Positions 1-40,728 of a stretch of 40,728 bases of DNA are shown here, in pieces. The first letter of the stretch is position 1, and every line of letters begins with the position of its first letter. The notes beneath the pieces are model-generated. The model worked only from the letters and a program-made list of their open reading frames with translations, ran no database searches and was not told the origin of the DNA. This stretch comes from a virus, in the IMG/VR virus record IMGVR_UViG_3300045977_000101, positions 1-40,728 of that record; one strand, given 5' to 3'. Position numbers and translations under genes: made by a program.

Positions 1-132
1 CTCTGCGCTTACGAACTTGCCGTGATCCGATCTGAGCGTGACGATCATCGTGTGCCTCTCTTTCGTGTGTTGTGCGCAGCACGAGCAAGGGACACAGCGA
101 GCGACGAACGACGAACGAACCAGCGTTCAGCT
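1..132. repeat. Terminal direct repeat, left copy
   Basis: These 132 bases recur at 40597-40728. Bases 1-126 are identical, position 127 is T here and G in the right copy, and the last five match. The first 48 bases are the start of the leftward gene at 38923-40644, whose ATG complement lies at 46-48. The repeat shows that the contig ends join, either because the molecule is circular or terminally redundant or because the assembler overlapped the ends. Confidence 0.95.
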
Positions 133-779
133 GGCGCACTGCTCGACGGGGCATCGAACAGTCCCAATCCCGACACCAGCTGCACGCTGGCCAGCCTCAC
201 AACATCAGGACATGGCCAGAGCCAGTCGTTACACCGAGCAACCGACACCAGCTGCAGGCCTGCCACGCTGTGAACGCCTGTGGCTGATGCGACTCAGACA
301 TCAGCGGACGCCAGCCACCGAGGCACCACACGAGCAAGCCTGCAGCCAGCCTCGTGGCCAGCTGGCCAGCGAGCACGCCTGCCAGCCTCACCACGCCACG
401 CGAGCAGGCCTGCAGGCCTCGTCGTATGGCCAGCCAGCCTGCGTCGTTCCTGAGGCCTGCCACGAGGCCAGCCAGAGGCCTCGGAACGTGTACGAATTAC
501 ACAGCCACGAGCAGGCCTGCCAGCCTCGCACAGGCCACGAGGCCTGCGAGGCAGGCTCACCAGCCACGAGCAGGCCTGATCGTCGTTCCTGAGGCCTGCC
601 AGAGGCCTTGCCTGCCAGCCAGCTGGCACCGAGGATCGGTGGCCTCGGCGCCAGCCAGCCAGCCTCGGTGACTCGGCCTCACTGCAGCCAGACGAGGCCA
701 GCCACGAGCACACCGACGAGCAGCACCACGAGCAGCACCACGAGGTGCCATCGCCGTGGCTCTGGCTCGTCGTCGAGGA
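133..779. other. Non-coding, repeat-rich intergenic region
   Basis: About 650 bases lie between the last tail-region gene (stop at 780) and the fascin/hydrolase gene, which starts at position 48 of the circle. Several frames are open, but the translations are low-complexity Ala/Arg/Cys strings without a ribosome binding site, so I read it as non-coding. It is full of CCAGCC, CGAGGCC, CTGCAG and AGGCCT words. It could hold a packaging site, an attachment site, or the leader of the hydrolase gene. No clear terminator hairpin with a T-run is visible. Confidence 0.7.
256..608. repeat. Cluster of ten AGGCCT palindromes
   Basis: AGGCCT starts at 256, 406, 414, 453, 476, 513, 540, 572, 592 and 603, which is ten copies in 353 bases. 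The palindrome sits inside longer shared words. CGTCGTTCCTGAGGCCTGCC occurs at 442-461 and 581-600, and GAGCAGGCCTG occurs at least three times. A related copy with TGGCCT lies at 35890-35906 in the other large non-coding region. Confidence 0.85.
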
Positions 780-1460
780 TCACGATTTGACTGCGCCTGT
801 CGTCGAGGCCTTGTGTGGTTCGACAGTCGGTGGTGCTGGTGTCTCGCCACCACCATCGGGAGGGACAGGTGCAGGCACCAGTACCCATCCATGCGTCGGC
901 GACCAGTAACCAACGAATGACCCATCACCGACTGGCACTGGTCCGACTGGATACACCGGAGGCATACCACCACCACCACCACCGGGCATCGGCAGCTGCG
1001 ATGGGAATGTCGGCACGTTCACGTTCGGAGGTGCACCGGGCAATCCCTGATCAGGCTTTCCCGGTCCCGGCCAGATCGACGGTGGCTGTCCCGGCAATCC
1101 CTGATCGGGATATCCCGGTCCCGGCCAGATCGTCGGTGGCTGTGGCAGTCCCTGATCAGGCCGACCAGGTGATGGCCAGATCGACGGTGGCTGTCCTCCC
1201 GGTGCAATCGGATGCGTAGGGAATCCCGGACCAGTCGAGGGATACGGTGGAACGGGAATCCCCCACGGTGGAGTGGTGCCACCGGGAGCAATCGGATTCG
1301 TCGGGAACACAGGCCAGCCGACACCGGGATAGATCGGAATCCCCCACGGTGGCGTGCTCCCTCCCGGTGCAATCGGATGCGTCGGAAATCCCGGTCCCTG
1401 TGACGGCATGTCACCCTCCCATGTCATCACACCTTGAATCGTTACTTGCTTGCTTGGCAT
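780..1460 (-). CDS. Proline-rich repeat protein (PDQGLP repeats)
   Basis: A 226-residue protein of unknown function. The chosen ATG (1460-1458) follows a GAGAGAGG ribosome binding site. A longer GTG form from 1598 is possible but would overlap the upstream gene. Most of the protein is Pro/Gly repeats: units such as PIAPGG-PPWGIP come first, then three copies of an IWPGPG-PDQGLP unit, then a five-glycine run and a compact end around GSFVGYWSPTHGW. PDQGLP-type repeat proteins occur in many environmental phages without a known role. The position after the fibre genes suggests a virion decoration, adhesion or lysis-region protein, which is inference. Confidence 0.8.
   Translation of the reverse strand: MPSKQVTIQGVMTWEGDMPSQGPGFPTHPIAPGGSTPPWGIPIYPGVGWPVFPTNPIAPGGTTPPWGIPVPPYPSTGPGFPTHPIAPGGQPPSIWPSPGRPDQGLPQPPTIWPGPGYPDQGLPGQPPSIWPGPGKPDQGLPGAPPNVNVPTFPSQLPMPGGGGGGMPPVYPVGPVPVGDGSFVGYWSPTHGWVLVPAPVPPDGGGETPAPPTVEPHKASTTGAVKS
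1041..1196 (-). repeat. Tandem repeat encoding PDQGLP units
   Basis: Three DNA units start near 1041, 1095 and 1146, giving periods of 54 and 51 bases. Each contains CCCTGATC and CCAGATCG. The repeats stay in frame and encode 17-18 residue Pro-rich units. A related CCCTGATC word encodes the single PDQGLP near the start of the mature protein at 2133-2801. Confidence 0.8.
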
Positions 1461-1555
1461 TGCGTAACCTCTCTCTGACTCCGTGATGGCCATCGTCTGG
1501 CTCGAGTAACGCACCACCACCGTTGAAACGCATCCGACTATCGAGCCACTGACAC

Positions 1556-2020
1556 TCACACCGACCGAGGCAACAATCGCACCGGCAGTCGGTGCCACCG
1601 TCGCACGAGTTCGACACGCAAACGCAGCAACACAGCATCAGCGTGCTGCACATGCACACGCAGTGCAGCACTACCACTCAGGCCAGCGAATGCCGCATCG
1701 AGCACACCGAGTGCCACGGCGATCCGAGTGGCATCAGGGAACGGACGTGCCAACGACTCGGCGATCTCTCGTGTGGCTCGTGACGCCTGCATCGCTTGAT
1801 CAACACGAAAGCCAGTGGCCACCGACACATCAGCCACGCGATCCACAGCTGCCACGAGTTCAGCTGCGATGAACTCGGCACGTGTCCACGCAGGCACACA
1901 CGCTGCACTGCCGATCAGCAGTCCGACCAGGAGCACGCGCACAGTGCTGGCCACGACGCGCAACGCAGCACCACTCGTGGAGAGAGGCACCACTACACGA
2001 AGGTGCAAGCCTCGTGGCAT
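1556..2020 (-). CDS. Putative small lipoprotein or membrane protein, possible lysis factor
   Basis: The ATG at 2020 gives 154 residues; an in-frame TTG at 2032 is also possible. Neither has a convincing ribosome binding site, so translation may be coupled to the 27-residue membrane peptide that stops at 2039. The N-terminal part has a hydrophobic stretch, VRVLLVGLLIGSAAC, ending in a cysteine like a lipoprotein signal, although serine at -3 is not ideal. A helical middle and an Ala/Leu-rich stretch follow. The Arg-rich last 15 residues look unnatural, and the -1 frame stays open with hydrophobic sequence (IVASVGVSVSGSIVG), so a frameshift near 1600 is possible. A spanin-like role would fit the location but is not shown. 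Confidence 0.45.
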   Translation of the reverse strand: MPRGLHLRVVVPLSTSGAALRVVASTVRVLLVGLLIGSAACVPAWTRAEFIAAELVAAVDRVADVSVATGFRVDQAMQASRATREIAESLARPFPDATRIAVALGVLDAAFAGLSGSAALRVHVQHADAVLLRLRVELVRRWHRLPVRLLPRSV

Positions 2021-2038
2021 CGTCGTGGCCAACTTCGA

Positions 2039-2122
2039 TCACACACGCTTGCCGAGGAAGATCACGAGCAGCACGAGGATCACCAACGTGAGCACGGCTT
2101 GAATCGTTCCGAAGTGTTCCAT
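2039..2122 (-). CDS. 27-residue single-pass membrane peptide
   Basis: A very short gene with a good signal, GAGGTAAGCGAG followed by ATG. The product has an N-terminal MEHFGT, a strongly hydrophobic core of about 17 Leu/Val/Ile residues, and a basic tail ending GKRV. It starts 11 bases after the stop of the secreted coiled-coil gene and precedes the putative lipoprotein. One membrane helix and this location suggest a pinholin-like or other lysis peptide. Function is inferred from position and shape only. Confidence 0.65.
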   Translation of the reverse strand: MEHFGTIQAVLTLVILVLLVIFLGKRV

Positions 2123-2132
2123 CTCGCTTACC

Positions 2133-2801
2133 TCACTGATTCGGTCGTGGTGGCGTGGCTGTCGGTGGTGCTGTGGTCGGTGGTGGTGTGCCGATCTCTG
2201 ACACTCGACGCAGCTGGCCGGTTTGCCAATCCATCTGCCAGCCGGGATTGCTACGCATGATGTCGAGATCAAGCGTGGTGCGTTCCTGCGACAGCATCAG
2301 CTGATTGATCTGCTGTTCCATTTGCGCCACGCGCAAACGCAGTGCGTGATTGTCGATACGCAACTGCATCACCTCAGGCAACACAGGTGCTGCTGTACCA
2401 GTCGGTGCCGTTTCGCTCGGTGCCTGCTGTGGCACAGGCGTATTCGACGGCAGCTGCGTCTGTGGTGCTGGTGCCGTGACACCAACGGGCAACGGCACTG
2501 GTGGCTGTACTGGCTGCACGATAGGTGCGTCAGCTGGCACATCCTTTGGATCGGGATGTGTCAGTGGTGGCTTACTCTCAGGCGGATGTGGTCCGTTCGG
2601 ATTCGGTGGTTTGCCTTCCTGTCCCGGTGGCACGGCAGGCCTTCCCGGTGCTGGCTGTCCAGGTGGTGTGATCGGTGGTTTGCCGGGATCGGTAGGCTTG
2701 CCGGGATTGTCTGGCTGTTTCGGTGGCAGTCCCTGATCCGGTTTCGCCTGCGCACCAGCCAGCAGCAGTGCAACCAGGAGAACGCTGATGGTGTTGATCA
2801 T
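2133..2801 (-). CDS. Secreted proline-rich coiled-coil protein
   Basis: 222 residues. The start is placed at MINTISVLLVALLLAGAQA, a typical Sec signal peptide with cleavage expected after AQA. It follows an AGAGAGG ribosome binding site, and the longer form would bury that signal. The mature protein begins KPDQGLPPK, runs through about 110 residues of Pro-rich PGKP/PPGQ sequence, then a helical stretch with coiled-coil spacing (LRIDNHALRLRVAQMEQQINQL), a GWQMDWQTGQL segment and a Pro/Thr-rich tail. It lies next to the fibre gene and the tiny membrane peptides. It may be a cell-envelope or lysis accessory, or be exported with virion proteins. Confidence 0.75.
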   Translation of the reverse strand: MINTISVLLVALLLAGAQAKPDQGLPPKQPDNPGKPTDPGKPPITPPGQPAPGRPAVPPGQEGKPPNPNGPHPPESKPPLTHPDPKDVPADAPIVQPVQPPVPLPVGVTAPAPQTQLPSNTPVPQQAPSETAPTGTAAPVLPEVMQLRIDNHALRLRVAQMEQQINQLMLSQERTTLDLDIMRSNPGWQMDWQTGQLRRVSEIGTPPPTTAPPTATPPRPNQ

Positions 2802-2818
2802 GTTGCGTTGCCTCTCTC

Positions 2819-5800
2819 TTACACACAGTTCTGCGAGTACAGCAGTCCCCACAGGTAATACAGATAGCAATTGGCACCAGCGTGATTCTTCACTGGTATA
2901 GCCACGCCATTATTGGCACCGACACCCCAATTAATGTAACCGAGTCGTGTGAGATCAGACGGGTCGAGCGCGATCACTCCGCCAGTCGCACCAACGAGAG
3001 GGATCGCAGGCAACGACAGATGGATGTTGGCAAACCTGTAAGACGGATGGCCGAGCCTCATGCGTCCATCGGTGTCAGGTCGAATGTACGAGTGCCACGA
3101 GTTCGTGACACCAGCAGCCTCGTACAACTTGAACACGATGCCCTCGTTCGTAAACGCCAGACCAGATGCACGCGTGCTGCCACTCTGTGACGTTGGCCCA
3201 TTGTTTACGATCTGGATGTGCGACGAATTGTCATCAAAGGATCCCATGCTGAGATCACCAATCGTCATCGATCCACCAGCACGAGTCGCCACGTGCGACA
3301 CACCACCAGACTCGGTCCACAACGTCAGCCATGGCTGCGTGCTGCCGAACGTGTCCACAATGCTGATCGCTCGTGACATATCCAATGACGTTCCACTGGC
3401 ACGCAACACCTGCAGACCATAGCTCGGTGTCAGCTGGTAAGTCGGCGACAGCACAGAACCAGTGAGCGTGATGTTTCCAGTGGTGCCGTTCATCGTCAGG
3501 TTGCACGCACCACCATAGATGCAGAACTCCAGACGATCTGAACGGAGCAACATGTTAGGCGTACCAGACACCGTGGCACCGAGGGCGATCACGCCACTAC
3601 CCATCCACAAACCACGATTGCCATCTGACTGGTAGATCGTGAAATCGTTATTGGCAGGATTGGCATGCATGCGCGTGGTGGTGTTTTGCATGATGCGAAA
3701 GCCGTTGCTTTCATCTGCGCTTACCCACATGCCAACTGGCTTGCCAGCTGCGAATCCATACGTCTCGGTTTTGTAGTCGTACAAGCCGATCAGATTGCCA
3801 CTCGCCCATCGAGGCTCTTGCTGATACCACTCGTTGCCAGAGGCGACCCATCCGACTACCGATGGCCCATTGATCGTGTTCGGTCGTTGAACCTGCAGAT
3901 AGTTCCAGTGCGCCTGCGCAGCGTCAGCACCGAGTTGATAGTCATAGATCGCGAGTTCACCAAAGTGCAATCCGTGTGAGTCACCAGCATTCGCCCATCC
4001 CACAATGGCTAGAGGCTGGCCAGTGCCTGTGGTATTCGCACCAGGTGCCTGACTCGGATGGTGATAGTCACGCTGAAAGATCGTGGTGGTGCCATCGTAA
4101 TAACCGGAGTATGTAGAACAGCCGTTGTAACTGTCCCATGCAAATATCAGGTATACCCATGTCTGATCAGGCACAGCACGACTCTGCCCACACACAGACT
4201 GCCAGCCACCAGTAGAGAGATTGGCGTAAACGTTATACGACGTTTTGCCAGCACCAGCACCCCATGCATACACCACGAAATTGGCCTCGACCGTTTCGTT
4301 GCCTGCCTGCCAGCGACGAATGACCGGCATGAAATCCTGTGCAGGCACACCAGTGTTGCCAGTGTGAATGATGAACTCGATTGTCCACGCGTAAGCAATG
4401 GATGTCGTTTCCAGTTCTTGCACACGCACTGGTGGCACGATCCAATCGTTTACGTCCGCACCAGTCGGTGTCGGTCCATACCATCCGCCGTAGATGTCGC
4501 CAGTGCGTGCACAGGCGTACCAGCCACAGCTACCAAAGTTCGTGCCGACACGTGCCACTGCTGATGTCTTTGGTCCGGTGTAGCCTCGTGGGCCAGCTGC
4601 AAGGTTCGGCGATGCTGCTGGTGGTGTCTCGTTAAACGTCCAGTACAGCACCGGCTTATCCGACAGCACAGCGTTACCGTACGAGAGCAGGCCACTTCCC
4701 TCGCTGAATATGTCGATCCATCGATCCATGCTCACGATGGCCGCACCAGCAGGCCACACGTTCGAGCCAGAGCCATCCTGGTTACGGTGCACAGTCACGG
4801 CATAGTCATCGTTATCGACACCGTTGCACTGCGATGGCAATGGGATCGCGCCAGTGCAATCGGCAATCGCACCACCAGACACTTTCACCACCTCATACTG
4901 TGGTTGATTCGTCGTGGCATTGAGGCCACGCATGATCAGAAGATCTGCGTAACGCGTGAACTTCGTTTTTGTGAAGATGACATCCCAATCGCCAGCCGTG
5001 CCTGATGTCGGCCTCGTGATCGTCGAGCCTCGGCCCACCTTTAAACTCGCCTCGGTATAGACCTGCGTCTCGTTGACAGCGAATGTCGAGGCTTTGAGTT
5101 CGCCGACGTTGAGCGTTGCGTAAGGCATCAGGTACGAACCGAGATTCGTATACAGCGCAGTGCGTGGCTCGACGTTGCGCACGCCCGGCCCGAACTGCGT
5201 AAAGTGCGACGACGCAATCGAGAACGCATCCGAACCAGACACACTAAGGTGCAGTGATGGGTAGATCGACGATCCTGACTTGTTAGCCACGATACGTGAG
5301 CCAGTACCATCCTGATACATCAACGCCACTGGTGCGTTCGCTGGATCGGCACCACCATACGCAGCGAAACCTGATACCTGGCTCGTGCCGTTCGGCATGG
5401 CTTGCACCACCGTGATGCCGTTCGCCACCGACGACACAAAGCCAGTGCGATTCGATTCACTGGCTGCACTGAAATCGGATCGAATGCGTCGGCCAGCTGC
5501 ACCACCGATCACCACGTCAGCATTTACGGTGGTGGTCGCATTGAACGTGGCACCAGCGTTGAACGTCCACGCACCAGCGATGGCCTCGGCCACGTCTCGT
5601 CGTGTGAACTGCGATGGCACATCACCAGTTGCCAGTGCTCGACGCACGAGATCTCCACTCGACGTGGTGAACACCACCGAGGTGCCACCAGTCGTCGCCA
5701 ATCCGTCGAGCCTCACCGTGCTGCCGACAGGCGTGGTCGGTTTCGGACCAACGGTCATCGAGGTGCCAACCACCTCCTGTGCATGAACGACAGCCACGCA

Positions 5801-5848
5801 GCTGCACGCACACAGCACAACCAGGAGCACACGCATTGCAGATCGCAT
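2819..5848 (-). CDS. Giant tail fibre-like protein with Sec signal peptide and LamG-like domain
   Basis: 1009 residues starting MRSAMRVLLVVLCACSCVAVVHAQ, a clear Sec signal peptide, which is unusual for a tail protein. The ATG lies 2 bases after the upstream stop, with GAGGAAGG as ribosome binding site. The mature N-terminus has Gly/Thr-rich sequence and fibre-like segments (AEAIAGAWTFNAGATFN). The middle, roughly residues 390-660, resembles a concanavalin/LamG fold, with VLYWTFNETPPAASPN near its start and GLHFGELAIYDYQL near its end. The last 350 residues contain repeated GNITLTGS, RMRLGHPSYRFANI and Gly-rich strands typical of phage fibres. The expected role is host recognition at the tail tip. 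Family assignment rests on motif likeness. Confidence 0.75.
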   Translation of the reverse strand: MRSAMRVLLVVLCACSCVAVVHAQEVVGTSMTVGPKPTTPVGSTVRLDGLATTGGTSVVFTTSSGDLVRRALATGDVPSQFTRRDVAEAIAGAWTFNAGATFNATTTVNADVVIGGAAGRRIRSDFSAASESNRTGFVSSVANGITVVQAMPNGTSQVSGFAAYGGADPANAPVALMYQDGTGSRIVANKSGSSIYPSLHLSVSGSDAFSIASSHFTQFGPGVRNVEPRTALYTNLGSYLMPYATLNVGELKASTFAVNETQVYTEASLKVGRGSTITRPTSGTAGDWDVIFTKTKFTRYADLLIMRGLNATTNQPQYEVVKVSGGAIADCTGAIPLPSQCNGVDNDDYAVTVHRNQDGSGSNVWPAGAAIVSMDRWIDIFSEGSGLLSYGNAVLSDKPVLYWTFNETPPAASPNLAAGPRGYTGPKTSAVARVGTNFGSCGWYACARTGDIYGGWYGPTPTGADVNDWIVPPVRVQELETTSIAYAWTIEFIIHTGNTGVPAQDFMPVIRRWQAGNETVEANFVVYAWGAGAGKTSYNVYANLSTGGWQSVCGQSRAVPDQTWVYLIFAWDSYNGCSTYSGYYDGTTTIFQRDYHHPSQAPGANTTGTGQPLAIVGWANAGDSHGLHFGELAIYDYQLGADAAQAHWNYLQVQRPNTINGPSVVGWVASGNEWYQQEPRWASGNLIGLYDYKTETYGFAAGKPVGMWVSADESNGFRIMQNTTTRMHANPANNDFTIYQSDGNRGLWMGSGVIALGATVSGTPNMLLRSDRLEFCIYGGACNLTMNGTTGNITLTGSVLSPTYQLTPSYGLQVLRASGTSLDMSRAISIVDTFGSTQPWLTLWTESGGVSHVATRAGGSMTIGDLSMGSFDDNSSHIQIVNNGPTSQSGSTRASGLAFTNEGIVFKLYEAAGVTNSWHSYIRPDTDGRMRLGHPSYRFANIHLSLPAIPLVGATGGVIALDPSDLTRLGYINWGVGANNGVAIPVKNHAGANCYLYYLWGLLYSQNCV

Positions 5849-5850
5849 GG

Positions 5851-7572
5851 TCAAACCTTCCTCACCGTGGCATGGCCCATCACACACTGCCGACTGCCAC
5901 TCGTGGTGCGCCACTGCAGCAGCACACCGTGCACGTCAGCTGGTGCAGCGAAGTTCACCGACTGGAAATCCCATGGTCCGATCAGCCGTTCACCGACAGC
6001 CGTTGTCGCGAGCAAGGCCAGTGCTTGCTGTGTCGTCTGATCGAGTAAACGAATCTCGGTGGTGCCTGCTGTCAGCTGGTACACAGGAACCATCAGCGTC
6101 CACTGGCCAGCCATACCAGCACCACCGAGCCACGTAGGCGATAGCTGTGGTGCGTCGTGCCATCGCGTGTTGTCGATGGTGTACACGGTGATGTTGTCGC
6201 CAGCGAGTCGAAACGTCGTGCCAGCTGGCAGGCCACCACCACCACCACCACCACCACCACTCGCAGGCGGAACACCACCACCAGTGCTCACGCTGCCACC
6301 ACCACCAGTGTTGCCAGATCGTTCCTTGAAATACTGTGTCCAGTCGCGACCGATTGCGCTTCCCTCCAGCAACGCCAGATCAATGCGTGGCTTGGCGTTT
6401 ACGCGTCCGACATCAGTGAGCAGCGTTGACTGCACGAGGTACTGGCCATTGATGCCACGCTCAGGAAACGAGCACAGGCCTTGCTGCCACGGATAGAAAC
6501 CTTGCGCAAACGTCGAGCACTCCAGTGCTCGTGGATTGTCCATGCGTGTGGAGAGTTCAGCATTCGACCAGGAGATCGCCTGCGCGATATCGGTTTGCTC
6601 GCTGGCAGTCAGCAACGCATCGATCACGTTGGCGAAGTTCCACGAGCCATCGGCGTTGCGTGTGCTCGGATCGAACACGCGCACGGTGACTGGCAGATCG
6701 ACACCATACGCCACGGTGACAGCTGCAGCTGCTGCCACAGGCGTGGCTGCGATCACTTGTGACTCGTTCACGTCGAACGTCCAGCGACCACCACCGATGG
6801 CGTGCGTCGTGCCACCTTCGATCACCTCGGTCGGTGGTGCCTCTTTCATCGGGATCACCGACAGAGGGAACACACGCACAGTGCCGTTACCTGTGTGCGC
6901 ATCCGTCCATGCAATGCGACCACTGCCACCAGTCGTGGTGAATACACGCGTGGCCTGTCGCAATCGCTGTCGCGACCAGGCCACGCCAGTAAGCACAACC
7001 GAACCACTCAGGCTCGTGAGATCGACTGGCGTACGCAGTGAGCCTGCAGACTGAAACGAAAAGACACGATCACCGTTTACACGCCACAACCAGCCTGTGA
7101 GTTTCTGCACCTCGTCGTAAATTGCGCCGATGCTTTGGCGCACGAACGTGAGTGCTGGCAGCATCGGACCACCAGACAAGGCACCGTTATTCGTCCAGCC
7201 TTTCGCACTCAAGTACGTGGCACGTATCCACTCGACGAGATCGAGCAACGGCATGGCTGGCACCTCGGCAGAGATCACCATGTCGTCGGCCTCGAAACGC
7301 CATCCCTGTGCGTCTACCGTTGTGACCGTCGAGCCACGAGGTGATCGATCAAACCGTTGCACACGCACGCTGATCACTTCGCCACCGAACTCCAGTGCAC
7401 CATCCTGCGTGATGTGCAACGTGTCGCCGTCGATCACGTTGAGTGCATCGGCATCGCCTGCGAGCAGTTCAAGCCGTGCCGATTCGATGGCACCGTCCTT
7501 GCGAATCTGCAAGGTGCGATACCTCACGAACTGGTTGCGCGTGATGCCGTTGACTGTGAACAGGAACGACAC
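5851..7572 (-). CDS. Tail tip/baseplate hub-like protein
   Basis: 573 residues from a GTG start with GCAGGAGCG upstream. It follows the tape measure gene, where siphoviruses place distal-tail and hub proteins. The N-terminus (MSFLFTVNGI...LQIRKDGAIESARLELLAG) and the alternating beta-rich sequence through residue 400 resemble gp27/Tal-like hub domains. A glycine-rich linker with a run of nine glycines (residues about 437-446) separates this from a C-terminal beta domain of about 120 residues ending QCVMGHATVRKV. It is probably a structural platform linking tail tube and fibre. No peptidase motif was noticed. Confidence 0.7.
   Translation of the reverse strand: MSFLFTVNGITRNQFVRYRTLQIRKDGAIESARLELLAGDADALNVIDGDTLHITQDGALEFGGEVISVRVQRFDRSPRGSTVTTVDAQGWRFEADDMVISAEVPAMPLLDLVEWIRATYLSAKGWTNNGALSGGPMLPALTFVRQSIGAIYDEVQKLTGWLWRVNGDRVFSFQSAGSLRTPVDLTSLSGSVVLTGVAWSRQRLRQATRVFTTTGGSGRIAWTDAHTGNGTVRVFPLSVIPMKEAPPTEVIEGGTTHAIGGGRWTFDVNESQVIAATPVAAAAAVTVAYGVDLPVTVRVFDPSTRNADGSWNFANVIDALLTASEQTDIAQAISWSNAELSTRMDNPRALECSTFAQGFYPWQQGLCSFPERGINGQYLVQSTLLTDVGRVNAKPRIDLALLEGSAIGRDWTQYFKERSGNTGGGGSVSTGGGVPPASGGGGGGGGGLPAGTTFRLAGDNITVYTIDNTRWHDAPQLSPTWLGGAGMAGQWTLMVPVYQLTAGTTEIRLLDQTTQQALALLATTAVGERLIGPWDFQSVNFAAPADVHGVLLQWRTTSGSRQCVMGHATVRKV
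6233..6260. repeat. CCA trinucleotide run encoding polyglycine
   Basis: About nine CCA units read as GGT on the coding strand make an uninterrupted glycine run in the hub-like protein. Shorter CCACCACC runs follow to about 6311. Copy number could change by slippage in steps of three, lengthening or shortening the linker without breaking the frame. Confidence 0.85.
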
Positions 7573-7575
7573 GGA

Positions 7576-10500
7576 TCACGCTCCTGCGTAGTCCGACACC
7601 TTGCCGAGGTGACGACCGACGATAAAGCCGACACGTTCACCGTCCATGTAGATATCGCCACCAGCCGCATCCTGCGTGGCTGTACGTGCTGCGTTCGTAC
7701 CACCACCATTGCCTGTCGGCACACTCGGTGCGTCTGGCATCTCGTACTCGTATCGCACCTTTACCACTGGCTGCACCTTTGCGAACTGATCGAGAATCGC
7801 TGCACCAGCCTGCTGTGCACCAGCACTCGACTCGGTCACGAGTTCGCCAGTGAACACACCGATCAACTCGTCGAGTCGTTCGACCACCGTATCGAGTGCC
7901 TCGGCCATCCTCTCGCCTGCAGGCCTGAACTTGTCACCAACGAGGCCAGCAGCCTCGGCCTGCTCGAGTAACGCTGCCGTGGCCTCGTCTGTTGCGTAAC
8001 CGAAATCTTTCGCGAGTTGCCACACGTTCTGCAGTGGTCCCTGCAACGTCATCAACGCCTGGTCTGCGCCTGCTCCCTCTTTCAACGCGTTGAACGATTC
8101 GGTGATCGAGCCTGCGAAACCAGAGAACGATTGCTGATTCACGTATCCGAGATTCGCGAGCGCAGCCAGCGACTGTGACGCGAGATCGGCACGCTGCACG
8201 AATGGTCCGAGTTTCTCGTCTGTCAGCACCGACAACGACGCATTGAGCGTATCGAATCCCTCGGTGCTGCCGAGGCCAGCTGCGACTGCGTTTGCTTGGA
8301 ACGCCTGCAGCGTCGGTGCCATGGCTCGCAAGGCATCGACAGTGGACATCCCGGATCGCTTGAGTTCAGCGAACGCAGCTGGCAACGCGTTGCCTACGGC
8401 TTGCACGAGGCCAGCTGTCATCGGACCAGAGGCCAAGCCTTGCAGACCACCGAGCAACTGATCGGCCTGCAACGCCATGAACTCGCGTGCTACCTGCAGC
8501 TGTGGTGCACCTTCGCCAGCTGCGAGGCCAGCACGCACATCTTTCATCTGCTGCTTACTGACGACACCTCGCACGCGTGCCACGTCGTTGAGGCCTTCCG
8601 CGAGTTTCTTTGCTGCTTTGCTTTCTTTCTCGCTGGCCTCGCTCAACTTGGTAACGGTCTTTGCGTAAGCCTTTGTATCCTTTTCGTTGTTCAGGATGTT
8701 CTTGTTTACCTCGGCCTCGCTGATGCCGAGTCGCTTCGCCTGTGCGATCAGGTTCTCCCTGTCACCGTAGAACGCAAGCAATTCCTTGCGGTTCTCGACC
8801 ATCAACGCTTTGGCTTCCTTCGCGGCTTTCTTTGCCGTGAAGTAACCACCGATGGCACCAGCAATGGCACCGACACCAGCACCAATGGCCATGCCCATCG
8901 GACCAGCCACAGCACCAGCCATGGCACCAGACGCAGCACCACCAGCAGCACCAGCGAGCGCACCTTTGCCAGCACTCGTCGTGCCAGTCAGTGCAGCGAG
9001 ACTGGCACCACCAGAGAAACCAGCCATCGCACCACCAGCAGCAGCACCTGTTTTCGTCTTTGCAAAGTTCGCACTGCCAAACAGGCCACCGAGGCTGGTG
9101 GCGAATTGCTGGCCAGCCTTTGCACTGCCGAACACAGCACCGACACCACCAGAGATCTTGTCGAGGCCAGTGCCCATCCCTTGCGTGATCTGCGCCAGCT
9201 GGCTGAACGCCTCGACGGCACTATCGAGTTGAGCATTCCACTTACCAGTCGATTCGATGAACGTGTTAAAGCGATCATTTACCACCGACATCGGGATGCC
9301 GATGTCGTTGAACTTGGACGACAGCTGCTCGATCCCTTGCGTTGTCTGGCCGAGCACGCCAGTGATGCCAGCTACCTGGTACGAGTTGATCGCAATCGCG
9401 CCACCGATACCACGGATATCGCTGGCCTTGGCACCAGCCATGCCGATCTGGAATTGCTGGATGACTTTCGCGCCTTGCTCGCGTGCAGCACGCACCACAC
9501 CGGGATTGGTCGAAAGCGTGCGCAACGCTTCCTCGATCCCGGCCACAGCCTCAGGCTTGATCGCTTTCGCGATGTCCTTTGCGTCGAGCAGTTCACCAAA
9601 GATCTTTGCAGCTGCGTCATCGCCGAGTTTCCCTTTCAACTCTTTGATGTCGAGCGAGGCTTGGATCGCTTTCGCGACCTGATCACCACCACTCAGTTTC
9701 GCCAGCCGATCCTGATGATCCTTTTCGAGTTTCTCTCGTTCCTTGTGTTGCTTGGCGACAGCCTTTGCGGCTTTCTCGCCACCGTTCTCCAGCGCACGCA
9801 ACCGATCCTCTTGCTCCTTTTGATACTTGGCTCGCCGTTCCTTTACGTAGGCATCGAGTTCCTTTTGCGCGATGGCGTGTGCAGCACGATCAGCCTCAGG
9901 CGACAAGCCGATGTCGCCTGGTTTGCGACTGAACGAGATCGCTGGTCCCTCGTTGACAGCTGGCAGATTGGCCACGTCCAACTTGCCAGCATTGCGCTGC
10001 GTCAGCGCATCCATGTATTCGAGCGTGGCATTCAACGCTTTGCCTGCGATGTTCGCTGCACCGAGTGCAGGCACGAGGAACAACATCAGGCCATCGGTCA
10101 GATCGTCTTTGTACTTGTTACCGAGATCAACGCTCAGGCCGATCTGCTCGGACATCACCTCGTTGATGTTGGTGAAGTGATCCCATGCCTCTGACAGATT
10201 GTCGATTGTCTCGGACACGACATCGGTGTAACCACCGAGCGCATCAGCAGCAAGGCTCGACTCGTTCGCAGCTGCACCGAGTTCGGCACGCGTGTTCGTC
10301 AGTACGTTACCGAGCCTGCTGATCTGTTCACCGAGTGTGAGATTGGCCTCACCGAGCGTGGCTGCTTTCTCGGCTGCAGCCGACATCGCAGCCTCACCAA
10401 AGGCGAGTTTCTTTTGCTCGTCGTCCAGAGCCGATGCAGCCACGCCGATCTTGTCGGCATATTTCTGGTAAGCATCCTCTAACTTAACAGACAATCCTAG

Positions 10501-11289
10501 GTTATCTAGGATCATTGGCGACTGGCGAGACAAGGCCGTCGTAAGATCATCGACACTCTTTGCTGCGTCCGATCCCATGGCCTTACCGAGTTTCACGGCA
10601 ATGCTGGCCATCTCGTCGAACTCGATCCCCATCTTGTCGAGGCCGAGCAGCGAGGCCTTGTTACTCGCCTGCATGAGATCGACATCACTCACGAGGCCAC
10701 GTGTAGCCTCACGCAGATTACTGATCGCTGTGGACGCTGGTCCGGCACCACCTTGCAGCGATTGAAACGCTGTCCCCATCTGCGAGAGTTTCTGTCCCTC
10801 GGTCCACATCAGCGACAGCTGATTGGTGATCGCACCGAGTGCCTTTTCGGCAAGGCCGATCACGGTCATGCCAGCACCGAGGCCGAGGCCACTGCTGAAC
10901 ATGTCCATCAACTTGCCTGCTGGTGCTGCAGACTGCTCGGTGCTGGCTCGTGCTGCGTCGAGGCTGGCTTTTACTGCAGCCATATCGGCAGGCACTTGCC
11001 TACCCATCTTCGCGAACTTTTCCGTGGCCTCGTCGATCACGGCACCCATGCGCCTGAGTTCGCCACGCGTGAGTGCTTGCACACCACCATCGATGGCGTT
11101 GATCGCACGTACGGCGATCTGTGCTTGCTCGGCGATCTTGTTGCCGTTCAGCGAGTCGGCGAGTCGATTCGATGCCGATGAGGCTTTGCCTGCGTCTACC
11201 TCAAACGCACGTAGCTTTACCTCGACCTTGTCGAGTTCGCCGATGAACTTGGAAAAGTTCGCATCGAATGTCGCAGCTGTGCCAGCCAT
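7576..11289 (-). CDS. Tape measure protein
   Basis: 1237 residues, the longest gene, lying between the chaperone/connector block and the tail tip genes. The N-terminal region is helical and charged. A long middle section, residues about 440-560, is coiled-coil-like with many KE/EK pairs. An Ala/Gly-rich hydrophobic stretch near residues 740-830 contains GAVAGPMGMAIGAGVGAIAGAIGG, as in tape measure proteins that insert in the membrane during DNA entry. The C-terminal part is Ala-rich and helical. The product sets tail length and guides tube assembly. The start is preceded by GCGAGG. At about 0.15 nm per residue it would suggest a tail of roughly 185 nm. Confidence 0.93.
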   Translation of the reverse strand: MAGTAATFDANFSKFIGELDKVEVKLRAFEVDAGKASSASNRLADSLNGNKIAEQAQIAVRAINAIDGGVQALTRGELRRMGAVIDEATEKFAKMGRQVPADMAAVKASLDAARASTEQSAAPAGKLMDMFSSGLGLGAGMTVIGLAEKALGAITNQLSLMWTEGQKLSQMGTAFQSLQGGAGPASTAISNLREATRGLVSDVDLMQASNKASLLGLDKMGIEFDEMASIAVKLGKAMGSDAAKSVDDLTTALSRQSPMILDNLGLSVKLEDAYQKYADKIGVAASALDDEQKKLAFGEAAMSAAAEKAATLGEANLTLGEQISRLGNVLTNTRAELGAAANESSLAADALGGYTDVVSETIDNLSEAWDHFTNINEVMSEQIGLSVDLGNKYKDDLTDGLMLFLVPALGAANIAGKALNATLEYMDALTQRNAGKLDVANLPAVNEGPAISFSRKPGDIGLSPEADRAAHAIAQKELDAYVKERRAKYQKEQEDRLRALENGGEKAAKAVAKQHKEREKLEKDHQDRLAKLSGGDQVAKAIQASLDIKELKGKLGDDAAAKIFGELLDAKDIAKAIKPEAVAGIEEALRTLSTNPGVVRAAREQGAKVIQQFQIGMAGAKASDIRGIGGAIAINSYQVAGITGVLGQTTQGIEQLSSKFNDIGIPMSVVNDRFNTFIESTGKWNAQLDSAVEAFSQLAQITQGMGTGLDKISGGVGAVFGSAKAGQQFATSLGGLFGSANFAKTKTGAAAGGAMAGFSGGASLAALTGTTSAGKGALAGAAGGAASGAMAGAVAGPMGMAIGAGVGAIAGAIGGYFTAKKAAKEAKALMVENRKELLAFYGDRENLIAQAKRLGISEAEVNKNILNNEKDTKAYAKTVTKLSEASEKESKAAKKLAEGLNDVARVRGVVSKQQMKDVRAGLAAGEGAPQLQVAREFMALQADQLLGGLQGLASGPMTAGLVQAVGNALPAAFAELKRSGMSTVDALRAMAPTLQAFQANAVAAGLGSTEGFDTLNASLSVLTDEKLGPFVQRADLASQSLAALANLGYVNQQSFSGFAGSITESFNALKEGAGADQALMTLQGPLQNVWQLAKDFGYATDEATAALLEQAEAAGLVGDKFRPAGERMAEALDTVVERLDELIGVFTGELVTESSAGAQQAGAAILDQFAKVQPVVKVRYEYEMPDAPSVPTGNGGGTNAARTATQDAAGGDIYMDGERVGFIVGRHLGKVSDYAGA

Positions 11290-11307
11290 ATTCGTGTGCC
11301 TCGCTGC

Positions 11308-11739
11308 TTACTCGATGTGGATACCAGGCAGGCCAGCATCGCGACCGACGATGCGTGGCTTGCCGAGTTCGGCTGGTGTGTGCTCGATCACGCTGTCGAT
11401 CAATCGTGCTTGCAGCTGCTTACGTTCATCGACAGCAGCTGGCACGAGGTGCGGATGTTTCGGTGTCTTTTCTGTGCCGAACTCGAGGTGTGCTGCGTAG
11501 TCCACACCGACACGCACACGACCACGAATCACGTAGCCATCAGTACGCACGATGGCTGTGATCGATTTCACGAGATCGCCAGACTCCACTGGTGCAGCAG
11601 CTGCCGTGCGTTCGGCTGTGCGTCGTGTGGTTTCGGACACATCCTCATACGCTGCACGCACAACATCCTGTCCGTACGCGTGCAGCAGATGCTGCATCTT
11701 GTCGAGGCCAGTAAAGCGTAAGCGTGCCGTATTGCCCAT
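11308..11739 (-). CDS. HK97 gp10-like neck/tail completion protein
   Basis: 143 residues. The central VGVDYAAHLEFGT followed by KHPHLVPAA is characteristic of the HK97 gp10-like family (minor head-tail joining proteins), and the N-terminal helix with repeated RRTAERTAAAAPV also fits. In most genomes this gene sits between the head-closure and tail-terminator genes. Here it lies after the two tail chaperones and just before the tape measure gene. The ATG follows the previous stop by 2 bases, so it belongs to the same operon. Confidence 0.85.
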   Translation of the reverse strand: MGNTARLRFTGLDKMQHLLHAYGQDVVRAAYEDVSETTRRTAERTAAAAPVESGDLVKSITAIVRTDGYVIRGRVRVGVDYAAHLEFGTEKTPKHPHLVPAAVDERKQLQARLIDSVIEHTPAELGKPRIVGRDAGLPGIHIE

Positions 11740-11741
11740 CG

Positions 11742-12014
11742 CTAGATGTCCTCACGTCTGTCGAGGCCGAGCAGCTGTCGTGGTGTCAACGTGCGGCCTC
11801 GTGTGACCCATGGCGACAGCAACCAGCAGGCGAGTTCAGCAATGCGATGGCGTTCGGCCTCGTCGAGTTGTCGCCATCCCTCGACGAGGTATCCGAACTC
11901 GCGTGGTGTGTACCGTGGCAGTTCCCATGGACGCAGGCCGAGCACACCGTAAGCAAACGGCTGCACGCGTTCATACCACGCGTGCAGTGGTCCCGTGCTC
12001 GGTGCAGTCGGCAC
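11742..12014 (-). CDS. Tail assembly chaperone-like protein (second)
   Basis: 90 residues from a GTG two bases after the stop of the first chaperone-like gene. The sequence has YGVLGLRPWELPRYTPREFGYLVEGW, which resembles the small phage tail chaperone families (Phage_TAC types). It lies directly ahead of gp10-like and tape measure genes. Its frame is -1 relative to the upstream gene and is open upstream of the GTG, so a frameshift product is possible as in lambda G/GT. No slippery heptamer is visible, and independent initiation is simpler. Confidence 0.75.
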   Translation of the reverse strand: MPTAPSTGPLHAWYERVQPFAYGVLGLRPWELPRYTPREFGYLVEGWRQLDEAERHRIAELACWLLSPWVTRGRTLTPRQLLGLDRREDI

Positions 12015-12016
12015 GT

Positions 12017-12370
12017 CTAAGGGATCGCTACACCTTCCTCGTCGTCGTCTGGTGCTGTGTCGATTTGCTTGTACCAGGCCGAGGCCTCGATGGCATCGGT
12101 GATGTCCTTGCGTAACTGACGCACGTTGCTGCCGTGTTCCAGCACGTACGCATCGAGTGCCTTACGCACCGTGGCCTGTGTGAGGTTCTTATCTTCCCAA
12201 CGAAAGCCAGCCCACAGCAGCAGCACCAGCGATGTAAACGACCACTGCTGCAGGCTGGCGACAATGGCACCAGTCGGCTTGCCACCACTGGCATCCTCAA
12301 GTGCGAGCATGGCTGCGATGTCGTATCGCAACGCACGCTCTTTCTGTGCAAACACGAATCGCTTATCCAC
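12017..12370 (-). CDS. Tail assembly chaperone-like protein (first)
   Basis: 117 residues with a strong GAGGGAGG ribosome binding site. The N-terminus MDKRFVFAQKERALRYDIAAMLALED resembles GTA gp10/gp11-like and other phage tail chaperone proteins. The acidic tail DDDEEGVAIP precedes the second chaperone gene. It sits between the tail tube gene and the second chaperone, the usual place. It should keep the tape measure protein soluble during tail assembly. Confidence 0.75.
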   Translation of the reverse strand: MDKRFVFAQKERALRYDIAAMLALEDASGGKPTGAIVASLQQWSFTSLVLLLWAGFRWEDKNLTQATVRKALDAYVLEHGSNVRQLRKDITDAIEASAWYKQIDTAPDDDEEGVAIP

Positions 12371-12423
12371 GCGTTGCCTCCCTCAGTTAATCGCGTGTCG
12401 AGCGTGAACGACGAGGCACGTGA

Positions 12424-12852
12424 TCAGCGACGTGCAGCAGCGACAGCGATCACGCCATGCGTCTCGGTATTGATGTTCAATTCCACCTCCAACTCACTGA
12501 GCGTTCCCGGTTCGGCGTTCGGGATCGACTGCGCACGTAGCACGTTGCACGTGCCGGTGATCTCTGGACCTCCGACCGTATCGCCAAACGGCTGATACAC
12601 GAATGGCGCATCGATGACACCTTTCGCACTGCGTGCAAACGTCAGTGCCTCGGTGGTCGCTTTCAATCGCAGCGTCAGTCGATCCCGTTCATACGTAGGC
12701 TCGAACTCACGCTTCTGCGATGTGACGACTGTCGCGTCCACTTCCTCGGCCTCGTTGCTCGCAGCGATAGCACGCAGGAACGGATCGACGACAGTCGCTG
12801 TCGGTCCAGGCGGGATCGTGATCTCGAAATGTGCACCTTTGCCAGTAGCCAT
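12424..12852 (-). CDS. Major tail (tube) protein
   Basis: 142 residues preceded by GAGGGAG. The compact beta-rich sequence (GAHFEITIPPG, then LTLRLKATTEAL, PEITGTCNVL and LEVELNINTETHG) matches the size and pattern of siphoviral tube proteins. It lies between the tail terminator-like gene and the chaperones, which is the canonical position. The product would form stacked hexameric rings around the tape measure. The identity rests mainly on position and fold-like pattern. Confidence 0.8.
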   Translation of the reverse strand: MATGKGAHFEITIPPGPTATVVDPFLRAIAASNEAEEVDATVVTSQKREFEPTYERDRLTLRLKATTEALTFARSAKGVIDAPFVYQPFGDTVGGPEITGTCNVLRAQSIPNAEPGTLSELEVELNINTETHGVIAVAAARR

Positions 12853-12870
12853 CTGCGTTCTCCCTCGTTG

Positions 12871-13290
12871 TTACAGTGCACGCACGCGAAACCACAGGGG
12901 ACGCCTGCGCACGGTTACACCAGACACGTCCTCGCGTATCTCACCTAGTGCCTGCTCGTATGTGACATCAGCAGGCGCACCGACGAATCCAGCGACTGTC
13001 AGCAACCGACCATCCATCGACTCGCGAACAGCACTGGCGATCTGGCCGATCTCGTACGAGCCTCGGTAATCACTGACTGGTGTGACTGACAGCACGGCAT
13101 CGACACCACCGAGTGAGAACGTGTCATCGTCGGTTTCGGTTTCCACCTCGACGACGATGTAAGGCCTCGTCGTACCAGTGGCGATCTCGTTGCCGATGCG
13201 TGCGGCAGGCACGAGCGCAGTCACACCAGCGTCGGCCTGCAAGTGATCGACAACGGCACTCACGATGCTGCCGACACCACTGGTGCGCAT
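12871..13290 (-). CDS. Tail terminator-like protein (DUF3168 type)
   Basis: 139 residues from an ATG that overlaps the upstream stop as TGATG; a GTG one codon earlier is also possible. The sequence VVDHLQADAGVTALVPAARIGNE, then PYIVVEVETE and YEIGQIASAVRESMDG, resembles the DUF3168/tail completion family that caps the tube at the head-proximal end. Its position between head closure and tube genes supports this. Confidence 0.8.
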   Translation of the reverse strand: MRTSGVGSIVSAVVDHLQADAGVTALVPAARIGNEIATGTTRPYIVVEVETETDDDTFSLGGVDAVLSVTPVSDYRGSYEIGQIASAVRESMDGRLLTVAGFVGAPADVTYEQALGEIREDVSGVTVRRRPLWFRVRAL

Positions 13291-13676
13291 CACGCAGCCT
13301 CACTCACTCGCGATGAGCAGTAGCACTGCAGCAACTGTCGTCGCACGATCTCGACTGGTGGCCCATTCACCTCAAGCACGAGGCCTCGTGCTGGCCATGT
13401 GATCCGTGTGCCAGCAGTGATCCCGTCATGCCATCGCAGCGTCACCATGAACGCCAGCGACACCTCGATGGCCTGTGCCTGCAAACGTTCGACACCTTGC
13501 AACGAATCGATCTGCGCAAAGACATCCGCTGGTGTCAGTGGTGTCCATGCCTCAGTGAATCCACCATGGCCATCGTCCACGAGTTGCAGACTCGCGAGAG
13601 ACACACGCTCGACGAGTCGGCCTGCTACCTCGATCCGACGCAGCGTGCGACGACGAACATCAGTAAGCGTGGCCAT
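13290..13676 (-). CDS. Head closure/head-tail joining protein
   Basis: 128 residues, starting with an ATG inside a TGATG overlap with the upstream gene. Segments such as DGHGGFTEAWTPLTPADVFAQIDSLQGVERLQAQA and FMVTLRWHDGITAGTRITW are typical of the SPP1 gp16/HK97 gp7 head-tail joining family (Phage_H_T_join). It should seal the portal-connector channel after packaging. Confidence 0.85.
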   Translation of the reverse strand: MATLTDVRRRTLRRIEVAGRLVERVSLASLQLVDDGHGGFTEAWTPLTPADVFAQIDSLQGVERLQAQAIEVSLAFMVTLRWHDGITAGTRITWPARGLVLEVNGPPVEIVRRQLLQCYCSSRVSEAA

Positions 13677-14221
13677 CAGATCTGCACGATCCCGAACTGG
13701 TGATGCAGCGTGGTGAGGAAACCTCGCACACGCTCGACGAGTTCGGGATCGTCTCGGTGCTGGTAGTGCAGCAACGCAACATCGAGCACGGCTTGCTTAA
13801 GATCGGCTGGCACCTGGTCGGCCGCATATCCGGCCTCGACTGTCACCTCGTACGCACTCGTGTAGTACGCATCAGCAGTCACACGCAGCAACGCTGGCGT
13901 AACTGTCAGCACGTACGCATAGGACAACGGATCGACGACGACGAACACACCGAGCGAATCAATCGACTGCACCTCGGTGATCGCGACCACAGGCGTGATC
14001 GGCAACTCGATCCGATAGTCGGCCTGCGTGGTGATCGCGAACGTGCCAGCCACGAGCACGTGGCCTGTGTACATTTCGATCTCGGTGCGTGCCACGGTGA
14101 TCAGTCGTTCACACGTCGCACGCTCGGCCTCGTCGGTGATGCGTGCCCACACCATCAGTTCGTCGGCTGTCACAGGTTCGACAGCACCAGCTGCTGTGGC
14201 CAGCCGACGAGTCTGGATCAC
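13676..14221 (-). CDS. Head-tail connector (HK97 gp6-like adaptor)
   Basis: 181 residues from a GTG that overlaps the upstream stop, with AAGGTGG ahead of it. The helical N-terminus (VTADELMVWARITDEAERATCERLITVARTEIEMYTG) and the later VEAGYAADQVPADLKQAVLDVALLHYQHRDD match the gp6-like/Phage_connect family that binds beneath the portal. Order and overlaps with head-closure genes agree. Confidence 0.88.
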   Translation of the reverse strand: MIQTRRLATAAGAVEPVTADELMVWARITDEAERATCERLITVARTEIEMYTGHVLVAGTFAITTQADYRIELPITPVVAITEVQSIDSLGVFVVVDPLSYAYVLTVTPALLRVTADAYYTSAYEVTVEAGYAADQVPADLKQAVLDVALLHYQHRDDPELVERVRGFLTTLHHQFGIVQI

Positions 14222-14484
14222 CGTTTGCCACCTTTGTTGCGACCGAGTGCATCGGCACCACCAGCACGCGTGCTCGGTCGCTGATCACGCGTGTCTGGTG
14301 TCGGTGGATACACACGGCGTTCGATGTGTTCCTCTGGCTCTGGCTCTGGCTCTGGTGGAATCGGCACCTCAGACTTGAGGATCGTCACACCACCAGTGCC
14401 AGCCACCACGTGCTCACGTTGGCGTGATTGCGCACGTGTCGGCCACACAGCCTCAGCAGCGATGTTCGATGGACGTTCGGCCAT
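14218..14484 (-). CDS. Small protein with Pro-Glu repeat
   Basis: 88 residues between capsid and connector genes, overlapping the connector start. It is charged and mostly disordered in appearance. It contains PPEPEPEPEE, encoded by a repeat of GGCTCT-like units at about 14333-14352, and ends GRNKGGKR. Phages often have a short head-region protein here (decoration, or Ig-like or lysine-rich accessory), but I recognise no family. Confidence 0.7.
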   Translation of the reverse strand: MAERPSNIAAEAVWPTRAQSRQREHVVAGTGGVTILKSEVPIPPEPEPEPEEHIERRVYPPTPDTRDQRPSTRAGGADALGRNKGGKR

Positions 14485-14505
14485 TGGTCATCACCGAGTT
14501 ACAGA

Positions 14506-15783
14506 TCAGGGACCGACAACAACTGGCACACCGAGGCTGGTCACTTCACCGAACGCACCAGGCGTGTACACGGCAAGTGCGAAACGTTCCTCGGCACGGA
14601 TCGCTGTCATGTTGCGGATGAAGTAATCCGCGTGCGTGTTCGCAGCCTCGACGGCGATGCCTCCCTTGCGGAAGATCTGCGCACCAAGTTGGAACGCACC
14701 AACGAGCGCAGTGGCTGCAGGCATCGCCGGAGTCACGACGACATTCAATCCCCACAGACGCTGCTGCAGTGGTGACGAGAACGGACCACCAGCGAGATAC
14801 TCGCCATTGGTCGCCTTGGTGAGCATGATCGTCTGCCAGTCGGCAGGATTCATCACCACTGCGTCAGGGAACATGTACGACGCACCAGCAATGGCACTGG
14901 CCTGACGCAGGATCGCATCCATGTTGTTTTCGGGATCGGTGCGCACGACATCCGGTGCGAGGCCGACACGGTTACGAATGCCGGTGATGTTGGGACCGAT
15001 GCCATCACCGTTGAGGATCTGATCTTCTTCTTCCTGCTGCACGAACACCACGAGACGGCCATCGATGTAACTGCGCAGCTGTGGCACGTCGTCGAGCATT
15101 TCATCCGTGACTGGCAACCACGTGGCGATCTTTTTTACGAGATCGGTTTTCTGCACGAAGATCAGCGTTGATTCGGGCTTGACTGCACCCTCGGCCACAG
15201 CAGCCGCACCGTTCACGCTGCCCTGTTCCTCCATGTAGATCACAGCGTTGCTGTCGGTGGTGCCACTCGCGATCAGATCGGCAATCACCAGACGCTGCAT
15301 CCGCACTGGCTGCAGGCCGAGATTCTGTGGCACGAGCAACGGACCACCACTGCCAGCACTGCTGTCGAGTGTGGTGGCCTGCATCGGCACCTCAAGATCG
15401 ATGGTGCCACTGGACCAGCCACGAGGCCGAGCCTTGCCACGAATGCCATCGCGATACACAGCCGACATCACCAGCTGCTGACCGAGCGACAGTGCACGCT
15501 GTGTCTGGAAACCAGCTGCACCACGATCAATCACAGCACGCTGTGTCTGTGCCTGCTGATCCTGAAAGGCCGACAACTGCGCTCGCATCTCATCGTCGCC
15601 AGTCAGTGCGTCGATCCGAGCCTTGATTGCTTTCGCTGCGTCCAGGTGCGACTGCACCTCGGCACGCTCGGCATCGGTAAGTTCTCGGTTCTCTGTCTCG
15701 GCTGCAGCCATGAACGTGCGTGCCTTGTTCAAGGCCTCATCACGTTCCGACGACAGCGTGTGTCGAATCGGTAGCATCTGCAT
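14506..15783 (-). CDS. Major capsid protein, HK97 fold with N-terminal scaffold
   Basis: 425 residues with a CAGGGAG ribosome binding site. The first ~95 residues are helical and charged (RDEALNKARTFMAAAETENRELTDAE), like the delta/scaffold domain that the prohead protease removes. The remainder carries HK97-type features: VKPESTLIF near the E-loop/P-domain start, ATWLPVTDEMLDDVPQLRSYID, QILNGDGIGPNITGI, MNPADWQTIML and RKGGIAVEAANTHADYFIRN. It lies just downstream of the S49 protease. The product forms the icosahedral shell. Confidence 0.96.
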   Translation of the reverse strand: MQMLPIRHTLSSERDEALNKARTFMAAAETENRELTDAERAEVQSHLDAAKAIKARIDALTGDDEMRAQLSAFQDQQAQTQRAVIDRGAAGFQTQRALSLGQQLVMSAVYRDGIRGKARPRGWSSGTIDLEVPMQATTLDSSAGSGGPLLVPQNLGLQPVRMQRLVIADLIASGTTDSNAVIYMEEQGSVNGAAAVAEGAVKPESTLIFVQKTDLVKKIATWLPVTDEMLDDVPQLRSYIDGRLVVFVQQEEEDQILNGDGIGPNITGIRNRVGLAPDVVRTDPENNMDAILRQASAIAGASYMFPDAVVMNPADWQTIMLTKATNGEYLAGGPFSSPLQQRLWGLNVVVTPAMPAATALVGAFQLGAQIFRKGGIAVEAANTHADYFIRNMTAIRAEERFALAVYTPGAFGEVTSLGVPVVVGP

Positions 15784-15812
15784 CGTCGTTTCTCCCTGTC
15801 GTCTGTGCTGCG

Positions 15813-16742
15813 TCAGATCGCAGCCTCGGCCATCGCCAGCTGCAGGCGCAGCGATTCAGCCGAGGCCACACGAGGCCGAGGCTGCTGCTGCGTGGTGTGC
15901 GCTCGTGTGCGTGCCTCTGTCGTTGCGATGCGCAGCACGTCTGGCCAACCACCGATCTCGGTCGCCATGCCACAGGCCTCGGCCTGCGTGGCGTCGAGCA
16001 CTCGGCCTCGGCCGAACGACTCACGCACCTTGCCAGCACTGACACCACGTCCCTTCGCGATCCGAGATACGAATCGCGTGTAGTGCGCATCAATGCGTTG
16101 CTGCATGGCCTCGCGATCCTCGTCGCTCAGAGGCTGGTAAGGATTCGCTTCCGCCTTGAACTCGCCAGCCTTGATCAGCGTCGGTGTCACGCCTTCCTGA
16201 TCGAGTGCTCGCGAGGTGTCGAAATGCACGGCATACACACCAATCGATCCGAGTTCGGCACTCGGTGTCGCGACGATGTGCGAGGCACCAGCGATCAGCC
16301 AGTACGCAGCCGACGCACCGAGGCCATCGACAAATGCGATCACTGGCTTGTGCTTGTTCAACTCGGCGATCTGATTCGCCATTTCGTCGATGCCGTACAC
16401 ACCACCTCCCGGCGAATCGACGTGCAGCACAATGGATCGCGTGCTCGTGTCGTCTCGTGCCTGTGCCAGCTGCAACGACAAGAGATCGAGCGAGGTGCCA
16501 CCGAGGATTTCGGACCACATCGATGCACGCTTGCTGATTACACCGTGCACAGGAATCACAGCCACGGTGTCGAGTGCCTGAGCCTGTACACGTTCACGAG
16601 GCACAGCAGCCTCGGTGTGCAACTCAGGCAACGCGAGATCGCGTGCTGCTCGTGCTGCTCGCTGCCACTGCGACCAGAGGCCGAGGAAACGAGATGGCAT
16701 GACTGCAGCCAGTCCTGATTCGTCGAATAGCACTGGTGTCAT
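15813..16742 (-). CDS. Prohead protease/S49 (SppA-like) serine peptidase
   Basis: 309 residues, starting in an ATGA overlap with the portal stop. The SppA/protein C-type S49 pattern is clear: VAVIPVHGVIS near 60-70, VLHVDSPGGGVYG near 106-117, GLGASAAYWLIA with probable nucleophile Ser144, GSIGVYAV, and the Lys region LIKAGEFKAEANPYQPLSDED near 189-207, with a catalytic lysine expected there. The C-terminal ~60 residues are Gln/Arg/Ala rich. It probably matures the capsid by cleaving the scaffold domain of the neighbouring capsid protein. Confidence 0.93.
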   Translation of the reverse strand: MTPVLFDESGLAAVMPSRFLGLWSQWQRAARAARDLALPELHTEAAVPRERVQAQALDTVAVIPVHGVISKRASMWSEILGGTSLDLLSLQLAQARDDTSTRSIVLHVDSPGGGVYGIDEMANQIAELNKHKPVIAFVDGLGASAAYWLIAGASHIVATPSAELGSIGVYAVHFDTSRALDQEGVTPTLIKAGEFKAEANPYQPLSDEDREAMQQRIDAHYTRFVSRIAKGRGVSAGKVRESFGRGRVLDATQAEACGMATEIGGWPDVLRIATTEARTRAHTTQQQPRPRVASAESLRLQLAMAEAAI

Positions 16743-18076
16743 TGCATGGCCTCATCGCTCTGCACGAGGTTTGGTGTCACCGTCATGTTCAGAGGCATCA
16801 CGATGCGTGCAGCATCGCCACCGAGGTGCGGCAGGTTCTGTCGTGATCGCACTTCGTCTGCCGTCATCCAGGCACGACCACATGCCGATTGGTAAGCCTC
16901 GGCTTGTTCCTCGAAAGAGCCAGCCAACTTGTCCAGTAAGTTGAACTCCAGATAGAAACGCTCTGGCTCGTCGTACTCACGCAGCAAGCGCAACTCGAGT
17001 TCATCGGTCAGCATGGACAACCAAGGACCGAGACAATCCTGATAGAGATGTCGGTGCTGCTCTTTCACGTTGCTGAACGTGGCGTGATCGAGAATGCCGA
17101 CCATCGGCAACGGGATGTGATAGGCGCGTGCGACTTCCTCACGCGTAAGTTTCCACAGACTCGTGGCCTCGGAATCCACCATCGTGGCCACCACAGGCTT
17201 GAACTGCATCCCTTCGTCGAGCACAGGGATCGAGCCTGCGTTGTCTGGTCCACTGAACTTGGATGTGAATTGCTCGCGAAAACGATCACGTGCCTGTGGC
17301 GACCACTTGCCAGCCTCGCGTGGTCGCTCGATCACGCCACCGAGTTTCGCGCCATTACGCCAGAATTGAATCCGTGCAGCCGACGATGCGCGTGACTCCG
17401 CGATCACCCACTTTAGACTTTCGAGTGCCGAGGTGCCACGCAGGGGATCGAGAGGATCGCTGTACCGAAAGTGGATCACCTCGGTCGGTGGCAGATCGAT
17501 CCACTGGCCACCACTGCTCGACGTATACCGATACATCTCTGGCGTGAGATCGCCAGCCACTTGCATGCGATCTGGTGGCACTGGCTGCAGCTGCGTGATC
17601 GCGCCACCAGCCTTGCGCAACTTGATCCAGAATGCGTGGTGATAGATGCACAGATCGAGCACGGTGGATTCGATCAGCCGATACCTGGTCCAGTCTGGAT
17701 TCGGTGACTGCAGCAGCTGGATCGCCGGATGCGTACGTGTACGCTTACGATCATAGTAGCCATTCCCGTCTGGCCACAGTTCAAACATGTGCAAGCCGAG
17801 TTGCGCGATGTTGCGAGCAATGAACTCGACGCACACACGCACCTCAGGCACTTGCCGATACAGCTGGCCATATCCCAACGAGCCGAGTGGCGTGCTCGTG
17901 CTCGACTGCAGCATCACTGGTGGCTGCGTGTAGGTGCTGCGTTGCAGCTGGCCGAGGGACTGAACGATTGCCATGTCGGGATCGACGTGGCAGAGAACGA
18001 GGCCAGACGCACGATGCCACCACCAGCACCATGGTGTGCGTCTGGCCTTGCTCATGCCACGCACGGTGCGCAGCAT
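16739..18076 (-). CDS. Portal protein (HK97 type)
   Basis: Up to 445 residues. The family signature is strong from residue ~70: VCVEFIARNIAQLGLHMFEL, HPAIQLLQSPNPDWTRYRLIESTVLDLCIYHHAFW, PPTEVIHFRYSDPLDPLRGTSAL, and EEVARAYHIPLPMVGILDHATFSNVKEQHRHLYQDCLGPW. It forms the DNA-entry dodecamer and docks the terminase. Three start codons are possible (18076, a methionine seven codons later, and MAIVQS near 17970), and none has a good ribosome binding site. The Trp-rich first 35 residues may not be translated. Confidence 0.93.
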   Translation of the reverse strand: MLRTVRGMSKARRTPWCWWWHRASGLVLCHVDPDMAIVQSLGQLQRSTYTQPPVMLQSSTSTPLGSLGYGQLYRQVPEVRVCVEFIARNIAQLGLHMFELWPDGNGYYDRKRTRTHPAIQLLQSPNPDWTRYRLIESTVLDLCIYHHAFWIKLRKAGGAITQLQPVPPDRMQVAGDLTPEMYRYTSSSGGQWIDLPPTEVIHFRYSDPLDPLRGTSALESLKWVIAESRASSAARIQFWRNGAKLGGVIERPREAGKWSPQARDRFREQFTSKFSGPDNAGSIPVLDEGMQFKPVVATMVDSEATSLWKLTREEVARAYHIPLPMVGILDHATFSNVKEQHRHLYQDCLGPWLSMLTDELELRLLREYDEPERFYLEFNLLDKLAGSFEEQAEAYQSACGRAWMTADEVRSRQNLPHLGGDAARIVMPLNMTVTPNLVQSDEAMQ

Positions 18077-18131
18077 GAGCCACGAGGCTCGGAGAAATCA
18101 GTAAGTGTGTGACAGCGTGTACGAGTGTGTT

Positions 18132-18353
18132 TCAGCGTTCACGATTACGCGTGCGCATGTTGCGAGGTGGCAACTCAGACGGTGGCACGCAGTCTGGCAA
18201 GTACACCAGCACTCGGCCTCCTGGTTCGTACCACGTGCGCACGGTGCCAGTCCGCATCCATGTGTAGACGGTTTGCACGTGTCGGCCTCGCAAGGCTGCA
18301 GCCTCTTTCACGCTGATCCACAGTTCACGCTGCTGCTCGATTGGCCTCGTCAT
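18132..18353 (-). CDS. Small helix-turn-helix (excisionase/MerR-like) protein
   Basis: 73 residues from an ATG in a TGATG overlap. The segment ISVKEAAALRGRHVQTVYTWMRTGTVRTWYEPGGRVLVYLP is a compact helix-turn-helix with a beta wing, as in HTH_17/excisionase-like proteins, followed by a basic tail. It lies between the terminase and portal genes, an odd place for a regulator. It could be a DNA-binding packaging accessory or a misplaced recombination directionality factor. Confidence 0.75.
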   Translation of the reverse strand: MTRPIEQQRELWISVKEAAALRGRHVQTVYTWMRTGTVRTWYEPGGRVLVYLPDCVPPSELPPRNMRTRNRER

Positions 18354-18625
18354 CACAGCACCTGTAGGAAGGCAACGCGATCCTTGTCGATCACCACCTC
18401 GCCATCGATGGTCACGCTGTCACCGTTGGGACGCAGCAGGCGTGCATCTTTCACCACCAGCCAGCAGCCTCGACGATTCCACAGCACGCCTGCAATCGTT
18501 CCCTCGTCGTGTAGCAAGTTCACGAGCACGCGTGATCGCCGTCGAGGCAACGACCACAACTCGGCACCGAGGATCAACGACAGCACCGACAGCACCACGC
18601 ACAGTGCCACGAGTGCACTCACCAC
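18353..18625 (-). CDS. Small membrane-anchored phage protein of unknown function
   Basis: 90 residues from a GTG seven bases after GAGG; the next GTG (18622) gives a GTGA overlap with the terminase stop. One N-terminal transmembrane helix (MVSALVALCVVLSVLSLILGAEL) is followed by a basic stretch and a soluble beta domain, SRVLVNLLHDEGTIAGVLWNRRGCWLVVKDARLL, ending VDGEV-like IDGEVVIDKDRVAFLQVL. Similar proteins are common next to terminase/portal genes in siphoviruses. Their role is unknown. Confidence 0.8.
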   Translation of the reverse strand: MVSALVALCVVLSVLSLILGAELWSLPRRRSRVLVNLLHDEGTIAGVLWNRRGCWLVVKDARLLRPNGDSVTIDGEVVIDKDRVAFLQVL

Positions 18626-20211
18626 TGGCCAGCCTCGATGCCATATGAGGGATCCTCGTACGCTGACACATCGTCTGGTGCCTGCAGCTGCACACGCTGC
18701 AAGGCCATGGCGAGTGCCACCACGCCATCGATCTTTTCTCGGTTGCGTTTCTTGTTCACGGCAATCTCACCTCGGTTGCCTGTTTCCACGATGGCGTTGC
18801 TGGCCATCCACGTCAGCACTGGCTGATCGTTGTGACACAGCGTGTGCGACAGCACGGCATCCTCTAACGCACGCAGGCCAACGTTGAGGCTGTATCCCTG
18901 TGGCTGCTCGATCAGCTGCACGTCTGGCATCTGCAGCTGCTGAATCAGTGGCTCGGCGAATCGCTGATCGTAGGCCAGTTCGATCACGTTCCACTCAGTG
19001 CACAGGCGTTCCACGTCTCGGCCGATGCGTGCGAAATCGCTCACGTTACCACTGGTGATCGTCAGTGCGTCGGCCTCGTGCCACGAGTCGTAAGGCCTTG
19101 CGTGGTATCGCTCGCGTGCTCCCTCTGGCATCCAGATCTGGCACCGTACCAGGTAACGACCATCAGGCAACGGTGTGACAGCAACGAACGCAGAGAGATC
19201 GGATTTCGATCCGAGATCCAAACCTGCAAACGCTGGCAGGCCTGCAGCCTCGTGCGCACTCGCTGCACAGCACTGCGACCATTCGTGCATGTCGAGCCAG
19301 TGCACCTCGCTCGTTGTCCACTGGTTCAAGTACAAGCGACGGAACGTGCCTTGTGCCTCGGCACTGCGTGAGGCCACGCGTGCGTAGTCGCGCATCTCGT
19401 CGATGTCTCTGAACGCGTGTGGCTCTTGCAACGCAGGATTGGCTGCACGCCACACACGCTCGTCGAGCCAGTCGGCATCGTGTGGTGTCTCGTACAGGCA
19501 CGCATAGAACGAGGGATCGTGCACGATGCCATCGCGCACCTTGCGAGCGTAATCCCACAACTCGAAACAGATCGAGGCTGTGTCGAATCCTGCAGTCGTG
19601 ATCGCGATCATCATTGGCTCACGACGTGCGCCCATCGAGGTGCGCAACACGTCCCACAGATCACGCGATGGTGCTGCGTGTAGTTCGTCGTAGATCACGA
19701 GGGACGCATTGAATCCGTGCTTGCTGTACGCCTCGGCCGACAGTGCCTGATAGAACGAGCCAGTGCGCTTGTCCACCATCCGACGTTTGGCGTACAGCAG
19801 ATCGATCCGTTGCAGCAGTTGTGGATCGTTCTCCACCATTGCAGCTGCAGCGTTGAACACCTGTGCAGCCTGCTCTTTCTCGTTCGCTGCCGAGTACACC
19901 TGTGCACGCTGCACACCATCGCCGATCAAGCCATACAGTGCGAGTGCTGCACACATCTCGGTCTTACCGTTCTTGCGAGGTATGCCGATGAAACCGACGC
20001 GATACGCTCGACGTGATCGATCATCGGCACGCACTCGGCCAAACAACTCACGCACGATGGCCTCTTGCCATGGACGCAGATCAAACGGCTTGCCTGCCCA
20101 TGGCTCGAGGCCATCAGTCGAAAGCGTGAGGTTACGAATGAATCGCACGACGTGATCAGCACGTCGCTGGATCAGTGCACCTCGACGCAGGCCGACATGT
20201 GGTGCGCTCAT
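18619..20211 (-). CDS. terL: Terminase large subunit
   Basis: 530 residues from the ATG in a TGATG overlap. The ATPase domain has Walker A GIPRKNGKTEM near 76-86 and Walker B SLVIYDELHA near 170-179. The nuclease domain begins FAGLDLGSKSDLSAF with acidic Asp332, followed by YDQRF and a C-terminal KKRNREKIDGVVALAMAL. This is the Terminase_1 family. It cuts and translocates DNA into the prohead through the portal. The small subunit lies three genes upstream rather than adjacent. Confidence 0.96.
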   Translation of the reverse strand: MSAPHVGLRRGALIQRRADHVVRFIRNLTLSTDGLEPWAGKPFDLRPWQEAIVRELFGRVRADDRSRRAYRVGFIGIPRKNGKTEMCAALALYGLIGDGVQRAQVYSAANEKEQAAQVFNAAAAMVENDPQLLQRIDLLYAKRRMVDKRTGSFYQALSAEAYSKHGFNASLVIYDELHAAPSRDLWDVLRTSMGARREPMMIAITTAGFDTASICFELWDYARKVRDGIVHDPSFYACLYETPHDADWLDERVWRAANPALQEPHAFRDIDEMRDYARVASRSAEAQGTFRRLYLNQWTTSEVHWLDMHEWSQCCAASAHEAAGLPAFAGLDLGSKSDLSAFVAVTPLPDGRYLVRCQIWMPEGARERYHARPYDSWHEADALTITSGNVSDFARIGRDVERLCTEWNVIELAYDQRFAEPLIQQLQMPDVQLIEQPQGYSLNVGLRALEDAVLSHTLCHNDQPVLTWMASNAIVETGNRGEIAVNKKRNREKIDGVVALAMALQRVQLQAPDDVSAYEDPSYGIEAGQW

Positions 20212-20552
20212 CAATCGTCCTTGCCGAGTTCGGCCAGTGCGTCGAGTGCTTCCTCGGCCTCGTCGGCTGCAGCCAGTGCACGACGCAACGTGCCAGCCGT
20301 CACGACATCACTGCTGCCACTGCCAGAGAACGTGAGCACGGGATCGCTGTCGGCCAGTGGTACGTGTGCGAGTTCGGCATCGGCCAGCTGCAGGATCAAT
20401 GGCAAGAGCACACGCACCAATTGTTCGTTGGCATCCTGCAACGCCACGAGTGCAGCACCAGCCTGCTGCACTCGCGATCCGATGCGTACCAGGAGCGCAG
20501 CCAGTTTCGCATCTGGTACGTCGTGCTTACTGATCGTGCGCCTGCTGATCAT
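20211..20552 (-). CDS. Small helical protein of unknown function
   Basis: 113 residues from an ATG nine bases after GAGG, overlapping the previous gene by 26 bases and ending in a TGATG overlap with terminase. It is nearly all helical, with Leu/Ala-rich stretches (LLVRIGSRVQQAGAALVALQ), and ends in an acidic Ala/Glu/Asp tail. No family is recognised. The position between the two terminase genes hints at a packaging accessory. Confidence 0.65.
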   Translation of the reverse strand: MISRRTISKHDVPDAKLAALLVRIGSRVQQAGAALVALQDANEQLVRVLLPLILQLADAELAHVPLADSDPVLTFSGSGSSDVVTAGTLRRALAAADEAEEALDALAELGKDD

Positions 20553-21051
20553 CAGCTGCAGCCTCGGCCTCGCGCATTTCCACGAAGCGCAATAGCTCGT
20601 TGCCATGCGCAATCATCTGTGCACCATTCGCAAGGTACATATACGCACGTGCAGTCAGTTCCTCGTTGGTGGCCTCGTGGATCGAGATCGGACGAGCCAC
20701 GCCATCACGCTCGATCACGTACTCGGTTTGTAGATGCTCGAATACCTCTGGCAGCACTGACTGCGTGGCGTGGTGTGCAGCACGTTTCGCCTGCGCATTG
20801 ATGCACGCTGTCGCCAAACCTCGCACGTTGTTGTAAGCGCAGTATTCCCAAAAGGCCACGTCATCGAGCAACGCAGGCGCAGCATCATCAGCCACCGACA
20901 GCAACGCGTTACGGTGTCGGTCGCACACTTCAATCGTGATCCACTTCAACTGCAACTCGGTGCCGTTTACTCGGCACTCGTCGAACACGCTGTGTATCTC
21001 CTGCCGTAGTCTCGTCTCGCTGTATCGCGTGTACCTCTCCATTGCTACCAT
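20527..21051 (-). CDS. Protein of unknown function between terminase genes
   Basis: 174 residues. The start MVAMERYTRY follows GGAGGAACG, a good ribosome binding site. The sequence is balanced and looks genuinely coding (SETRLRQEIHSVFDECRVNGTELQLKWITIEV), with later helical segments and an acidic tail. Its first 122 bases overlap the C-terminal coding part of the upstream gene in another frame. No recognised domain. Confidence 0.7.
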   Translation of the reverse strand: MVAMERYTRYSETRLRQEIHSVFDECRVNGTELQLKWITIEVCDRHRNALLSVADDAAPALLDDVAFWEYCAYNNVRGLATACINAQAKRAAHHATQSVLPEVFEHLQTEYVIERDGVARPISIHEATNEELTARAYMYLANGAQMIAHGNELLRFVEMREAEAAADDQQAHDQ

Positions 21052-21739
21052 CGCGTTCCTCCATTGCTGATACGAACTGCTCGATCCATGGACCGACGAC
21101 GCGTAAGAACTTGTGAATCTGTTTCGGCTCGTGATCGAACAAGCCGACCACCACCGAGGCTGGCGTGTGACTCTCACAGAACGCAGACAGCGAACGCAGG
21201 AAACCAATCAGCTGCGTGGCCTCGACGGCTCCTGGTGCAGCCTTTGGCACTGGTCGCTTGTCGGTGCCACGCTCGGCCAGTGCCGTGATCGTCGGTGGCT
21301 CGTCGCTGTCCACAGCCGCATCGAACTCGTCGGCTGGCACGTTCGCCACTCGGATCGCTTGCACCTCCTGATCCTTGGACATACCAGCCGATCCAGCTGC
21401 CTTGCGTTGCGTGATCAAAGTGGGATCGTCCCTACTTTGATCTGACTTGCGATCTCCACCTCGTTGCTTGAACGTGCGCAGCAGTTCACCAGCACGCCTG
21501 ATCGCTCGTGCCTGTATACGCATCGCCAGACGCTGCAACGTGTCATCGTCGGCTTGCTTGGCATAGCTCGCGAGTGCAGCCATCTTGTCTGCCCAATCCT
21601 TGCACTCGTCGATGTTCTCGCACGCTGCCAGTGCTTCACGTGCCTGCTCGTATCGCACTGGCAGCGTTGCGCTGTCGATGTCTGGTGGCACGAACGCTGC
21701 GCGAGTCGTTACCAGTGCGTGACCGTATTTGCCTCCCAT
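20930..21739 (-). CDS. ParB/KilA-like small phage DNA-associated protein (tentative)
   Basis: 269 residues with GAGAGG before the ATG. The first half (AREALAACENIDECKDWADKMAALASYAKQADDDTLQRLAMRIQARAIRRAGELL, given here in pieces: AREALAACENID..., MAALASYAKQADDD..., ARAIRRAGELL) resembles a common phage/ICE protein in which a helical RRAGELL module precedes a helix-turn-helix-like stretch, AGSAGMSKDQEVQAIRVANVPADEF. The second half may bind another protein. It lies between small and large terminase genes. The last 122 bases overlap the next gene in another frame. Confidence 0.65.
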   Translation of the reverse strand: MGGKYGHALVTTRAAFVPPDIDSATLPVRYEQAREALAACENIDECKDWADKMAALASYAKQADDDTLQRLAMRIQARAIRRAGELLRTFKQRGGDRKSDQSRDDPTLITQRKAAGSAGMSKDQEVQAIRVANVPADEFDAAVDSDEPPTITALAERGTDKRPVPKAAPGAVEATQLIGFLRSLSAFCESHTPASVVVGLFDHEPKQIHKFLRVVGPWIEQFVSAMEERDGSNGEVHAIQRDETTAGDTQRVRRVPSKRHRVAVEVDHD

Positions 21740-21763
21740 GCCGTGCCTCTCTCTCGTCGGTGG

Positions 21764-22234
21764 TTACTTACGCGACACCAGCCGAGGTGTGGACAGTGCA
21801 GACCACTTGTCATCGGCTGCGCCTGCTGTCGTCGTTTCCGGCATCTTGCTTGCCGTCATCGGTGACAGGCTCAGATCGTTGGCGTGCAATCGACACTCCA
21901 ATCGCACCTGTCGCAGCTGCGTGAGCAACGGATGTGGCTTGTACGAGATGCGCTCTTGTCCTGCACCGTCTACCGTGACCACCTCGGCCATCAACGGATC
22001 GGCACTGATCACCGTCTGCAGCCGATCCCGTAGCACCAGCGATTCGCAATACGTGCGCAACACGTCTCGTGCGCTCGCTGTCCACAGGCCACGCGTAAGC
22101 AGGATCGGTGCGTAGTATGTCCAGTAGTTGCGCTCGGCCTTGCCGAGATCACGAGGTGCCGAGACATCGGTAATCGGATCCTTCAAGATCGGTTTGGCCT
22201 TGCGTGGTGGTCCACTGCGATGGTTGCCTGCCAT
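21764..22234 (-). CDS. terS: Terminase small subunit (P27/Terminase_4-like)
   Basis: 156 residues. The pattern is: Lys/Pro-rich start (GPPRKAKP), LGKAERNYWTYYAPILLTRGLWTASARDVLRTYCES, a middle KPHPLLTQLRQVRLECRLHANDLSLSPMTASKM, and a short polar tail. This matches the P27-type small terminase family, which recognises the packaging site and activates the large subunit. It is the first gene after a 147-base gap that carries probable control sites, so it may head the late operon. Confidence 0.88.
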   Translation of the reverse strand: MAGNHRSGPPRKAKPILKDPITDVSAPRDLGKAERNYWTYYAPILLTRGLWTASARDVLRTYCESLVLRDRLQTVISADPLMAEVVTVDGAGQERISYKPHPLLTQLRQVRLECRLHANDLSLSPMTASKMPETTTAGAADDKWSALSTPRLVSRK

Positions 22235-22381
22235 GATTTGCCTCGTTATGTATCACTTACACGTTGACATCGGCCGAAACGCCTGATCCGAACTCGCCAA
22301 GTCAGGAGAATGCGCAAGAGAGCAGGACGCTCGGCAGGAGTTACACCATCCAGAGATTTGGACCCCCCTACCCTGTACTTG
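22235..22381 (-). promoter_or_regulatory. Probable control region ahead of the terminase/late genes
   Basis: A 147-base gap within an otherwise tightly packed strand. It shares two 11-base words with the 31.2-31.6 kb control region: GGAGAATGCGC (22305-22315) and ACACGTTGACA (22259-22269). It also contains TTGACATCGGCCGAA, whose parts recur at 36345-36369. No convincing -35/-10 pair for leftward transcription was found, so the promoter itself is inferred. Confidence 0.4.
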
Positions 22382-22621
22382 TTACACGTTCGACGGTTTC
22401 TTGACATCGTGAGCACGCAAGCACACGTGTGCGTCTGGCCTTACGCATGGCAGTGCGTACACAGCGTCGAGTGCTCGTGCCTCGCGATTGGCGAGCGTGC
22501 GTGCACGAGCCTCGGCACGTGCTGCGTGTTCGCACTCGTCGTCGCAGTAGATGCGAGCACTCGGCAACTCGACAGGGAACGAACGCCAGCACGCCAGCCG
22601 AGCGCACGTGCGCAACGTCAT
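22382..22621 (-). CDS. Small cysteine-containing protein
   Basis: 79 residues starting in an ATGA overlap with the membrane protein gene. The segment CARLACWRSFPVELPSARIYCDDECEHAARAEARAR has paired cysteines and an Ala/Arg-rich helix that could bind zinc. It is the last gene before the control gap. The longer open frame upstream lacks a start signal. Function unknown. Confidence 0.65.
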   Translation of the reverse strand: MTLRTCARLACWRSFPVELPSARIYCDDECEHAARAEARARTLANREARALDAVYALPCVRPDAHVCLRAHDVKKPSNV

Positions 22622-22797
22622 CGTGGCCACGAGACACCTCGACGAGCCATGGCCAGCACCGTGAGCACGGCACACGCGATCACGAACACGAGGATCGCGA
22701 GCATAAGACGTGGTGCAGCCTGTGCAGCGTACGCAATCAGCACAGCCACCAATCCCCACAGTGCACCGACAGCGAACGCAGGTAAGAGATCACGCAT
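22618..22797 (-). CDS. Small two-helix membrane protein
   Basis: 59 residues with a strong GAGGTGA six bases before the ATG. Two hydrophobic helices are plain: LLPAFAVGALWGLVAVLIAY and LMLAILVFVIACAVLTVLAM. A basic end, ARRGVSWPR, follows. Its stop overlaps the next start as ATGA. The size and topology resemble small class II holins, but the location in the middle of the DNA-modification block gives no functional support. Confidence 0.75.
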   Translation of the reverse strand: MRDLLPAFAVGALWGLVAVLIAYAAQAAPRLMLAILVFVIACAVLTVLAMARRGVSWPR

Positions 22798-22805
22798 AGT
22801 TCACC

Positions 22806-23165
22806 TCACACGAGCAGCATCGGTGGCAGTGGCTGTCGGCAGTTCACCGAACGCCACAGGTGCAACACGTACGGATGATCGTTCACGTATTGCGAGCGAG
22901 CAGGATGCAGCTGCAGCACGACATCCTCTGCATCCCAAAAGATCTGTTTGACTGCACACATCTCCTGCCATGTCGGCGTGCGCTCGCGTGTGCTCACACT
23001 GACGTGTTCCCACTGGTGCGGCACTGGCAGATCGAGGCCATCGCTGGCGATCACGAACAACGACACACCAGCGTGCTGCACCACGAATGCACCACAGTTG
23101 CCATCGAGGCTCGACGAGGCCTGCGGACCAGTGCGCACGCGTAAACGTTCAGGTACATGAAACAT
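22806..23165 (-). CDS. Conserved phage protein of unknown function (DUF7694-like)
   Basis: 119 residues. It starts after GAGGTGTCTGCTG and overlaps the upstream gene by 17 bases. The block HQWEHVSVSTRERTPTWQEMCAVKQIFW, then LQLHPARSQYVNDHPYVLHLW and the proline-rich end, match a family often found in siphovirus accessory regions. No activity is known. Confidence 0.75.
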   Translation of the reverse strand: MFHVPERLRVRTGPQASSSLDGNCGAFVVQHAGVSLFVIASDGLDLPVPHQWEHVSVSTRERTPTWQEMCAVKQIFWDAEDVVLQLHPARSQYVNDHPYVLHLWRSVNCRQPLPPMLLV

Positions 23166-23550
23166 CAGCAGACACCTCGATCTCGGTCCAACCAGGCGGA
23201 TAGCCCATCAGCCACTCGACGAACGGTGGTGCCACGCATTCGCCTGCGGTGAGTTCACGTGGTGTGTTGCTGTCGCCACCTCGCACGGCATCGGACAACG
23301 ACACACCGAGGTGCGCACGTGATCCAGCTGTGTTGCGATTGCCGGATGAGTGCGCATCGCTTTCCAGTGGTGTCGGCCACTGCCAGCGTGACCACACGAA
23401 CGCCAGTGGCACGAGTGGCACACGCTCGTGCGCTGTCCCTTGCACACACGCACCAGCACGAGGCCACGACACAGACGGCACCACGTCGTCGAACAGGCCG
23501 CACTGTGGTGCGATCCACATGCGAGCACACCAGCGAGCGATCACGTTCAC
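23149..23550 (-). CDS. WLMGFP-type phage methyltransferase-associated protein
   Basis: 133 residues from a GTG (GAGGTG ahead, GTGA overlap with the methyltransferase stop). It resembles the C-terminal part of many phage DNA-methyltransferase-annotated proteins: GLFDDVVPSVSWPRAG, WPTPLESDAHSSGNRNTAGSRAHLGVSLSDAV, and FVEWLMGYPPGWTEIE. It has no SAM-binding or catalytic motif. It is a second copy of the family that is overprinted on the neighbouring methyltransferase gene, but here the alternative ADGFP frame has decayed to ADGLSAWLDRDRG and a stop. Its biochemical role is unknown. Confidence 0.75.
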   Translation of the reverse strand: MNVIARWCARMWIAPQCGLFDDVVPSVSWPRAGACVQGTAHERVPLVPLAFVWSRWQWPTPLESDAHSSGNRNTAGSRAHLGVSLSDAVRGGDSNTPRELTAGECVAPPFVEWLMGYPPGWTEIEVSADVSCT

Positions 23551-24404
23551 GTGTGCACCTCGTGTCGTGCAGCTGCGTGCAGTGCAATGCGACCAGCGAT
23601 CCACTCGACAAGTTGAGGCACGACAGCGTTACCTAACGCTTTGATGCGCTCCACTCGATAGGGAAACCCATCAGCCACTCGCAGATCTCCGGTGAAAGGT
23701 GGCCAGCTGTCGCTTCCGTATAGGGGTCCATACGTAAGAGATCGCTGCCGTCCATGTCGTCGATTGCAGGGCAGTCGCACTCGTGCACGTGTAAAGGCCA
23801 GTGGATCGTGCACATGTAATCCTCGCAGCACGGACATCGAATCCAGTTCGGCAAGTTCTCGATCAGTTCGTCGAGTTGTCCCTGCCTCTGGCCGAATTGC
23901 GCCGAGCCTTTCCAGTCGTTCGCTCCCGGTGTAGGCAACAAGCCAGAGCCGATCACGCCTGTGAGGTGCACCAATGGCGCACGCTGGTATGCAGTCCCAT
24001 TCACAGTCATACCCACACGAGGCCAGATCACCGAGTACCTGATCGAATCCTCGAATAAGCAGTGCTGTGACGTTTTCCACGAGCACGTATCGTGGTCGAA
24101 GTTCGCGAATGATTCGGGCATAGTCGCTCCACAGGCCTGAGCGTGCGCCAGCAAGGCCAGCACCGTTGCCAGCGATGCTGATGTCCTGACAAGGAAAGCC
24201 ACCACAGATCACATCGACAGGCGTGAGGTTATGTGCACCACATGTGCGCACGTCGTCGAACCTCGGCACGTTCGGCCAGTGTGTCTGCAGCACGCTGCGT
24301 GCGTACGGATCGATCTCCACTTGCCACGCGATCTCGAAACCAGCACGCTCGAAACCGAGATCGAATCCACCGATACCAGCGAACAACGATCCGACCGTCA
24401 GCAT
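23547..24404 (-). CDS. DNA (cytosine-5) methyltransferase
   Basis: 285 residues, starting at MLTVGSLFAGIGG with a 7-base overlap with the HNH gene. The motif order is complete: I LFAGIGGFDLG (7-17), IV GGFPCQDIS with catalytic Cys72, VI VLVENV (108-113), VIII GAPHRRDRLWLVA (145-157), a short variable recognition region, and IX/X ADGFPYRVERIKALGNAVVPQ (244-264). It transfers a methyl group from SAM to cytosine C5. In a phage this usually protects DNA from host restriction. The region from 24121 to 23633 also encodes another protein in a second frame. Confidence 0.95.
   Translation of the reverse strand: MLTVGSLFAGIGGFDLGFERAGFEIAWQVEIDPYARSVLQTHWPNVPRFDDVRTCGAHNLTPVDVICGGFPCQDISIAGNGAGLAGARSGLWSDYARIIRELRPRYVLVENVTALLIRGFDQVLGDLASCGYDCEWDCIPACAIGAPHRRDRLWLVAYTGSERLERLGAIRPEAGTTRRTDRELAELDSMSVLRGLHVHDPLAFTRARVRLPCNRRHGRQRSLTYGPLYGSDSWPPFTGDLRVADGFPYRVERIKALGNAVVPQLVEWIAGRIALHAAARHEVHT
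23633..24121 (-). CDS. Overprinted zinc-ribbon/WLMGFP protein inside the methyltransferase gene
   Basis: 162 residues, read entirely inside the cytosine methyltransferase gene in another frame of the same strand. It starts MPESFANFDHDTCSWKTSQ and continues YSVIWPRVGMTVNGTAY and GSGLLPTPGANDWKGSAQ. It then has a metal-site-like CPCCEDYMCTIHWPLHVHEC with DCP and MDPY after it, and ends EICEWLMGFPIEWS. These are known signatures of small phage proteins seen beside DNA methyltransferases, so the frame looks selected rather than accidental. No clear ribosome binding site was found; a longer frame opens at 24205. The second copy of this family lies at 23149-23550. Confidence 0.65.
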   Translation of the reverse strand: MPESFANFDHDTCSWKTSQHCLFEDSIRYSVIWPRVGMTVNGTAYQRAPLVHLTGVIGSGLLPTPGANDWKGSAQFGQRQGQLDELIENLPNWIRCPCCEDYMCTIHWPLHVHECDCPAIDDMDGSDLLRMDPYTEATAGHLSPEICEWLMGFPIEWSASKR

Positions 24405-24706
24405 GATGTCGCTCGTGTCTTTCGCGAGTGGCACGAGGCACACAAGGCCTGCCAGTTGTCACGATCCCAAAAGAGCACGCCATCACCGAGGTGATCGCGA
24501 ATGTGATCCACACACGTGGCCAGCGTAATCCGGTGCTGTGCACGACAGTGCACACAGAACGGATGTGCCTGCAGGTATGTGCGAGACACAGCACGCCAGT
24601 TGCCTTGGTTGTACACACGCGTGCGAGGCTGCACACCATGCACCGGACATGGCCTCGTGTGTCGGCATGTCGGAATGCTGCACGGTTTGGCCTGTGCGTT
24701 AGGCAT
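24398..24706 (-). CDS. HNH endonuclease
   Basis: 102 residues with AGGAG before the ATG. An N-terminal cysteine cluster (CSIPTCRHTRPCPVHG) precedes the HNH core: FCVHCRAQHRITLATCVDHIRDHLGDGVLFWDRDNWQALCASCHSRKT, with the DHI and N/H residues of the beta-beta-alpha metal fold. Phage HNH proteins of this length often support terminase cleavage. Here it is separated from terminase genes by the modification block, so a role with the methyltransferases or in DNA processing is also possible. Confidence 0.9.
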   Translation of the reverse strand: MPNAQAKPCSIPTCRHTRPCPVHGVQPRTRVYNQGNWRAVSRTYLQAHPFCVHCRAQHRITLATCVDHIRDHLGDGVLFWDRDNWQALCASCHSRKTRATSC

Positions 24707-24935
24707 CGGTGTGCTCCTGGTCAGCGTTGAGCAGGTAACGCAGATCGAGTGCCATACGCTGCAGCCACACGCACAGGATCACGTGGCGATCCGTGCGTGA
24801 GACGTGCTGCACTCGCAGGTAGTGCAGCACCTGCAATGCGGCCATCGCTCGATACCGCATGGCCTCACGAGACATGGACAGATCGAGTGCGTCGAATGCG
24901 TCAGCGAGTGCCTGTGCATCGTCATCACGACGCAT
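24699..24935 (-). CDS. Small helical protein of unknown function
   Basis: 78 residues, starting at MRRDDDAQ seven bases after GAGGTG. Upstream methionines lie too near the ribosome binding site. It is acidic and helical (ALADAFDALDLSMSREAMRYRAMAALQVLHYL), with a second helix RMALDLRYLLNADQ. It overlaps both neighbours by about 10 bases. No family recognised. Confidence 0.7.
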   Translation of the reverse strand: MRRDDDAQALADAFDALDLSMSREAMRYRAMAALQVLHYLRVQHVSRTDRHVILCVWLQRMALDLRYLLNADQEHTDA

Positions 24936-25347
24936 GGTCATCACCTCGCAGCCTGTAGTGAGCGACACCAGAGGCCGACACGTAACCGTGATCGAGCAGA
25001 TACGCGATCACCTCGTCGAGGCCACCGACGACGTGTGCGATGCCTGCGAGGTGGCAGAAATCGCGGAATGAGGCTTGCTCGGCACTCAGTCGGCCTCGGT
25101 GTGCTTTCACCTCGATCCACAGTTCGTGTGGTGCTGCGTGCGTGTGCAACGTACGCAGCATCGGCATCGGTGAGGCTGGCAAGTGCACGAGCAGATCAGG
25201 AATGCCGGGAGTCTGGCTCGTGCCTTTGTGCGCCTGATCACGTCGAGGTGCGTGGCCGATCACATACACGCGAGCGTGCACCAGTCGCAGTGTCTGCACG
25301 ATGTGCGACTGCTCGACTTTCTCTGGCACTCGTACACGTGCGCTCAC
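24925..25347 (-). CDS. VRR-NUC nuclease
   Basis: 140 residues from a GTG (GAGGTG ahead, GTGA overlap). The pattern fits VRR-NUC: an N-terminal Glu/Gln helix (PEKVEQSHIVQTLRLV), then GTSQTPGIPDLLVHLP with the catalytic PD, LWIEVKAHRGRLSAEQASFRDFCHLAG with E-x-K and the Gln-containing helix, and HVVGGLDEVIAYL. This family of PD-(D/E)XK nucleases in phages acts on branched or replicating DNA. Neighbours are a methyltransferase and an HNH nuclease. Confidence 0.92.
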   Translation of the reverse strand: MSARVRVPEKVEQSHIVQTLRLVHARVYVIGHAPRRDQAHKGTSQTPGIPDLLVHLPASPMPMLRTLHTHAAPHELWIEVKAHRGRLSAEQASFRDFCHLAGIAHVVGGLDEVIAYLLDHGYVSASGVAHYRLRGDDHAS

Positions 25348-26093
25348 GACTGCACCTCGTCGAACGTAAGCGTTTGCGCACGTGGCTCGAGTTCGTCGCC
25401 TGTGAACAGTGCGCACTGTCGCAGGCGTTCGATGATGTGGTCGCAGTAGGCGCGATCCATTTCGATCCCGATGGCTCGTCGGCCGAGACGTTTCGCAGCC
25501 ACGAGCGTGGTGCCACTGCCAGCGAACGGATCGAGGATCAGATCACCGGGATCAGTGAAATCGGCGATCAGTGCGCACATCAGCGATTCCGGTTTCTGCG
25601 TCGGATGCGTACGTGTCTCGGCATCGACGATCAACGACTCATAGAAACCGGATCGGCCACCACCGTTCCATCGCTTGCGTCCGAGTGCGTGCGAGATCGC
25701 GAGGCCTTCGCCTGGTTGCGCAGGTCGATCACCAGTGAACTGAGGTGCACCGTTGCGCCTGCGATAGAAACCAGCACGCACGAATCGATCACCAGCGATG
25801 GCCTTGTACGTGCCGATCATTTCGAGCGAGCAGAAACAGATGCACCAGCGTCGTGCAGCTGCGAGCAGCAACGGCACGCACTCGTGCATGTCGAGTGGTG
25901 CAAACGTGATCGGCAGTGGTCGCACGACATGGCGTGCATCGCGATGGCCACTGCGTGCGTTGGCGTGTGTGTGTGCGTCGTATGGTGGATCGGTGATCAC
26001 GTGATCAGCCACGCAACCGATCTCGGCCAGCACCGTTCGGCAATCGGCGTGGTACAGCACCACCGAGCCATCGTCGTACACCGGGATCACCAT
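25344..26093 (-). CDS. N4-cytosine/N6-adenine DNA methyltransferase
   Basis: 249 residues from MVIPVYDDG, with AGAGG five bases upstream. Motif IV is DPPY (35-38), and motif I, DPFAGSGTTLVAAKRLGRRAIGIE, lies near the C-terminus, giving the beta-class order (IV before I). HPTQKPESL precedes motif I as in this family. It transfers a methyl group to exocyclic amino groups. Which base and site is not visible. It forms a pair with the cytosine-5 enzyme 1 kb away. Confidence 0.93.
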   Translation of the reverse strand: MVIPVYDDGSVVLYHADCRTVLAEIGCVADHVITDPPYDAHTHANARSGHRDARHVVRPLPITFAPLDMHECVPLLLAAARRWCICFCSLEMIGTYKAIAGDRFVRAGFYRRRNGAPQFTGDRPAQPGEGLAISHALGRKRWNGGGRSGFYESLIVDAETRTHPTQKPESLMCALIADFTDPGDLILDPFAGSGTTLVAAKRLGRRAIGIEMDRAYCDHIIERLRQCALFTGDELEPRAQTLTFDEVQS

Positions 26094-26824
26094 CGCAGCC
26101 TCTGATGCCATGCACGTTCGGCCTGCGTGCCGTGCGTGATCGCTGCGTCGGGATCGCACTCGCTGTCGTCGTCATCGGTGGCCAGTCGATCTGGTCCGAA
26201 CGCCAGATCGGCTGGCCAGCCTGCAGCACTCGGCAAGGGATCGCGATGCTGGCTGGTGTCGAGGCCAGCACGCCTGCGATCCACGTACCAGCCACACGCA
26301 GCCTCGGCCAGCGGACAGCACACCTCGGCCAGCCATGCTCGTCGAGCCTGCGTGTTCTTGCGTGTCTGTGCGTGCTCACGCGTGGAACGAGGGATCCGAG
26401 GCTGGCAACTGAGGCCATCGGCATGGCCTCGGCTGGCCTCGCGAGGCCTCTGGCAGGCCTCAGGAGGCACGAACGGCACCGAGGCTGGCTCTTTGCTCGT
26501 GGCCTCGTCTCGCGTGGCCTCTGGCAGGCCTGCAGCATGGCCGAGGTACGGCCGATCCGGCATGGATGGCCAGCTGCTGGCCATCGGTGGCCTCGGTGGT
26601 GGCAGGAGATCGCCAGCCACGTCGAGCCATGGTGCCTCGTGGTGCTGGCCAGCTGGCACCACGTCGAGCACAGACACCACGCCACGCCAGCCACCAGTGA
26701 GCAGCAGCAGACACACCAGCCGATGCGCCTGCTGTGGCGACTCGCCGAACACACGACGCAGCATCGCCACCTCGTGATCGAGGTGCGCATGTCGAGCACG
26801 AACGGACACCAGCCAGCAATCCAT
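26087..26824 (-). CDS. Unknown protein with an AGGCCT-repeat linker
   Basis: 245 residues starting MDCWLVSVRARHAHLDHEV one base after the upstream stop. The first 75 residues look folded (LRRVFGESPQQAHRLVCLLLLTGG). Residues about 85-150 form a Pro/Glu/Arg-rich linker encoded by the same CGAGGCC/AGGCCT words that fill the non-coding regions. The C-terminal part has AWLAEVCCPLAEAACGWYVDRRRAG and WPADLAFGPDRLA, which resembles unnamed phage proteins. Function unknown. The linker looks like inserted repeat DNA that remained in frame. Confidence 0.6.
   Translation of the reverse strand: MDCWLVSVRARHAHLDHEVAMLRRVFGESPQQAHRLVCLLLLTGGWRGVVSVLDVVPAGQHHEAPWLDVAGDLLPPPRPPMASSWPSMPDRPYLGHAAGLPEATRDEATSKEPASVPFVPPEACQRPREASRGHADGLSCQPRIPRSTREHAQTRKNTQARRAWLAEVCCPLAEAACGWYVDRRRAGLDTSQHRDPLPSAAGWPADLAFGPDRLATDDDDSECDPDAAITHGTQAERAWHQRLRW
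26444..26531. repeat. AGGCCT repeat island inside a coding region
   Basis: AGGCCT occurs at 26444, 26455 and 26526, with many GGCCTC/GAGGCC words between 26200 and 26640. The composition matches the non-coding repeat regions at 256-608 and 35820-35960 rather than neighbouring genes. Confidence 0.65.
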
Positions 26825-26825
26825 G

Positions 26826-27125
26826 TCAGTCGAACAGGGATGGCTGCTCGTCGTCAGTGCGAGCGTGCACAGGCTGCAACGGATCAACGCTGCTGGTGAG
26901 CGTGTAACGCCAGCACGTGCCAGCCTCGTGCACCACCGTGATCGGCACACCACTGGCGACCAGTTCACGCACTCGACGTGGTGCCTCGGTGGCCTCGGCA
27001 CGGTGAATCAGTTCCCACGAGGTAAGGCCACGACTGCCAGCACGCTTGAGCGCATCGAGCACACGCACTCGTGCGTTGTCTCGAGCCTCCATCGGATCGT
27101 CGTCGGTATACTGTCGCTTACGCAT
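26826..27125 (-). CDS. Small winged-helix-like DNA-binding protein
   Basis: 99 residues from MRKRQYTDDD, with GGAG eight bases upstream and an 8-base overlap with the previous gene. ARVRVLDALKRAGSRGLTSWELIHRAEATEAPRRVRELVASGVPITVV has the shape of a winged helix, with a wing TCWRYTL, and the end DEQPSLFD is acidic. It is a likely regulator or replication accessory, located right after the loader-like gene. Confidence 0.7.
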   Translation of the reverse strand: MRKRQYTDDDPMEARDNARVRVLDALKRAGSRGLTSWELIHRAEATEAPRRVRELVASGVPITVVHEAGTCWRYTLTSSVDPLQPVHARTDDEQPSLFD

Positions 27126-27648
27126 TGAATCGACTCCATCCTGAGCCACGCGTGGCCTTGTCGGCCTGCTCCTGGTCGAACGTGGCACGCGTGTGCTTTG
27201 GCTTTGGTGCAGCGATGCGATTGCAGATCGTGCAGCGTGAGACGTGGTGCACATGCACCGGACCAGCGAACTGGTACGCACCGACACCACGTGCCTGATC
27301 CCACGAGATCACGTGGCCATCGTCGTTGTGTGGTCGCAGGCCTCGATCCTGACAAGCGAGGCACGTCCACTCGCACCGATCACCAGTGGTCGGATCGATG
27401 AATGCAGCTGCTGGTGTGTGTTGTGTGTGCTGGCGTTGACGTGCGAGACGATCCACGTACGAACGGATCACCACAGGCCGAGGAAAGAATCGCTCGTGCC
27501 TCGTGATCTCGACGCACGCATCGCACACAGCGTCGGTCGGTAGATCGTTGAGTGCTGCAGCCAGTGCGTCGATCTGCTCATCGTCGATCTTGTGCATGAA
27601 CGCACGAGCCATCGTCGTGAACGCGATCACCAACGACTCGGCGATCAC
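27118..27648 (-). CDS. Helicase loader/replisome accessory-like protein with zinc ribbon
   Basis: 176 residues from a GTG in a GTGA overlap with the initiator gene. The N-terminal helices (MHKIDDEQIDALAAALNDLPTDAVCDACVEITRHERFFPRPVVIRSYV) resemble the G39P/DnaC-loader-like phage domain in which a residue set ending FFPRP is typical. A zinc ribbon, CLACQDRG ... CTICNRI, follows. It sits directly after the initiator, as loaders do. The match is by pattern and position. Confidence 0.65.
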   Translation of the reverse strand: MIAESLVIAFTTMARAFMHKIDDEQIDALAAALNDLPTDAVCDACVEITRHERFFPRPVVIRSYVDRLARQRQHTQHTPAAAFIDPTTGDRCEWTCLACQDRGLRPHNDDGHVISWDQARGVGAYQFAGPVHVHHVSRCTICNRIAAPKPKHTRATFDQEQADKATRGSGWSRFNA

Positions 27649-28724
27649 TTCACACCTCGCAGTGCTCGACGTGCGTTGATCCGAGCAGCGATCCCTTTCG
27701 CACGCTCGACGGGATCGACAGCCTCAGGGCCAGCACCTTTCCATTCTTTGAACTCGCGACGATAGAGATCGTGCACGTCGTCACCGACATCGACGTGTGC
27801 GTACTTGCGGCCGATCTCGCCGTACCAGGCACGCAACACAGCCTCGTCTGGCTTGGCCATGCGCGATAACAGTTCCTCGTGCAAGTGGTGAGGCACCGAC
27901 ATGCACGCACGCTCGGCCTCGTATGCCATGCCGAGTCGTCGCCGTCTCGCTGGCCACGCACCGTACGTCGAGCCATCGCGTGGTGTCGGTGGCAGTGTCG
28001 GTGTGTCGTTGTTCCGTTCGTCGGTTGTTGCGTTCGGTGTCGGCCTCGTGGCGTTGTCGGCCTCGGTCGGTGGTTCGTCGTTCACAGCGTCTTTTCGTGG
28101 CTGCGAAGTCTCAACCGTTTGCGTAACCGTTTCGGAACCATTCTCGCGCACGCACGCGGTGTCTGTGCCTGTTCCCTGTTCCCTGTTCAGTTGATCTTGA
28201 TCTTGATCTGTTACCTGATCCCTGTTTCGAGGCTGGTTCCCGAACGGTTTCGGTAACGGTTTCGGAATGGTTCGGGAATGGTTCGGGAATGCTTGCCGAA
28301 AGGCTGTGCTGTAAGCCTCACCGAGATCGGCAGTGATCTGCGCCACCGAGGCCAGCACGTGCTGGCGAAGATCGCACTCAGGGATCACGCTGGCATCACG
28401 CACGAAACCTCGTACGACGTTGGGATTCGGTGGTGCGTGATACCGCATGAAATTGCGCAGCCACACCACGCGAGCGACGAGATCAAGCCGCACCATGTCG
28501 GCACGCTGCAACTCGTCGAGTGCGTCGGCCATGCGGTCTGATGGCCAGCGACCAGGCCACTCGGCTGCGAGCGTGAACGTGTCACCGAGGTACACACCGA
28601 GTCGATTCGTACTCGGATGCGTAAGCAAGAAATACAGCACGAGCCTGCCGTCATCGGACAGCTGCGTGCGCCACTTCTGATCGTTGATCATTCGCACAGA
28701 AACCGTGCGGTAACGCAGATCCAT
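27645..28724 (-). CDS. Phage replication initiator/replisome organizer
   Basis: 359 residues with GAGGTG ahead of the ATG. The N-terminal 130 residues have the winged-helix pattern of phage O-like initiators: WRTQLSDDGRLVLYFLLTHPSTNRLGVY, then MADALDELQRADMVRLDLVARVVWLRNFM. The middle, residues about 150-240, is low-complexity Gln/Asp/Asn/Thr and is encoded by short DNA repeats that look like origin iterons. The C-terminal domain (HHLHEELLSRMAKPDEAVLRAWYGEIGRKYAHVDVG...REFKEWK) may contact the loader or helicase. This arrangement parallels lambda, where the origin lies in gene O. Confidence 0.82.
   Translation of the reverse strand: MDLRYRTVSVRMINDQKWRTQLSDDGRLVLYFLLTHPSTNRLGVYLGDTFTLAAEWPGRWPSDRMADALDELQRADMVRLDLVARVVWLRNFMRYHAPPNPNVVRGFVRDASVIPECDLRQHVLASVAQITADLGEAYSTAFRQAFPNHSRTIPKPLPKPFGNQPRNRDQVTDQDQDQLNREQGTGTDTACVRENGSETVTQTVETSQPRKDAVNDEPPTEADNATRPTPNATTDERNNDTPTLPPTPRDGSTYGAWPARRRRLGMAYEAERACMSVPHHLHEELLSRMAKPDEAVLRAWYGEIGRKYAHVDVGDDVHDLYRREFKEWKGAGPEAVDPVERAKGIAARINARRALRGVK
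28113..28288. repeat. Iterons inside the initiator gene, candidate replication origin
   Basis: On the plus strand AACCGTTTGCGT and AACCGTTTCGGA lie at 28113-28136. AACGGTTTCGGT and AACGGTTTCGGA lie at 28243-28266, followed by two ATGGTTCGGGA units at 28267-28288. A TTGATC hexamer run lies near 28195-28210. They encode only a low-complexity linker (NHSRTIPKPLPKPFGN and TETVTQT), as expected if DNA sequence rather than protein is conserved. Confidence 0.6.
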
Positions 28725-28893
28725 CGTTGCACCTCACACACACGAACGGTGGTGGCCACGCTGCTGCTGCGCACACGTACAGACACGCAGCAGCAGCACG
28801 TGTGATCGATGTGAGTGGCACCGAGCGAGTCAGTGCAGATGGTGTGCGAGTGGCACCGAGCGAGTCAGTGCGAGCCGAGGTGCGAGTGTGTGA
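28725..28893. promoter_or_regulatory. Gap with a 12-bp inverted repeat and a 24-bp direct repeat
   Basis: This 169-base gap upstream of the initiator gene holds a perfect 12-bp inverted repeat (GCTGCTGCTGCG at 28760-28771, complement at 28786-28797) with a 14-base loop. It also holds two identical 24-base direct repeats at 28813-28836 and 28848-28871, which begin GAGTGGCACCGAG. There is no T-run, so it looks more like an operator or leader structure than a terminator. It is well placed to control replication genes. Confidence 0.6.
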
Positions 28894-29274
28894 TCAGTGC
28901 GTCGTGTGATCGTTGCTGATGAACGTCTCATCGTCACCGAGCAACGTTTGCAGATACGCCACTTGATCGGCAGGCGACAGGCCTTGCATGTGCATCACCA
29001 TCTGCAGTGCCAGTCGTGCCACGTCTTTGGCAGGCGCACACTGTGCACTGCCAGTGATGAACTGCTGCAGCTGCCAGCGAATCGTGCTGGCGTGATAGGC
29101 GAGTTCGCACAACGCAGCAGCCAGCAACGGTGCTGGACACGTGCGACGTGTATGGCCACTCGTGCGAATCAGATCCATGGCGTATCGATGTGCACGCTGC
29201 GTCTGGCGTTTCGTCAGCACCGGCACACCGTACTCGTTCATGGCGATCTTTTCACTGCGTGGTGATCGCTTCAC
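28894..29274 (-). CDS. Protein of unknown function in the replication block
   Basis: 126 residues from a GTG in a GTGA overlap, with GAGGTG eight bases upstream; MNEYGV a few codons later is an alternative start. It is helical, with RQTQRAHRYAMDLIRTSGHTRRTCPAPLLAAALCELAYHASTIRWQLQQF and an acidic end. No recognised family. It is the last gene before the repeat-bearing gap. Confidence 0.65.
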   Translation of the reverse strand: MKRSPRSEKIAMNEYGVPVLTKRQTQRAHRYAMDLIRTSGHTRRTCPAPLLAAALCELAYHASTIRWQLQQFITGSAQCAPAKDVARLALQMVMHMQGLSPADQVAYLQTLLGDDETFISNDHTTH

Positions 29275-29492
29275 TGCTGCACCTCGTCGAACGCGAGCAC
29301 GAGCACATGTGCACCATCAGCACCACGCTCGGTGCGTACCAGGCGCACGGTGCACGACTCGTGATCAGGCATGTCGTACAGATCGGTGAGCAATCGCACA
29401 GATATCCGCAAGCGATCACCGATGTGGATCGCCTGCTGATCACGCTCGATGGCGTCTGGTCGGATCACGTGTCGGTGGTGTGTGCGTGACAT
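29271..29492 (-). CDS. Small protein of unknown function
   Basis: 73 residues with GAGGATCGGCC before the ATG, placed directly after the SSB-like gene. The core looks beta-rich (DRLRISVRLLTDLYDMPDHESCTVRLVRTERGADGAHVLVLAF). The C-terminus DEVQQ is forced by the ribosome binding site of the next gene. No family is recognised. Confidence 0.7.
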   Translation of the reverse strand: MSRTHHRHVIRPDAIERDQQAIHIGDRLRISVRLLTDLYDMPDHESCTVRLVRTERGADGAHVLVLAFDEVQQ

Positions 29493-29501
29493 GGCCGATC
29501 C

Positions 29502-29993
29502 TCAGAACGGAATGTCATCGTTGCGTGCTGGTGCTGGTGCGTGCTCGGCCTCGTCGTCGTCGAACGGCTGATGCTCGCGTGCAGCACGCGTGGCTTGAGC
29601 AGGGACAGCAGCACGAGCAGGCGCAGCCTGTGCACGCACTGGCTGGCCAGCACCTCGCCATCGCACGATCCGTAAGCAGTCGATGAGATCATTTTTGTAT
29701 CGATCCTTTTCGATTGTCAGGCCGACGATTAGATCGCACCAGTTGTCGGTGTCGTCGCTGCCAGCGATGTCGGTGAGCCGATCTGCATTCGTTCGGTTCA
29801 GCACCATCCCCTTTTCTTTGCCGACGAAATACACGACTGGTTTCGTTTTCTTCTGCTCGTCGTCGCTGCCGATGTTCTCCTGCGTCACATGCGAGATCGT
29901 GACGCGCATCGGCAGGCGACCACTCGCTTTGAGATCGGCCAGCGTGCTGGCCTTGATGTACTTGCTGTCGAACATCTCCGCGACTCGTGCCAT
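29502..29993 (-). CDS. OB-fold/SSB-like protein
   Basis: 163 residues from MARVAEMFDS, preceded by a perfect AGGAGG. The pattern KYIKASTLADLKASGRLPMRVTISHVTQENIG, KPVVYFVGKEKGMVLNRTNADRLTDIAG and DDTDNWCDLIVGLTIE is a conserved phage OB-fold-like family. The C-terminal ~60 residues are Ala/Pro/Glu rich and end in the acidic NDDIPF, as in single-stranded DNA-binding proteins that recruit partners. It likely coats ssDNA during replication or recombination. Confidence 0.82.
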   Translation of the reverse strand: MARVAEMFDSKYIKASTLADLKASGRLPMRVTISHVTQENIGSDDEQKKTKPVVYFVGKEKGMVLNRTNADRLTDIAGSDDTDNWCDLIVGLTIEKDRYKNDLIDCLRIVRWRGAGQPVRAQAAPARAAVPAQATRAAREHQPFDDDEAEHAPAPARNDDIPF

Positions 29994-30041
29994 ACGTGCG
30001 TGCCTCCTGGCTGCGTTGTGGTTGTACATGGTGGAACGGGA

Positions 30042-30275
30042 TCAACGAGTAAGCGTGCGCCTGCTCATTTCTCGAGTGAGTGCATTGCGTTCGGCCACGG
30101 CGATGTTCTGCACGTAGCCTGATACATAGTCGAGGCCACTCGGTGACATGTGCGATGTGACCTGTCGCCATCGTTCTTTCAATTCCAGATCGGACCAGCG
30201 AGCGAGTTCGTCTGCTCGTCGCAGCATGAACAGGAATCCCGAATCGGATTTCGCGACACCACGAGGCAACGACAT
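30042..30275 (-). CDS. Small protein of unknown function
   Basis: 77 residues, starting in a TGATG overlap with GAGGTGG upstream. The sequence MSLPRGVAKSDSGFLFMLRRADELARWSDLELKERWRQVTSHM is helical and charged, with a basic end TREMSRRTLTR. It belongs to the tightly coupled small-gene string between the repressor and the SSB-like gene. Confidence 0.65.
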   Translation of the reverse strand: MSLPRGVAKSDSGFLFMLRRADELARWSDLELKERWRQVTSHMSPSGLDYVSGYVQNIAVAERNALTREMSRRTLTR

Positions 30276-30487
30276 CACGCCACCTCGTGTGGTGTCGCCA
30301 CGAACGAATATCGGTACGCAGCAAACCGACAGATCATGATCGGCTCTGGCTGCGAGGCCTCTGGATTGGCCTCGGCATGTGCTGGTGCGTTCAGCACAGC
30401 GAGGTGATCGGCGTATCGCTGGCCACAGTTGTTGCACACCTGATCGGCTGGTGGCTCAATCGGGAACGGTGGTGCCGGTGTGGACAT
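30275..30487 (-). CDS. Small protein with a CxxC motif
   Basis: 70 residues. Start and stop are both TGATG overlaps, with GAGGTGG before each start. It begins with a Pro-rich MSTPAPPFPIEPP and has a CNNCGQRYADHL motif and a later CRF, so a small metal site is possible. Function unknown. Confidence 0.65.
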   Translation of the reverse strand: MSTPAPPFPIEPPADQVCNNCGQRYADHLAVLNAPAHAEANPEASQPEPIMICRFAAYRYSFVATPHEVA

Positions 30488-30660
30488 CAGGCCACCTCGT
30501 TTCGTCGTTTCCACAGAACAGCCGACCGATGCCAGCGTCGGCAGTCAGGACAGATCCAGCACGAGCCATGCTCGGTACACTCGTGCACGGCCTCGGCATG
30601 GCCAGCCAGCCAGCACCACCACGAGGCATGCGCAGCAATCACCCATCGCCACGAATACAT
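30487..30660 (-). CDS. Very small Trp/Cys-rich protein
   Basis: 57 residues starting in a TGATG overlap with AAAGG upstream. It has a Trp-rich N-terminus (MYSWRWVIAAHASWWCWLAGH) and a CTEHGSCWICPDCRRWH stretch that looks like a zinc ribbon. The last residues, NEVA, carry the ribosome binding site of the next gene. Function unknown. Confidence 0.6.
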   Translation of the reverse strand: MYSWRWVIAAHASWWCWLAGHAEAVHECTEHGSCWICPDCRRWHRSAVLWKRRNEVA

Positions 30661-30908
30661 CACGATGCCTTTCGCTGGCGTCTGCCAGTCTGCATCCAAT
30701 AGGCAACATCCTGCTTACGGTATCGGATGCGTCGTTTCAAACCAGGGATCTCCTGCGGCAGATCAGGAGAGGTGCCACGACGACGAGCACGCGTGCGCTC
30801 GTCCACTGGCCACCGTGCTGGCCGATGCATGAGTCGAGCAAGATCCAGATCGGTGAGCACATCCCCAAATTGATCGAGCGTGACTGGCGCATCTCGTGTG
30901 TCAGTCAT
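30660..30908 (-). CDS. Excisionase-like helix-turn-helix protein
   Basis: 82 residues with AGGAGTG before the ATG. LTDLDLARLMHRP followed by LPQEIPGLKRRIRYRKQDVAYWMQ has the pattern of small HTH_17/excisionase-like proteins, and the C-terminus is basic. It comes right after the repressor and could promote prophage excision with the integrase at 33226-34332, though it is on the opposite strand. Confidence 0.7.
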   Translation of the reverse strand: MTDTRDAPVTLDQFGDVLTDLDLARLMHRPARWPVDERTRARRRGTSPDLPQEIPGLKRRIRYRKQDVAYWMQTGRRQRKAS

Positions 30909-30916
30909 CACGATGT

Positions 30917-31213
30917 TCACTCCTTCCGCACCAGCACACGAGGATGGCTGGCGAGATGTGGCCACAGGTCCAAGGGATCCACGTCGAGTGCTGTGGCCAC
31001 TCGACGGTACGTGCGCACGTCGCACGAGGTGTCCTCTCGCAGGCATCTCGTGATCGTGCGTATCGCAAGGCCAGCACGATCAGCCAACTGCTGCAGCGTG
31101 AGGCCGAGTGCGATGCGTCGAGCATTCGCACGCGATGTCGTCGAGCCGGGAGTGGTGGTGTCGGTGGCGTGGTTTACGCGTGCACCGTGTCGGCCGTTCT
31201 TTCGATCTGCCAT
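30917..31213 (-). CDS. XRE-family repressor-like regulator
   Basis: 98 residues. NARRIALGLTLQQLADRAGLAIRTITRCLREDTSCDVRTYRRVATALDVDPLDLW is a full Cro/CI-type helix-turn-helix domain. A basic N-terminal arm of about 30 residues and a short tail surround it. No protease or dimerisation domain is visible. It is the first gene of the leftward unit, next to the divergent control region, and is the best candidate for the lysogeny switch regulator. Confidence 0.85.
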   Translation of the reverse strand: MADRKNGRHGARVNHATDTTTPGSTTSRANARRIALGLTLQQLADRAGLAIRTITRCLREDTSCDVRTYRRVATALDVDPLDLWPHLASHPRVLVRKE

Positions 31214-31285
31214 TCACGAATCCGATCCTGTGAATGTCGGCTGGCCACAACGCACCAGCACGAATAGAAACGCAGCGAGATCGGG

Positions 31286-31314
31286 AGAATGCGCCGAGCA
31301 CGATTGGCTGTCAA
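31286..31314 (-). promoter_or_regulatory. Leftward promoter candidate
   Basis: On the minus strand a perfect TTGACA (31314-31309) is followed after exactly 17 bases by CATTCT (31291-31286). CATTCT keeps the A2, T3 and T6 of the -10 consensus. It lies about 75 bases before the repressor start. Confidence 0.5.
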
Positions 31315-31446
31315 CGTGTCAGCAACTGGCCATACAATTTCGCCTCGTGCTGTCAGTGACCGACACGACGCGGATCACCTCGGAAAACATTGGCATTTCG
31401 CAACGATCAGCGCACACGTTGAACGCTTGCACGAGGTGGCAACACG

Positions 31447-31482
31447 ATGGATGGGCTTGCGTCGAGGATTGACTGGTGGTAG
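31447..31482 (+). CDS. Possible 11-residue leader peptide
   Basis: ATG follows GAGGTGGCAACACG, the same signal used by neighbouring genes, and encodes MDGLASRIDWW and a TAG stop. It lies 98 bases before the first rightward gene. Two tandem Trp codons just before the stop recall attenuator leaders, but nothing else supports that, and chance is possible. Confidence 0.25.
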   Translation: MDGLASRIDWW

Positions 31483-31579
31483 AAGCGAGGCACAACGCAC
31501 GAACACGCACGAACACGCAACGGATCACGCACCGTTGATCGTGAACGTGCACGAGGCCACGAACAGGAGAACGAGAACG

Positions 31580-32104
31580 ATGGGAACACTACAGGGATCG
31601 CTTACGCAGGCACTGCACCATCCGCCACCTGGTATGGAAGATCTCCAGCTGCCAGACAATCCACGGCTTGAGCCATTGCGACCAGTGCTGCGAGCGTTGC
31701 GCCTGAATCCCGATGGCCTGCTGCTCGTCGTCTGTCCTCGTGATCGCGAACTGGCCGACGAGGTGATCGATTCGGCACGCGTGGTGGTATGGGCCGATCC
31801 ACGAGATCGAATGCCAGCGAGCGTGGTGGCTGTCGTGTTCGTCGGTCTGCCCGGTGGCCGAGCCACGACACACGTACACGAGCAGGCACGCAGGCTCGGC
31901 GCACAGGTCTACCAGCAGACGATCACGCCACGCACGGTGCTGGACCTGTGCACCGAGGCTGGCTTGCTCACCACCTCGCACAATTCCGACACGACACGAC
32001 ACGACACGACACAACATGCCGACACACCGTGCACCACACCAGACACACACCGAGCAGCCGACAGCTGCACCACCACACGCAGCGAGAGCGAATCCGTACC
32101 TTGA
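31580..32104 (+). CDS. First rightward gene, unknown function
   Basis: 174 residues with AGGAG before the ATG. The folded-looking core (LRPVLRALRLNPDGLLLVVCPRDRELADEVIDSARVVVWADPRDRMPASVVAVVFVGLPGG ...) is alpha/beta-like and ends around residue 133. The last 40 residues are Thr/His/Asp low complexity, coming from a CGACA repeat and then 89 bases that overlap the next gene. Function unknown. The tail may be an out-of-frame extension of a gene that was once continuous with the next one. Confidence 0.65.
   Translation: MGTLQGSLTQALHHPPPGMEDLQLPDNPRLEPLRPVLRALRLNPDGLLLVVCPRDRELADEVIDSARVVVWADPRDRMPASVVAVVFVGLPGGRATTHVHEQARRLGAQVYQQTITPRTVLDLCTEAGLLTTSHNSDTTRHDTTQHADTPCTTPDTHRAADSCTTTRSESESVP
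31987..32011 (+). repeat. CGACA pentanucleotide repeat, five units
   Basis: Five exact CGACA units lie just ahead of the ATG of the following gene (32016) and inside the end of the first rightward gene. Since five is not a multiple of three, a change of copy number shifts the frame. One extra unit, or two fewer, puts both genes into one continuous frame. Confidence 0.85.
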
Positions 32105-32708
32105 TCCGAAAACAGGAAAGACACGCATCGGTGTGCTCTCTCAATTCATCCGCGATCAGGCCACGTTGTTTCCCGAGGCACCACACACGACGACACAGGA
32201 GATCGCACGGCTTACCGATCTCGCAGCCACGCTCGGCATCCCGACGACGAAGGGATCGATCTCCGAGAGCTACTACGCTCGGCGTCGTGCAAAGCGTGCA
32301 GAGGATGGCCAGCCACCATCCGCGCAGAGTGTGCGTACAGCTGGCAAACCACGTAAGCGACGAACAACGACCGACACCACAGAGCAGGCCACACCAGAGC
32401 AGCCAGAGGCCTCGACCAGGAGCACACCACCAGTGATCGTCGAGGCCACACCGACACCAGCTGCAACGCCAGACACACCACCACCAGCACCAGTCGATAC
32501 GCTGTCGCGAGACTTCGCAGCGATGCAAGCAATGCTAGAAGATGGGATCGCTGCGCTCACGTTGATCAAGGACACGCTTGCTGGCCTGCAGCCTGCAATT
32601 GCTGCCGTTTCTGCACAGTCGGCCGAAACTAGCCAGCTGCGTGAGAAACTAGCTAGGCTCGAAAGAGCATGGCAAACGGTATTCAACGAGAAAGAGGCAC
32701 ACGACTGA
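32016..32708 (+). CDS. Unknown protein with coiled-coil tail
   Basis: 230 residues from an ATG that lacks a ribosome binding site; the frame is open far upstream (to 31854). After a Pro/Ala/His-rich N-terminus comes NPYLDPKTGKTRIGVLSQFIRDQATLF, then EIARLTDLAATLGIPTTKGSISESYYARRRAKR, which could be a DNA-binding helix set, a Thr/Pro linker, and a C-terminal coiled coil (SQLREKLARLERAWQTVFNEKE). It may be translated by coupling with, or fusion to, the preceding gene. Confidence 0.65.
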   Translation: MPTHRAPHQTHTEQPTAAPPHAARANPYLDPKTGKTRIGVLSQFIRDQATLFPEAPHTTTQEIARLTDLAATLGIPTTKGSISESYYARRRAKRAEDGQPPSAQSVRTAGKPRKRRTTTDTTEQATPEQPEASTRSTPPVIVEATPTPAATPDTPPPAPVDTLSRDFAAMQAMLEDGIAALTLIKDTLAGLQPAIAAVSAQSAETSQLREKLARLERAWQTVFNEKEAHD

Positions 32709-33226
32709 TGAACGACACGCACACACCACCACCGACACCGAGCGAGGATGTGATCGCTCGTGTCACCGAGCAGTTACAGATCCAGCTGGCGTCAATTGAC
32801 AGCCAGCGTGCAGCACTCGACAGCCAGCACGCACGGATCACGCGAGCACTGCAGCAGCTGCGAGACGATGCCGAGTTCGCATCGGCATGGACACCACCGA
32901 CACCACCAGCAGCCGATGACAGTCCGAGCGTGATCGGTGCTGGCCTCGGTGACACGCTGGCGAAGATCAGCAAGGCAGCAGCCACCACGAACGGCAAGCG
33001 AGCAAAGGTGCGAGGTGCACAGGCACCACTGCGTGAGGTGCTGATCGATGTCGTGCGTGCCAGCCAGCCTGCGACAGCAACACAGATCACGCGCAACACG
33101 CTGGCCACTGGTTACGCGACGAACGCGAAGCACTTTACGCAAGTGGTCTACATGGCACTCAAGAAAGGTGCCGAGTTCAAGCGCAACGCTGATGGCACGT
33201 GGTCGCTGCGAAAGGCTGGACGCTGA
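32708..33226 (+). CDS. Coiled-coil and winged-helix-like DNA-binding protein
   Basis: 172 residues starting in a TGATG overlap, with AAAGAGG upstream. A coiled coil, EDVIARVTEQLQIQLASIDSQRAALDSQHARITRALQQL, is followed by a Pro/Ala linker and a C-terminal PLREVLIDVVRASQPATATQITRNTLATGYATNAKHFTQVVYMALKKGAEF. The latter has the winged-helix shape seen in phage and bacterial regulators, with wing RNADGTWSLRKAG. It overlaps the integrase start as TGATG and may regulate or assist it. Confidence 0.75.
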   Translation: MNDTHTPPPTPSEDVIARVTEQLQIQLASIDSQRAALDSQHARITRALQQLRDDAEFASAWTPPTPPAADDSPSVIGAGLGDTLAKISKAAATTNGKRAKVRGAQAPLREVLIDVVRASQPATATQITRNTLATGYATNAKHFTQVVYMALKKGAEFKRNADGTWSLRKAGR

Positions 33227-34332
33227 TGGCACGCAAGGGAAAGCGAGAACTTGCGTTTGCAGGCGTCAAGAACATCTACATGGACGGCACTGGTTACGAC
33301 ATCACGATGATGGTGCGTGGCCAGACAGACTCGCGACGATACAAGGCAGGCGTATCGCGCACGTTCCTGATCGCTGAGGCTGCAGCGATGCGCACGAGGC
33401 TGAACGCACAGGCCGACAAGCAAGAGGCACGCACTGGCAAAGACGGCACCATGCGCACCGACTGCAACGCGTTCCTCGCTGGTTGGAGTGGCAAGAACAA
33501 AGGACCGATCACCAACCAGCTGCATCACTGGTGTGTGGCACTCGGTGACACCACGCCACGCAAGCACGTCACCTCGCAGCGTATCCGTGAGGTGATCGCC
33601 GACTGGTTGCGTAAGCCACAGGCCAGCAACGACGGCAAGCCGTACGCACAGGAAACCGTGATCAAGTTGTTGCGCACGCTGCGTCAGGTGTGGCGCACGC
33701 TCGACGGCAAGGCCGCAGCCAATCCAGCCAACGACGTGGACACACCACCGACACCAAAGCCTGTCGCACGTGCACTGGATTTCGACGAGGCCGACCAGAT
33801 CATTTATTCCATGCGTCCCTCGTACACGCGAGCGTGCCTCAAGATGCAACGGCACCTCGGTGTGATGGCCATCGAACTCAAGCGACTGCACAAGCACGAG
33901 GTGAGATGGAAGCAAGGCACGATCAAGATCAGCCGACGACAGAAGGGCCATGGCTCACACGAGCGCACGTTGCCGTTCGGCCGAATCGATGCTGCTCGTG
34001 CTGCCGTCGAGGAATACGCGAGCTATGACAAGTGGGCAGTGAACGGCAAAGAGTTGACATGGGACACCGACAACTTACGCAAGGCACTGGTGGCACGAGC
34101 GAATGCGCTCGGCCTCGCACCGGGATGCCGTGCGTACGATCTGCGTCACACGTTCGCCACCGAGATGTTCAAGCGAAACGGAGGGAACATCAGATCGGTG
34201 CAAAAGTGGCTCGGCCACGAGAAAGTGGAAACGACGCAACGGTACATCCTCGGTGGTGATGACGATCAGTTGATCGCCGATGCCGATGCGGTGAACGAGT
34301 ACCACAAGGCACGAAAGGCCGAGGCTGCGTAG
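33226..34332 (+). CDS. int: Tyrosine recombinase/integrase with an atypical active site
   Basis: 368 residues from an ATG in a TGATG overlap. The N-terminal arm-binding/SAM-like region contains DCNAFLAGWSGKNK and REVIADWLRKPQASNDGKPYAQETVIKLLRTLRQVWRTL. The catalytic domain shows GHGSHERTLPFG with Lys240, YDLRHTFATEMF with Arg307 (Tyr for the usual His at 304), and WLGHEKVETTQRYI with His331 and nucleophile Tyr340. The first catalytic arginine box, normally TGLRxxEL, reads LGVMAIEL with Met214. The gene marks the phage as temperate by descent. Confidence 0.9.
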   Translation: MARKGKRELAFAGVKNIYMDGTGYDITMMVRGQTDSRRYKAGVSRTFLIAEAAAMRTRLNAQADKQEARTGKDGTMRTDCNAFLAGWSGKNKGPITNQLHHWCVALGDTTPRKHVTSQRIREVIADWLRKPQASNDGKPYAQETVIKLLRTLRQVWRTLDGKAAANPANDVDTPPTPKPVARALDFDEADQIIYSMRPSYTRACLKMQRHLGVMAIELKRLHKHEVRWKQGTIKISRRQKGHGSHERTLPFGRIDAARAAVEEYASYDKWAVNGKELTWDTDNLRKALVARANALGLAPGCRAYDLRHTFATEMFKRNGGNIRSVQKWLGHEKVETTQRYILGGDDDQLIADADAVNEYHKARKAEAA

Positions 34333-34361
34333 AGGCACACAGCCTGCGTGAGTGCAACACA

Positions 34362-34395
34362 GAGCACGCCAGCGATGGCGTGCTCGTTTTGTTTT
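34362..34395 (+). terminator. Rho-independent terminator after the integrase
   Basis: A perfect 10-bp stem (GAGCACGCCA/TGGCGTGCTC) with a GCGA tetraloop is followed by GTTTTGTTTT. It lies 30 bases after the integrase stop. The next gene begins 13 bases past it with its own GAGGTGG site, so read-through or a separate promoter is needed. Confidence 0.9.
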
Positions 34396-34407
34396 GAGGT
34401 GGACAGC

Positions 34408-34806
34408 ATGAACGAGAGCAACGCACGCAACGACGAACACGAGGCCGAACGTTTCTGGCTGCTCGACAAAACCAGGCGCATGGTGGTGCCTGTGTATGAC
34501 GACGAATCAGGCGTGCCACTGGTGGTGCAATGGGCGCGACGACTCACCGACGACATGCGCTCGATTGCGTACGACGTGATCGACGGACACGAGGTGTCAA
34601 CCGTGTTCCTCGGCATCGACGTGCACGCAGTGATCACGTGGCCAGAGAAGCGACACACGCCGATCCTGTTCGAGTCGTGTGTGTGGTGTGCTCGTGTGCT
34701 GGTCTGGCAGCGTCGGTGCTGCACACTCGACGAGGCCGAGGCCAGCCATGCCGATGCACTGCGTCGTGTGCGTGCTCACGAGTTCGACCAGGAGCACACC
34801 TCGTGA
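34408..34806 (+). CDS. Conserved phage protein of unknown function
   Basis: 132 residues with GAGGTGG before the ATG. VPVYDDESGVPLVVQWARRLTDDMRSIAYDVIDGHEVSTVFLGIDV followed by TPILFESCVW resembles a small phage protein family with a VSTVFLG... LFET signature. The C-terminus carries cysteines and an acidic helix (DEAEASHADALRRVRAHEF). No activity is known. Confidence 0.7.
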   Translation: MNESNARNDEHEAERFWLLDKTRRMVVPVYDDESGVPLVVQWARRLTDDMRSIAYDVIDGHEVSTVFLGIDVHAVITWPEKRHTPILFESCVWCARVLVWQRRCCTLDEAEASHADALRRVRAHEFDQEHTS

Positions 34807-35402
34807 CGTTTCTGCAGGGAGTTGCACTCGGCTTGTCGGTGTCGGCCACGGCACTGGCTGTGTATGCCTACGTGCTCGCACTGCAGACACGTCGAGGCCT
34901 ACTGCGTCAGTACGTCGAGGCTCGTGAGGATGTGGTGCATTGGGCCATGGTGGCGCAAGGCATCAACCATGATCGCGAGTGTCGAAACGATTTCACGAAC
35001 AACGATCCACAAGCACGCGTGTGCCTGCGTTGCGAGTGTGAGAAGTTGCGAGGTGAGGTGCAGGCACTACAACGAGAGATCGATGGATGGGTAGGCGCAC
35101 AGAAAGCGTTGATCGAGGGAACGGCAGAGGACACCGAACGCATCTCAGAACTGCAGGCCGAGTGCGAACAGCTGAGAGGCCGACTGCAGCATCTGCAGGA
35201 TCGATCAGGGCAAGCCACGCCAGAGGAAGTGATCGAATGCTTGCGCCTGATCGTGGTGCGTGCGAAAGAGCACGGCATCGCTGGTGAGGTGGCCGACTAT
35301 GAACTGGCCACCGAGCAGATCTTGCGAGGCCTCGACGAGTACCGATCACGAGCAGGCCGAATCGTTCCACCAGACTGGCATGGACCAGACGAGGATTTCT
35401 GA
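34803..35402 (+). CDS. Membrane-anchored coiled-coil protein
   Basis: 199 residues from a GTG (GGAG upstream, GTGA overlap). One N-terminal transmembrane helix (FLQGVALGLSVSATALAVYAYVLAL) is followed by a CLRCECEK motif, a long coiled coil (LRGEVQALQREIDGWVGAQ... RISELQAECEQLRGRLQHLQD), and a helical end. The architecture recalls inner-membrane spanin subunits or superinfection-exclusion proteins. Its location in the rightward accessory region fits the latter better, but neither is shown. Confidence 0.7.
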   Translation: MTFLQGVALGLSVSATALAVYAYVLALQTRRGLLRQYVEAREDVVHWAMVAQGINHDRECRNDFTNNDPQARVCLRCECEKLRGEVQALQREIDGWVGAQKALIEGTAEDTERISELQAECEQLRGRLQHLQDRSGQATPEEVIECLRLIVVRAKEHGIAGEVADYELATEQILRGLDEYRSRAGRIVPPDWHGPDEDF

Positions 35403-35689
35403 TGGCGAAAAGACGTGCAAACCAGGAGCGCACCGAGGCACCACCACTCGTCGTGTGTTGCAGGCGAGTGGACGATCCACACGAGTGGAACGACAACGAG
35501 ATCGCCAGCTGCTGTCGGTGTGGTGTCGAGGTGGTGCACAGGCCACACGTGCCGAGGCCATGCGAGTTCGTGTGCATCCCGTGCTGGCTCGTCGAGGTGC
35601 AGCCAGACGACGAGATCGGGATCACGCCAGAGACAGCACACGAGTTCGCACAGTGGCTGGCCTCGACGCTGCGAGGCCGACACCAGTGA
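35402..35689 (+). CDS. Small zinc-ribbon-like protein
   Basis: 95 residues starting in a TGATG overlap. It has two CC/CxxC groups, SCCRCGVEVVHRPHVPRPCEFVCIPCWL, which could hold one or two metals, and a helical end, PETAHEFAQWLASTLRGR. Part of a four-gene coupled string. Function unknown. Confidence 0.7.
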   Translation: MAKRRANQERTEAPPLVVCCRRVDDPHEWNDNEIASCCRCGVEVVHRPHVPRPCEFVCIPCWLVEVQPDDEIGITPETAHEFAQWLASTLRGRHQ

Positions 35690-35817
35690 GCAACCGACGA
35701 CGACAGCACGACGATGAACGACACCACGCGATCACCGTGGCTGTGGTGCTGATGCTGGCAGTCTGGTGCGTGGTGCTGGTGTTCGTGTGGCTGGTGCGCA
35801 CCAGCGTGCAGCTGTGA
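35686..35817 (+). CDS. 43-residue single-pass membrane protein
   Basis: A short gene from a GTG in a GTGA overlap. The product has a basic/polar N-terminus (MSNRRRQHDDERHHAI) and a single hydrophobic helix, TVAVVLMLAVWCVVLVFVWLV, then RTSVQL. It ends the coupled string and precedes the large iteron-bearing gap. Role unknown. Confidence 0.6.
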   Translation: MSNRRRQHDDERHHAITVAVVLMLAVWCVVLVFVWLVRTSVQL

Positions 35818-35986
35818 GGCCAGCCACGCACAGGCCACCAGAGGCCACGCAGGCTGCAGGCTGGCTCACGAGTCGAGGCCAGCACCGTTCGTCGTTCCTG
35901 TGGCCTCTGTGTGCGTTCCTCGCAGCCTCGCAGGCCTTGCCAGCTGGCAGGCCTGCAGCTGCCAGATGGCCAGCCTCGGTGCCGTT

Positions 35987-36215
35987 TCTGGCACACAGTC
36001 TGGCACCATACAGATTCCCTAATGATTTAGGCCGATCAGGTTTCTGGCACAGCAAACGGTGCAGTGCCACGGAAATCGTAGAAATCCCTCAGTATTCCTC
36101 ACGTTTCTGCACGTTTCGGCCTGCTCTGGTCGGCTCTGGCACCACGCACAGACACGCAAGAAAACGCCTGAAAACGCACAGGCACGCCACCGTTTCTGGC
36201 ACCGCGTTCTGGCAC
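35987..36215. repeat. Six TCTGGCAC iterons
   Basis: Exact TCTGGCAC begins at 35987, 35999, 36043, 36135, 36195 and 36208, all on the plus strand. Three are preceded by T to make TTTCTGGCAC. Six copies of an 8-base word in 229 bases is far above chance. The stretch around 36010-36110 is also AT-richer than its surroundings, as origins often are. Confidence 0.8.
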
Positions 36216-36325
36216 CACTCGCCAGCCTGCAGCCTCGGCCAAGTGCGTACCAGGTGCGCACCACCTCGAAAATCCACACGGATTTGCGCCTGTTTCCTGC
36301 CATCAGCATTGCTGGCATTTCATGC

Positions 36326-36354
36326 TTGCATTGCTGGCAGGCACTTGACATGAT
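36326..36354 (+). promoter_or_regulatory. Weak rightward promoter candidate
   Basis: TTGCAT (36326-36331) and CATGAT (36349-36354) are separated by 17 bases, about 90 bases before the first accessory gene. A perfect TTGACA at 36345-36350 has no good -10 at 17 bases. Some promoter is expected here because transcription would otherwise have to cross the gap. Confidence 0.3.
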
Positions 36355-36445
36355 GTGTATTCGGCCGAAGGCCGGAACGGGAACGGCAACGGCACGAGGC
36401 CGAGGCCACCGACAACACGCACAACGAGAGAGAGCACGAGACACC

Positions 36446-36757
36446 ATGAACACGAACACCACCACGCTGGCCAACGCAGCCACCACCATGCAGCCACTGA
36501 CGATCAACGTTCAGCGTCTGGTAGCACGTCGAGCCATTGCCGAAATCCTCTGGACAGACATGGCCGATGTCGAGGCCTACCAGCGTGTGTCCGACTGCGA
36601 GGATCTTCGCGTACAGCAATACACCGCAGGCTCTGGTGTGTTCGTGTGCGTGCCAGTCACACGCCTGCACAGCATCACTGATGGCTGGTCGCTCGTCGGC
36701 CTCGTCAGTGGTCGCAACACCTCGGCACTCGGTGCCGTGCTTCGACGCAACGCATAA
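36446..36757 (+). CDS. Small accessory protein of unknown function
   Basis: 103 residues from MNTNTTTLANAATTM. The open frame extends far upstream, but this ATG has a GAGAGAG site and the same ACACCATGAACACGAACAC context as the next gene. The core (NVQRLVARRAIAEILWTDMADVEAYQRVSDCEDLRVQQYTAGSGVFVCVPVTRL ...) looks folded. No family recognised. Confidence 0.7.
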   Translation: MNTNTTTLANAATTMQPLTINVQRLVARRAIAEILWTDMADVEAYQRVSDCEDLRVQQYTAGSGVFVCVPVTRLHSITDGWSLVGLVSGRNTSALGAVLRRNA

Positions 36758-36797
36758 GCCACGCACCACCACACACACGACAAGGACACCAGACACC

Positions 36798-37169
36798 ATG
36801 AACACGAACACGAACACCACGACGATCCACGGCACGAACCACGGCACGACGATTCGTGCACAGCAGTTCAGCGAGGCATACGCATTCGATGGCCTGATCG
36901 CACAGGCTGTGCAGGCTGGCGTACTCACCGACTGCTCGTATGGCAACGACATGATGCCGAGCGTGTGCCTGCCTCACGTGGCAGGCAGCGACGACGAGCG
37001 TGTGATGTTCGTGGACGCTGCCGATCCGAACGACAGCGAGGCCTGCGAGTTCGGCGCACGTGATCGCGAGTTCCGTTACCTCGTCGTCGAGTCGTACGAA
37101 ACCATGCGCACGCTGTACGAGGGAAACGACGAGGCCGAGGCAGTGCGCGTGCTCACCGAGATGCCGTAA
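36798..37169 (+). CDS. Small acidic accessory protein
   Basis: 123 residues. The ATG sits in the repeated leader AAGGACACCAGACACCATG. The N-terminus MNTNTNTTTIHG resembles that of the previous gene. The remainder is acidic and looks folded, with ERVMFVDAADPNDSEACEFGARDREFRYLVVESYETM. Function unknown. Confidence 0.75.
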   Translation: MNTNTNTTTIHGTNHGTTIRAQQFSEAYAFDGLIAQAVQAGVLTDCSYGNDMMPSVCLPHVAGSDDERVMFVDAADPNDSEACEFGARDREFRYLVVESYETMRTLYEGNDEAEAVRVLTEMP

Positions 37170-37219
37170 GCGTTCACCGACAACCGACAACACGCACACA
37201 GACAAGGACACCAGACACC

Positions 37220-37468
37220 ATGCAAACCATCACCACCAAGTTCCTCGGAGCAACCGACACCAAGGGATCGCGCATCTCTGCACGCACCACAGCTGGCCAC
37301 GTGATCGTGGTGCCATATCCACACGAGGCCTCGACTGGCACCGAGGCTCACTCTCACGCAGCACTGGCACTCGCTCGTCGGCTCAACTGGTCAGGCACGC
37401 TGGCTGGTGGCTCACTCGACGCAAAGCGATTCGTGTTCGTGTTCACACACGACACGTTCAGCATCTGA
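37220..37468 (+). CDS. Conserved small phage protein
   Basis: 82 residues with the same AAGGACACCAGACACC leader. MQTITTKFLGATDTKGSRISARTTAGHVIVVPYPHEASTGTEAHSHAALALARRL resembles a small protein found in many phages and plasmids (TKxLG.TdxxGsRI pattern). Function unknown; it often lies in accessory blocks. Confidence 0.8.
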   Translation: MQTITTKFLGATDTKGSRISARTTAGHVIVVPYPHEASTGTEAHSHAALALARRLNWSGTLAGGSLDAKRFVFVFTHDTFSI

Positions 37469-37481
37469 GGCTCACGCACCA

Positions 37482-38216
37482 ATGAAAGAGATCACGCACA
37501 TGCACACCACCACCACCACGCTGCGTCTGACCTGTCCATGCTGTGCACGCACGCTGCGTGCACCAGCCATGGATCACGCCACGCAAGTGATCAAGCGCAC
37601 GTGTGCCTGTGGCAACCAGTGGCAGATCACGATCACGCCACTGCGCAACGACGAGGCCACGCGTATGGATCGCCTCGCATGGTTGCCACTCGGACGTGTG
37701 GCCACGTCTCGTGCAGAACGCAGGCACGCTGCACGCATGGCACGCAAGGCACAGACCACGAGCACACACGACATCGCGACGTGCACCGATCAGCACTGCG
37801 CACTGTGCGTCGATCCACCGACCGAGTGTGCCGACTGCGAACGCTCGTATGGTCCGGGCACCGACTGCCGATGCCACGACGAGGCACACGACGACAACGA
37901 CGAGGCACAGCATCTGCGTGATCGTGCCTCGTACCACTTGAGCAACACACAGCACGCCACCGAGGCCGAGTGCGACGACACCGATGCTGCACTGGCGTTG
38001 CTGGCGTTTGAACCGTGCACGCAGTGCGGACAGCTGGCACCAGTGCTGCCGAGGCCAGACGATCCCGACTACCACGAGACGGTGTGCAGCTGCACCACCG
38101 TGCACCTCGGCCAGTGCGACATGTGCGGAGTGCAGCTGGTGCCAACCGACGAGTCTGGCAAGCGTTGCGCACCATGTGCCGATGCCTTGTACGAGGCCAC
38201 AGGACAGGCCAGCTGA
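37482..38216 (+). CDS. Multi-zinc-ribbon protein
   Basis: 244 residues from ATG 37482; ATG 37500 (MHTTTTTLRL), after AAAGAGAT, is an alternative. It contains several paired-cysteine modules: LTCPCCARTLRAPAMDH...CACGNQWQ, then CTDQHCALCVDPPTECADCERSYGPGTDCRC, and near the end EPCTQCGQ...CSCTTVHLGQCDMCG and CAPCADALY. This could bind several zinc ions. Between them lies an acidic helical part. No known family is recognised; nucleic-acid or protein binding is plausible. Confidence 0.7.
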   Translation: MKEITHMHTTTTTLRLTCPCCARTLRAPAMDHATQVIKRTCACGNQWQITITPLRNDEATRMDRLAWLPLGRVATSRAERRHAARMARKAQTTSTHDIATCTDQHCALCVDPPTECADCERSYGPGTDCRCHDEAHDDNDEAQHLRDRASYHLSNTQHATEAECDDTDAALALLAFEPCTQCGQLAPVLPRPDDPDYHETVCSCTTVHLGQCDMCGVQLVPTDESGKRCAPCADALYEATGQAS

Positions 38217-38217
38217 A

Positions 38218-38424
38218 ATGAACGACACACGCATCAATCACATGTACCGAGACACCGATGGCTGGTGGATCGAACTCGTACCGGGATTCGTAGTAAGCGA
38301 CGAAGGGACACACGGCATCGTCGAGGACAGCAAGCGAGCAGCACTGGCAAAAATGGCAATGGTGGTGCCATGCAACTGCAACGAGTGTCGCCAGCTGCAG
38401 CAGCGAGGAAAGGCAAAGCGATGA
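38218..38424 (+). CDS. Small protein of unknown function
   Basis: 68 residues starting one base after the previous stop. MNDTRINHMYRDTDGWWIELVPGFVVSDEGTHGIVEDSKRAAL looks like a small beta-alpha domain, as in HicB-like antitoxins, with a CNCNEC group and a basic end. It overlaps the next start by four bases (ATGA). The HicB likeness is only suggestive, and no HicA toxin is beside it. Confidence 0.65.
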   Translation: MNDTRINHMYRDTDGWWIELVPGFVVSDEGTHGIVEDSKRAALAKMAMVVPCNCNECRQLQQRGKAKR

Positions 38425-38642
38425 ACAACGAGCCAGAGATGCTGTCGGTCGAACTGCAGGATCGGATCGCAGCCTACGCCACGCGTAAGAAACTCACGCA
38501 GCACGCTGCAGTGCTCGCACTGATCGATGCAGGCCTGCGAGCGAGCGAACGTGCTGCAGCTGCAGGCACGCTGCGAGGTGCCTCGTTCACCAGCAAGCAC
38601 GCACGCAAGGCAGCGAACGCACGATGGCAGGCACGCAAGTAA
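38421..38642 (+). CDS. Ribbon-helix-helix-like DNA-binding protein
   Basis: 73 residues from an ATGA overlap. EMLSVELQDRIAAYATRKKLTQHAAVLALIDAGLRA has the strand-helix-helix pattern of CopG/Arc-type regulators, followed by a basic tail rich in Ala/Arg/Lys. It ends the rightward unit, just before the terminator. It may regulate the accessory block. Confidence 0.75.
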   Translation: MNNEPEMLSVELQDRIAAYATRKKLTQHAAVLALIDAGLRASERAAAAGTLRGASFTSKHARKAANARWQARK

Positions 38643-38664
38643 CGCCAGCCAGTGCGACACACAC

Positions 38665-38698
38665 AAGAGCCTCGGCACCAGCTGGTGTCGAGGCTCTT
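38665..38698. terminator. Bidirectional hairpin terminator between convergent units
   Basis: A 34-base near-palindrome begins AAGAGCCTCG and ends CGAGGCTCTT; its inner parts are CACCAG/CTGGTG with one G-T pair. Arms end in AAG/CTTT, giving a short T-run rightward and A/T pairs leftward. It lies 23 bases past the last rightward gene and 7 bases past the end of the last leftward gene. Confidence 0.85.
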
Positions 38699-38704
38699 TG
38701 CGTT

Positions 38705-38887
38705 TCAGACGGTCGTATCGTCGTCGGCCTCGTCGTCATCACCATGCCGAGGCTCTGGCTTGCTCGGTGGTCCCTGTGGTGTCGTCGGCCTCGCTGGCGT
38801 GGCAGGCGTGGCAGGCGTGGCAGGACCACCGGGATTCGGTGTGGCTGGTGTCGCAGGCGTTGCAGGCGTTGCAGGTTCGTTCGGCAT
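38705..38887 (-). CDS. Short Pro-Ala-Thr repeat protein
   Basis: 60 residues with GAGGGACGCA before the ATG. It consists mostly of PAT repeats (PATPATPATP), a PGG interruption, a second PAT block, then PQGPPSKPEPRHG and an acidic end, DDDEADDD. It is encoded by tandem repeats and looks disordered. It is the last gene of the leftward unit, after the hydrolase. It could decorate the virion or be a lytic-region filler; no function is known. Confidence 0.65.
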   Translation of the reverse strand: MPNEPATPATPATPATPNPGGPATPATPATPARPTTPQGPPSKPEPRHGDDDEADDDTTV

Positions 38888-38922
38888 TGCGTCCCTCGAG
38901 AGTATGTGCGTCGTTGCTTACA

Positions 38923-40644
38923 TCACACGAGTCGGCCACGCACGAGCAGACCAGTGCGACCAGGTGCACCACCATTGCTGCGCACCATCTCGATACTCAG
39001 TTCGTTGCCGACGCTGAAATGCCGACGAGGCATCAGCACGGTACCGTTGAACTCGATCACCTCGCACTCACAGGCACGCGTGCAGATGATCGAGTGCCAG
39101 CCTTGATCGCCATACAGCACACCGACCATTCGACCATCGCTGGCGACTCGGTGATCGAATCGCGTGCCGTTGCCTGTGTTCGGCTTGAACCAGCGATGCT
39201 GCGATTGCGTGTCGCCAAAGTGGAACGCACGAGGCCACGACTGCAGATCGCGTGGCAGCAATCCGACGACACGTGCCACCTCCCGGAATCCCTGCCAGCA
39301 CGTGAGCGATTCGACCGTGCTCAACTTCACGCCATCGGAGCAAAAGAAATTGAATCCCTGATCACACAGCAACGACTGTGCAGCCAGTGCGCACAGGTGC
39401 ATCGCATCAACGTCTCGTCCCTCGTAACAGTGGCGTGCCTTTACGCTCACCTCGTCGCCTGGTCCAGTCGGCTCGTCCTGATATCCGAGCGGACACGGTG
39501 GCTCACCTTCCCACATGACAGAGAAGATGTGCCTTACGCGATCATGATCCTCACCGTCTCGGTATCCGTGAATGGCGTAGTAGTCGCCATCGCACCAGTT
39601 CGCGATGTCGTTCTTTTCCTCGGTCGGTGGTGCCGTGGTGGTGATCGGCACGTCAGGACATGCCGACTTGAACGCATCGATGAACGCACACAGCGTGGTG
39701 ATGTCGTCGGCACCAGTCTGCCAAGCCTCGTTGCCTGCGATCACGAGTGCAGCTGTGTCGCGATGCCGCAAACGGTGGCCGAGCGTGCGTGCGAACTCGT
39801 CGTGTGACATGCCACGCAACGCGTAATCACCAGTGCAGTAAATGCCACGCATCCCGAACGAGTCGAGCAGATCACCAAACCGATCCAGCTGGTTCCAATA
39901 GTCCGGTGTGATCTCTGGTCCGATCTCGCGACCACTCCAGTAATCGCCACCGAGCGATCCGAGGTTCAGCCAGAACTGCACGAGCGCATATCCGGCATCG
40001 CTGCAGGCACGCACGGCATCGGTCGCACGAGCGACATCACGTGTGTAGACGCTGAACAGATCGCCGAGGTGGATCCCGATTGGCAACACAGGACCAACGT
40101 CGTCGGCATAACCGTCTGACGTGCAACGCAGCTGGCCTGTGATCCGAGGTGCCACATGCTGTGCACGCAGTGGAGGATCAGCCGTAAAGGTTTCGTATCC
40201 GCCTGGTACGGTTGTCGGCGCATCGTTAGCGTAAGGCTGATCTAACGCAACACGGCCATCGCCATATGCCTTGATGAACCAGCCTGGACGTGCGACCGAT
40301 TCAAAGGCGACACGCTGGCCATCGCCATCGAGATCGTGCAGCCTGAACTTTTCCCATGCACCGGCACTGTCGCGATTGAACACGACGATGCCTGCACAGC
40401 CAGCCTCGGCATCGGCCTCGGCATTTTCACAGCAGGCGAATCGGCCACCGTGATCGACCGAGACGAGTGCACACACACCAGCCTCGTCGGTCGCTTGTAC
40501 GTCGATGCTTTCCCATGCACCAGCGTCATCACGCGTGGCTGTCATCAGGCCAGACGGTCGCTCGTCGATTGACGTGCCACCGAAACCACCACCATCCTCT
40601 GCGCTTACGAACTTGCCGTGATCCGATCTGAGCGTGACGATCAT
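38923..40644 (-). CDS. Fascin-like beta-trefoil/glycoside hydrolase fusion
   Basis: 573 residues with GAGAGG before the ATG. Residues 1-155 contain fascin/actin-crosslinker-like trefoil units (VTLRSDHGKFVSAEDGGG, DAGAWESI, AGAWEKFRL, GWFIKAYGDGRVAL). Residues about 185-500 look like a clan GH-A TIM barrel: IGIHLGDLF, IAGNEAW with probable acid/base Glu306, YYAIHGYRD with His359, and MWEGEP with a probable nucleophile Glu379 or 381. A C-terminal beta domain follows. It is a likely virion-associated enzyme that binds and cuts host polysaccharide. The exact family and substrate are not known. The first 16 codons lie in the terminal repeat. Confidence 0.8.
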   Translation of the reverse strand: MIVTLRSDHGKFVSAEDGGGFGGTSIDERPSGLMTATRDDAGAWESIDVQATDEAGVCALVSVDHGGRFACCENAEADAEAGCAGIVVFNRDSAGAWEKFRLHDLDGDGQRVAFESVARPGWFIKAYGDGRVALDQPYANDAPTTVPGGYETFTADPPLRAQHVAPRITGQLRCTSDGYADDVGPVLPIGIHLGDLFSVYTRDVARATDAVRACSDAGYALVQFWLNLGSLGGDYWSGREIGPEITPDYWNQLDRFGDLLDSFGMRGIYCTGDYALRGMSHDEFARTLGHRLRHRDTAALVIAGNEAWQTGADDITTLCAFIDAFKSACPDVPITTTAPPTEEKNDIANWCDGDYYAIHGYRDGEDHDRVRHIFSVMWEGEPPCPLGYQDEPTGPGDEVSVKARHCYEGRDVDAMHLCALAAQSLLCDQGFNFFCSDGVKLSTVESLTCWQGFREVARVVGLLPRDLQSWPRAFHFGDTQSQHRWFKPNTGNGTRFDHRVASDGRMVGVLYGDQGWHSIICTRACECEVIEFNGTVLMPRRHFSVGNELSIEMVRSNGGAPGRTGLLVRGRLV

Positions 40645-40728
40645 CGTGTGCCTCTCTTTCGTGTGTTGTGCGCAGCACGAGCAAGGGACACAGCGAGCGA
40701 CGAACGACGAACGAACCAGCGTGCAGCT
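40597..40728. repeat. Terminal direct repeat, right copy
   Basis: Same 132 bases as 1-132 with one difference (G at 40723 against T at 127). It includes the start of the fascin/hydrolase gene and its ribosome binding site. Confidence 0.95.

Follow-up and report, generated by a model that had tools for sequence, protein, structure and literature searches.

A CGACA tandem repeat at the junction of two overlapping frames, probably the halves of one gene, in a temperate phage

ORF1 and ORF2, the first two rightward reading frames of this phage genome, are probably the halves of one ancestral gene that was frameshifted at a CGACA tract, where the number of repeat units sets the reading frame. The window, i.e. 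the whole stretch of DNA analysed, is an IMG/VR record of 40,728 nt. ORF1 (31580-32104, + strand, 174 aa) has an ATG start with an AGGAG site. ORF2 as called (32016-32708, + strand, 230 aa) starts from an ATG at 32016 with no Shine-Dalgarno (SD) sequence. The two frames differ and overlap by 89 nt; no other same-strand overlap in the genome exceeds 59 nt.

The repeat tract and its reading-frame arithmetic

An earlier sequence-only reading of this DNA had placed five CGACA units where ORF1 and ORF2 overlap in different frames. The units were found at 31987-32011 (+ strand), perfect and in tandem, and no second site with five perfect tandem pentamers exists in the 40,728-nt window. They are followed by an imperfect sixth unit, CAACA (32012-32016, + strand), and the TRF row for 31987-32016 gives 6.0 copies with a 96% match. 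The ORF2 ATG begins with the last A of the CAACA unit. Simulation never produced a five-fold tandem pentamer, whether in 600 genomes of 40.7 kb (Markov order 2, 3 and 5), in 900 sequences modelled on the rightward region (orders 1-3) or in 40,000 stretches of 180 nt with local composition. The tract is far beyond chance, and the null models did not reproduce it.

The copy number determines how the two frames are joined. With three or six copies, ORF1 and ORF2 form one fused frame (372 or 377 aa), with five or eight they are split, and with four or seven ORF1 continues in the third frame up to 32436. This arithmetic bears out the earlier statement that one unit more, or two fewer, joins the two frames; the third phase had been overlooked. 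The stops that ORF1 can reach across the repeat phases lie at 32104, 32436 and 32708, none of them near the end of the predicted ORF1 domain.

It had also been pointed out that the ORF2 frame is open back to 31854. The frame is indeed open, in fact as far as a stop at 31764, but this openness carries no weight as evidence since only 14.5% of the + strand is T. The third frame is likewise open, from 31789 to 32436, and off-frame open stretches of 285-437 nt are common among the other rightward genes.

Coding character, start signals and predicted architecture

Codon statistics were trained on genes away from the ORF1/ORF2 junction, and the change-point was determined by codon log-likelihood. 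Coding character was seen to leave the ORF1 frame for that of ORF2 at 31997 (95% interval 31970-32063, + strand), a position that falls on the CGACA tract and was found without reference to the repeat. By post hoc arithmetic, the genome's single perfect 5x5 tandem would lie inside this interval of about 94 nt in about 0.3% of cases by chance. The log-likelihood of the ORF1 frame was +28.4 before the repeat and -8.5 over 32016-32104, and the ORF1 tail 3' of the repeat looks non-coding. The ORF2 frame gave -54.3 before the repeat and +43.0 from 32133 on, being neutral at first beyond the repeat and then strongly positive. The linker at 31985-32015 is weakly coding in every frame (-2.5, -2.8 and -3.0), so that a gene boundary inside it is conceivable. 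Coding character thus shifts frame at one point, and the second part is devoid of start signals.

No SD was present at any of the ORF2 start candidates checked (31854, 32016 and 32133), in agreement with the earlier observation that the ORF2 ATG has no ribosome binding site. An SD of at least 3 bases was found at 55 of the 57 called starts, against 33% of internal in-frame start codons, a contrast that is somewhat inflated because the gene caller favours starts with SDs. For an SD of at least 4 bases, the figures were 46/57 and 9%, respectively. The region of ATG 32016 is A/C-rich and open, with a mean unpaired value of 0.71 (range of the other starts, 0.38-0.80).

Protein models were built from single sequences and are of low confidence, with mean pLDDT values of 47 for ORF1 and 54 for ORF2. 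The ORF1 model shows an alpha/beta domain up to about residue 126 and a disordered tail from the repeat onward, while that of ORF2 consists of a three-helix segment, a disordered linker and a long coiled coil. The CGACA tract is therefore predicted to lie in a disordered stretch between the alpha/beta part and the helical part, where a change in length would be tolerated. An assignment of ORF1 as a SLOG/DUF2493-like Rossmann domain was considered; it had no profile support and is not claimed.

Genome setting and related records

The ends of the window overlap by 132 nt (1-132 and 40597-40728) with one mismatch, at base 127. On the basis of this overlap the record, though listed as linear, probably represents the whole genome in circularised form, about 40,596 bp long. 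The terminal mismatch may reflect variation within the population at the break point. The leftward genes include TerL, portal and tape measure, and the rightward genes begin with ORF1, ORF2, a 172-aa protein and a tyrosine integrase. The 172-aa gene (ORF3; 32708-33226, + strand) has weak coiled-coil matches and is stop/start-coupled to ORF2 (TGATG), and the integrase gene (33226-34332, + strand; Pfam PF00589, E 4e-17; PHROG integrase, E 3e-29) is coupled in the same way; both downstream junctions of the operon are tight TGATG couplings with SDs. The integrase, two genes downstream, supports the earlier description of a temperate phage. Known phages are only remotely related, the best TerL matches being about 40%.

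Several further features of the genome were observed. Between the leftward and the rightward genes, the divergent intergenic region at 31214-31579 is a candidate for the operator region of a lysogeny switch; it contains tandem GCACGAACAC-type repeats at 31495-31532 as well as a direct repeat of 32 nt (75%) at 31246/31491. A near-identical leader, GACAAGGACACCAGACACCATG, stands before two genes at 36778-36800 and 37200-37222, which suggests a duplicated translation-start element. In a genome otherwise tightly packed, 756 nt between predicted rightward genes (35690-36445) are without a called gene. At the left end, a 54-nt repeat, a multiple of the triplet, occurs three times (1039-1196) inside a predicted leftward gene (780-1460).

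Searches with portal and TerL yielded near-identical fragments and 36 distant relatives. One fragment (L002, IMGVR_UViG_3300045931_000101) covers only 22322-16692 of the window and is identical to it at 5631 of 5631 bases. The other (L006/L044, the latter also G003; IMGVR_UViG_3300045978_000156) covers only 18015-3444 and is identical at 14,571 of 14,572 bases (99.993%). Taken together, L002 and L044 differ from the window at one site, with no indels. The same phage thus occurs as fragments in two other metagenomes, 3300045931 and 3300045978.

No homologue of ORF1 or ORF2 was found in the viral, phage and plasmid collections, and for ORF1 none in the genome collection (GTDB) either. Searches with ORF3 and the integrase (IMG/VR, phages, plasmids, GTDB genomes) gave nothing useful. 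When IMG/VR was scanned for the repeat pattern with a variable gap, and for an ORF1 27-mer, no further record matched. ORF1, ORF2 and ORF3 were undetectable in the 21 related records searched; in one of these relatives (L015/G010) a distant integrase is present, and no comparable gene pair was recognised upstream of it.

Explanations for the split and their significance

The one-gene explanation is favoured by the position of the change-point on the tract, the size of the overlap, the missing ORF2 SD, the tight downstream couplings, the lack of an ORF1 stop near the domain end and the location of the tract in predicted disorder. The ancestral gene would have headed the rightward operon to which the integrase gene belongs. 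Its product, of about 375 residues, would have begun with an alpha/beta domain, followed by a Thr/Pro/His-rich linker that harbours the CGACA tract; next would have come a small helical domain, joined by a second linker to a coiled coil at the C-terminus. The frameshift was probably caused by slipped-strand mispairing in the tract, whose five copies are one fewer than the in-frame six and two more than the in-frame three. At this copy number, ribosomes would leave the frame of the gene at the repeat and terminate at 32104. Against one gene, the searches returned no homologue of either half, hence no fused relative, the linker is weakly coding in every frame, and the open, A/C-rich region of ATG 32016 could support SD-independent initiation. 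A plain frameshift allele at the tract, given somewhat under even chances, is no less probable than a copy-number switch. The choice offered by the sequence-only reading, a contingency locus or an assembly error, left out both this ordinary frameshift allele and two genes with SD-independent initiation.

The latter is the main rival, although we regard it as rather unlikely. ORF1, disordered in its tail, would end normally at 32104, and ORF2 would start inside or just after it, from ATG 32016 or GTG 32133, by SD-independent or reinitiating translation, the repeat being incidental or an unstructured A/C-rich leader. Both frames are open and coding in character over their main parts, overlaps between phage genes are common and the structure around ATG 32016 is weak. 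However, the overlap would be the genome maximum, every ORF2 start would be without an SD in a phage in which nearly all starts have one, the codons of the ORF1 tail are anti-coding where the other frame is neutral to positive, and the openness at ATG 32016 lies within the range of the other starts. Phase variation, in contrast, is a special case of the split-gene explanation and not an alternative to its first step. It would require that the copy number changes at a high rate and that the tract is kept for switching among fused, split and third-frame run-on forms, which we consider distinctly unlikely. The tract is intragenic, its unit is not a triplet and its five perfect units stand exactly at the phasome-survey cut-off of at least five (PMC5953494, PMC6321876); repeat-driven fusing and splitting is also established for NgoAV hsdS1/hsdS2 (PMC9577141). 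Against it, five copies are the bottom of the range, the ORF1 and ORF2 products are not surface proteins, unlike those of most contingency loci, and one allele is known, as the two near-identical records do not cover the locus.

The remaining explanations are of low probability. An assembly or sequencing error within one intact gene is very unlikely. The locus is covered by one assembled sequence only, and a metagenomic contig is a consensus. However, the single mismatch of L044 sits at base 127 from its end, as does the terminal mismatch of the window, which suggests short-read de Bruijn assembly with k of about 127. The 30-nt tract is far shorter than this apparent k and well inside such k-mers, and elsewhere the independent records agree with the window over all 5631 bases in one case and over all but one of 14,572 in the other. 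Of the earlier proposal of an assembly error in a single gene, the single interrupted coding unit is retained, given the change-point and the missing SD, and the assembly error is not. It is still less probable that ribosomes make the fused protein from the five-copy sequence by a programmed frameshift (+1 or -2) at the repeat. The shift from ORF1 to ORF2 is +1 (or -2), and a fused product could arise in this way with no change in the DNA; yet there is no homopolymer of at least 3 between 31853 and 32104, no XXXYYYZ heptamer in 31766-32099, and the common -1 shift would lead into the wrong frame. A programmed -1 site was rejected as a candidate, the slippery heptamer being absent from the overlap and the geometry being +1/-2. 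The lowest probability is given to the idea that a DNA-binding protein recognises the tandem as an iteron or operator, its position in the frame being a by-product. Short tandem repeats can serve as operators, and ORF2 and the next gene encode helical or coiled-coil proteins in a lysogeny-side operon, but the array stands alone within a coding region, and CGACACGACA has no second occurrence in the genome, not even in the divergent intergenic region (31214-31579).

The Neisseria opa repeat unit, CTCTT, forms a pentanucleotide contingency locus. In phasome surveys, pentanucleotide tracts are counted from five units (PMC5953494, PMC6321876), and the authors of PhasomeIt note that the cut-offs take in tracts with a mutability possibly below 1e-5 (PMC6321876). 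The present tract resembles such loci in being a tandem unit in a reading frame, in which each gain or loss shifts the frame, with copies at the cut-off of five (PMC5953494, PMC6321876). It differs from them in that their documented alleles are many and their on/off switching mostly concerns surface proteins or methyltransferases, whereas here one allele is known and the tract lies in a mid-gene linker. A closer likeness in layout is NgoAV hsdS1/hsdS2 of Neisseria gonorrhoeae, a phase-variable type I R-M specificity gene whose two adjacent ORFs are separate or joined into one longer protein depending on a repeat at the end of the first (PMC9577141). There the repeat is poly-G, the gene belongs to a bacterial restriction-modification system, and both variation and function have been demonstrated, whereas the CGACA repeat is a pentanucleotide in a phage gene with one known allele. 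The mechanism proposed here would thus be of a known kind, simple-sequence-repeat fusing and splitting, as in NgoAV hsdS.

It is improbable that the phage carries a true contingency locus, in which CGACA slippage would toggle the leading protein of the integrase operon from a fused form to split forms and back, phage progeny thereby making a heritable, stochastic choice as to lysogeny or integration. No evident precedent for simple-sequence-repeat bet-hedging in phage genomes was met in small literature searches, far from exhaustive. The case would be notable only if the tract proves variable. If it is invariant, the locus would be a clean example of a repeat-length frameshift that makes one gene resemble two overlapping genes in metagenomic phage annotation. 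If it varies, the phage would use simple-sequence-repeat bet-hedging, familiar from bacterial surface genes, within its lysogeny operon.
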